Shown piece after piece: positions 1 to 39,563 of a stretch of DNA of 39,563 nt. The notes under the pieces were generated by a model that searched no databases, was not told the DNA's origin, and worked only from the letters and a program-made list of their open reading frames with translations. Origin of the DNA: Clostridia bacterium. GTDB taxonomy: Bacteria > Bacillota > Clostridia > Oscillospirales > UBA644. A program made the position numbers and the translations under genes. Positions within the stretch are counted from its first letter, which is position 1, and every line of letters begins with the position of its first letter. The stretch covers positions 1-39,563 of the forward strand of contig JAGAOB010000044.1 of NCBI GenBank assembly GCA_017623895.1, given 5' to 3'.

Positions 1-467
1 GCATCGGTTACGTCGGCAATCGCCTCGGCTCTGCCTGCATCATCCTTGTCGTAAGCGTCGGACTGACCGTTCACGCCTTCAACGACTCCGAACATAATGT
101 AATTGGAGAGTCTGAACTTTTCGCCGGCCTGATTCGTACCCTCAATCTCGTTGAGAATATTAATCCCAAGCTGATATTTCAATGCGAGAGAGCCTGCGTT
201 CGCAACTCTGAGGTATGCAACTTCGGTCACGCCGGGTTCCCAAAGGGTATTGGTGAGAATGTCGGAAGCACCTTTGACGTCTTGCCATTTGGTGCCGTTC
301 CAATACTCAAGCTCAATGTCAAGGTTGCCGGACTTGATGACGTTGTTCTCGGAAACAACGGAATCCGAGAACCAAGCGAAGGTGCTGCCGACGAGCATCG
401 ACACGCACAGAAGAAGTGCCAGCCCGCTCATCAGCAAAGCACGCTTGGTGCTTTTTGCTTTTGTCAT
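1..467 (-). CDS. SipW-dependent TasA/camelysin-like secreted protein (3' end outside window)
   Basis: Only the first 155 codons are inside the window; no stop is reached before base 1. The start ATG at 467 follows a perfect AAGGAGGT site. The N-terminus is basic (MTKAKSTKR), then hydrophobic, ending in the motif TFAWFSDS, the SipW-type cleavage signature of TasA and camelysin proteins. It continues with NNVIKSGNLDIELEY and a WEPG-TEVAYLRVAN segment, closely matching the opening of the large protein at 2440-4614, so the two are paralogues. Such proteins are exported, trimmed by a SipW peptidase and form extracellular fibres or surface layers; fibre formation here is inferred. It is the last visible gene of the minus-strand matrix cluster and may be translationally coupled to the small ORF just upstream. 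Confidence 0.8.
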   Translation of the reverse strand, partial: MTKAKSTKRALLMSGLALLLCVSMLVGSTFAWFSDSVVSENNVIKSGNLDIELEYWNGTKWQDVKGASDILTNTLWEPGVTEVAYLRVANAGSLALKYQLGINILNEIEGTNQAGEKFRLSNYIMFGVVEGVNGQSDAYDKDDAGRAEAIADVTD

Positions 468-483
468 ATTACCTATGACCTCC

Positions 484-648
484 TTAAGTTATCGTCGGCG
501 CAAGTGCAAACTGCACTCCGTCAGCGCCGAGCGATCGGAGGCAGTTAGTTGGGGAGAGTCCGCCTCCACGATTGTTGTGCAATGTGCATAAATCGGCAGA
601 GAGTGCACCCCCCCCCGTTGTGCAGATTGCTATTTGTTCAAGTTTCAT
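484..648 (-). CDS. small ORF (54 aa) carrying a G9 tract, function unknown
   Basis: Not recognised. An ATG at 648 sits behind a strong GGGAGG site and opens a 54-codon frame whose TAA overlaps the Shine-Dalgarno sequence of the next gene (start 467), so translational coupling is possible. Codons 11-14 run through nine consecutive G (C9 on the plus strand, 608-616). A gain of one or two G moves the reading into other frames that end at different places. There is no signal peptide or membrane segment; the peptide has three Cys and a glycine cluster. It could be a genuine small protein, a leader peptide, or an open frame by chance. The ribosome site and stop position favour translation; the composition does not look like a conserved family. 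Confidence 0.35.
   Translation of the reverse strand: MKLEQIAICTTGGGALSADLCTLHNNRGGGLSPTNCLRSLGADGVQFALAPTIT
608..616. repeat. C9 homopolymer tract
   Basis: Nine consecutive C on the plus strand (G9 in the sense direction of the matrix cluster), inside the small ORF 484-648. Tracts of this length are prone to slipped-strand changes. Confidence 0.9.
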
Positions 649-753
649 AAAGGCTTCCTCCCTTCCATTCGTTGTACTTTTGGCTTTCGAAAAATGAGAT
701 CTCTGATCAAGCCATAAATTCAGGATCTTTTTTGGATGGGATCGTGGATCTTC

Positions 754-1437
754 TTATTTGCCCCAATAGGTAGCAAATGCAGAACGAGCGTCGTTACCGG
801 TGTTATCAGCCTGCAGGGCTTCCGCCTTAATGTTAATGCTGAAATTACCGTTGACGTACGCCATATCAGCCTGCTCGAACTCCCCGGGAATGGTGACGTT
901 GTTGAACACGACGGCCGTCTGATCCTCGGTCAGCTTATAGCGATAATAGTACGCATAAGTAACGCTGTTGTTCGCATAGGTGGTAGCAGAATCGTCTGCA
1001 TACCAAGCATTGCTGTCCACGTCCAGCCAGGTGCGAAGATCGGTGGTAATCCCCTGAGCCTTGCAAGCAGCATTGATGGTAGACCACTCGTCAAAGGTCA
1101 CGTACACGCGAATCCACTGATCGTAGTCGCCGGTATTCTCAACCGTGGGGTTCTTAGCGATCTTATCCCCGGGAGCAATCTCGGGATAGGTATTGCCTGC
1201 GTGGGTGATGACATTATCGCCATCGCCGTCGGCATCGGCGGTATCATCATCGTCGTTCTCGTTTTCCCAAACCTCTACCGAGAAATCGGGAGTACCGTCC
1301 CCATCGCTGTCGGCGATCAAGAACCGGTTGGTGATATCGTCGGTAGCATTAAACCAAGCCAAAGAGCCCAAAGAAAGAATCGCGATCAAGCAAATTGCCA
1401 GAGCTGCAACAAACACCTTTTTCTTTGTCATTTTCAT
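754..1437 (-). CDS. SipW-dependent secreted protein, acidic, TasA-like
   Basis: 227 aa. The start ATG at 1437 follows AAAGGAGG at good spacing. The N-terminus is basic and hydrophobic (KKKVFVAALAICLIAILSL) and ends in GSLAWFNATDDITNRF, the SipW-dependent export signature. Residues about 42-75 form a very acidic stretch (DSDGDGTPD, ENDDDDTADADGDGD) that resembles calcium-binding loops. The rest reads as a beta-rich domain with PTVENTGDYDQWIRVYVTF, the 'outside-in' strand pattern seen in camelysin/TasA folds. Expected role: exported matrix or surface protein processed by the adjacent SipW (1515-2333). The acidic repeat suggests calcium-dependent folding or assembly, which is inference. It lies between a SipW gene and another TasA-like gene, probably on one transcript. 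Confidence 0.78.
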   Translation of the reverse strand: MKMTKKKVFVAALAICLIAILSLGSLAWFNATDDITNRFLIADSDGDGTPDFSVEVWENENDDDDTADADGDGDNVITHAGNTYPEIAPGDKIAKNPTVENTGDYDQWIRVYVTFDEWSTINAACKAQGITTDLRTWLDVDSNAWYADDSATTYANNSVTYAYYYRYKLTEDQTAVVFNNVTIPGEFEQADMAYVNGNFSINIKAEALQADNTGNDARSAFATYWGK

Positions 1438-1514
1438 TTGTTTTCCTCCTTTCCTTAAAATTTTATCTCAAATTCGAGCCTATGGAATTCCTTTTTATAG
1501 GATCGAATCAGAAA

Positions 1515-2333
1515 TCAGGATGGTTTCCCTTCGCGGGCAGATTCCGCGTCGTCCGTGACGCAGGCGCAAGCGCGAGGCGCGGCGGGAACGGAGGCTGGAG
1601 CCTCATCGGAGGCGCAGGGCGAAGTGGAGACAGGAGCCTCATCGGAGGCGCGAGGAGCGGTGGAGGGGGGAGCCTCATCGCAAGCGCGAGGCGCGGCGGG
1701 GGCTTCGGATTCTTTCGGGGCGTCGGGCGCCGAGAAGGTTTCGCGGCGCAGGCGCTCCATTTCGGCGCGGAGGCGTTGGTTTTCCTCGGAGACGGAATCC
1801 AATTCCGCCCGTACGGCGCAAGCCTCCCCGTCGGGGACGTCGTCCTTTTGCTTTCGGAGCAGATCGGGAAGAAAGACTGCCAGAATAAGCAATATTCCGA
1901 TCCCGATGGTAATATACATTCCCGGGGGGTGCTGAATGAAATCGGAAACGTAGCCCAGCTTGGGAATGGAGAATCGGGGTATTCCGATCACGTTCTTAAA
2001 ATGGACGGGCTCGCTGTCGGCAATATCGTTGGCGTCGCCCTTGGTATAGAATCGTTGGTGTTCCCCGTCCACCGAAACCACGCGATGGGTCGCTACTACC
2101 AGATCCTCGTTGAGGACGAAGGTGATAACGTCACCCTCCTTGATCGTGTTCACGTCCACAGCCTTGACGTAGATCAGATCTCCTACCTTATATTGGGGCT
2201 CCATACTACCGGAGATGACGGTATAGCATTTGTATCCCAACAGACGGGATCCCATCAAGAAAGCAGCGCAGATCACCATCAGCACCACAAGGACCGTAGT
2301 AAGAACGTTCCAGATTTTTTTCAGAGCTTTCAT
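1515..2333 (-). CDS. sipW: signal peptidase I, SipW/ER type, with repetitive C-terminal tail
   Basis: 272 aa from the ATG at 2333, which has AGGAGG eight bases upstream. An in-frame ATG at 2360 lies across that ribosome site and is unlikely to be used. One N-terminal membrane segment (about 10-28) is followed by the catalytic domain: ISGSMEP with nucleophile Ser43, ATHRVV with His83 in place of the bacterial Lys, and the acidic box TKGDANDIAD (about 98-105). The Ser/His pair marks the SipW/archaeal/ER branch, which processes TasA-like substrates. A second membrane segment spans about 138-157. Then come a short coiled coil (about 178-198) and a low-complexity Ala/Pro/Ser/Glu tail encoded by 36-bp tandem repeats. 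It sits between two predicted substrates. Confidence 0.88.
   Translation of the reverse strand: MKALKKIWNVLTTVLVVLMVICAAFLMGSRLLGYKCYTVISGSMEPQYKVGDLIYVKAVDVNTIKEGDVITFVLNEDLVVATHRVVSVDGEHQRFYTKGDANDIADSEPVHFKNVIGIPRFSIPKLGYVSDFIQHPPGMYITIGIGILLILAVFLPDLLRKQKDDVPDGEACAVRAELDSVSEENQRLRAEMERLRRETFSAPDAPKESEAPAAPRACDEAPPSTAPRASDEAPVSTSPCASDEAPASVPAAPRACACVTDDAESAREGKPS
1597..1704. repeat. 36-bp tandem repeat, three copies, in the 3' end of sipW
   Basis: Units begin at 1597, 1633 and 1669, each opening with GGAGCCTCATCG. The period is 12 codons and encodes the recurring (A)SDEAP motif of the peptidase tail. Because the unit is a multiple of three, copy-number change would keep the frame. Confidence 0.8.
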
Positions 2334-2360
2334 AAGCTTCCCCCTCCTGCCTTTCGGCAA

Positions 2361-2424
2361 TCCAAGGGCAAAAGAGCCTCTTTCTCCCTTGGATCGCCGC
2401 CCATCCCCTTGGGGAAGGGGATGG
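2361..2424 (-). promoter_or_regulatory. two intercistronic hairpins between the GLUG-repeat gene and sipW
   Basis: Arms TCCAAGGG (2361-2368) and CCCTTGGA (2386-2393) form one stem, further closed by AAAGAG/CTCTTT inside. Arms CCATCCCCTT (2401-2410) and AAGGGGATGG (2415-2424) form a second 10-bp stem with a GGGG loop. Neither has a U-run on the minus strand, so they look like mRNA-stability or processing structures that could set different levels of secreted protein and peptidase, rather than full terminators. Confidence 0.5.
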
Positions 2425-2439
2425 AACGAGCGAAAAATA

Positions 2440-4614
2440 TCAGTGGTTGTTATAGATTACGTCTACGCCTTCGTAGGCCTTCAAGCCCTTAACGCCGTAC
2501 TGTGCTCCCCCAAAGATCTGATCGAAGGGAATCAGTTCGTTGTGGTGGGTGGTGCATTGGCTGTGGTCGTAATCCGCAGGAAGACCGCCGTAAGAATACC
2601 CGGGCTCTACCCGCATTCCTCGGCCGTTGTTATGACCGGGCGTAGGATCGCAGTAATGATAATTCGCCCAAGCGCCGTAGGTAACGGTTACGTTGGTGCA
2701 GTTGATATCATATTTGGTGGTATCGGGATAGTTGGCCCCGTCAATGGTTGTGGTTTCTTCCAGACGGCCGATAAGCATACCGCACATACGGTAGTTATAA
2801 TAATCGTAGGAAGCGGTGCAGTCGTTATAGACGTCCAAGCGGCAAGCAACGTCGACGTTTTCAAAGTTGTAGGTCGCTCCGGGCTCGCCCTGACCGACCA
2901 CGCCGCCGATAGAGCTGTCAAAGGAGCCCCAAAGGCCGGCAAGAACGACGTCTTCGGCGATGGTGATATTCTTGAAGGTGTAATTTCCGGCACCGGACCA
3001 GCCGATAATACCGCCGTTGCCGTTGTTGTACGTACCGAAATCGCTGTCCGCGATGGTAATATTTTCAAAGACGCAGTTTCCAGTGGCAGAGCCGGTGATT
3101 CCGCCCACGTCGCCGCCTTCGATGTAGCTTTCGGCGCCTTCAATAGTAAGATTCTTTACGGTTGCGTTGTTCAGATTACCGAACAAGCCGTAGGAGCCGT
3201 ATGCACCCCACTGGTAGCCCAGGTCCCAACCGTTTTGATAAAGGTTAGAGATGGTCTTTCCATTGCCGTCGAAAGTACCTTCAAAGGTTCCGTTCTTGGA
3301 ATGGTCTCCGATGGGACGGAAGGTCAAGGGATCGCCGTCGGCGGAGGGGGTGGTGTCTTCGCAGTAAAGATCCATATCTTTCGTCAGGGTAATGGTAACA
3401 CCCGCAAAGGTGGTGTCCCCCGTCACAAGCTCGGCAAGGCCTGCCAGCTGCTCTGCGGTATCCAAGAAAAATTCCGTATCGTTTTCGTTGTACCAAGAGG
3501 TGTCCGCCGTTCCGTCCCAAACGTCTGCGGTGCTGTAGGTCACGGAGAAGTTGCTGAACTCCTTGGTAATAAAGGTGATCGTTCCGCTGGCGGGATCGTA
3601 GGTGCCGGCCATCGGCTGACGGTTGTGATAGAGGGTCACAACGCCGTCCAGATTCTTTCCGATAAACAGTTGAACGGTCACGTCGGAATCGGCAACCTGA
3701 CCGCTGACCTTAATGTCGTAGGTGACGATCGTCGTTCCGTCTGGCAGCGTTGCCAAAAATTCGGAGGGCTCGGAGGTGGGCTTCACGTCAATGGAAACGT
3801 CACCGTTGGAAATTCCCGAAATGGAAAGGGTTTTCGCTTCGTTTTCATAGAAGAACGCTTGGTTCTGGGGTGCTACCGTTTCCTTGACGGGGTCAACCCA
3901 GTGGAAGCCGTTTTCGTACACGGCCTTATCGTCGTAATCCGAACCGAAGCTGTCGCTTTCCACGGTATCCTGGGTCGCCATCAGCGTAAGAGCAAATGTG
4001 ATCTCGGGAATGGCGTTGCCGCGGTAATTGGCCTCGTTGCCTACGCTTTCGGGCATCGTTACCACCAGGGCGATATAGTGGGATTTTCCGGGAAGCAGGG
4101 AAACGTTGGTTTTCAGATATTCACCCAGCTTCACGGTGGACGCAGCGGCAGTAGCACGTGCGGTGTCGCGCGTAAAGGCGGCAGGTGCGGCTTCGGCGGG
4201 TGCGGTGGCACCGAACTTTAGGATTTCGGAGAGCTTGATCTCCTTTCCGTCCTCGGTCAGACCCGTCGTCTCCTCAAAGGAAGAAACTGACAGGTTGTAC
4301 TGGAGCGCCAGTGATCCCTTATTGGTGATCTTCAGGTAGGCAACCTCGGTGTGTCCGGGCTCCCAAAGTCCTTTCGTTTCCCCGTCGGGAGCAACGAAAA
4401 GATCTTTCGCATCTTTTGCGGATCGATAGGTCCCGTCGGGAGCGTTGGCATATTCCATCTCAATTTTCAGATTCCCGGCGATAATTTTGTTGTTGCCGGA
4501 GACAACGCTGTCGGTAAACCAAGCAAAGGTAGTACCGACGAGCATCGAAACGCACATCAACAGGGAGATTGCACTAACGGCAAGAGCGCGCTTCGTCGTT
4601 TGCTGCTTTTTCAT
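2440..4614 (-). CDS. large SipW-dependent secreted protein with GLUG-like repeat region
   Basis: 724 aa. The start ATG at 4614 has AAAGGATG upstream. The N-terminus has a basic head, a hydrophobic core (LAVSAISLLMCVSMLVG) and TTFAWFTDSVVSGNNKI, the SipW-dependent signature. The first 200 or so residues form a TasA-like domain (LWEPGHTEVAYLKITNKGS) paralogous to the protein at 1-467. Residues about 230-360 look like beta-sandwich linkers. From about 365 on there is a GLUG-like beta-helix region: FEGTFDGNGKTISNL, YGLFGNLNNATVKNLTI, GGITG and GGIIGWSG. No LPXTG or membrane anchor is visible, so it is probably secreted or fibre-associated. Expected role: matrix fibre protein with an adhesive or spacer domain; the exact function is not known. 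Its leader carries the inverted-repeat element at 4641-4816. Confidence 0.82.
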   Translation of the reverse strand: MKKQQTTKRALAVSAISLLMCVSMLVGTTFAWFTDSVVSGNNKIIAGNLKIEMEYANAPDGTYRSAKDAKDLFVAPDGETKGLWEPGHTEVAYLKITNKGSLALQYNLSVSSFEETTGLTEDGKEIKLSEILKFGATAPAEAAPAAFTRDTARATAAASTVKLGEYLKTNVSLLPGKSHYIALVVTMPESVGNEANYRGNAIPEITFALTLMATQDTVESDSFGSDYDDKAVYENGFHWVDPVKETVAPQNQAFFYENEAKTLSISGISNGDVSIDVKPTSEPSEFLATLPDGTTIVTYDIKVSGQVADSDVTVQLFIGKNLDGVVTLYHNRQPMAGTYDPASGTITFITKEFSNFSVTYSTADVWDGTADTSWYNENDTEFFLDTAEQLAGLAELVTGDTTFAGVTITLTKDMDLYCEDTTPSADGDPLTFRPIGDHSKNGTFEGTFDGNGKTISNLYQNGWDLGYQWGAYGSYGLFGNLNNATVKNLTIEGAESYIEGGDVGGITGSATGNCVFENITIADSDFGTYNNGNGGIIGWSGAGNYTFKNITIAEDVVLAGLWGSFDSSIGGVVGQGEPGATYNFENVDVACRLDVYNDCTASYDYYNYRMCGMLIGRLEETTTIDGANYPDTTKYDINCTNVTVTYGAWANYHYCDPTPGHNNGRGMRVEPGYSYGGLPADYDHSQCTTHHNELIPFDQIFGGAQYGVKGLKAYEGVDVIYNNH

Positions 4615-4640
4615 TGTTTAGGACATCCTTTCTTTGACGT

Positions 4641-4816
4641 TTGCCGTGACGGCAAGCAAAGGGCATATGGTGCTCAGGGTCTCCCCGACAACCCCCGCTG
4701 CGGGGTGTGCCGAGGCTGCACGGCAAGGAGAGGGGATCCTCGCTTGTAACGGAAAAAATCCGTTACCTGTGCGAACAATATGCCCTTTGCTTGCCGCCCA
4801 TAGTGATCTATGGACG
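4641..4816 (-). ncRNA. structured leader element bounded by 19-bp perfect inverted repeats
   Basis: CGGCAAGCAAAGGGCATAT at 4650-4668 is the exact reverse complement of 4778-4796, enclosing 109 bp. On the minus strand the loop folds further: an 8-bp GTAACGGA/TCCGTTAC hairpin, TGCCG/CGGCA, and CCCGC/GCGGG. A CCATAG/CTATGG hairpin lies just 5' of the outer stem (4798-4813). The 3' arm can instead pair with the next bases, TTGCCG-TGA-CGGCAA (4641-4655), so two mutually exclusive stems exist 27-40 nt before the start codon of the 724-aa protein. This is the layout of a switching leader RNA, but it matches no riboswitch class I recognise. A miniature inverted-repeat mobile element is the alternative. 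Confidence 0.45.
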
Positions 4817-4859
4817 ACAATCTAAAATAAGGGATAAAAGAAAAGGGGCGAGCTTCACG

Positions 4860-5000
4860 TTACGATCCGCTGCTTTTGGATTCTGTCTTTGCTTTTTTGC
4901 GGGTTGCACGAGGCTTTGCCGTTGCCGCCGCAACAATGAGAAGGCACAGGAAAAAGCTTACTGCACCACCGACAAAAAAGCCTATAATAAAAGGAATCAT
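4860..5000 (-). CDS. small single-pass membrane protein (46 aa), DUF3789-like
   Basis: ATG at 5000, TAA at 4862-4860. The peptide begins MIPFIIGFFVGGAVSLFLCL, a membrane segment with small residues, and ends in a basic tail (KPRATRKKAKTESK). The length and the FIIGFFVGG opening resemble the short DUF3789-type membrane proteins common in Clostridia; I am not certain of the family. It starts 31 bp after the sipW stop, inside the matrix cluster and on the same strand. The ribosome site is weak (AAGAAAAGAG, rather far upstream). A role in the SipW/TasA pathway is only suggested by position. Confidence 0.5.
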   Translation of the reverse strand: MIPFIIGFFVGGAVSFFLCLLIVAAATAKPRATRKKAKTESKSSGS

Positions 5001-5031
5001 CGCGCTGAAATCAACTCTTTTCTTGGGGAGA

Positions 5032-5772
5032 TCAGCTCGGATTTTCGGTCAGAGCTTCTTCTTTGGGTTCTTCCGATTTGTTTTGTTCCGTTTCGTCCGA
5101 GACAGGAGCAGGCTCCAGCTGTGCCTTGAGCGCCTTCAGCTCCTCCAGCATTTTTGCGTTTTCCGCTCGTTCCGCTTCGATTTTCTTTCGCTCTTCCTCC
5201 ATTTCCTCCATCTGTTCCTTTTTGTAACGGCGGAACAAATTGAGGAATTTGACACCCTCGTAAAGAATAATTAACATAAAGGGTGTGAAGATGCAAACGA
5301 AATATCCGGGGGTCGTTTTCAGAAAATTGAAAAACGTTCCCAAGCCCGGAACGTGGGCTTCGTATCGACCCAGAACGTAAGGATCGGTAACAATGGTGTC
5401 ATCGTCGACACCCGTAGTGGTACCGTAGGTAATAAATCCCCGATTCCCCTCCGCGTCCACCGTAATTTTCCGGATCTTGTGGGTGATCGTCTCCCCAAAG
5501 CTTTCGGTGTCCTGGGAAAGGAAGGAAATCACGTCTCCCTCCTTTAGATCGGAAGGATTGACCTCCTTAACGAAAATCAGTGCTCCTGCGCGGAAATCCG
5601 TTGCGGCCATAGAGTCGGAATTGACGATATACATCTTATATCCGAACAGGCTGCGGTCGTTGCGATTAAAGGGGGTCACGGAAATCACCGTGAAAATCAT
5701 CATAAACACTGCAGACAACACCACCAGCCACACTACCGTGGTCTTCAGTACGTTCCATACTTTTTTCATCAT
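5032..5772 (-). CDS. sipW: signal peptidase I, SipW/ER type
   Basis: 246 aa; ATG at 5772 with GAGGAGGGGG upstream, two bases after the TetR stop codon, so the two genes are cotranscribed. There is an N-terminal membrane segment (about 11-32). The catalytic region has YIVNSDSMAATDF with Ser54 as probable nucleophile and ETITHKIRKI with His98, the Ser/His pair of the SipW branch; the acidic box near 115-125 (TYGTTTGVDDD) is weakly conserved. A second membrane segment (about 156-178) is followed by a long charged coiled coil (about 184-222, KKEQMEEMEEERKKIEAER) and an acidic tail. It is a divergent paralogue of the peptidase at 1515-2333. A cluster with two SipW enzymes suggests separate substrate sets or a complex held by the coiled coils; both are inferences. 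Confidence 0.85.
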   Translation of the reverse strand: MMKKVWNVLKTTVVWLVVLSAVFMMIFTVISVTPFNRNDRSLFGYKMYIVNSDSMAATDFRAGALIFVKEVNPSDLKEGDVISFLSQDTESFGETITHKIRKITVDAEGNRGFITYGTTTGVDDDTIVTDPYVLGRYEAHVPGLGTFFNFLKTTPGYFVCIFTPFMLIILYEGVKFLNLFRRYKKEQMEEMEEERKKIEAERAENAKMLEELKALKAQLEPAPVSDETEQNKSEEPKEEALTENPS

Positions 5773-5773
5773 A

Positions 5774-6367
5774 TCAGACGTCCCCCTCCTCTGTTCTAAA
5801 ATATTGCTTTACCGACGCATAAATGACTCGAAATACGTGCTCGGAATAATGATCCTCCCGTGGCATCTGCTCGTTGTGGACCATCACTGCGAAGGCGAGC
5901 ATCACGTGCAAAATATGATTCAAAATCATCCACACGTCCGCCTCGTCCTTAAAGGCGGGTCGAAAGGTCTGTACAAGAGGATCGAACCTGCGCTTGTGAT
6001 CCTCGGCGGAATACTTTGTAAAATACGGCGAATAATAATACCGCACGAAGGCAATGCATTTTTCCCGACTCCCCAACAAGAACTTCCAAAGAGCCTCGAA
6101 ATATACTCTGCATCGCAAATCGAATTCCGGCTCGGGGAGATACATTACCTCCACGTACTGCATCGTCTTTTCCGCAAGCTCCTCATCCAACGTCGTAAAG
6201 GCTTGGGCCAGAAGATCCTCCTTGTCGGAAAAAAGGCGATAAATGTATCCCTCGTTGATCCCTGTTCCCGTGGTGATCGCCTTGGTCGTGGTCTTGTCAA
6301 GACCCTCGGTTGCAATCACCGTAACGGCTCTTGCCAGCAACGTTTCCCGCATATCCTGCGGACTCAT
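5774..6367 (-). CDS. TetR/AcrR family transcriptional regulator
   Basis: 197 aa from the ATG at 6367, which follows GAGAGGGGG; an upstream in-frame codon has no ribosome site. The N-terminal helix-turn-helix reads ARAVTVIATEGLDKTTTKAI then GINEGYIYRLFSDKEDLLAQAF, the classic TetR pattern (about residues 12-57). The remaining helical part, rich in aromatic residues (FVRYYYSPYFTKY), would be the ligand and dimer domain. The ligand is unknown. As first gene of the matrix cluster, abutting sipW, it probably controls its own operon and the secreted proteins. An inverted repeat TCGCT-N5-AGCGA at 6394-6408, between the proposed -35 and -10, is a candidate operator. Confidence 0.88.
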   Translation of the reverse strand: MSPQDMRETLLARAVTVIATEGLDKTTTKAITTGTGINEGYIYRLFSDKEDLLAQAFTTLDEELAEKTMQYVEVMYLPEPEFDLRCRVYFEALWKFLLGSREKCIAFVRYYYSPYFTKYSAEDHKRRFDPLVQTFRPAFKDEADVWMILNHILHVMLAFAVMVHNEQMPREDHYSEHVFRVIYASVKQYFRTEEGDV

Positions 6368-6383
6368 AACGTGCCCCCTCTCG

Positions 6384-6411
6384 ATGATAGTGTTCGCTAC
6401 AAAAGCGACAA
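6384..6411 (-). promoter_or_regulatory. candidate promoter and operator of the tetR-matrix operon
   Basis: On the minus strand TTGTCG (6411-6406), 16 bp, then TATCAT (6389-6384). The palindrome TCGCT-N5-AGCGA (6394-6408) overlaps the spacer and could be the TetR operator. The match to consensus is moderate. Confidence 0.35.
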
Positions 6412-6485
6412 AAAAAGGGCAGACGATCTCCGATACGTCCAAATGCCGCGAAAAAACGGACCTACGAGATTGCCGGCCTCATACG

Positions 6486-6508
6486 TTTTCACAGAGTTCA
6501 CCCCTCTG
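6486..6508 (+). repeat. putative recombinase core site A
   Basis: Contains CAGAGTTCACCCCTCTG: 5-bp inverted arms CAGAG/CTCTG around a 7-bp asymmetric centre TTCACCC, as in tyrosine recombinase core sites. Shares 22 bp with site B in the same orientation, 101 bp away, and 22 of 23 bp with the inverted site C. Lies about 120 bp upstream of the tetR start. Confidence 0.7.
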
Positions 6509-6530
6509 ATTGATAGGCAATCATCAAAAG

Positions 6531-6582
6531 CGTTTGCAAATCTCCCACCTTTCCAAAAAATCGAAAAAAGCCCTTGCAAACG
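6531..6582. repeat. 9-bp inverted repeat between sites A and B
   Basis: CGTTTGCAA (6531-6539) and TTGCAAACG (6574-6582) are exact reverse complements separated by 34 bp. Candidate arm or accessory protein site for the recombinase, or a weak hairpin. Confidence 0.45.
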
Positions 6583-6587
6583 GCGGG

Positions 6588-6609
6588 TTTCACAGAGTTC
6601 ACCCCTCTG
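6588..6609 (+). repeat. putative recombinase core site B
   Basis: Identical over 22 bp to site A and in the same orientation, directly left of the integrase leader. The 7-bp centre TTCACCC is conserved. Confidence 0.7.
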
Positions 6610-6827
6610 CGGGATTGTATTTTACCACAAAACCGCTGTTTTTGCAAGAGGTTTTTGAGAAAAAACCGAAATTGTCACAAAAAGGTTGCATTTCAATGAA
6701 AAAAACTCCTCTGTTTACAAGGTTTTTTCGAGACATTTCACACAATTCGCCGTCAAAAGCCCCGTCAAAAAAGACGATGCTTTTCACCAATATACACCCA
6801 CGGAAATAGAATAAGGAGGACAACATT

Positions 6828-7949
6828 ATGTCTAAAAAAGGAGAAAACATTTACAAGCGCAAGGACGGAAGATGGGAAGCACGGTACATCAAAGGCTATC
6901 GCTCCGACAATCTTCCGCGATACGGGTACTGCTATGCACCGTCCTATCGGGAGGTGAAGCAAAAGGTCTGTGCAGCTCGAGCGGCAATGACCTCGGGGAA
7001 TTCCTCCCAAACGGTATTTAAGAAGCGTCGCTTTGCATATTATTGTGACGAGTGGCTTCAGTTGAACCGCGATCGGGTCAAGGAATCGACCTACGTAAAA
7101 TATTGCGGGATGGTGGAAAAGCACATCAAGCCTCGGCTGGGAGGATTTCTCGTGCAGGGGCTGTCCTCGGTGGTGATCGCACAATTCAGCCACGATCTTC
7201 TGTGCGAGGAGGAATTATCCCCCAAGACCGTAAAGGATCTTTTGACGGCTCTTCGCGCGATTCTGAATTATACGGGGAAGCACTTTCCCGAGCCGTTGCC
7301 CCCCATCGAGATCGTGCATCCCAAAATTCCTCGCAGAGAAATGAGGGTTCTGACCAAGGAGGAGCAACGACTCTTCGTCGGTTTTTTGCTCCACGACACG
7401 GACGAATATAAATTCGGCGTGTTACTGTCCTTGCTTACGGGAATGCGCATCGGTGAGATCTGTGCTCTGCAATGGAAGGACGTATCTCTTTCGGAAAAGA
7501 CCATCACCGTCCGATCTACGATGCAGCGGCTGCGGGACCTTGACGACGCAGGAGAAAACAAGACCAAGGTGATCATCAGTGAGCCGAAAAGCGAGACCTC
7601 CGCCCGAATCATCCCCCTGACGGAGCCTCTGACGGCGTTATGCCGTGCCCGTTGGTGCGAGGCTCCCGAAGCGTTTCTTTTGACGGGGAGCAGAGATCGG
7701 TATATCGAGCCTCGGATGATGCAATACAAAATGGAGCGCTTTACCGCCGAATGCGGCTTGGAGGGCGTCCACTTTCATACGTTGCGCCACACCTTTGCCA
7801 CGCGTTGCGTGGAGGTGGATTTTGAAATCAAATCCTTGAGCGAGATTCTAGGGCACTCCAGCCCCCGCATCACCCTGGAGCGCTACGTTCACTCCTCGAT
7901 GGAGCTGAAGCGGGACAATATGAACAAGCTTCCCGCTATCGGCTTTTAA
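6828..7949 (+). CDS. tyrosine-type site-specific recombinase (integrase)
   Basis: 373 aa; ATG at 6828 follows AAGGAGG. Residues about 1-55 form an arm-type DNA-binding domain of the kind found in Tn916-like integrases (IYKRKDGRWEARY). A SAM-like core-binding domain spans about 65-150, and the catalytic domain about 170-365. All catalytic residues are present: Arg207 (TGMRIGE), Lys254 (EPKSETS), His317-Arg320 (HTLRHTFA), His343 (LGHSS) and Tyr353 (LERYVH), so the enzyme should be active. No excisionase, relaxase or phage genes are nearby, so it is not part of a recognisable integrated element. It is enclosed by near-identical 22-23 bp sites, two direct on the left and one inverted on the right, which suggests a DNA-inversion system. 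Confidence 0.92.
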   Translation: MSKKGENIYKRKDGRWEARYIKGYRSDNLPRYGYCYAPSYREVKQKVCAARAAMTSGNSSQTVFKKRRFAYYCDEWLQLNRDRVKESTYVKYCGMVEKHIKPRLGGFLVQGLSSVVIAQFSHDLLCEEELSPKTVKDLLTALRAILNYTGKHFPEPLPPIEIVHPKIPRREMRVLTKEEQRLFVGFLLHDTDEYKFGVLLSLLTGMRIGEICALQWKDVSLSEKTITVRSTMQRLRDLDDAGENKTKVIISEPKSETSARIIPLTEPLTALCRARWCEAPEAFLLTGSRDRYIEPRMMQYKMERFTAECGLEGVHFHTLRHTFATRCVEVDFEIKSLSEILGHSSPRITLERYVHSSMELKRDNMNKLPAIGF

Positions 7950-8024
7950 TTTATCCGCCGTCAAAACCCTCCGTCTCCCGAGAGAAAAAGTCCTTATACC
8001 ACGGGAACGCTTCGCCTCGGGAAG

Positions 8025-8047
8025 CAGAGGGGTGAACTCTGCGAAAA
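8025..8047 (-). repeat. putative recombinase core site C (inverted)
   Basis: On the plus strand CAGAGGGGTGAACTCTG followed by CGAAAA. Its reverse complement matches site A at 22 of 23 bases, with an identical 7-bp centre. It lies 75 bp after the integrase stop, opposite in orientation to A and B. Confidence 0.7.
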
Positions 8048-8070
8048 TGTTGCATTTTTGATATTGCATT

Positions 8071-8128
8071 AAAAAAAGAAACCCCCGTCGAGGGTGCAGA
8101 AGGATTCTGCGTTCCCGACGGGGGTCTT
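8071..8128. terminator. hairpin terminator after the integrase, U-run on the minus side
   Basis: A 10-bp stem ACCCCCGTCG (8081-8090)/CGACGGGGGT (8116-8125) with an inner GCAGAA/TTCTGC hairpin. The plus side has only TCTTT, while the minus side has a long T-rich run (A7GAAA on plus, 8071-8080), so it should stop minus-strand transcription better than integrase transcripts. Confidence 0.6.
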
Positions 8129-8220
8129 TGCGTATTTCCGTTTTTGGGCGGTGCAAAAGGGCGTCGCGGAGGGTTGCAACAGGTGGAGACGGGGGAAAAG
8201 CGAAATTTTTATGAACTATC

Positions 8221-8249
8221 TTGACATTGCTCTTAAAATAAGGTATAAT
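8221..8249 (+). promoter_or_regulatory. sigma-A promoter of rpsF-ssb-rpsR
   Basis: TTGACA (8221-8226), 17 bp, TATAAT (8244-8249): both boxes match consensus exactly. Confidence 0.92.
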
Positions 8250-8255
8250 ACTTGG

Positions 8256-8347
8256 TACTGACGGAAAAAGTCCGTCGGTCAGTTTCCTTGCCCACGGGGA
8301 AGCCCCGTGAGCCTTACAGGCGCGCTTGCGCCGAGTCCATAAGGAGG
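8256..8347 (+). promoter_or_regulatory. structured rpsF leader, possible S6:S18 autoregulatory RNA
   Basis: Three hairpins lie between promoter and ribosome site: GACGGA/TCCGTC (8260-8276), CACGGGG/CCCCGTG (8293-8309) and GGCGC/GCGCC (8319-8332), the last followed by CCGAGTCC and then AAGGAGG. Many bacterial rpsF leaders bind the S6:S18 complex through a CCG-containing motif. The assignment here rests on position and a CCG after the third stem, and the fold is not proven. Confidence 0.4.
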
Positions 8348-8356
8348 TATGAAAGA

Positions 8357-8653
8357 ATGACTGCAAAGTACGAAACCGTATTTGCGCTCAGCGTCAAAAC
8401 CTACGCGGATGAAGAAGCCCTCAACGGCGTTGTGGAGAAATTCAAGAAATTGATGACCGACAACGGCGCCACCATCGACAACGTGGATGTTTGGGGAAAG
8501 AAGAGAATGGCTTACGCCGTAAATTACGAAACCGAAGCCTACTACGTTCTGATCAACTTCACCGCTGACGTTACGTTCCCCGCTGAGCTGGAACGGAATT
8601 ATCGCATTACCGATGGCGTGCTTCGTTCTCTCGTCGTGAGAACCGACAAGTAA
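8357..8653 (+). CDS. rpsF: 30S ribosomal protein S6
   Basis: 98 aa; ATG at 8357 behind AAGGAGG. The sequence opens AKYETVFALSVKTYADEEAL and contains VDVWGKKRMAYAVNYETEAYYVL, the central S6 signature. It ends with YRITDGVLRSLVVR, typical of the ferredoxin-like fold and of normal length for the family. S6 binds 16S rRNA together with S18, whose gene is the third of this operon. First gene of rpsF-ssb-rpsR, an arrangement conserved in Bacillota. Transcription runs toward oriC, head-on to the leftward fork, unlike the usual orientation of ribosomal protein genes. Confidence 0.97.
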   Translation: MTAKYETVFALSVKTYADEEALNGVVEKFKKLMTDNGATIDNVDVWGKKRMAYAVNYETEAYYVLINFTADVTFPAELERNYRITDGVLRSLVVRTDK

Positions 8654-8693
8654 GCACCGACAAAAAGACAATCCCGAAAGGAGCGATTCCCGC

Positions 8694-9152
8694 ATGAACA
8701 TTAACAAAGTGATCCTCATGGGCCGACTCACCGCAGACCCCGAACTGAAAACCTCTGCAAACAATGTCTCCATCGTGCAGTTCACCGTTGCCGTGAATCG
8801 CCGCTACGTCAGTAAGGATTCCAACGAACGTCAGGTCGACTTTATCGACTGCACCGCGTTCAACCGTAACGCCGACTTTTTGAGCAAATACTTCCGCAAA
8901 GGCTCCTCCATCATCGTCTTCGGAAACATCCAGGTCGATCAGTGGAAGGACAAGGAAGGCCACAATCGGCGTACCGTCCGTGTCATCGTTGACGAATTGC
9001 AGTTCGGCGAATCCAAGAACCGCGATTCCGGCTCCGCTTCTGCCGTTGCACCTGCAAGCGGTGACAGAGAAGGCTTCTCCAACGCATCCAACTCCGACTT
9101 TTTCTCCGACATCAAGGACGTTGACGGAAACGATGCAGAGCTGCCCTTCTGA
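8694..9152 (+). CDS. ssb: single-stranded DNA-binding protein
   Basis: 152 aa; ATG at 8694 behind AAAGGAG. The OB-fold spans about 1-105 with [35 protein letters not shown] and [22 protein letters not shown] disordered Ser/Ala/Asp linker leads to the acidic tip DAELPF, the hydrophobic-acidic tail that recruits replication and repair partners. It coats single strands at replication forks and during repair. Located between rpsF and rpsR as in other Bacillota, and likely expressed from the same promoter. Confidence 0.97.
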
Positions 9153-9190
9153 TTGAAGCGATTTTGAATTTACGAAAGGAGAATTCCGTT

Positions 9191-9487
9191 ATGGAGAATA
9201 ATACCACTGCTCCCGTTCAGGCTCCCGCCGCTGCTCCTGCAGAACGCACCGAAAGAGCCCCTCGGGACTTCAAGAGAAAGCCCCGCAAGAAGGTTTGCCA
9301 ATTCTGCGCTGACCCCAATTGCACCATCGATTATAAAGACGTTGCAAAGCTTCGCAAGTTTATGAGCGAACGCGGCAAGATCCTGCCCCGTCGTGTTACT
9401 GCGACCTGCGCGTATCATCAGAGAGCTCTGACCGAGGCCATCAAGCGTGCCCGTCAGCTGGGACTTTTGCCCTACTCTGCAGACTAA
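9191..9487 (+). CDS. rpsR: 30S ribosomal protein S18, zinc-binding type
   Basis: 98 aa from the ATG at 9191, which follows AAAGGAG. An in-frame TTG upstream at 9164 precedes that site and is not the likely start. The S18 core is clear: [40 protein letters not shown] and [10 protein letters not shown]. Cys36, Cys39, Cys44 and Cys73 (with His76) form the metal site of the 'C+' S18 class. The first 30 residues are an Ala/Pro-rich extension, longer than the usual basic arm. S18 pairs with S6 on the 30S platform. The gene is closed by a strong terminator. Confidence 0.96.
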
Positions 9488-9499
9488 TCAAAAAAAATG

Positions 9500-9533
9500 T
9501 GAGGCATCCGAAAACGGATGCCTCATTTTTTTT
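9500..9533. terminator. bidirectional terminator between rpsR and the SulP gene
   Basis: An 11-bp perfect stem TGAGGCATCCG (9500-9510)/CGGATGCCTCA (9515-9525), AAAA loop, T8 on the plus side and A8 before the stem, so it serves the converging genes on both strands. Confidence 0.93.
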
Positions 9534-9565
9534 GCCAAAAGATCGGCCAATTTTTTTATTCCGAA

Positions 9566-10840
9566 TTACGCCTGGGACTTCTTAATTTTTCTGAAGAGGA
9601 GGGCGAGGATCAGCCCAACGACGATGGCGACCACCAGATCGAAGATCACCGTCAAAGCGAAGGTTACAAAAAGAATGACGATGTCCTTCCAATCCTTGCT
9701 CTTGCAGATCCCCACGAATTCCCGCCATTCGCTCATATTATAAGCAACCACGAACAGGATCGCCGCAATGGCAGGCATAGGGATCAGCGCCGCATAGGGC
9801 ATCAGGAAAAGAAGAACGAGAAGAAGAACGGTGGAATGAACCATTCCCGCAATGGGAGTGCTCCCTCCGTTTTTCACGTTGGCGGCAGTGCGGGCAATGG
9901 CACCCGTGGCGGGGATTCCGCCAAAGAAGACCGAGGCGATATTCCCAAGACCTTGGGCCACCAGCTCCGCGTTGGGATTGTGGGTATCCTTCACCATTTT
10001 GTCGGCGACCACGCAGGACAACAGGGATTCCACCCCTGCAAGCAGAGCGATGGTGATGGCGTCGGGGATCGCCGCCGCGATTTTATCGAAGCTGAAGCTG
10101 ATTCCCGAAAAATCTACCTTGGGAAGTCCTGCGGGGATGGTATACAGATCTCCGATGGTGTAAACGTTTTCTTGAAAGGTTGGCAAAACCGCCACCATCA
10201 AAGCCCCGACGATGACCGCAATCAGAGACGGGGGAACCCGTTTTTCAAGCTTGGGATACAAAATAAGAATGGCAAGGCAGATCGCTCCGACGATCAGCGC
10301 AGGGAGAGAAAAGGTGGAAAGAGAGGCAAAATTCGCCTCCATCTTTTCCAAGGTCTCCACGGGGCGAAGCCCGTCCGCATAGGTCAAGCCCAGAAAATCC
10401 TTGATCTGTCCCAAAAGAATGGTGATGGCGATCCCTCCCGTAAAGCCCACGGTGATGGGCTTGGGAACGTAACGGATCAACCCGCCCAATTTGCAAAGCC
10501 CCATCACCACCAGAAGAAGTCCCGCCAAAACCGTGGCAAGGAACAGTCCGTCCATCCCTTGGGTGGCAACGATTCCCGCAACGATGGTGGCAAACGCCGC
10601 CGTAGGTCCTGCAATCTGAACTCGGCTTCCACCCAAAAGAGAAACCACGAATCCCGCAGCGACGGCGGTGTAAATCCCGCAGGCAGGCTCCACGCCCGAC
10701 GCCAGCGCCAGGGCGATGGAGAGGGGCAGGGCGATGATGGCGACGATCAAGCCCGCCACCAGATCCTTCGCGAATTGAGCACCGTTATAGCCCTTCAGAG
10801 CCGTAAAAAGCTTTGGCTTTAAGTAAAATTCCTTTTTCAC
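9566..10840 (-). CDS. SulP family anion transporter without STAS domain
   Basis: Starts at GTG 10840 (about 424 aa), seven bases after GGGAG; the in-frame TTG at 10846 is too near that site. The sequence has about 11-14 membrane segments and SulP landmarks: AKDLVAGLIVAIIALPLSIALA at the start, GSRVQIAGPTAAF, KPITVGFTGGIAI and GGIPATGAIARTAANVKNG. It stops after the last membrane segment at RKIKKSQA, so the cytoplasmic STAS domain of typical members (total about 550-600 aa) is absent. The substrate may be sulfate, bicarbonate or another anion and cannot be told from sequence. It has its own promoter inside the end of cca. It converges on rpsR across a shared terminator. Confidence 0.9.
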   Translation of the reverse strand: MKKEFYLKPKLFTALKGYNGAQFAKDLVAGLIVAIIALPLSIALALASGVEPACGIYTAVAAGFVVSLLGGSRVQIAGPTAAFATIVAGIVATQGMDGLFLATVLAGLLLVVMGLCKLGGLIRYVPKPITVGFTGGIAITILLGQIKDFLGLTYADGLRPVETLEKMEANFASLSTFSLPALIVGAICLAILILYPKLEKRVPPSLIAVIVGALMVAVLPTFQENVYTIGDLYTIPAGLPKVDFSGISFSFDKIAAAIPDAITIALLAGVESLLSCVVADKMVKDTHNPNAELVAQGLGNIASVFFGGIPATGAIARTAANVKNGGSTPIAGMVHSTVLLLVLLFLMPYAALIPMPAIAAILFVVAYNMSEWREFVGICKSKDWKDIVILFVTFALTVIFDLVVAIVVGLILALLFRKIKKSQA

Positions 10841-10867
10841 AACCAATCTCCCATTTACAGAATAAGG

Positions 10868-10891
10868 GGTGCAAGCCCACGCTTACACCCG
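10868..10891 (-). promoter_or_regulatory. leader hairpin upstream of the SulP gene
   Basis: On the minus strand GGGTGTAAGC-GTGG-GCTTGCACCC is a 10-bp stem (one U-G pair) located 28-51 nt before the GTG start, in the 5' leader of the transporter and just beyond the cca stop. Followed by CTTATTCT, too U-poor for a strong terminator; it may serve cca termination or attenuation. Confidence 0.4.
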
Positions 10892-10902
10892 AAAACCAAT
10901 CT

Positions 10903-10931
10903 ATTATACACCTTTTGTCAAAATTTGTCAA
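10903..10931 (-). promoter_or_regulatory. promoter of the SulP transporter gene
   Basis: On the minus strand TTGACA (10931-10926), 17 bp, TATAAT (10908-10903), both consensus, overlapping the last codons of cca. Confidence 0.85.
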
Positions 10932-12258
10932 GAGAAAAACCGCGATTATTTTTGAAAAAACAAAGAAGTTCGTCTTTTTGGTTGGAGCATTTGCCGTCCA
11001 ACACGGCGTCCAGCAGAAATTCCAGGCCGTCTCCGATCTGACGCCCCTGCAGGCCCAGCGCCATCAGGTCTCTACCGTCCACCGCCAGATCCTTCAGGGA
11101 AAAGCATTGCTTTTCGGCGAGAATCCGATTTGCAATCTGCTCCAGGACATCGTACGTCTTCTGCCGTCCGCGAAATTCGGGGGCTTGCGCCAGATTGTCT
11201 CCCCGCATCAGGGTCAGAAGATCGAAAAAGCTCCGAGATCCCAGCTTGTTCAGCTTACGGCGCACCGCCGTTTCGGTGGGCTCGATGGGGGTATCGTGAT
11301 GCTTGATGAGGGTCACCACGGCGATGCGATCCTCGTTGGAAAGGCGAAGACGACGCAGAATTTCATCGGCTATTTCCGCGGAACGGGAGGGATGGCCGTA
11401 AAAATGTCCCACACCGTTTTCGTCCAAGGAAAAGCACGGGGGCTTTGCAATATCGTGAAGCAACGCCGCCAACCGAAGCCGCGGTTGGGGAGGAACTGCC
11501 TCAACAACGTGAAGGGAATGCTCGTATACGTTATAAATATGATGATAATTTCGCTGATCGAATCCTACGCAGGGCAAAATTTCGGGCAAAAATACTCCGA
11601 TGACCTCCCAATAGGCAGACAGTACGTCGAAGACGCAAGGGCCGCACAGCAAGCGCAGAAATTCCTCCCGAATCCGCTCGGCGGAAACCACGTTGAGGCG
11701 ATCCTTGAGCTTGCGCAGTGCCCGCTCGGTGGATCGTTCCAAGGAAAACCCCAAAACCGAGGCAAAGCGGAGCCCCCGCAGGATCCGAAGTCCGTCCTCG
11801 GTAAACCGCCGTTCGGGATCGCCCACGCACCGAAGCACGCCGTTGTGTAGATCCTCGGCCCCGCAAAAGGGGTCTACTACGCCCGTGTCGGGAGCCCACG
11901 CCATTGCGTTGACGGTGAAATCCCGCCGCGCCAGATCCTCCTGTAAGCAACGGGTAAAGCAGACATCGTCGGGATGCCGTCCGTCGCCGTAATCTCCGTC
12001 TACCCGATAGGTGGTCACCTCAACGGGAAGCCCCTCCCAAAGAACAGTAACGGTGCCTTGCTTCAGCCCCGTCTCGATCACGGGAAGGTCGGAAAAGACG
12101 TTCAACGTCTCCGTCGGCAGGGCAGAGGTGGTAACATCGTAATCGTGGGGAGCAACATTACGCAAACAATCCCTCACACAGCCTCCTACGAGAAAAGCCT
12201 CGTGCCCTGCACCTTTTAAGCGGTTTAACACACCAATTGCTCTCGGATCAAATTCCAC
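10918..12258 (-). CDS. cca: CCA tRNA nucleotidyltransferase, class II with HD domain
   Basis: 446 aa; GTG start at 12258 behind AAAGGTG. The N-terminal nucleotidyltransferase domain shows GGCVRD, the metal-binding HDYDVTTSA pair, RRDFTVNAMA and the template motif RFTEDGLRILRGLRFASV. An HD domain follows (YEHSLHVVEAV, LAALLHDIAKP, GHFYGHPSRSAEIADEIL), as in longer bacterial members with phosphohydrolase activity. The enzyme builds or repairs the 3'-CCA of tRNAs. The gene lies downstream of serS on the same strand with 154 bp between, where a hairpin but no U-run is seen, so partial cotranscription is possible. Confidence 0.95.
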   Translation of the reverse strand: MEFDPRAIGVLNRLKGAGHEAFLVGGCVRDCLRNVAPHDYDVTTSALPTETLNVFSDLPVIETGLKQGTVTVLWEGLPVEVTTYRVDGDYGDGRHPDDVCFTRCLQEDLARRDFTVNAMAWAPDTGVVDPFCGAEDLHNGVLRCVGDPERRFTEDGLRILRGLRFASVLGFSLERSTERALRKLKDRLNVVSAERIREEFLRLLCGPCVFDVLSAYWEVIGVFLPEILPCVGFDQRNYHHIYNVYEHSLHVVEAVPPQPRLRLAALLHDIAKPPCFSLDENGVGHFYGHPSRSAEIADEILRRLRLSNEDRIAVVTLIKHHDTPIEPTETAVRRKLNKLGSRSFFDLLTLMRGDNLAQAPEFRGRQKTYDVLEQIANRILAEKQCFSLKDLAVDGRDLMALGLQGRQIGDGLEFLLDAVLDGKCSNQKDELLCFFKNNRGFSLDKF

Positions 12259-12279
12259 AAAATCACACCTTTACAAAGA

Positions 12280-12317
12280 GAACGAAAAGGGAGTATCTCC
12301 ATTGAAATACTCCTTTC
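12280..12317. terminator. hairpin between serS and cca, weak terminator
   Basis: GAACGAAAAGGGAGTAT (12280-12296) can pair with ATACTCCTTTCGTTC with a two-base bulge. There is no proper U-run on the minus strand (CTCTTT only). It may terminate serS transcripts weakly. Confidence 0.4.
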
Positions 12318-12412
12318 GTTCTTATTCACCTTCCCCGCGAAAGCCGAGGGAGGCGGACACCGCTTCTCGTCCGATTTTCCCGACAAAACGCGTACGTTCT
12401 TGTTCTGTTGCT

Positions 12413-13699
12413 TTATTTCCGCTCCAGCTTGTCTTTTCCGCCCATATAAGGTCTCAGGACCTCAGGGATGGTGACGGTGCCGTCGGCCTGCAGATGGTTC
12501 TCCAGGAAGGCGATCAGCATACGGGGAGGAGCAACGACGGTATTGTTCAGGGTGTGGGCCAAATACTTTTTGCCGTCCTCGCCGTTGACCCGAATCTTCA
12601 GCCGACGGGCCTGAGCGTCACCCAAATTGGAGCAGGAGCCGACCTCGAAATATTTCTTCTGACGGGGAGACCAAGCCTCTACGTCAATGGATTTCACCTT
12701 CAGATCCGCAAGATCTCCCGAGCAGCACTCCAGCGTACGGACGGGAATTTCCAAGGAACGGAACAGATCTACGGTATTCTGCCACAGCTTTTCAAACCAC
12801 ATCGGAGAATCCTCGGGCTTGCAGATGACGATCATTTCCTGCTTTTCAAACTGATGAATCCGATAAACGCCCCTCTCCTCGATACCGTGAGCGCCCTTTT
12901 CCTTGCGGAAGCAGGGAGAATAGCTGGTCAGAGTCTGGGGAAGGGTGGCTTCGGGAAGGATCTGATCGATAAATTTCCCGATCATCGAATGCTCGCTGGT
13001 TCCGATCAAATACAAGTCTTCACCCTCGATCTTGTACATCATCGCTTCCATTTCCGCAAAGGACATAACGCCCGTCACCACGTCGGAACGGATCATAAAG
13101 GGGGGAACGCAATAGGTGAAGCCCCGATCGATCATAAAGTCTCGGGCGTACGAAATGACGGCGGAATGAAGACGGGCGATATCTCCCATCAAATAATAGA
13201 AGCCGTTCCCCGCCACGCGACGGGCAGCGTCCAGGTCGATTCCCTGAAACATTTCCATAATTTCCGTGTGATAGGGAATCTCTAAATCCGGAACGACGGG
13301 ATCGCCGTACCGCTGAACCTCCACGTTTTCGCTGTCGTCCTTGCCGATGGGCACGGTGGGATCAATGATTTGGGGAATGACCATCATTTTCTTGGTCAAT
13401 TCCTCGTTGACGACGGTCTCCCGCTTGGACAGCTCGTCGATTTTCGCACCGTCGTTGGCGACCTCCGCCTTCACCTGCTCGGCCTCGTCCTTTTTGCCCT
13501 GTCCCATCAACATTCCGATCTGCTTGGAGATCTTGTTCCGCTTTGCCCGCAGAACCTCAACCTCCTGCTTGATCTCCCGCAATTCCTTGTCCAGCGCGAT
13601 GACCTCGTCTACCAGCGCCAACTTCCCGTCCTGAAACTTTTTGCGAATGTTTTCCTTGACGATTTCGGGATTTTCCCGTACAAATTTAATATCCAACAT
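12413..13699 (-). CDS. serS: serine--tRNA ligase
   Basis: 428 aa; ATG at 13699. The N-terminal coiled-coil arm (about 30-100, KELREIKQEVEVLRAKRNKI) grips the tRNA-Ser long arm. Class II motifs follow: motif 1 near GNGFYYLMGDIARLHSAVI, motif 2 FRKEKGAHGIEERGVYRIHQ, and motif 3 LNNTVVAPPRMLIAFLENH with the conserved Arg. Motif 3 departs from the usual bacterial LNGSG...GRT form and is nearer the N-S/N-T type of archaeal and eukaryotic enzymes; EVGSCSNLGDAQARRLKIRV upstream is also distinctive. It charges tRNA-Ser with serine. It starts only 5 bp after the parB stop, so it is cotranscribed with parAB. Confidence 0.95.
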   Translation of the reverse strand: MLDIKFVRENPEIVKENIRKKFQDGKLALVDEVIALDKELREIKQEVEVLRAKRNKISKQIGMLMGQGKKDEAEQVKAEVANDGAKIDELSKRETVVNEELTKKMMVIPQIIDPTVPIGKDDSENVEVQRYGDPVVPDLEIPYHTEIMEMFQGIDLDAARRVAGNGFYYLMGDIARLHSAVISYARDFMIDRGFTYCVPPFMIRSDVVTGVMSFAEMEAMMYKIEGEDLYLIGTSEHSMIGKFIDQILPEATLPQTLTSYSPCFRKEKGAHGIEERGVYRIHQFEKQEMIVICKPEDSPMWFEKLWQNTVDLFRSLEIPVRTLECCSGDLADLKVKSIDVEAWSPRQKKYFEVGSCSNLGDAQARRLKIRVNGEDGKKYLAHTLNNTVVAPPRMLIAFLENHLQADGTVTIPEVLRPYMGGKDKLERK

Positions 13700-13704
13700 A
13701 ACGA

Positions 13705-14577
13705 TTATTCTCCTTCTTCGGGGATGAGGCGAGCGATCAGATCGTTCAGGTCATCCGTATTATAAAATTCCAATTCTACCTTGCCCTTTGCCTTTCCCTT
13801 CGGGGCGGAAATTTTTACCTTGCGCCCAAAGGAACGGGTCATCGCGTGCTCCAGCTCGGAAAGATACACGTCCTTCTTTTTGACGGGACGAGGGGTCTTT
13901 TTTCCGAGACGGGAACGCACCAAGGCTTCGGTTTCCCGTACGGACAGATTCTTGTCCGCCACCTCTTTTGCCACCCGACAGACCTCGTCGGCAGACAGCG
14001 CATCGCAGAGGGGAAGCAGGGCGCGGGCGTGTCCCGAGGAAAGGGATCCGTTCAAAACCAACGTCAGAACCGATTCGGGCAATGCCAGGATTCGCAAGGC
14101 ATTCGCCACTGCGGGGCGGGATTTTCCAACCTTTGCGGCGACCTGCTCTTGCGTCATAGAGTAGACGGTCATCAGCTCTCGATAGCCCTCTGCCTCCTCC
14201 ACGACGTTCAGGTCCTCCCGTTGAAGGTTTTCGATCAATCCCAGCTCCAACGCGGCGCGGTCATCCTCCTCTCGCACCACCACGGGGATCTCCTGCAGAC
14301 CCGCCATACGGCAAGCGCGCCAACGGCGTTCTCCCGAAATGATCTGATACCGACCGCCCTCCGCGGCGCGGACCACCCAGGGCTGCAGCAATCCGTTGAC
14401 GGCAATGGAATCCGCAAGGACCTGCAACGCTTCCTTATCAAAATATTTGCGAGGCTGCTTTCGATTGGGCTCCACCGATTGGAGGGAAACGGTGCGAATC
14501 GGTCCCTCGGTCAGAACGTCGTCGGTGGCATTGTCAAACAGCAATGCGTCCAACCCTTTTCCTAATCCCTTTTTCAT
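13705..14577 (-). CDS. parB: chromosome partitioning protein ParB/Spo0J
   Basis: 290 aa from the ATG at 14577, which is correctly spaced from GAAAGGA; the ATG at 14583 is too close to it. N-terminal KKGLGKGLDALL is the ParA-stimulating peptide. The ParB/CTPase domain shows PRKYFDKEALQVLADSI, ISGERRWRACRMAGL (box with GERR) and IENLQREDLNVVEEA. The helix-turn-helix YSMTQEQVAAKVGKSRPAVANAL binds parS. The C-terminus dimerises. ParB loads at parS, spreads by CTP-driven sliding, and recruits SMC to organise the origin. A perfect parS lies 16 bp upstream of its start and another upstream of parA. Confidence 0.96.
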   Translation of the reverse strand: MKKGLGKGLDALLFDNATDDVLTEGPIRTVSLQSVEPNRKQPRKYFDKEALQVLADSIAVNGLLQPWVVRAAEGGRYQIISGERRWRACRMAGLQEIPVVVREEDDRAALELGLIENLQREDLNVVEEAEGYRELMTVYSMTQEQVAAKVGKSRPAVANALRILALPESVLTLVLNGSLSSGHARALLPLCDALSADEVCRVAKEVADKNLSVRETEALVRSRLGKKTPRPVKKKDVYLSELEHAMTRSFGRKVKISAPKGKAKGKVELEFYNTDDLNDLIARLIPEEGE

Positions 14578-14592
14578 CGCCATATCCTTTCG

Positions 14593-14608
14593 TGTTTCAC
14601 GTGAAACA
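14593..14608. promoter_or_regulatory. parS site 1
   Basis: TGTTTCACGTGAAACA, exact match to the conserved 16-bp ParB-binding palindrome, just upstream of the parB ribosome site. Confidence 0.97.
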
Positions 14609-14690
14609 ATCTGATTTTTCGTTGTGTTTTCAAGGCTTACAGCCCGCGGAACACCGTGGGGGCTCGGGCCTTGCGCGTTTTATCGTCCGC

Positions 14691-14704
14691 GCGCAACGTT
14701 GCGC
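14691..14704. repeat. 14-bp GC-rich palindrome between parA and parB
   Basis: GCGCAACGTTGCGC is self-complementary and lies in the 100-bp gap after the parA stop. Function unknown; possibly an mRNA hairpin or protein site. Confidence 0.4.
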
Positions 14705-14711
14705 CTTCAAT

Positions 14712-15488
14712 TTACGTTCCGCGGCGCCTGTCGTTGTCCATCAATTCCTTTGCAAGGTCACGGTAAGCAAGGGCACCCTTGGCGTGCTTGTCGTAATAGT
14801 TGATGGGCTCTCCGTGGCTGGGGGCTTCGCTGATGCGGACGTTGCGGGGGATAACGGTCTTGAAAATCTTTCCCGCGAAGTATTTCTTCACCTCTGCCAG
14901 GACCTGCGTCGTGAGGTTCAGCCGCCCGTCGTACATCGTAATCAGGATTCCCTCAATGTCCAGCGTTGGGTTGTACAACCGCCGAACCTGTCGAATGGTA
15001 TTGGTCAGTTGGGACAGGCCTTCCAGAGCGTAAAACTCACACTGAATGGGGATCAGCACCGTATGCGCACAGACCAACGCGTTCAGCGTCAGCAAGCCGA
15101 GGGAGGGAGGACAGTCGATAAAGACGTAATCAAACTCCACGGAGCAAGGCTGAAAAAGCGCATTTTTCAAGGATTGCTCCCGTTTTTCCACATCCACGAG
15201 CTCCACCTCTGCGCCCGCAAGATCCATCGTTGAGGGCAAAATCCAAAGGTTTTTGAATTTGGTTTGGGTCACGGCGTTTTCCAAGGAAAGATCCCCCACC
15301 ATCACCTGATACAGCGAGGCTTTGATCTGTCTTTTATTGATTCCGCAGCCCGACGTGGCGTTCCCCTGGGGATCGAGGTCCACCAAAAGAACCTTCTTTC
15401 CCGCTTCCGCCAAACAAGAGGCAAGGTTGACGACGCTGGTGGTTTTCCCCACGCCGCCCTTCTGATTTGCCACTGCAATGATTTTCAT
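14712..15488 (-). CDS. parA: chromosome partitioning ATPase ParA/Soj
   Basis: 258 aa from the ATG at 15488 behind AAGGAG. A longer frame could open at 15578, but that start lies inside the parS palindrome (it would read MFHVKH) and has no ribosome site, so it is rejected. The deviant Walker A is NQKGGVGKTTSVVNLA (about 8-23), then VLLVDLDPQGNATSG and the Walker B-like DYVFIDCPPSLGLLTLNAL. ITMYDGRLNLTTQVLAEVKK and IPRNVRISEAPSHGEPI are typical of Soj. It binds DNA nonspecifically as an ATP dimer, and ParB triggers hydrolysis, moving origins apart and modulating DnaA. A good promoter (15520-15548) and a parS site lie upstream. Confidence 0.97.
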   Translation of the reverse strand: MKIIAVANQKGGVGKTTSVVNLASCLAEAGKKVLLVDLDPQGNATSGCGINKRQIKASLYQVMVGDLSLENAVTQTKFKNLWILPSTMDLAGAEVELVDVEKREQSLKNALFQPCSVEFDYVFIDCPPSLGLLTLNALVCAHTVLIPIQCEFYALEGLSQLTNTIRQVRRLYNPTLDIEGILITMYDGRLNLTTQVLAEVKKYFAGKIFKTVIPRNVRISEAPSHGEPINYYDKHAKGALAYRDLAKELMDNDRRRGT

Positions 15489-15519
15489 AAATTCGATCTC
15501 CTTCGAGATAAGTACCTTA

Positions 15520-15548
15520 ATTCTAACACATCCCGAAGAAAAAATCAA
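15520..15548 (-). promoter_or_regulatory. promoter of parA-parB-serS
   Basis: On the minus strand TTGATT (15548-15543), 17 bp, TAGAAT (15525-15520), with parS site 2 just upstream, so ParB binding could affect transcription. Confidence 0.75.
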
Positions 15549-15561
15549 GGGGCAAGAACAA

Positions 15562-15577
15562 TGTTTCACGTGAAACA
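15562..15577. promoter_or_regulatory. parS site 2
   Basis: TGTTTCACGTGAAACA, exact; the palindrome extends to 20 bp (15560-15579) with the flanking AA/TT. Confidence 0.97.
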
Positions 15578-15699
15578 TTGCAAAAAAAGCCCATAACTAC
15601 AAGGAGAAACAGCGATTTCAAACTATTTGCAACTTTTCAGAAAAACCTTTTTCCCCACTCCCGCGTATCATAGAACAGAACCCCACGGGAGGAGATTTT

Positions 15700-16047
15700 A
15701 TGAATTACGTCTTTCAGGCCCTCACAGCACTTTTTGCCATTATCGGATTGTTCGAGACGCTTTGGAGCTTAATCCTGCTTTTCACTCGACGGGCAACAAA
15801 GGGACAGCCTACACGAATTTTGATCAAAACCAACGAACACGTCGACCCTGCCTTTTTGGCGGAGGATCTGCACCTTTTGTCCGACCGTCTTTCCCACTGC
15901 AACGATCTTCGCATTTGGCTGATCTGTCCCAAGAAGGCACCCCAAGAACGAATCTGTCGATTCGTGGCGGAACGGGACGAATCGGTTCGAGTGGTCACGG
16001 AAGAGCAGCTGCAGGACGAGATCAAGGCCTTTACGAAAGATCTGTAA
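15700..16047 (+). CDS. hypothetical protein with one N-terminal membrane segment
   Basis: 115 aa; ATG at 15700 behind GGGAGGAG. Residues about 3-27 (VFQALTALFAIIGLFETLWSL) form a membrane anchor. The remainder is a soluble domain of alternating hydrophobic strands and helices (TRILIKTNEHVDPAF, DLRIWLICP, VRVVTEEQLQDEI). I do not recognise the family. Many small anchored proteins of this size are found in clostridial chromosomes. It stands alone between parA and a lipoprotein gene, with its own strong terminator shared with the convergent gene; no confident promoter is visible in the 120 bp upstream. Confidence 0.75.
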   Translation: MNYVFQALTALFAIIGLFETLWSLILLFTRRATKGQPTRILIKTNEHVDPAFLAEDLHLLSDRLSHCNDLRIWLICPKKAPQERICRFVAERDESVRVVTEEQLQDEIKAFTKDL

Positions 16048-16053
16048 AAAAAT

Positions 16054-16083
16054 AACGCCTCCGGGAAAGAGGCGTTTTTTCTT
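16054..16083. terminator. bidirectional terminator
   Basis: An 8-bp stem AACGCCTC (16054-16061)/GAGGCGTT (16069-16076), loop CGGGAAA, T6 on the plus side; A-rich sequence before it supplies U-rich RNA on the minus side. It closes the 115-aa gene and the convergent lipoprotein gene. Confidence 0.85.
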
Positions 16084-17635
16084 ATTCAGCGCTCACCCGT
16101 TGAGCAAGGGCATCTGCCAGCTCACCCTCGGGGGACGTGCCGTCCAAAAAGACGAAGGAAAGATCCCCTCGCACCGTGGTCTGCGTATCGGCAAGAGCCT
16201 TTGCAAGCGCAGGGGACACCTCCACAGAACCGTTGATATTGCCAGCATACAGCGTAGTTACCCCCTCCAGGGAGATCTCTCCCGAAGCAATCTGTGCCTC
16301 GGTAACGAACCGCACGCGACGGGAACCGTTTTCCGACAAAAGATTCCACGCATCACCGTAAAGGGCATCAAAGGATCGGGGCGGGTGCGCAGCGGCAATT
16401 TCATTGGACAAAATTAAGATTCCTTGGGTGGGATCCCGATCTCCCAAGGGTTGCGTCGTCGCAAGGGACTGCGGATACCCCGAAAGGGTCTGCTTGTGGG
16501 ATTCCAGCTGTTCCACGGTAAAATTAGCGGTAGAAAGGGAAAATACGCCGTACCTTCCACACAGTCGCACCTGAGAAGAAACATCCCGTCCCTCCTCCAG
16601 CGCCCACGCACCGTCCACCTCTACGGAAATCTTCTTCGTCGTCAGGCAGGTGATCAGGGAAAGCATCATACTCTCCTGAGCACCGTCACAGAGGGACAGT
16701 CCAACGATATCCACGTCGTGCTTCTCCAGAGCAGACCACAGATCCACGACGCCCGAATACGCGGTATTCATCCCGTTTCCGTAAGTCCCCAAGGAGAATA
16801 AAATGGGAACGGTGGGGTCCGCGCTGCGGTAAACGTTTACCATCATATCCAATACGTCAGACAGGCACTGTTGACGGTACCGACGCCAATCTCCGTAGCA
16901 GGCGTCCACCACGTCTTCCGCGGGCAAAGCATTCCACTCCTCCTCGGAAGAGGCACCCAGCCCCCGCAGATCGGACACTTTTTGACGAGATCCGTAGACC
17001 TCTCGCAAATAATCGTAAAATCCGCGAATCGAGGCTTCCGAATAATCCAGATCCTCGTTAACGGAATAATCGAACTCCCCAAAACAGGACAGGCGGACGC
17101 CCCAGCGGGTCAGATCCTTGCCGTAGGTCGAAACGGCGTGGAGCGCGAAATTCTGCAGGGTGTTTTCCACAATGGATAAGGTTGCGGCGTCAGAGAAGGA
17201 AAGATAAGATCCCCGATCCTCCATTTCATATATCTTCCCTTGCGCCGTCTTTTGCAGTACCAGCTCGTCTGCCCAAGACAGGTCCTTGGTCCACAGCAAG
17301 GGCTGAAGCGACACCTTCAAGCCCTCGTCGGTAAACGCCTTAACGGTTTCATCCAAATACTTCCAATGGAAATGCCCCTTCAGAGGCTCGAAATCCGACC
17401 AAAGAACGGCAAAATCAATGGCGGTAAAGCCACATTCCTTTGCCTTTTGGGCATAAGCACGGGCGTCCTGCGACGAAGCCACCTGCCACGACCACACGGT
17501 GAGATAAAGGTGACGGGAATTCCGCATTTCCGCCGCAGCCTCGGGATCATACTCCACCTCGGCAGGCCCCACGCATCCACACAGGACAAGCAACACACTT
17601 GCCAAAAGCAAACAAAGAACAGTTCTTATTCTCAT
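16082..17635 (-). CDS. lipoprotein with a glycoside-hydrolase-like TIM barrel
   Basis: 517 aa from the ATG at 17635, directly behind AAAGGAGG. It has a lipoprotein signal MRIRTVLCLLLASVLLVLCG followed by Cys21. The body reads like a family 42-type barrel: LTVWSWQVASSQDARAYAQK, the strand-end WSDFEPLKGHFHWKYLDETV near 85-105, then RWGVRLSCFGEFDYS, where a Glu may be the acid/base. Later NVYRSADPTVPILFSLGTYG and VDIVGLSLCDG fit further strands. A C-terminal region (about 390-517) has a Rossmann-like trimerisation-domain look (GILILSNEIAAAHPP, RVRFVTEAQIASGEISLEGV). Likely an outer-surface glycan-acting or glycan-binding enzyme; the substrate is unknown and the catalytic pair is not certain. It has a strong promoter and a leader of about 170 nt. 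Confidence 0.72.
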   Translation of the reverse strand: MRIRTVLCLLLASVLLVLCGCVGPAEVEYDPEAAAEMRNSRHLYLTVWSWQVASSQDARAYAQKAKECGFTAIDFAVLWSDFEPLKGHFHWKYLDETVKAFTDEGLKVSLQPLLWTKDLSWADELVLQKTAQGKIYEMEDRGSYLSFSDAATLSIVENTLQNFALHAVSTYGKDLTRWGVRLSCFGEFDYSVNEDLDYSEASIRGFYDYLREVYGSRQKVSDLRGLGASSEEEWNALPAEDVVDACYGDWRRYRQQCLSDVLDMMVNVYRSADPTVPILFSLGTYGNGMNTAYSGVVDLWSALEKHDVDIVGLSLCDGAQESMMLSLITCLTTKKISVEVDGAWALEEGRDVSSQVRLCGRYGVFSLSTANFTVEQLESHKQTLSGYPQSLATTQPLGDRDPTQGILILSNEIAAAHPPRSFDALYGDAWNLLSENGSRRVRFVTEAQIASGEISLEGVTTLYAGNINGSVEVSPALAKALADTQTTVRGDLSFVFLDGTSPEGELADALAQRVSAE

Positions 17636-17649
17636 TTTTCCTCCTTTGT

Positions 17650-17740
17650 TCCGACGCACCGAAAAGACCTCTCTGCGACGGAGAGATTCGAAGAAGAAAT
17701 CCACACGAATCTTCTCTTGAAATCGATTTGATTCACCCAA
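17650..17740 (-). promoter_or_regulatory. leader hairpins upstream of the lipoprotein gene
   Basis: Within the 170-nt leader, AGATTCG and CGAATCT can pair across 15 nt, and CTCTC-N7-GAGAG forms a second stem followed by GTCTTTTC just before the ribosome site. The arrangement could attenuate transcription; only the pairing is seen. Confidence 0.3.
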
Positions 17741-17813
17741 AGAGCCTGTACGCGCCATAGCCCTGATCAGCGTAAGTGACTGCACGCGTCCGACAGACTT
17801 GATTCACAGCAAA

Positions 17814-17842
17814 AGTATAGCACATTTCCGCAGAATTGTCAA
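17814..17842 (-). promoter_or_regulatory. promoter of the lipoprotein gene
   Basis: On the minus strand TTGACA (17842-17837), 17 bp, TATACT (17819-17814). Divergent from the aconitase promoter 57 bp away. Confidence 0.85.
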
Positions 17843-17898
17843 ACCCCCCTGCGGTTGCAAAAAAAATCCGAACAAATCCCCCTTTGCCGTAAAAATTC

Positions 17899-17927
17899 TT
17901 GACAAACCGCTATGTATCGTGTATAAT
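17899..17927 (+). promoter_or_regulatory. promoter of the aconitase operon
   Basis: TTGACA (17899-17904), 17 bp, TATAAT (17922-17927), both consensus. A leader of about 95 nt follows before the start codon. Confidence 0.9.
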
Positions 17928-18026
17928 TAAGTATTATAAATATTGAAGTACCGCTTTCGCACGATACGGCGGCGGGGGAATCCCCGTACCCGTTACAGTA
18001 TAACCCCAAATAGGAGACAATCAATC

Positions 18027-19946
18027 ATGGGAATGAACATTACGCAAAAAATCATTAAAAACCATTTAGTTTCGGGGGAGATGGTCCCGGGCAAGGAAAT
18101 TGCCATCCGCATTGACCAAACCCTGACCCAGGACGCCACGGGAACGATGGCATATCTGCAATTTGAAGCCATCGGGATTCCCCGCGTGCGCACCGAATGC
18201 TCCGTGGCGTACATCGATCACAACACCCTGCAGACGGGGTTTGAGAACGCGGACGACCATCGCTACATTCAATCCTGCTGTGCAAAATACGGCTTGTATT
18301 ATTCCCGTCCCGGCAACGGAATCTGCCACCAGGTCCATCTGGAACGGTTTTCAGCCCCCGGCAAGACCCTTTTGGGAAGCGACTCCCACACCCCCACGGG
18401 CGGTGGCATCGGAATGATGGCCATCGGCGCGGGCGGTCTGGACGTAGCGGTTGCAATGGGCGGCGGCGCGTTCCATCTGAATATGCCCGAGGTCATTCGG
18501 GTCAACCTTCACGGCAAGCTCCGTGCAGGCGTAGCGGCAAAGGATATCATCCTCAAGCTGCTGGAGATCCTGTCGGTCAAGGGCGGCGTTGGAAAGGTGA
18601 TCGAATACGGCGGCGATCTGTCGTCTCTCTCGGTTCCCGAACGGGCAACCATCACCAATATGGGCGCAGAATTGGGTGCAACCACCTCAATTTTCCCCGC
18701 CGACGAGGTTACTCGCAAATTCTTGGAAGCGCAAAAACGGGGCGACGTTTTCGTTCCCCTTGCCGCTGACGACGATGCGGAATACGCGCGCGTTATCGAC
18801 CTTGATCTTTCCACCCTCGAGCCCCTTGCAGCCTGCCCCCACTCTCCCGACAACATCAAGGCGATCAAGGATTTGGCAGGGAAAAAGATCGATCAGGTCT
18901 GCATCGGCTCCTGCACCAACTCCTCCTATCTGGACCTGATGAAGGTCGCCAAGATCCTGAAGGGAAAAACGGTGGCGGAGCACGTTTCCCTCGTCATCGC
19001 CCCCGGATCCAAGCAGGTTCTGGATATGCTGGCCAAGAACGGCGCTTTGAGCGACATCATCTCTGCGGGAGCGCGGATTCTGGAATGTGCCTGCGGTCCC
19101 TGCATCGGAATGGGACAGGCCCCCAACTCCAACGGCGTTTCCCTGCGGACCTTCAACCGCAACTTTGAGGGACGCTCGGGCACGGCCGACGGACAGGTCT
19201 ATTTGGTTTCTCCCGAAACCGCTGCCGTCTCCGCTCTGACGGGCGTCTTTACCGATCCGATGGCAAACGTCCCCGACCTTACGGTGGATATGCCCGAGGA
19301 ATTTGATATTAACGACAATATGATCGTCAAGCCCTATCCCGAATCCGAGGAGCACGAGGTAATCTACTGCCCCAACATCAAGCCCTTCCCCCTGAATAAG
19401 GAGCTGCCCGAGGTCCTTACCGCAAAAGCCGTGCTGAAGGTGGGAGACAACATCACCACCGACCACATTATGCCTGCGGGAGCAAAGATCCTGCCCTACC
19501 GTTCCAACATCCCCTATCTGTCCCAGTTCTGCTTCGGAGTCTGCGACAAGACCTTCCCCGAACGGGCGTTGGAATGGGGCGGCGGATTCGTCATCGGCGG
19601 ACAAAACTACGGACAGGGCTCTTCCCGTGAACACGCGGCGTTGGTTCCCCTTTACCTCGGCGTCAAGGCCGTGGTAGCAAAATCCTTTGCCCGCATCCAC
19701 GCGGCAAACCTCATCAATTCGGGAATCCTTCCCTTGACCTTTGAAAACGAGGCGGATTATGACCGCATCGACCAAGGTGACGAATTGGAGATCCCCGCCA
19801 TCCGCAAAAACGTAGAAGACGGCACGCCTATGGTGCTGATCAATAAAACGAAAAATCTGCAGATTCCTCTGACTACGGTGTTCACCGACCGTCAGAAGAA
19901 GATGATCCTGGCAGGCGGTCTTCTCAACGCCACCAAGAACGCGTAA
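18027..19946 (+). CDS. acn: aconitate hydratase
   Basis: 639 aa; ATG at 18027 behind TAGGAG. Size and motifs fit the short clostridial aconitase type, related to mitochondrial aconitase. Substrate loops GSDSHTPTGGGIGMMAIGAG (about 117-136) and GGGFVIGGQNYGQGSSREHA in the swivel domain are present. The [4Fe-4S] cluster ligands are Cys296 (GSCTNSS) and Cys356/Cys359 (CACGPCIG). It isomerises citrate to isocitrate. The isocitrate dehydrogenase gene lies one gene downstream on the same transcript, so the pair supplies 2-oxoglutarate for glutamate synthesis; no citrate synthase is in the window. Confidence 0.95.
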   Translation: MGMNITQKIIKNHLVSGEMVPGKEIAIRIDQTLTQDATGTMAYLQFEAIGIPRVRTECSVAYIDHNTLQTGFENADDHRYIQSCCAKYGLYYSRPGNGICHQVHLERFSAPGKTLLGSDSHTPTGGGIGMMAIGAGGLDVAVAMGGGAFHLNMPEVIRVNLHGKLRAGVAAKDIILKLLEILSVKGGVGKVIEYGGDLSSLSVPERATITNMGAELGATTSIFPADEVTRKFLEAQKRGDVFVPLAADDDAEYARVIDLDLSTLEPLAACPHSPDNIKAIKDLAGKKIDQVCIGSCTNSSYLDLMKVAKILKGKTVAEHVSLVIAPGSKQVLDMLAKNGALSDIISAGARILECACGPCIGMGQAPNSNGVSLRTFNRNFEGRSGTADGQVYLVSPETAAVSALTGVFTDPMANVPDLTVDMPEEFDINDNMIVKPYPESEEHEVIYCPNIKPFPLNKELPEVLTAKAVLKVGDNITTDHIMPAGAKILPYRSNIPYLSQFCFGVCDKTFPERALEWGGGFVIGGQNYGQGSSREHAALVPLYLGVKAVVAKSFARIHAANLINSGILPLTFENEADYDRIDQGDELEIPAIRKNVEDGTPMVLINKTKNLQIPLTTVFTDRQKKMILAGGLLNATKNA

Positions 19947-19948
19947 CC

Positions 19949-20434
19949 GTGAAAAAGGATCACGTAACCGCAAAAAGAGAGCGACAGGAGCCCGCGTCTG
20001 CAACGCGGCAAAGCATTTCAAAAAAAAGGAAGCGCACGTCTACGACGCGACGCAGTGCCACCGTGAAACGGTTCATCCAAGGGGTGGATCGCGTCCTTTC
20101 CCCCATTTTGATTCTCTCCTACGCCGCCCTTTCCCTGCTGCTTCTGGCGGCGGTTCCTCAAGGACGGGCAGGATTGCTTCTGGCGATCCTATGGGGCGCC
20201 GTAACGGCGGCCGCCCTGCGGTGGAGCGTTTGGGGGATTCTGAAATCGGCAAAAACGCGGACGACTCCCCGGGCGTGGACGGTTTTGGTTCGAACGACGG
20301 AGGCTTTATTTCTGCTTCTCACCGTCGCCGCCTTGGTCGCATCCATTCTTTTGCGGGAGATTCCCGCCGTCTGGCTCTTTTTCCCCACGCCTCTGTTCGG
20401 ATTGCAGGGGGCGATGCGGCTGGACGCACAATAA
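19949..20434 (+). CDS. hypothetical membrane protein, four predicted segments
   Basis: 161 aa from a GTG at 19949, two bases after the aconitase stop; no good ribosome site, so translation probably depends on coupling. The first 45 residues are strongly basic (KRERQEPAS, KKRKRTSTTRRS), followed by membrane segments at about 49-68, 72-91, 110-131 and 138-155. I do not recognise a family. The basic N-terminus would stay in the cytoplasm. Its place between aconitase and isocitrate dehydrogenase does not reveal a role. The downstream gene has its own ribosome site. Confidence 0.65.
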   Translation: MKKDHVTAKRERQEPASATRQSISKKRKRTSTTRRSATVKRFIQGVDRVLSPILILSYAALSLLLLAAVPQGRAGLLLAILWGAVTAAALRWSVWGILKSAKTRTTPRAWTVLVRTTEALFLLLTVAALVASILLREIPAVWLFFPTPLFGLQGAMRLDAQ

Positions 20435-20473
20435 ATTCCATTGCTTGCATTTTATCTTGAAGGAGAATATATT

Positions 20474-21628
20474 ATGTACGAAGAACAGATTCGGGCGGCG
20501 ACGGAAAAATTCGCCACCCTGCTGGAAGAACAGCTGAAGCGGGTCGACGGACTGAAGGCCCAAGGGGACTTCATCGACTACGCCAAGCTGGACAAGATCA
20601 TCATCGGCGTTTGCGGCGGAGACGGCATCGGCCCCACCATCACTGCCCAATCCCGTCGGGTGCTGGAGCATCTTCTGGTGGACGAGGTTGCCGCGGGGAA
20701 GGTGGAATTCCGCAACATCGACGGTCTGACCATCGAAAACCGCGTTGCCGTAATGAAAGCCATTCCCGACGACGTTATGGAAGAGCTGAAGGCCTGCCAC
20801 GTCATTCTGAAGGGACCCACCCACACCCCCAACGCAGGGGACGGATATCCCAACATCGAATCGGCGAACGTGGCGATGCGCAAAGCGTTGGATCTGTTCG
20901 CAAACGTACGTCCCGTCAAGGTCCCCGATCAGGGCATCGACTGGACCTTCTTCCGCGAAAACACCGAGGGTGGATACGCCGTCGGCTCCAAGGGAGTGAA
21001 CGTATCCGAGGATCTGGGCATCGACTTTACCGTCGCCACCACCCAAGGCTGCGACCGCATTGCGCAGATCGCCTTTGACTACGCAAAAAAGAACGGAAAG
21101 ACCCGCGTAGAGGTGGTCACCAAGGCCAACATCATCAAGACCACCGACGGAAAGTTTTTGGAGCGTTGCCACAAGGTTGCAGAGCAATATCCCGACATTC
21201 AACTCAACGAGTGGTTCATTGATATTATGACCGCCAAGCTCATCGACGAAAAACGCCGCCGCGACTTCCAGGTCTTCGTTCTGCCCAACCTGTACGGCGA
21301 TATCATCACTGACGAGGCCGCCGAATTCCAGGGCGGCGTCGGCACGGCAGGATCCGCCAATATCGGAAAACGCTACGCGATGTTTGAAGCCATTCACGGG
21401 GACGCTCCCCGTATGGTACGGGAGGGCAGAGCCAAATACGCCGACCCCTCCTCGATGCTTCGCGCCGCCGTTCTTCTTTTGTCCCATATCGGATATCAAG
21501 CGCAATCCGACAAACTTTCCGCCGCCTTGGACGAATGTATGTTCACCGAGCGCAAGCTGGTGGTCACGGGCCGCGACACGGGCTGTACGGGGGACGAATA
21601 CGCAGACTACGTTATGAGTAAACTGTAA
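20474..21628 (+). CDS. icd: isocitrate dehydrogenase, NAD(P)-dependent
   Basis: 384 aa; ATG at 20474 behind GAAGGAGA. Beta-decarboxylating dehydrogenase family: [19 protein letters not shown] near the start, then [34 protein letters not shown] and [20 protein letters not shown] with the metal-binding Asp pair, and [12 protein letters not shown] 45-residue helical N-terminal extension precedes the Rossmann-like core. The choice of isocitrate over isopropylmalate rests on the aconitase gene upstream and on [17 protein letters not shown], which differs from the LeuB signature; homoisocitrate or tartrate dehydrogenase are less likely. It converts isocitrate to 2-oxoglutarate. Confidence 0.88.
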
Positions 21629-21680
21629 TCGACTCAATTCTGATTTTCCCCGAATCATTTCTTGGAAAGGAGCGTCTCCG

Positions 21681-22142
21681 ATGAAAGCCCCCTCGATCAA
21701 GGTCATTGCCAACAATAAAAAAGCATATCACGACTATTTCGTGGAGGAAACCCTGGAGGCGGGAATTTCCTTGGTGGGCACGGAGGTTAAGTCGATCCGT
21801 ATGGGACGAGTCAACCTCAAGGACTCCTACTGCTCCGTAAAGAACGGAGAGATGATCCTGATGGGAGCTCACGTTTCCCCCTACGAGAAGGGAAATATTT
21901 TCAATAAAGACCCCCTGCGGGAGCGTACCCTGCTTCTGCACCGCAAGCAGATCGACCACCTCTTCGGAAAGGTCAAGCAGGACGGGTATTCCCTGATCCC
22001 CCTGCGGGTCTACCTGAAGGGCTCCTACGTCAAGGTGGAGATCGGTCTCTGCAAAGGGAAAAAGCTGTACGACAAGCGAGAATCCGCCGCAAAGGCATCG
22101 GCAAAACGGGAAATAGAACGGTCGATGAAGATCGAACGGTAA
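21681..22142 (+). CDS. smpB: SsrA-binding protein SmpB
   Basis: 153 aa; ATG at 21681 behind GGAAAGGAG. Typical OB-like fold with [38 protein letters not shown], the loop [20 protein letters not shown], and the basic C-terminal helix [20 protein letters not shown] that mimics mRNA in the decoding centre. With tmRNA it rescues stalled ribosomes. The tmRNA gene is not seen nearby. Confidence 0.96.
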
Positions 22143-22153
22143 AGGAGCAGAGA

Positions 22154-23101
22154 ATGGAACCTACGATTTTATTTGAATCTTCCCAAAACTTCTCCGTCCC
22201 CTGCGACGTGGTGGACAAGCACCTCTCCGCCCCCGACGTGGAGCTGCGTCTGCTCCTGCTTTTGCTGCGCAACGCCAACGCCGCGTTTTTGAAGGACGAT
22301 CTGATGCGGACCCTGTCGGTGGACGAGCCCCGTCTGAACGACGCGTTCCACTATTGGATCAAGGCAGGCGTTTTGTACAAGGCAGCAGGGAAATACACCC
22401 TCCAGCGCCCCCAGCTGAAGGCCTCGGATTTTATGACCTACCACCCCGAAACGGTGGCACAACGGTTAGAGGGAGACGTGGCACTGCAATTCCTTTACAA
22501 GGAAGCGGAAACGGCACTGAAAAAGCCCCTCACCTCCGCCGACGCCTCCCTGATCCTGTCCCTCGTGGATTGGTGCGGACTTCCCGCAAACGTGGTAGCC
22601 CTGCTGATCCGCTACGGGTGTGACAACGGAAAATCCCTGCGGCAGATCGCCCAAACGGGAATCAAATGGGCCGACGACGGCGTTCAGACCTTTGAACAGG
22701 CCGAGGAGCTGATCCGCAAGGAGTCCGAAAAGAAAAACACCGTCAACCGCATCGCCTCCCGCTTTGGAATTTTGGGTACCCGCGCCATCTCCGAGGCGGA
22801 GCGTAACACCTTCGTCAAGTGGCACGAGGAATTGGGCTACGAGCTGGATATGATCGGCCTTGCCTACGAGGAAACCATCAAAAATACGGGGAAATACACC
22901 TATACTTATATCGACAAAATTTTGGTCAAATGGCACGAGGCAGGATACAAGACCCCCGAACAGGCGCAAGCCGCCCCGAAGCCCGAACAAAAAACCCAAA
23001 AACGCACCCAAACCCGCCGAACCACCCCCAACAATCCCAAAAAATCCACCGCGGCCAATGACGCCTTGGATCTGGCTTGGGAAATTGCAGGAGGAGATTG
23101 A
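22154..23101 (+). CDS. dnaD: DnaD-domain replication protein
   Basis: 315 aa; ATG at 22154, 11 bp after smpB, with AAAGGAG upstream. An N-terminal winged-helix part (about 20-85, VELRLLLLLLRNANAAFLKDDL) is followed by two DnaD-like C-terminal helical bundles: LSLVDWCGLPANVVALLIRY then GKYTYTYIDKILVKWHEAGY, the conserved YxxxIL-x-W motif. The tail (about 275-305) is basic and Pro/Thr-rich. DnaD proteins help load the replicative helicase at origins and restart sites. The next gene encodes a DnaI/DnaC-like loader, so the pair forms a helicase-loading unit, away from dnaB in the usual Bacillus order. Confidence 0.9.
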   Translation: MEPTILFESSQNFSVPCDVVDKHLSAPDVELRLLLLLLRNANAAFLKDDLMRTLSVDEPRLNDAFHYWIKAGVLYKAAGKYTLQRPQLKASDFMTYHPETVAQRLEGDVALQFLYKEAETALKKPLTSADASLILSLVDWCGLPANVVALLIRYGCDNGKSLRQIAQTGIKWADDGVQTFEQAEELIRKESEKKNTVNRIASRFGILGTRAISEAERNTFVKWHEELGYELDMIGLAYEETIKNTGKYTYTYIDKILVKWHEAGYKTPEQAQAAPKPEQKTQKRTQTRRTTPNNPKKSTAANDALDLAWEIAGGD

Positions 23102-23103
23102 CG

Positions 23104-24081
23104 ATGAACAAAAACAAGTGCCTGGAAGCGGTCAATCAGCTGATGGAGGACCGCCGCACCAATTCCAGAATCGAAGAAAACCGCCGCCGCGAGGGAATTT
23201 TTGCCTCGGTCCCCGCCATTGCCCAAAAGGAACGGGAGCTGCAGGAAAATCACGCGGCCTTCTTCCGCTTCTTTGCGGACCGAGACGGAAGCGAAGAAAA
23301 ATTCCTGGCATTTCGGGACAAATCTCTGTCCCTGCAGGAAGAAATCAAGACTCTTTTGGCGCAAAACGGATATCCCGCAGACTATCTGGACCCCGTGCAT
23401 CACTGCTCGGTCTGTCTGGACGAGGGCGTGGTAGACGGAGCCCTCTGCGCCTGCTATAAGCAAGCCCTTTCCGAGCAATACCTGAAGGAATCGGGAATGG
23501 AGCATCTGTTCAACGGTGCAGGTTTTGCAAAATACGACCTGTCCCTTTATCCCGCCGACGCACGGCAAAAGATGGAAAAGCTGCTGGAATTTTCCAAAAA
23601 GTACGTGCAAACCTTCGGCGAAGAATCCCAAAACCTTCTCTTCGTCGGAGAGCCCGGGTGCGGAAAAACCTTTTTGTCGGTCTGTATCGGTTGCGAGCTG
23701 ATCCGCACGGGAAAATTCGTCTTGTACGCCCCCGTCCAATCCCTGCTGGGAGATTTTGAAGCCGCCACCTTCCGCAACAAGGAGGCAGGCCTCCCCACCG
23801 AGGACTATCTCGACGCCGACCTTCTCATCATCGACGATCTGGGCACGGAATTTTATTCCTCCTTCGTGGAGACCACCCTGTATTCGGTGATCAACACCCG
23901 ACTGACCCGCAAAAAGCCCACCGTCATCAGCACCAACCTGTCCATCGACGACCGAGAAGCGTGCTACGCCTCCCGCCTCAACTCCCGCTTGACCTATTCC
24001 TTTTTGAATCTTCAATTCCCCGACGCCGACCTGCGGGCAGAAATCCTGCGCCGCAAGGCCGCAAAAAAGAACCCGCGCTAA
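23104..24081 (+). CDS. DnaI/DnaC-like helicase loader ATPase
   Basis: 325 aa; ATG at 23104, two bases after the dnaD stop, with CAGGAGGAG as ribosome site. A helical N-terminal part (about 1-95) with coiled-coil character is followed by a zinc-ribbon-like cluster Cys101-x2-Cys104 and Cys115-x-Cys117, as in DnaI. The AAA+ domain has Walker A GEPGCGKTF (182-190), Walker B LLIIDDLGTE (240-249), sensor 1 KPTVISTNLS and the arginine-finger region ASRLNSRLT. It loads the DnaB-type helicase onto DNA, probably with the DnaD protein. The reading frame ends in a GC-rich stretch whose last codons resemble the 18-bp repeat that follows. Confidence 0.9.
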   Translation: MNKNKCLEAVNQLMEDRRTNSRIEENRRREGIFASVPAIAQKERELQENHAAFFRFFADRDGSEEKFLAFRDKSLSLQEEIKTLLAQNGYPADYLDPVHHCSVCLDEGVVDGALCACYKQALSEQYLKESGMEHLFNGAGFAKYDLSLYPADARQKMEKLLEFSKKYVQTFGEESQNLLFVGEPGCGKTFLSVCIGCELIRTGKFVLYAPVQSLLGDFEAATFRNKEAGLPTEDYLDADLLIIDDLGTEFYSSFVETTLYSVINTRLTRKKPTVISTNLSIDDREACYASRLNSRLTYSFLNLQFPDADLRAEILRRKAAKKNPR

Positions 24082-24090
24082 TCCCCGCGC

Positions 24091-24180
24091 GAACCCCGCA
24101 CCCCGCGAGAACCCCGCACCCCGCGCAAACCCCGCACCCCGCGCAAACCCCTCGCTCCGCGCAAACTCGCGCGGAGCCGC
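24091..24180. repeat. 18-bp GC-rich tandem repeat after the helicase loader gene
   Basis: Units start at 24091, 24109, 24127 and 24145 (core AACCCCGCACCCCGCGC), with a decayed fifth copy. The array starts 9 bp after the stop codon, and the last codons (AAGAACCCGCGC) resemble the unit, so it may have grown from the gene end. No U-run for termination is present. The rest of 24181-24264 is GC-rich without a feature I can name. Confidence 0.8.
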
Positions 24181-24264
24181 ATCCCCTTGCGCGCGAAACC
24201 TCGCGCCCCCGGGGCCCCTGCGGGCTCCCCGTGAAAGAAACCGCGGGGACCCGCCGCACACCCC

Positions 24265-24293
24265 TTGACTTTACGCAAAAAATATGCTATAAT
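24265..24293 (+). promoter_or_regulatory. promoter of the SCIFF locus
   Basis: TTGACT (24265-24270), 17 bp, TATAAT (24288-24293), followed after 33 bp by the ATG with TGGAGG upstream. Confidence 0.88.
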
Positions 24294-24325
24294 CTATAGT
24301 AGAATAGAATTTTGGAGGAATCAAT

Positions 24326-24463
24326 ATGAAACATATCAAGACTTTGAAGACCCGCAAGCTTTGTGCCGGCAAGGGCGGTTGCGGCGAATGCCAGACTTCC
24401 TGCCAATCCGCTTGCAAAACCAGCTGCGGCGTTGCCAATCAGAAGTGCGAAGCCAAGAAGTAA
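24326..24463 (+). CDS. scfA: SCIFF ranthipeptide precursor
   Basis: 45 aa; ATG at 24326 behind TTGGAGG. The sequence opens MKHIKTL and carries CGECQTSCQSACKTSC, the invariant core of the 'six cysteines in forty-five' family. Cysteines are at 13, 19, 22, 26, 30, 34 and 41: seven instead of six, the extra one being Cys13 in the leader part before the usual GGCGEC. The maturase encoded next installs sulfur-to-carbon thioether links, giving a ranthipeptide. The family is almost universal in Clostridia and has been linked to quorum-like control of metabolism and redox state, but its exact role is debated. A terminator lies between it and the maturase. Confidence 0.96.
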   Translation: MKHIKTLKTRKLCAGKGGCGECQTSCQSACKTSCGVANQKCEAKK

Positions 24464-24475
24464 TTTCTGAATCAA

Positions 24476-24503
24476 TAAAAAAGCCGCCGTCGGGCGGTTT
24501 TTT
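24476..24503 (+). terminator. leaky terminator between SCIFF peptide and maturase genes
   Basis: AAAAAAGCCGCC-GTCG-GGCGGTTTTTTT: a 5-bp GC stem extended by G-T/A-T pairs, then T7. As no other promoter is obvious before the maturase, partial read-through would give more peptide than enzyme. Confidence 0.82.
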
Positions 24504-24541
24504 TATGATCGAACGATAAAACATCGGAGAAAAACCATCCT

Positions 24542-25921
24542 ATGATCCATCAATATCAATTAAACGGTTACAACATTGTCATCGACGTATGCTCGGGCTC
24601 GGTCCACGCCGTGGATGAGGTAGCCTACGACGTGATTGCCGATTTTGAACAAAAGACGAAGGACGAAATTTTGGCGTCCCTGGGCGAAAAATACGCAGCC
24701 GTCGACGGCATCACTCCCGCCGAAATCGCCGAATGCTACGATCAGGTACAACAGCTGAAGGAGGAAGGGCTTCTCTTTGCCCCCGACACCTTTGCCCCGA
24801 TGGCGGGCGAGCTGAAACAGAAGACCGCAGGGGTGGTCAAGGCCCTGTGTCTGCACGTGGCCCACACCTGCAATCTCAACTGCTCCTATTGCTTTGCAAG
24901 CCAAGGGAAATATCACGGTGATCGGGCGGTGATGTCCTTTGAGGTGGGCAAGCGAGCCCTGGATTTCCTCATTGAAAACTCGGGCACGCGGCACAATCTG
25001 GAGGTGGACTTTTTCGGCGGAGAGCCGCTGATGAACTTCGACGTGGTCAAAAAGCTGGTCGCGTACGCTCGCTCCATCGAAGCAGAGCACGGAAAGAATT
25101 TCCGCTTCACCCTCACCACCAACGGCGTTTTGATCGATCAAGATGTGATTGATTTTTGCAATGCGGAAATGAGCAACGTGGTGTTGTCCCTGGACGGACG
25201 AAAGGAGGTCCACGACCGTTATCGCGTGGATTACGCGGGCAATGGAAGCTGGGAGCGCATCGTTCCGAAGTTTCAACAGCTCGTGGAGGCTCGGGGCGGG
25301 AAAAATTATTATATGCGAGGGACCTTCACCCACCAAAACCCCGACTTTTTGGCGGATATTCAGCAAATGCTGGACCTGGGATTCACCGAGCTTTCGATGG
25401 AGCCCGTGGTCTGCGCCCCCAACGATCCCGCAGAATTGACCGCCGAAGACCGTCGGATCGTGATGGAGCAATACGAAAAGCTGGCAAGTCTGATGCTGAA
25501 GCGGGAAAAAGAGGGCAAGCCCTTTACCTTTTATCACTATATGATCGATCTGACCGACGGCCCCTGCATCTACAAGCGGATCTCGGGGTGCGGCTCGGGA
25601 ACGGAGTATATGGCAGTCACCCCGTGGGGAGACCTGTACCCCTGCCATCAATTCGTCGGAGACGAAAAATACCGCTTGGGCGACGTCTGGACAGGCGTAA
25701 CCAACAAGGCCGCCCAACGGGAATTCGGAGAATGTAACGTTTACGCCCGTCCCGAATGTGCCGATTGCTGGGCAAAGCTATATTGCTCGGGGGGATGTGC
25801 CGCAAACGCCTACCACGCCACGGGCTCGGTCAAGGGAGTCTATCAGGCAGGGTGCGACCCATTCCGCAAGCGGATGGAATGTGCCATTATGCTGGCGGTA
25901 GCGCGGAGTGATGAAGAATGA
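24542..25921 (+). CDS. scfB: radical SAM SCIFF maturase (thioether-forming, SPASM domain)
   Basis: 459 aa; ATG at 24542, 78 bp after the peptide gene. Residues about 1-90 form the RRE-like peptide-binding domain. The radical SAM cluster motif is Cys110-x3-Cys114-x2-Cys117 (CNLNCSYC), followed by FFGGEPLMNF. The C-terminal SPASM domain contains the auxiliary-cluster cysteines GPCIYKRISGCGSGTEYM, YPCHQF, CADCWAKLYCSGGCAANAY and the late AGCDPFRKRMEC. These fit the SCIFF maturase family, which forms Cys-to-Thr (gamma) thioether bonds. Its stop overlaps the next start by four bases (ATGA). Confidence 0.96.
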   Translation: MIHQYQLNGYNIVIDVCSGSVHAVDEVAYDVIADFEQKTKDEILASLGEKYAAVDGITPAEIAECYDQVQQLKEEGLLFAPDTFAPMAGELKQKTAGVVKALCLHVAHTCNLNCSYCFASQGKYHGDRAVMSFEVGKRALDFLIENSGTRHNLEVDFFGGEPLMNFDVVKKLVAYARSIEAEHGKNFRFTLTTNGVLIDQDVIDFCNAEMSNVVLSLDGRKEVHDRYRVDYAGNGSWERIVPKFQQLVEARGGKNYYMRGTFTHQNPDFLADIQQMLDLGFTELSMEPVVCAPNDPAELTAEDRRIVMEQYEKLASLMLKREKEGKPFTFYHYMIDLTDGPCIYKRISGCGSGTEYMAVTPWGDLYPCHQFVGDEKYRLGDVWTGVTNKAAQREFGECNVYARPECADCWAKLYCSGGCAANAYHATGSVKGVYQAGCDPFRKRMECAIMLAVARSDEE

Positions 25922-27243
25922 ACACCCCCATCTGCGATTTCGCAAAGCAATACGCAAACCAGCACTCCCTGCGCCTCCATATGCCTGCCCATAAGGGAGA
26001 ATCTCTGATCGGCGCAGAACCCCTTGATATCACCGAGATTGCGGGCGCGGACAGCCTTTATCAAGCATCGGGAATCATTGCCGAAAGCGAAAGCAACGCG
26101 TCGACCCTCTTCGGATGTCCCACCTTTTACTCCACCGAGGGGTCGTCCCAATGCATCCGCGGGATGCTCCATTTGGCGTGCTTGCAGGCAAAAGAACAAG
26201 GAAAGAGTCCCCGCATCGCCGCAGGTCGCAACGCTCATTCCGTCTTTTTGTCCGCCGCTGCTCTGTTGGATTTCGAGGTGCAATGGCTCTACGGAGAGGA
26301 CGAAGCCTACCTTTCCTGCAAAATCACCCCCGAAGGCTTGGAAGAAGTCCTGAAGGATCCTTCCGTCACCGCCGTCTATCTTACTTCCCCCGACTATTTG
26401 GGAAATCGCTGTGACATTGCCGCCCTGTCTCGGGTCTGCCGTCGTCACGGAGTCCTGCTTTTGGTGGATAACGCCCACGGGGCGTATTTGAAATTTTTAT
26501 CTCCCTCTCAGCACCCGATGGACCTGGGAGCGGACCTGTGCTGTGCCTCGGCCCACAAGACCCTTCCCGTGCTGACGGGAGGGGCGTATCTGCACGTGGC
26601 AAAACACCACAAAACCTTGATAAATCAAGCAAAATCCGCATTGGAACTGTTCGGCTCCACCTCGCCCTCGTATCTGATTCTGCAGTCCTTGGATCGCGCA
26701 AACGCTCTTTGCGAAAAGGAATTTCCAAAGGCACTGCAACAAGCAAAAAACACCGTCGACGCACTCCGATCCCGCTTGCAAGCCCAAGGCTTTTGCCTGA
26801 TCGGGGACGAGCCACTGAAGCTGACGCTTGCCCCCAAGGACTACGGCTACACGGGAACGCAGGTGGCAGATCTGCTGAAGAAGAGAAACGCGGTCTGCGA
26901 ATTTGCCGACGAGGATTTCGTGGTTATGATGCTTTCCCCCTCCCAGACGGCCGCCGCCTGCACCGCCCTTCAGACAGCCCTTTCGGGACTGCCCAAGAAG
27001 GAACCCCTGCAAGCGTGCCCTCCCAAGGCCTCCCCCCATCTGCAGGCACGCTCCATTCGGGACGCCGCCCTCGGGCCGCGGGAGGAAATCCCCGTCGAAC
27101 AAAGCGCCGGGCGAATCCTCGCCGTCCCCTCCATTGCCTGCCCCCCCGCCGTCCCCATCCTGGTCTGCGGAGAACAAATTACCCCCTCCGACCTTCCGTT
27201 GTTTCATTATTACGGGATCGATCGGGTCTGGGTCTGCCGTTAA
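25918..27243 (+). CDS. PLP-dependent Orn/Lys/Arg decarboxylase-like protein
   Basis: 441 aa; ATG at 25918 in a four-base overlap with the maturase stop, so translation is coupled. Fold-type I PLP enzyme with LRLHMPAHKGE at the start, GADSLYQASGIIAESESNAS, FYSTEGSSQCIRGML, LLLVDNAHGAYLKFL and the PLP-lysine motif CASAHKTLPVLTGGAYL. The C-terminal region ends in LVCGEQITPSDLPLFHYYGI, as in the short (SpeA/YaaO-like) branch. Members make cadaverine, agmatine or putrescine; which substrate applies is not evident, and many clostridial relatives are uncharacterised. The close coupling to the SCIFF maturase is common in Clostridia but has no proven functional reason. A hairpin follows the stop. Confidence 0.82.
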   Translation: MNTPICDFAKQYANQHSLRLHMPAHKGESLIGAEPLDITEIAGADSLYQASGIIAESESNASTLFGCPTFYSTEGSSQCIRGMLHLACLQAKEQGKSPRIAAGRNAHSVFLSAAALLDFEVQWLYGEDEAYLSCKITPEGLEEVLKDPSVTAVYLTSPDYLGNRCDIAALSRVCRRHGVLLLVDNAHGAYLKFLSPSQHPMDLGADLCCASAHKTLPVLTGGAYLHVAKHHKTLINQAKSALELFGSTSPSYLILQSLDRANALCEKEFPKALQQAKNTVDALRSRLQAQGFCLIGDEPLKLTLAPKDYGYTGTQVADLLKKRNAVCEFADEDFVVMMLSPSQTAAACTALQTALSGLPKKEPLQACPPKASPHLQARSIRDAALGPREEIPVEQSAGRILAVPSIACPPAVPILVCGEQITPSDLPLFHYYGIDRVWVCR

Positions 27244-27270
27244 AGAAGAAATCAATCCGAGACGATCACT

Positions 27271-27304
27271 ACCCCCTGTCCGCCCCATCGGCGGCAGGGG
27301 TTTC
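27271..27304 (+). terminator. terminator of the SCIFF-decarboxylase transcript
   Basis: CCCCTG(T)CCGCC pairs with GGCGG-CAGGGG around CCATC, followed by a short TTTC. A strong stem but a poor U-run. Confidence 0.6.
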
Positions 27305-27386
27305 GTGCACTATGCACAAAATTTGCATCTCGGTTTTGGTAACCATATCCATATACGCCGAAGTTTGAAAACTTGCGAAAAATCCC

Positions 27387-27415
27387 TTGACTTTTGGAAA
27401 AACCCGTGCTATAAT
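27387..27415 (+). promoter_or_regulatory. promoter of the candidate small RNA
   Basis: TTGACT (27387-27392), 17 bp, TATAAT (27410-27415). No protein start with a ribosome site follows within 390 bp. Confidence 0.85.
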
Positions 27416-27420
27416 AAGTA

Positions 27421-27592
27421 CCATAAAAAGGAAGCATCTTCGGTTTCCGCCCTGCGAAAAAGACGCGTTCCGACTTTGATTCGGCAGATGGCGCGGCATG
27501 TTTCTGCAGGTTTGATAGTACCTCGTTCTCAGAACGGGGCACAACGGTTTACTCCGAGACGGGATTCTCCCGCCTCTATTTTCTTTGTTTTA
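27421..27592 (+). ncRNA. candidate small RNA, about 170 nt
   Basis: The transcript from the consensus promoter holds no plausible reading frame. It folds into local hairpins: CGG-TTT-CCG, CCGA/TTCGG, CCTCGTTC/GAACGGGG (about 27522-27540), and a 3' stem GAGACGGGA/TCCCGCCTC (one mismatch, about 27556-27579) followed by TATTTTCTTTGTTTT, which looks like an intrinsic terminator. CATAAAA near the 5' end could pair with TTTTATG at the 3' end. It is not a tmRNA, RNase P RNA or SRP RNA, as their conserved parts are missing. A 6S-like RNA or a long 5' leader of the next gene remain possible. Confidence 0.45.
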
Positions 27593-27639
27593 TGAAACGA
27601 CGTTCCTGCGACAAGGTTGGTGGATTTTCATAAAACAAA
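27584..27639. repeat. 14-bp inverted repeat
   Basis: TTTGTTTTATGAAA (27584-27597) and TTTCATAAAACAAA (27626-27639), exact, 28-bp loop. Its left arm overlaps the U-run of the small-RNA terminator, so the two structures compete. Confidence 0.75.
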
Positions 27640-27640
27640 A

Positions 27641-27708
27641 GACGGCGGCCCCCCTCTCCGCCGTCTCCGCAGGTGCCGTCCCCCTCAACGGCACCTGCAA
27701 TTTTTTTT
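27641..27708 (+). terminator. tandem hairpins, the second a strong terminator
   Basis: GACGGCGG/CCGCCGTC (27641-27665), then an 11-bp stem GCAGGTGCCGT/ACGGCACCTGC (27669-27698) followed by T8 (27701-27708). A further CCGCAAC/GTTGCGG stem follows at about 27711-27731. Confidence 0.9.
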
Positions 27709-27816
27709 ACCCGCAACTCCCCGTTGCGGGAACTCTTCTTTTTCTGCAAAAAAGTCCCGTTTATCGGACAAACGATGGTGTATAATGAAATCACAACCAG
27801 GAAAGAAGGAAGCACG

Positions 27817-28425
27817 ATGAGACTTTTCAGAAAACAGTTGGAAAAACAGGAAGACGATATTTTCAGTCCCGACTACCTTCTGCGTGCCGACGAATACGTT
27901 CGGGCAATGGAACAAACCACCAACCCCGCCGTCCTTCTCGCACTGTACAAAACCACCATCGAGAAAATGACGTACGAAATCTTTCAATGCGACGATTGGG
28001 CGGTTCAAATGGAATTGAAAGAAAATCTTCTGTCTTTTATCGAAGATAAAGAACGTCTTTTCAACGATTTTCTTTATCGCTGTTACGATGAGGGAACACT
28101 CCCCTTCATTAAAAACGAAATCTTGGAATACGAAGACGAATTTCCTAAAAAAAGCCTCAAGCTCTTGAAAGAATTACTGCGTCAATCCTACGAAATCCAC
28201 GACGAATACCTGTTTTGCAGCGTAGTTTTCAAGCAGGGCGGAAAATCCTATTACTATCTTTGCGATACGGACGACGATCTGCACTGCGGCGACTACGTCA
28301 CCGTCCCCGTGGGCAAGGATTGGGAAGAAAAAATCGGTCGCGTGATCAAAATGCAATTATTCCGCGAAGAAGACGCGCCCCTCCCCGTAGAAGGTATGAA
28401 ATACGTTTTGGGCGTTGAATCCTGA
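27817..28425 (+). CDS. hypothetical protein, acidic-helical with C-terminal beta domain
   Basis: 202 aa; ATG at 27817 behind AGAAGGA. The first 140 or so residues are helical and charged (KQLEKQEDDIFSPDYLL, KSLKLLKELLRQSYEIHDEY). Residues about 143-202 look like a small beta-barrel: GKSYYYLCDTDDDLHCGDYV, TVPVGKDWEEKIGRVIKMQL, ending in KYVLG. The '...GDYVTVPVG...GRV' pattern resembles the N-terminal domain of PriA-type proteins and similar small barrels, but the family is not identified. No neighbours on the same transcript. A TATAAT at 27781-27786 might be its own -10 box, but the -35 is poor. Confidence 0.78.
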   Translation: MRLFRKQLEKQEDDIFSPDYLLRADEYVRAMEQTTNPAVLLALYKTTIEKMTYEIFQCDDWAVQMELKENLLSFIEDKERLFNDFLYRCYDEGTLPFIKNEILEYEDEFPKKSLKLLKELLRQSYEIHDEYLFCSVVFKQGGKSYYYLCDTDDDLHCGDYVTVPVGKDWEEKIGRVIKMQLFREEDAPLPVEGMKYVLGVES

Positions 28426-28524
28426 CCGCCGCCCGCGGGCACTCACAGGCCGCCCCGCGGACTTCGCCTCGGCAGAGGCTTCGCCTTGCGCGAGCCTCGA
28501 CGCTTGTCGTCCGAAAGATCAAAA

Positions 28525-28560
28525 ACACGGAGAACGAGGATTCGTTCTCCGTGTTTTTTT
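28525..28560. terminator. bidirectional terminator between the hypothetical gene and prfB
   Basis: A 13-bp perfect stem ACACGGAGAACGA (28525-28537)/TCGTTCTCCGTGT (28542-28554), GGAT loop, T7 on the plus side and A5 on the other, which gives a short U-run for prfB. The 100 bp to its left are GC-rich with a GCCTC/GAGGC hairpin and no gene. Confidence 0.9.
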
Positions 28561-29674
28561 ATTCGGTTGCGCCGGACTTCAGGTGCTTGAGATAGGCGTT
28601 AATGAAGCCTTCCAGATCTCCGTCCATCACGGCGTTCACATTCCCCACCTCGAAGTTGGTGCGATGGTCCTTGACCAAGGTGTAGGGCATAAAGACGTAG
28701 GAGCGGATCTGGGAGCCCCAGCCGTTGTCCATCTGCACGCCCTTGATGTCCTCGATCTTTTCCAAATGCTCCCGTTCCTTGATCTCCAACAGCTTGGACT
28801 TCAGCATTTTCAGCGCCATTTCCCGATTTTGCTTTTGAGAGCGCTCGGTCTGACAGCCCGTCACGATTCCCGTAGGGATGTGCTTGATGCGTACGGCAGA
28901 GTCGGTCTTGTTGACGTGCTGACCGCCTGCCCCCGATGCGCGGTGACATTCGATCTCCAGATCCTCTTCCCGAATTTCGATGGACTTATCGTCCTCGATC
29001 TCGGGCATCACCTCGACTGAAGCAAAGGAGGTCTGCCGTCTTCCCGACGCGTCAAAGGGAGAGACCCGCACCAAGCGGTGCACCCCCGACTCAGATTTCA
29101 TATAGCCGTAGGCGTTGGGGCCCTCCAGCATCAGGACGGCGGATTTGATTCCCGCCTCGTCTCCGTCCAGCATATCAAGGCACTTGACCTTGAATCCGTT
29201 CTGTTCTCCGTAGCGGGAATACATACGGAACAGCATCAGTGCCCAGTCCTGGGCCTCGGTGCCGCCTGCTCCCGCGTGGAAGGTGAGAATAGCGTTGGAT
29301 TTGTCGTACTCCCCGTCCAACAGGGTGTCCATCGTCAAGCGTTCAATGGTTTTCTCCAGATTCTCGGTCATCGAAACGATCTCGTTTTCCGTGTCCTCGT
29401 CACATTCCTCCATTGCCAGCTCCACCAAGGTGACGGCATCCTCGTGTTGGGATGCCACGGCCTGATAGGACGCCAAAATTCCCTGCTGGCGCTTCTGCTC
29501 CACGAGAATTTTTTGGGATCTTTCCATATCGTTCCAGAAATCGGGGTCGGCGGTGACCGTTTCGTACTCTGCGAGCACCTTTTTCACCTGCTCGATACGC
29601 ATCGCGCTTGCCAATTCCTGAATACGCTGTTCGATCTCCATCAGCTTTACACGATAATTGTCTAAAATAATCAT
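28559..29674 (-). CDS. prfB: peptide chain release factor 2
   Basis: 371 aa; ATG at 29674 behind GGAAAGGA. RF2 features: the helical domain (about 1-110), the stop-codon tripeptide SPF in VRVSPFDASGRRQTSF, and the peptidyl-hydrolysis motif RASGAGGQHVNKTDSAVR. It recognises UGA and UAA. The frame is uninterrupted from the first ATG, so the programmed +1 frameshift near codon 25 that autoregulates many prfB genes is absent: the region reads ELASAMRIEQVKK without an internal UGA. It follows glyS on the same strand across a 267-bp repeat-filled gap. Confidence 0.95.
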   Translation of the reverse strand: MIILDNYRVKLMEIEQRIQELASAMRIEQVKKVLAEYETVTADPDFWNDMERSQKILVEQKRQQGILASYQAVASQHEDAVTLVELAMEECDEDTENEIVSMTENLEKTIERLTMDTLLDGEYDKSNAILTFHAGAGGTEAQDWALMLFRMYSRYGEQNGFKVKCLDMLDGDEAGIKSAVLMLEGPNAYGYMKSESGVHRLVRVSPFDASGRRQTSFASVEVMPEIEDDKSIEIREEDLEIECHRASGAGGQHVNKTDSAVRIKHIPTGIVTGCQTERSQKQNREMALKMLKSKLLEIKEREHLEKIEDIKGVQMDNGWGSQIRSYVFMPYTLVKDHRTNFEVGNVNAVMDGDLEGFINAYLKHLKSGATE

Positions 29675-29740
29675 AAAAATTCCTTTCCAAGGAAAATGTT
29701 TTTTTCGGATTACCGAAAAAGAAAGGATGCTTCACCCCGA

Positions 29741-29990
29741 CAGGGGTCAGTAATGCCCCTTCTCGTTAAAGTATCTCGTCGGAGACGAGAATCGGTAATA
29801 CCGCTTCTCGTTGAGGTAGCTTACCACGTCGGAGACGAGAATCAGTAATACAGCTTTTCGTTGAGGTAGCTTACCACGTCGGAGACGAGAATCGGTAATA
29901 CCGCTTCTCGTTGAGATAGCTTACCTCGTCGGAGACGAGAATCAGTAATACAGCTTTTCGTTGAGGTAGCTTACCACGTCGGAGACGGGG
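29741..29990. repeat. 50-bp tandem repeat derived from the glyS 3' end
   Basis: Copies start at 29741 (diverged), 29791, 29841, 29891 and 29941; the last is the 3' end of glyS itself, including its stop codon. The copies alternate between two versions: A (CAGTAATACAGCTTTTCG, 29841 and 29941) and B (CGGTAATACCGCTTCTCG, 29791 and 29891), an ABAB order that implies a 100-bp secondary duplication. On the minus strand version B forms a stem ACGAGAA...TTCTCGT with an inner CGGT/ACCG, whereas version A carries mismatches in it. CTCGTC-GGA-GACGAG is another hairpin in the copy ends. Confidence 0.95.
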
Positions 29991-31345
29991 ATGCGGACCT
30001 GCTCCATCGTATCCCGTTCGCGGATGGTGACACAGCCGTCGGTTTCGGTGTCGAAGTCCACGGTGATGCAGAAGGGGGTTCCGATCTCGTCCTCGCGGCG
30101 GTACCGCTTGCCGATGGAGCCTGCCTCGTCGTAGTCCACGTTAAAGTGCTTGGCCAGCATTTCATAGACTTCCCCGGCCTGCTCGGACAGCTTTTTGGAC
30201 AGAGGAAGAACGGCGGCCTTGTAGGGGGCAAGGGCGGGATGGAGACGCAGCACCACACGGGTGTCGTTCTTCTCGGCGTCCACCACCTCCTCGTCGTAGG
30301 CATCCACCAAGAAGGCCAGCGCCACGCGGTCGGCACCCAGAGACGGCTCGATGACGTAGGGGATATAATGCTCGTTGGCCTCCTGATCGTAATAGGTCAT
30401 ATCCTGCCCCGAGGTGGTCTGATGAGCGTTCAGGTCAAAGTTGGTGCGGGAAGCGACCCCCCACAGCTCGCCCCAACCGAAGGGGAAGACGAATTCAAAG
30501 TCTGTGGTGGCGTTGGAATAGTGGGACAGCTCTTCGGGATCGTGGTCGCGAAGACGGAGATTTTCCTCCTTCATTCCCAAGGAAAGCAGCCAATCCTTGC
30601 AGAACTGCTTCCAATAGGCAAACCATTCCAATTCCGTGCCGGGCTTGCAGAAAAATTCCAATTCCATCTGCTCGAACTCACGGGTGCGGAAGGTGAAGTT
30701 CCCCGGGGTGATCTCGTTGCGGAAGGATTTTCCCACCTGGCAAACGCCGAAGGGCAGCTTTTTGCGGGTGGTGCGGGCGACGTTGTTGAAGTTTACGAAG
30801 ATTCCCTGTGCCGTTTCGGGACGCAGGTAAACCACGTTCTTGGCATCCTCGGTAACGCCCTGGAAGGTCTTGAACATCAGATTGAACTGACGGATGTCGG
30901 TCCAATTATGCTTTCCGCAGGTGGGGCAGCAGATGTTGTGCTCCTCCACGAATTGCTTCATTTCGGCTTGAGACATCGCGTCCACCGCCTTGCCCAGGTC
31001 GAAATTGTTTTCGGCACACCAATCCTCGATGACCTTATCGGCGCGGAAGCGCTCCTTACATTCCTTACAGTCCATCAGGGGGTCGGAAAATCCGCCCACG
31101 TGTCCCGATGCGACCCAGGTTTGAGGATTCATAAGAATGGCGGCGTCCAGACCCACGTTGTAGCGGTTTTCCTGAACGAATTTTTTCCACCACGCCTTTT
31201 TCACATTGTTTTTGAACTCCACCCCCAAAGGACCGTAGTCCCAGGTGTTGGCAAGTCCGCCGTAGATCTCCGAGCCCGCGAAGATGAAGCCGCGGTTTTT
31301 ACAGAGATTTACGATTTTTTCCATTGTTTTTTCAGTGTTCTTCAT
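29942..31345 (-). CDS. glyS: glycine--tRNA ligase, dimeric type
   Basis: 467 aa; ATG at 31345 with GAGGT somewhat far upstream (Met8 is an alternative). This is the single-chain class II GlyRS (alpha2), not the alpha2beta2 type. It shows [20 protein letters not shown], a zinc-binding pair DCKECKERF and [10 protein letters not shown], motif 2 around [20 protein letters not shown], and [14 protein letters not shown]-type motif 3 ([20 protein letters not shown]). The C-terminal anticodon-binding domain follows. It charges tRNA-Gly. It starts 27 bp after gyrA, in line with the gyrase operon. Its last 17 codons are the source of the downstream 50-bp repeat. Confidence 0.95.
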
Positions 31346-31372
31346 AATAGTATTCTACCTCGCAAGGGATTA

Positions 31373-33889
31373 TTATTCCTGAATGGGTTGTCCATCGTCT
31401 TCAGTTTCGGCGGGAATCTCTTCTTCCTCCGCCTTGGGCAGGGGGGCAATGTTCATAACCTTCGTGTCGGCGCCCACCCGCATAATCTTAACCCCCGAGG
31501 AGGTTCTGCGGTAGGTGGGAACGTCCTTGGCGCGGATACGGATCAAAACACCGTCGGAGGAAATGATGACCACGTCGTCGTTATCGGTAACCGCCTTGGC
31601 ACCTGCGATCAGCCCCGTCTTTTCGGAGACGTTATGGCAATGAACGCCGCGGCCGCCGCGGTTCTGGATCTTAAATTCGGAGAAGGCCGTCCGTTTGCCC
31701 ATTCCGTTTTCGGTGACGATCAGAAGATCCTGATCGGGCTCTGCCAGAATGGAGGAAATAATCTCATCTCCCTCGTCCAGCTTGATCGCCTTCACGCCGC
31801 GGGCGGTGCGTCCTACCACGGAAACCTGATTTTCGTCGTAGCAGATGCCCATTCCGTTGTGGGTGATGATCAAAAGATTCTTCGTTCCGTCGGTAAGCTT
31901 CACCGAGACCAATTCGTCGCCCTCGTCCAGATTGACGGCGATCAGTCCGCCCTTGCGGATGTTCTTATACTCGCTCAAGCGGGACCGCTTGGTGATGCCT
32001 GCCTTGGTGATCATATTCAGATAGGTATTTTCCGCATCGATCTCTCCGTACAGAGGAATCATTGCGGAGACGGTCTCTCCCTGATCCAGCTGCAGCAGAT
32101 TGACGATGTTCATTCCCTTTGCCTGACGGGAGGCCTCGGGAACCTCGTATCCCTTGATGCGGAACACTCTGCCGCGGGTGGTGAAGAAGAGAATGGTGGC
32201 GTGGGTGGAGGCGATGAACAATTCCTCCACGAAGTCTTCCTCCCGCGTCGCCATTGCGTTGATGCCGCGGCCGCCACGGTTCTGGACCTTGTACACGTCC
32301 TCGGGCTGGCGCTTGATGTAGCCGCGGTGGGACATCGTAAAGACGCTAGTCTTTTCTTCGATCAGATCCTCAATATCGATCTCGTCCTCCACGTCCTGGA
32401 TCTCGGTCTTGCGCTTGTCGCCGAATTTATCGCGGATCTCAAGCAATTCCTCTCGCAGGACCGCCTTCAATTTTTCGGGATCCTCCAAAAGCCCCAGATA
32501 ATAGGTGATCCGCTGCTGCAGCTCGTCAAATTCTGCCTGCAGCTTTTCCCGATCCAAGCCCTGCAACGCCTTCAAGCGCATATCCAGAATGGCTTGCGCC
32601 TGAACGTCGTCCAGCGTAAAGCGTTCCATCAGACGCTGCTTGGCGTCGTCGTAGGCGGTGCGGATGATGCGGATAACCTCGTCGATGTTGTCCTGGGCGA
32701 TGAGAAGCCCTTCCAACAGATGGGCGCGCTCCCGCGCCTTCTTCAGATCGTATTCGGTGCGGCGGGTAAGGACCTCACGCTGGAAGGTGAGGTATTCTTC
32801 CAAAATCTGCTTCAAGGACAGGATCTTGGGCTGCTTCTGATCGTCCACCAGCGCCAAAAGAATAATGCCGAAGGAGGATTGCAATGCCGTTTGCTTGAAC
32901 AGATTATTCAACACCACTTGGGCGTTGACGTCCTTTTTCAGCTCGATGACGATCCGCATTCCGTTGCGGTCGGTCTCGTCTCTCAGGTCGGAGATTCCCT
33001 CCAGCTTTTTGTCCTTGACTTGCTCGGCGATGTTTTTGATCATCATCCGCTTGTTGACCTGATAGGGAAGCTCGGTGACGATGATACGGGTGCGGTCCTT
33101 GCCGAATTCCTCAAATTCCGTGCAGGCGCGAACCACGACCTTGCCCCGCCCCGTAGCGTAGGCGGCACGGATGCCGCGGCGCCCCATAATAATGCCTCCC
33201 GTGGGGAAGTCGGGACCTGAAATATAGTCCAAAAGATCAAAGGTTTCGATCTCGGGATCGTCCAAAACCGCAACGGCGGCGTTGATCACCTCCGTCAGGT
33301 TGTGAGGCGGAATGTTGGTCGCCATACCGACGGCAATTCCCGAGGATCCGTTGACCAACAAATTGGGGAAGCGGGAGGGCAGAACCCGAGGCTCCTTGCG
33401 GCTTTCGTCAAAGTTGGGGTCCCAATTTACCGTTTCCTTGTCGATGTCCCGCAGCATTTCGTTGGACATCTTGGAAAGACGGGCTTCGGTATAACGGTAG
33501 GCTGCCGGGGGATCTCCGTCCACCGAATCGAAGTTTCCGTGACCGTCCACCAGCATATAGCGCATCGAAAAATCCTGCGCCAAGCGCACCATCGCGTCGT
33601 AAACGGAGGTGTCGCCGTGGGGATGGTATTTACCCAAAACGTCACCCACGCAGGTGGCGGATTTCTTAAAGGGCTTGTCCGACGTCAGCCCCGATTCGTA
33701 CATCGTATACAGGATGCGACGGTGAACGGGCTTCAGACCGTCCCGTACGTCGGGCAACGCTCTGCCGACGATAACCGACATCGCGTATTCGATATAGGAT
33801 TTTTCCATTTCCTCCACCAATCGGCTTTCGGTAATGACCTGATCGGGGAAGAGAATATCCTCGGGCTTGTAACTTCTATTGTGAGCCAT
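31373..33889 (-). CDS. gyrA: DNA gyrase subunit A
   Basis: 838 aa; ATG at 33889, 11 bp after gyrB, with AAGGAG upstream. The winged-helix/tower part includes [40 protein letters not shown] and the catalytic Tyr133 in [10 protein letters not shown]. At the positions matching E. coli Ser83 and Asp87 there are Thr94 and Asp98, the unmutated state seen in several clostridia. The C-terminal six-bladed pinwheel contains the GyrA box QNRGGRG near 540 and a second QNRGGRGVH near 735. It ends in an acidic tail. With GyrB it introduces negative supercoils. Confidence 0.98.
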
Positions 33890-33900
33890 TTCTATACTCC

Positions 33901-35844
33901 TTAAAAATCAAGGTTGACCGCGTATTGCGCGTTGCGTTCGATCCACTCTTTGCGGGGCTCTACCTGCTCTCCCATCAGCACCGAGAACACCTCGTCGGCG
34001 CGGACTGCGTCGTACAGCGTGATGCGGCACAGAGAGCGGCGTTCGGGATCCATCGTGGTTTCCCACAGCTCGTGAGGATCCATTTCACCCAAGCCCTTAA
34101 AGCGGGAGATCTCGACCTTTGCGTTTCCTTCGCCCCGCATTTCTGCAGAGATGCGGTCCCGCTCCTCGTCGGAATAGGCCACCCGCTCCTGCTTGCCCTT
34201 CTTTAACTTATAAAGGGGAGGAACGGCGGAGTAAACGTATCCGTTTTCGATCAACGGACGCATATAGCGGAAGAAGAAGGTCAGAAGCAGGGTGCGGATG
34301 TGGGATCCGTCCACGTCGGCATCCGCCATAATGATTACCTTGTGATCGCGCAGCTTTTCGATATCGAATTTTTCTCCGATCCCCGCGCCCAGCGCCATAA
34401 TCAGGGGATACAGCTTGTCGTTTCCGTAGATTTTATCGGCCCGAACCTTTTCCACGTTGAGCATTTTTCCCCACATCGCAAGGATCGCCTGGAAGCGGGA
34501 GTCTCTGCCCTGAATGGCAGACCCTGCCGCCGAGTCACCCTCGACGATGTAGATCTCGCAAAGAGATGCGTCCCGTTCGTTGCAGTCCTGCAGCTTATCG
34601 GGCATCTGACCCGATTCCAGACCCGTCTTACGGCGAATGGTCTCCTTCGCCTTACGAGCGGCCTCTCTTGCCCGCTGGGCAGTCAAGGATTTGTCGATGA
34701 TCGTGCGGGCAACCGAGGGATTTTCCTCCAGAAAATCACCCATTTTCTGCATCACCATCTGATAGACCACCTGACGCATTTCGCTGTTCCCCAGCTTGGT
34801 CTTGGTCTGACCCTCGAACTGCGCCTCGGTCAGCTTCACCGAAATGACCGCCGTCAACCCCTCGCGCACGTCCTCGCCGTCCAGACCCGCATCGTTTTCC
34901 TTCAGGATCTTGTGGGCAACGGCGTAATTATTCAACACCTTGGTCAGTGCCGTCTTAAATCCAACCTCGTGCATTCCGCCCTCGGTGGTGTTGATGTTGT
35001 TTGCAAAAGAAAGGATCAAGGGAGCGTAAGAATCGGTGTACTGCAGTGCCACCTCCGCCGCGTTGTTTTCGTTGGAAACGGCAATGTGGATCACGTCGTG
35101 CAGGCCTTCGCTCTTTCTCTGCTGATTCAGATATTCCACGAAGGTCTTCACTCCGCCCTCGTACTGCAGATCGGATACCTTGGGAGTCTCGCCCCGACGG
35201 TCCGCGAAAATAATATGGATCCCCGCATTCAAAAACGCCTGCTCCCGCAACCGCTTCAGCAATACGTCGTATTCGTATTCCAGCGTCTCGAAGATCGTAT
35301 CGTCGGCAAGGAAGGTAACCTCCGTGCCCGTCTCCTCGGTTTGACCGATGATCTGAACGGCTGCTTCGGGCTTCCCGCGAAGATACCGTTGATAATGAAC
35401 GTTCTTCCCGTCGTGGACGCGAACCTCCATCCATTGGGACAGGGCGTTTACCACCGAGGCACCAACTCCGTGCAGACCGCCCGAAACCTTATATCCCTCA
35501 CCGCCGAATTTTCCGCCGGCGTGGAGAATGGTGTAAACGACCTCCACCGTGGAGATCCCCATCTTCGGATGGATCCCCGTAGGAACGCCGCGGCCGTCGT
35601 CCCGTACCCGAATCACGTTGTCGGGCAGAATGTCCACGTAGATGTTTCGGCAGTATCCCGCCAGCGCTTCGTCGATGGCGTTGTCCACAATCTCGTACAC
35701 CAAATGGTGTAAGCCCTGAATGGACGTAGAACCGATGTACATCCCGGGGCGCTTACGAACCGCCTCTAATCCTTCCAGAACCTGAATCTGAGTTTCGTCG
35801 TACTTTGCCCCTGCGGCAGGTACGTTGTTCGTCAGTTCACTCAT
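33901..35844 (-). CDS. gyrB: DNA gyrase subunit B
   Basis: 647 aa; ATG at 35844 behind GGAAAGGA. The GHKL ATPase domain shows [46 protein letters not shown] and [15 protein letters not shown]. The TOPRIM domain has the acidic motif [14 protein letters not shown] (Ala where most have Gly) and the metal Asp pair [20 protein letters not shown]. The tail contains [20 protein letters not shown]. It powers strand passage in the gyrase heterotetramer. It is next to gyrA and downstream of remB, with a probable promoter in the gap. Confidence 0.98.
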
Positions 35845-35863
35845 AATAATTCCTTTCCAATTA

Positions 35864-35892
35864 AGTATATCAATTTGTTTTTTTCATCACAA
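35864..35892 (-). promoter_or_regulatory. candidate promoter of gyrB-gyrA-glyS
   Basis: On the minus strand TTGTGA (35892-35887), 17 bp, TATACT (35869-35864), 20 bp before the gyrB start codon. Confidence 0.5.
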
Positions 35893-35903
35893 AGCAAGTA
35901 TTC

Positions 35904-35960
35904 GCGTTTTTTGCTTCCGCAAAAAAACTTCTTTGAAAAAAGCTTTTTTCCGTTCCTTTT
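35904..35960. other. hairpin-forming palindromes between remB and gyrB
   Basis: GAAAAAAGCTTTTTTC (35935-35950) is a perfect 16-bp palindrome, and GTTTTTTGC-TTCC-GCAAAAAA (35906-35926) a stem-loop. With their A/T runs they may terminate the dnaN-recF-remB transcript before gyrB. Confidence 0.5.
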
Positions 35961-35973
35961 TTGCTGCCTTTCG

Positions 35974-36046
35974 TCAAAGCTGCTCGATTCGCTTTTCCAC
36001 TTTTCCGTAAAAGAAGCTTTTGATCAAAGCTGCTCGATTCGCTTTT
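35974..36046. repeat. 50-bp-spaced direct repeat of the remB 3' end
   Basis: A 23-bp identical stretch at 35974-35996 and 36024-36046, whose core is AAAGCTGCTCGATTCGC. The right copy is the end of remB with its stop codon; the left copy lies in the intergenic region exactly 50 bp away, the same period as in the glyS tail. Confidence 0.9.
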
Positions 36047-36287
36047 GCAGCTTTGCCGACGCCAGCTGGGAAAGATAGACCCTGCTTTTCCCGTCTTCCT
36101 TGCAGACGAGAAAGGATTTGGGTAATTCGTATCCCGCAGAAACCACCTGTCCGCTTTTTTCCGCCATCGCCAAAAATTCCCGCGTCCGCGGTCCGTAGGT
36201 GGTCTTGTCCAAATCGAAGATTCCAACGATGGTGTCGGTGTTAATCAGGTATCCCGAACCGATATGGAGCATTCCTCTCCGCTTCAT
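36024..36287 (-). CDS. remB: DUF370 family protein, RemB-like extracellular matrix regulator
   Basis: 87 aa; ATG at 36287 overlaps the recF stop by four bases, with GGAGGT upstream inside recF; the ATG at 36272 (GMLHIGSGY) matches the family N-terminus better but has a ribosome site too close. The sequence MLHIGSGYLINTDTIVGIFD is typical of RemA/RemB (YaaB). Bacillus remB has the same location between recF and gyrB. RemA/RemB proteins promote expression of biofilm matrix operons by binding DNA; this role is established in Bacillus and only inferred here, where a SipW/TasA-type cluster lies about 30 kb away. The 3' end is duplicated downstream. Confidence 0.9.
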   Translation of the reverse strand: MKRRGMLHIGSGYLINTDTIVGIFDLDKTTYGPRTREFLAMAEKSGQVVSAGYELPKSFLVCKEDGKSRVYLSQLASAKLQKRIEQL

Positions 36288-37372
36288 TCCACCTGACCTC
36301 CCTTGATGCGGAAGATCTTGGCTTCGGCAAAATCTCCCGTATCCTCACAGCAGGACAAAATAACCTGCCGTCCTCGGATCCGTTCGATGATATAGCTTCT
36401 GCGGTAGGGATCCAATTCCGAAAAGACGTCGTCGAACAGCATAATGGGAAATTCTCCCGTGGCGCTGCGGAGAAGATCGGCCTCCGCCATCTTCAACGCC
36501 ATCACCACCGACCGCTGTTGTCCTTGGGATGCGTAAATTTTCGCGTTCTCTCCGTTGACGAACAGATCAAAATCGTCCCGATGCACGCCCGTTGAGGTGT
36601 GACCCGACAAGATATCCCGTTCCCGATGGGTTTTTAGGGCGTAGAAGAATTTATCCTCCAGATCCTCCAGGTCCCGCGGGGGCATATTGCAAACCGTTCG
36701 GTAAACGATCTCTAACCGTTCCTTTCCTCCCGAGATCTCGTCCATTACCCGTTGGGCAAAGGGAGACATCGCCGAAATAAATTCGTAGCGTTTTGCCGCA
36801 ATGCGGGCGGAAAGAGAAGCGATTTTTTCATCCCATATATCCAACGCCGATTTGGCGTCAATGCGCTCTCTGTATTGCTTGAGCAGGGCGTTGCGCTGTT
36901 GATGAACCTTATTATATTCGTTTAATACGGGAAGCATCGACGGATCGGTCTGACATAGCGCCAGATCGAGAAATTTGCGCCTTAATTCGGGCGAGCCCTT
37001 CACCAACGACAAATGATCGGGGAAAAACAGAACGGCGGGAAATTGACCCACAATTTCCCGTGGACGAACGGCGACGTTGTTCAGAAAGATCTCTCTTCTC
37101 TTGTCGTCGTAAAATTTCATCACGGGGCGATAAATGCGACCGTTGCGCTCGTATTCTCCGTAAATGGCTGCCCGATGCTCTCCGATTCGTAAAAAGGGCT
37201 TATCGTCGCTTACCCGAAAGGATTTGCAGGCAGAGAACAGCCATAAGGCCTCCAGCACGTTGGTTTTCCCCTGTGCGTTATCTCCCAGCAGAATATTAAC
37301 GCCCGACTCAAATTGAAATTCCTGCATTTCAAAGTTTCGGAAATTCTGCAGCTGTATTTTTTTTACGTTCAC
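36284..37372 (-). CDS. recF: DNA replication and repair protein RecF
   Basis: 362 aa; ATG at 37372. Walker A GDNAQGKTN (30-38) follows IQLQNFRNFEMQEFQFESGV. Further landmarks are PRKYLDL-type RRKFLDLALCQTDPSML, the signature STGVHRDDFDLFVNGENAKI, SQGQQRSVVMALKMAEADLL, and the Walker B LFDDVFSELDPYRR. RecF loads RecA at gaps during repair of stalled forks. It is 43 bp after dnaN, with no room for the S4-domain gene (yaaA) that usually lies between dnaN and recF in Bacillota. It overlaps remB. Confidence 0.97.
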   Translation of the reverse strand: MNVKKIQLQNFRNFEMQEFQFESGVNILLGDNAQGKTNVLEALWLFSACKSFRVSDDKPFLRIGEHRAAIYGEYERNGRIYRPVMKFYDDKRREIFLNNVAVRPREIVGQFPAVLFFPDHLSLVKGSPELRRKFLDLALCQTDPSMLPVLNEYNKVHQQRNALLKQYRERIDAKSALDIWDEKIASLSARIAAKRYEFISAMSPFAQRVMDEISGGKERLEIVYRTVCNMPPRDLEDLEDKFFYALKTHRERDILSGHTSTGVHRDDFDLFVNGENAKIYASQGQQRSVVMALKMAEADLLRSATGEFPIMLFDDVFSELDPYRRSYIIERIRGRQVILSCCEDTGDFAEAKIFRIKGGQVE

Positions 37373-37415
37373 GCCCTCTCTCCTTTCTCTTTTTCTTTGA
37401 TTTCAGCCTTTTTCA

Positions 37416-38531
37416 TCAGCTCTTCAAATGCATCGGAGAAAGAAGAAAGATAAACCGCTCTCCCTCGGTGGGAGTTACCTTCATCAGCGTGTTGGGCTTA
37501 TTCAGACCGATCATAATCTCGTCACACTCCGCGGCGGCGAGAATTTCCAAAATATATTTATTATTAAATCCAATCTCCAGATTGGGGCCGTCGATGACCG
37601 CCTTGATCTGATCGGTCAGGCTGTTCCCCGTAGAGGAACGGCAAGAGGTAACGATGGAATCAAATTCAAAGGAGAAGCGAACGGGAATACGGATCTTTTC
37701 ATTATTCAAAAGGATCGACGCCCGTTCCATCGCCCGTTTCAGTCCGTCGATTTTGACCGTGGCAACGGTACTGAACGACGTGGGAAGAATCCGTTCGTAA
37801 TCCAGAAAATCTCCCTCCAAAAGACGGGAAATGACCACGGTATTCTTCAATTCAAACAAAATCTGACGCTGTGCAAGAGAAATGCGGACCATATCGTCCC
37901 CCTCTCCCTTCAGCATCCGATTCAACTCGGTGACGGTCTTTCCCGGAACGACGAAGCGGAAGCCCTCCCCGTCGTAAACGTAGGGCTCCTTGCGAATCGC
38001 TAATTTATATTGATTGGTTGCCACTAACTGCAGTTCCCCCTTTTCCACGCGGAATTGGGTCCCCTGCAAAATGGGAGTCGCGTTGTTTTCGGAAACGGCA
38101 AACAGGGTTTGACGAAGCATCGAGGAAAGCATTTCCTCCTTTACCTCAATGGTCTTGTCCTCCTGCACCATCGGAAGCACGGGAAATCCTGCGGCGTCGA
38201 TACAGCCGATCACGAAGCGGGCGGTTGCACAGGAAACGGTCAAATTCAGCCGTTCGTCCATCTTAAAGGAAACCGTATCGTTATCCATTGCCCGCAAAAT
38301 GTCGCCGAACATCTTGGCGTTGACGACGAAGGTTCCTCCCTTTTCCACCTCGGCAGGAACCTGGGTTTCGATTCCCAAGGAAAGATCGTATCCGATCAGC
38401 TTCATTCTTCCCTCTTCATAACATTCCACCAAGATTCCCTCCATCACGGGAGAGGTGGCTTTGGGAAGAACGGCGCGGGAAACGGTATTTACCGCTTCCA
38501 GAAGTAAATTCTTTTCACAGGAAAAAATCAT
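37416..38531 (-). CDS. dnaN: DNA polymerase III beta subunit (sliding clamp)
   Basis: 371 aa; ATG at 38531 behind GAAAGGA. Three clamp domains are visible, starting MIFSCEKNLLLEAVNTVSRA and TSPVMEGILVE, with DKTIEVKEEMLSSMLRQTLF opening domain 2 and TVVISRLLEGDFLDYERILP at the family's conserved loop. The C-terminus FIFLLSPMHLKS holds the P-M partner-binding edge. The clamp tethers DNA polymerase III. It directly follows oriC. Confidence 0.98.
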   Translation of the reverse strand: MIFSCEKNLLLEAVNTVSRAVLPKATSPVMEGILVECYEEGRMKLIGYDLSLGIETQVPAEVEKGGTFVVNAKMFGDILRAMDNDTVSFKMDERLNLTVSCATARFVIGCIDAAGFPVLPMVQEDKTIEVKEEMLSSMLRQTLFAVSENNATPILQGTQFRVEKGELQLVATNQYKLAIRKEPYVYDGEGFRFVVPGKTVTELNRMLKGEGDDMVRISLAQRQILFELKNTVVISRLLEGDFLDYERILPTSFSTVATVKIDGLKRAMERASILLNNEKIRIPVRFSFEFDSIVTSCRSSTGNSLTDQIKAVIDGPNLEIGFNNKYILEILAAAECDEIMIGLNKPNTLMKVTPTEGERFIFLLSPMHLKS

Positions 38532-38599
38532 ATCTTTCGTTCCTTTCGGCTGTTTTTGTAAGAGGGAAAGAAAAGTAACGCTGTACGCACTTTCTTTTC

Positions 38600-38850
38600 A
38601 AGACAGTAAGTAATAATAAATAGTAGTATTAGTAGGGGGTGTGGAAACTGTGGAAAAGCCCGTTTTTGGTGCAGAATTCGCCAAAACTTGTTTCTTTGCC
38701 TCGTGTGGACAAAGCAAGGATAAGGGTGAATAACTTTTTTGGACGGAAAGGGGGTGTGTACGGGGTGGAGAAAAGCTTCAACGGTGTGGAAAATTTTGTG
38801 AATAAAAGTGGGTTATCCACAGATAATTATCCAAAGGTCGTGGAAAAAAG
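38600..38850. other. oriC: origin of replication oriC (dnaA-dnaN intergenic)
   Basis: DnaA boxes: TTATCCACA at 38813-38821 (perfect), TGTGAATAA at 38797-38805 (perfect on the minus strand), and one-mismatch boxes at 38640-38648, 38649-38657, 38704-38712, 38725-38733, 38785-38793 and 38827-38835. Two adjacent boxes, a G5 stretch (38635-38639) and a TAG-TAG-TAT-TAG-TAG run (38621-38635) give the box, GC-clamp, DnaA-trio order of basal unwinding elements. AT-rich sequence follows at 38600-38620. Any origin part upstream of dnaA would be outside the window. Confidence 0.92.
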
Positions 38851-38854
38851 AATC

Positions 38855-39563
38855 TTATTTTTCCCGAATATTTTTGATGATATCGTCAATATGAAGCTTG
38901 AGATTGGGGTTAGAGCGGATCTTGTCCTCAACCCGCTTGATGGCGTGGTGGACGGTGGCGTGGTCGCGGTTTTCAAATTGCTTTCCGATTTCAGGGAGAG
39001 ACATCGGCGTGATCTCTCTCATAATGTACATTGCGATCTGACGGGCGTCGGAAATTTTCGCTACCCTCTTTTGACCCGTGATTTCGTCGATGGAAACGTC
39101 GTATTCCGCCGAAACCTCCAACAGAATCTTATCAATCACCACGGGAAGGGGCTGATTTTCATTGGTAATGTCCCGAATGGCCGATTGAGCGATGGCCATA
39201 TTAGGGGTGGATTGGGAGATCAGGCGGTAAGCCATCATTTTTTTCAAAACGCCTTCGATCTGACGGATGTTGCTTTTCACGTGCTGGGCGATAAATTCCA
39301 CCACGTCGTCGGAAAGGTCCATACGGTAGAATTTACACCGTTGACGGATAATGGCTGCCTTCAATTCGTATTCGGGCTGACCCACCGACACGATGACCCC
39401 CGACTCAAAGCGAGAGCGGAGACGGTCGGTCAACAGCTGAATGTCTCTCGGCGGACGGTCGGAGACCAGGACGATCTGCTTATTTTCCCCGAACAGCGCC
39501 TCAAAGGTATTGAAAAATTCCACCTGAGTCGATTCCTTGCCGCCGATGAACTGGATATCGTCC
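38855..39563 (-). CDS. dnaA: chromosomal replication initiator DnaA (5' part outside window)
   Basis: The last 235 or so residues are present and the frame stays open to base 39563. It opens with the Walker B region DDIQFIGGKESTQVEFFNTF, then sensor 1 KQIVLVSDRPPRDIQLLTDR, the arginine-finger stretch LRSRFESGVIVSVGQPEYEL and sensor 2 near SNIRQIEGVLKKM. Domain IV carries KRVAKISDARQIAMYIMREI and the DnaA signature ENRDHATVHHAIKRVEDKI, which reads DNA boxes. A GTG at 39523 could be taken for a start but is inside the AAA+ domain. DnaA melts the origin that lies just downstream. Confidence 0.98.
   Translation of the reverse strand, partial: DDIQFIGGKESTQVEFFNTFEALFGENKQIVLVSDRPPRDIQLLTDRLRSRFESGVIVSVGQPEYELKAAIIRQRCKFYRMDLSDDVVEFIAQHVKSNIRQIEGVLKKMMAYRLISQSTPNMAIAQSAIRDITNENQPLPVVIDKILLEVSAEYDVSIDEITGQKRVAKISDARQIAMYIMREITPMSLPEIGKQFENRDHATVHHAIKRVEDKIRSNPNLKLHIDDIIKNIREK

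Follow-up and report, generated by a model that had tools for sequence, protein, structure and literature searches.

A tyrosine recombinase cassette with inverted sites and an outward promoter, very probably invertible, beside a SipW matrix operon of a Clostridia bacterium

In the H segment of Salmonella, the recombinase gene hin lies inside the DNA that is inverted, and an outward promoter is ON in one orientation; Hin has been cited as an example of a recombinase within an invertible segment (PMC5903667). The locus described here likewise has a recombinase gene and an outward promoter between inverted sites. Whereas Hin is a serine recombinase (Resolvase domain), the enzyme here is a tyrosine recombinase (PF00589) of the phage/ICE type with candidate arm-type sites, and the locus therefore does not meet the criterion for a Hin-type serine invertase. 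Its logic is Hin-like, but the enzyme is a tyrosine recombinase.

Several other described systems share part of this arrangement. Inverton group 139 and tyrosine invertase group 35, also from Clostridia, combine a tyrosine recombinase with an adjoining invertible segment (PMC11892184). The two group-139 invertons for which coordinates are given are ~255 bp long, so their recombinase sits outside the segment, unlike in the present cassette. These invertons may be related to the family described here, perhaps as a sister arrangement, and one of our relatives (L065) shares the adjacent layout, with an inverted site pair ~0.4 kb apart (L065:6212-6628) that lies entirely downstream of the related recombinase and leaves the gene outside the inverton. 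The Cdi switches of C. difficile (cwpV and cmrRST; PMC5903667, PMC6837544) likewise place surface and behaviour genes of a Clostridial species under invertible regulation, and are described as short invertible segments. C. difficile RecV is encoded away from the Cdi segments. Integrases of the Tn916/Tn1549 type have the same integrase fold, but the present locus lacks a transposon, has an inverted site pair around its gene and is proposed to yield an inversion. The median number of invertons has been put at 3 per Clostridia-like genome and 0 per Bacillus-like genome, and invertons of Firmicutes seem fewer than those of Bacteroidota (PMC11892184). In the open-access literature searched, we found no description of the present cassette family and nothing linking TasA/SipW or WxL genes to an invertible tyrosine recombinase switch.

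Sites, recombinase and flanking operons

We analysed a window of 39,563 nucleotides, the whole of contig JAGAOB010000044.1 of a Clostridia bacterium from the gut (Table 1). An initial annotation, made from sequence alone, had described three sites around an integrase gene, A and B in direct orientation and C inverted. This held: the 17-bp core CAGAG-TTCACCC-CTCTG is exact at all three, and A and B are perfect 22-bp direct repeats. The spacings it gave also held (A–B, 101 bp; A–C, ~1.5 kb; B–C, ~1.4 kb), and its 5-bp arms and 7-bp centre were refined, as the full site is longer than the core, with ~11-bp arms around a 5-nt centre (TTTCRCAGAGT-TCACC-CCTCTGC). The chance expectation for the core in the window, at <=3 mismatches, is 0.07, and no shuffle reached three sites. 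In a scan of the whole 1.5-Mb assembly, exact copies of the core were found at A, B and C only; three other matches each had 3 mismatches (the reversed-pattern control gave 1), and the arms with any centre occurred only at A, B and C at <=1 mismatch. A repeat scattered through the genome without an integrase, which the initial annotation had said would refute its reading, is thereby ruled out.

The bases flanking A on its outer side and B on its inner side match those of C, as if the 101-bp A–B unit had been inserted later into a single ancestral left site, a possibility that rests on only a few bases. Within this unit (6509-6592), the leader of tetR contains an inverted repeat (CGTTTGCAA...TTGCAAACG) that could be a TetR operator or attenuator; folding of the tetR leader RNA was not unusual (z -1.0). 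The tandem sites of one relative, L062, are likewise 101 bp apart.

The catalytic residues of the recombinase (R207, K254, H317, R320, H343 and Y353), previously annotated as intact, form a complete set and are invariant in 23 aligned family members. With R-K-H-R-H-Y within its PF00589 domain, the protein meets the criterion for the tyrosine recombinase/phage integrase family. Its nearest solved structure by sequence is Tn1549 Int (6en0/6emz), and in the family alignment its N-terminus is basic and near-invariant (KKGENIYKRKDGRWEAR); no match to a Pfam arm-binding domain was found. The claim that mobile-element genes are absent also held, in that no excisionase, relaxase or phage genes were found beside the integrase; the genes identified beside the cassette are tetR/SipW/matrix genes and rpsF-ssb only.

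The tetR gene, both SipW genes and both matrix genes lie to the left of the cassette and all read leftward, meeting the criterion for a SipW-TasA/BsaA matrix operon (a SipW peptidase with SipW-dependent substrates). The TetR and SipW identities given earlier held (PF00440; NCBIfam signal peptidase I). The label 'TasA' failed in name, and 'SipW-dependent/camelysin-like matrix protein' (TIGR04088) is better. Rightward from int, site C is followed by a strong hairpin, then by a promoter that matches the sigma-70 consensus perfectly (8221-8249) and finally by a ribosomal-protein/ssb operon, which we take to be rpsF-ssb-rpsR (gene names by reading; ssb is conserved in 18 of 20 genomes of the family, which confirms its identity). 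In two genomes of the same genus (G017 and G018), homology to the window begins at 8201, on the rpsF-ssb side, with ssb-region DNA 89% and 82% identical to the window. The cassette, the matrix operon and the terminator are all missing to the left of rpsF-ssb in both. Because they are missing jointly, module and targets appear to be gained and lost as one.

Table 1 Features of the cassette and its predicted target operon in the window
Feature	Coordinates	Strand	Evidence
BsaA-like SipW-dependent matrix protein	754..1437	-	TIGR04088 over cut-off; TIGR04090 7e-7, under cut-off
Second SipW-type signal peptidase	1515..2333	-	TIGR02228 1e-30
Large SipW-dependent matrix/surface protein	2440..4614	-	TIGR04088 over cut-off; camelysin-like N-terminus slightly under cut-off
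SipW-type signal peptidase I	5032..5772	-	TIGR02228 over cut-off
tetR, first gene of predicted target operon	5774..6367	-	PF00440 6e-10
Site A, target-side outer copy	6487..6513 (core 6492-6508)	+	22-mer identical in B, 17-bp core also in C
Site B, promoter-proximal	6588..6614 (core 6593-6609)	+	Exact repeat; site alignment of related loci
Outward promoter TTGCAA-N17-TAAAAT, extended -10 TG, facing tetR	6619..6647	-	Same element in 68/69 cassettes
Candidate arm-type repeats GCCGTCA(AAA), exact and degenerate copy 12-13 bp apart	6749..6771	+	Cassette enrichment
Tyrosine recombinase (int), 373 aa, intact	6828..7949	+	PF00589 2e-23; PF14659 1e-8
Candidate arm-type repeat after int, direct orientation	7957..7966	+	Cassette enrichment
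Site C, inverted partner	8020..8046 (core 8025-8041)	-	Exact 17-bp core; site alignment of related loci
Strong hairpin/terminator, non-target side, beyond site C	8082..8125	+	dG -33.3, z -4.6

Conserved architecture among relatives

Scanning 84,980 species genomes yielded 79 loci in Clostridia and Enterococcus, with recombinases 34-70% identical; within the window's own order, 39 of 295 genomes have a recombinase relative at E <= 1e-60. The initial annotation had proposed searching related genomes for sites around the integrase, and site pairs were found to flank nearly every related integrase. The pair is inverted in almost all relatives, with one site ~200-280 bp upstream of the start codon and the other mostly 70-130 bp past the stop, and the aligned family site reads TTTCGCAGAGT-N5-ACTCTGCGAAA. 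All 51 aligned Clostridial loci, the window counted in, have an inverted pair with the same centre around the recombinase. These loci have 42 distinct 5-nt centres, none palindromic and each identical inside its pair, and random re-pairing of the sites (2000 re-pairings) produced at most 7 centre matches. Selection of pairs by their similarity does not explain this pattern: when left and right sites were picked independently by their arms alone, with the centre ignored, 49 of 52 still matched, and the three mismatches look like chance sites. The majority of extra order-level loci from another genome set (L099-L125) agree; among these, L100, L102, L103, L105 and L109 duplicate earlier loci and are not independent. 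Tyrosine recombinase strand exchange requires matched centres, and arms are conserved for protein binding. Conserved arms around a centre that is free to vary but matched within pairs thus fit sites that exchange strands only with a partner of the same centre.

No recognisable site pair was found in a few relatives (for example, L050, L052, L054 and L061). L042 was rejected as an exception, its site pair being present, and L053, with long inverted duplications around its cassette, looks like an assembly artefact. L034 and L036 are recent paralogues in one genome, 84% identical in DNA, with centres GGAGC and GGATC; these centres differ as if insulating the paralogues from each other, which is no more than a possibility. 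L021 and L022 are tandem cassettes ~10 kb apart in one genome, with unlike centres, and each is followed by its own ~1150-aa repeat surface protein.

Though largely correct, the initial annotation was incomplete: it overlooked the outward promoter, the arm-type repeats and the terminators, and it recognised neither how broad the family is nor which orientation is likely to be ON. Just within the site at the recombinase start, an outward-aimed promoter with the consensus TTGnnn-N17-TATAAT was found in 68 of 69 cassettes under one fixed rule (shuffled mean 10.1, maximum 17), compared with 5, 2 and 8 of 69 when the same rule was applied to the other three positions and directions. Its usual form is TTGCAA/TTGACA-N17-TATAAT, frequently with an extended -10, and L045 is the sole cassette without it under the rule used. 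Of 32 loci, 30 had a terminator-like hairpin just beyond the site on the non-target side, compared with only 12 that had one on the target side (Fisher p 3e-6). The motif GCCGTCA occurs at 5.5 per kb of non-coding cassette DNA versus 0.19 per kb outside (29-fold), nearly always oriented like int, before its start and past its stop, and often as pairs with copies 12-13 bp apart. This enrichment and the near-invariant basic N-terminus suggest that the repeats may be arm-type sites of a heterobivalent integrase, a tentative inference for which there are no binding data and no Pfam arm-binding match.

On the predicted target side, other relatives encode giant repeat, S-layer-homology and DUF7601 surface proteins, sugar-nucleotide and polysaccharide enzymes, and Hsp70. 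The Enterococcus cassettes (L077-L091), whose core arms differ, precede a winged-helix regulator and a WxL/LPXTG operon. All of them are in the predicted OFF orientation, and several have a Mga-type regulator on the opposite side. Relatives on viral contigs (36-46% identity) mostly keep paired sites, and several adjoin defence-like genes, including HerA/DUF87, a PLD-Snf2 helicase and NACHT/HamA-like genes; phase-variable anti-phage defence is a possibility there. Such neighbours lie at L134:6415-9669, L126:3081-6260, L136:1343-4489 and L139:602-3016. In these distant relatives the target side was assigned by position only. More ordinary phage integrases (L140, L143-L148 and L150; 32-38% identity) mostly lack paired sites.

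Cassette orientation between genomes

The tetR/SipW/matrix operon is on the left and divergent in the window, L015, L016, L020, L029, L030, L044 and L046, and on the right and co-directional in L013, L017, L019, L023, L024, L026, L032, L062 and L076. On a recombinase tree limited to loci whose target side had been assigned (n = 37), orientation changed 11 times (shuffled-label mean 12.0), and well-supported (starred) branches require no fewer than 7 changes. On this tree, target side is random with respect to recombinase phylogeny. Between L051 and L072, the cassettes are 95% identical and collinear, and both outer flanks, ~92% identical, are exchanged and inverted (4460 and 256 bp). The breakpoints fall in the sites, the switch occurring inside TTCGCAGAATTCACCC. 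This pair shows cassette inversion by comparison of relatives; there are no reads for this isolate. Both orientations are therefore found in nature among relatives, not in this isolate, and the inverted sites flank a promoter. MAG assemblies record the majority orientation only.

L013, L015 and L076 have cassettes with 93-95% identity but tetR flanks with just 72%, a gap that hints at possible cassette transfer. In Enterococcus relatives the target gene is always on the same side, and inversion there may be rare or biased.

Predicted mechanism and alternative readings

We consider it very likely that the segment from A/B to C is a self-contained invertible promoter cassette, as the mechanism of the family and, in kind, of this copy. 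A self-inverting switch of the matrix operon, as initially annotated, is supported comparatively because the sites form inverted same-centre pairs, operons lie on either side and one close pair shows inversion; flipping in the isolate and an effect on expression are unobserved. The recombinase would bind the 11-bp core arms, and probably the GCCGTCA repeats too, and recombination of the left site (B or A) with C would invert its own gene together with the outward promoter near B. In the present orientation, the promoter would fire leftward through B and A into tetR-sipW-matrix-sipW-matrix, and since it is aimed at these genes the sequenced state is predicted to be ON. Once inverted, it would direct transcription rightward, where the terminator at 8082-8125 would stop it and shield rpsF-ssb-rpsR; this state is predicted to be OFF. 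The polarity is read from the outward promoter and the non-target-side terminators; like the assignment of the promoter as the operon's own and the effect of orientation on expression, it is inferred, without expression data. Established are the sites, the promoter element, the terminators, their family-wide conservation, both orientations and one inversion between close genomes. Recombinase activity and flipping in this isolate are likely but unobserved, as there are no reads. Without read-level data, a slow or locked switch remains possible, as does regulation of the operon dominated by TetR.

The alternative that survives best, though unlikely, is that the family is a true switch and the window copy is locked in one orientation. 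Only a single assembled orientation is available; against this reading, the reading frame, catalytic residues and perfect 17-bp cores are all intact.

Two further readings are very unlikely. The locus could be one end of an integrative element or prophage that has since decayed, with the repeats as att sites and inversion as a by-product. The recombinase is indeed a phage/ICE-type integrase, with Tn1549 Int as its closest structure, and the block left of rpsF, missing in two same-genus genomes, might have arrived as an island. However, the sites around the integrase are inverted, not direct, so the criterion of direct att sites for an ICE or prophage is not met; no excisionase, relaxase or phage genes adjoin it; and the layout, with its promoter aimed outward, is kept in dozens of unrelated loci while ordinary phage integrases mostly lack it. 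Alternatively, the polarity could be opposite, with the co-directional state ON and the operon read through from the recombinase promoter. A flipped recombinase would face tetR, and no obvious terminator follows int in the window. Against this, the sole conserved strong promoter faces away from int, a terminator-like hairpin lies directly after int, within the cassette, in 14 of 32 relatives, and the outside terminators cluster on the non-target side.

That the recombinase acts chiefly on direct repeats (A x B), deleting or capturing the DNA between them, with the inverted copy incidental, is all but excluded: A and B are perfect direct repeats and other relatives have tandem sites too, but these are a minority, nearly all relatives have the inverted partner, and A–B looks like a later insertion into an ancestral left site.

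Returning to the invertible cassette, a bolder reading, towards which we lean slightly, is that mobile, plug-in, self-flipping promoter cassettes are common to Clostridia, Enterococcus and viral contigs. Their variable 5-nt centres would serve as barcodes insulating co-resident cassettes, alongside direct-repeat arm sites and an outward promoter, and they would have been recruited repeatedly to surface, polysaccharide, chaperone and possibly anti-phage genes.

We infer that surveys of short invertons may miss such cassettes because the recombinase gene lengthens the segment to ~1.5 kb. The sequence rule of the family finds candidate phase-variable genes in Firmicutes and predicts the ON/OFF state of a locus from its assembly. 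The family also provides a compact inversion switch that needs one gene and takes its specificity from matched centres. In gut Firmicutes, these findings suggest, one transferable module switches biofilm-matrix operons, WxL surface operons and perhaps defence genes as well.
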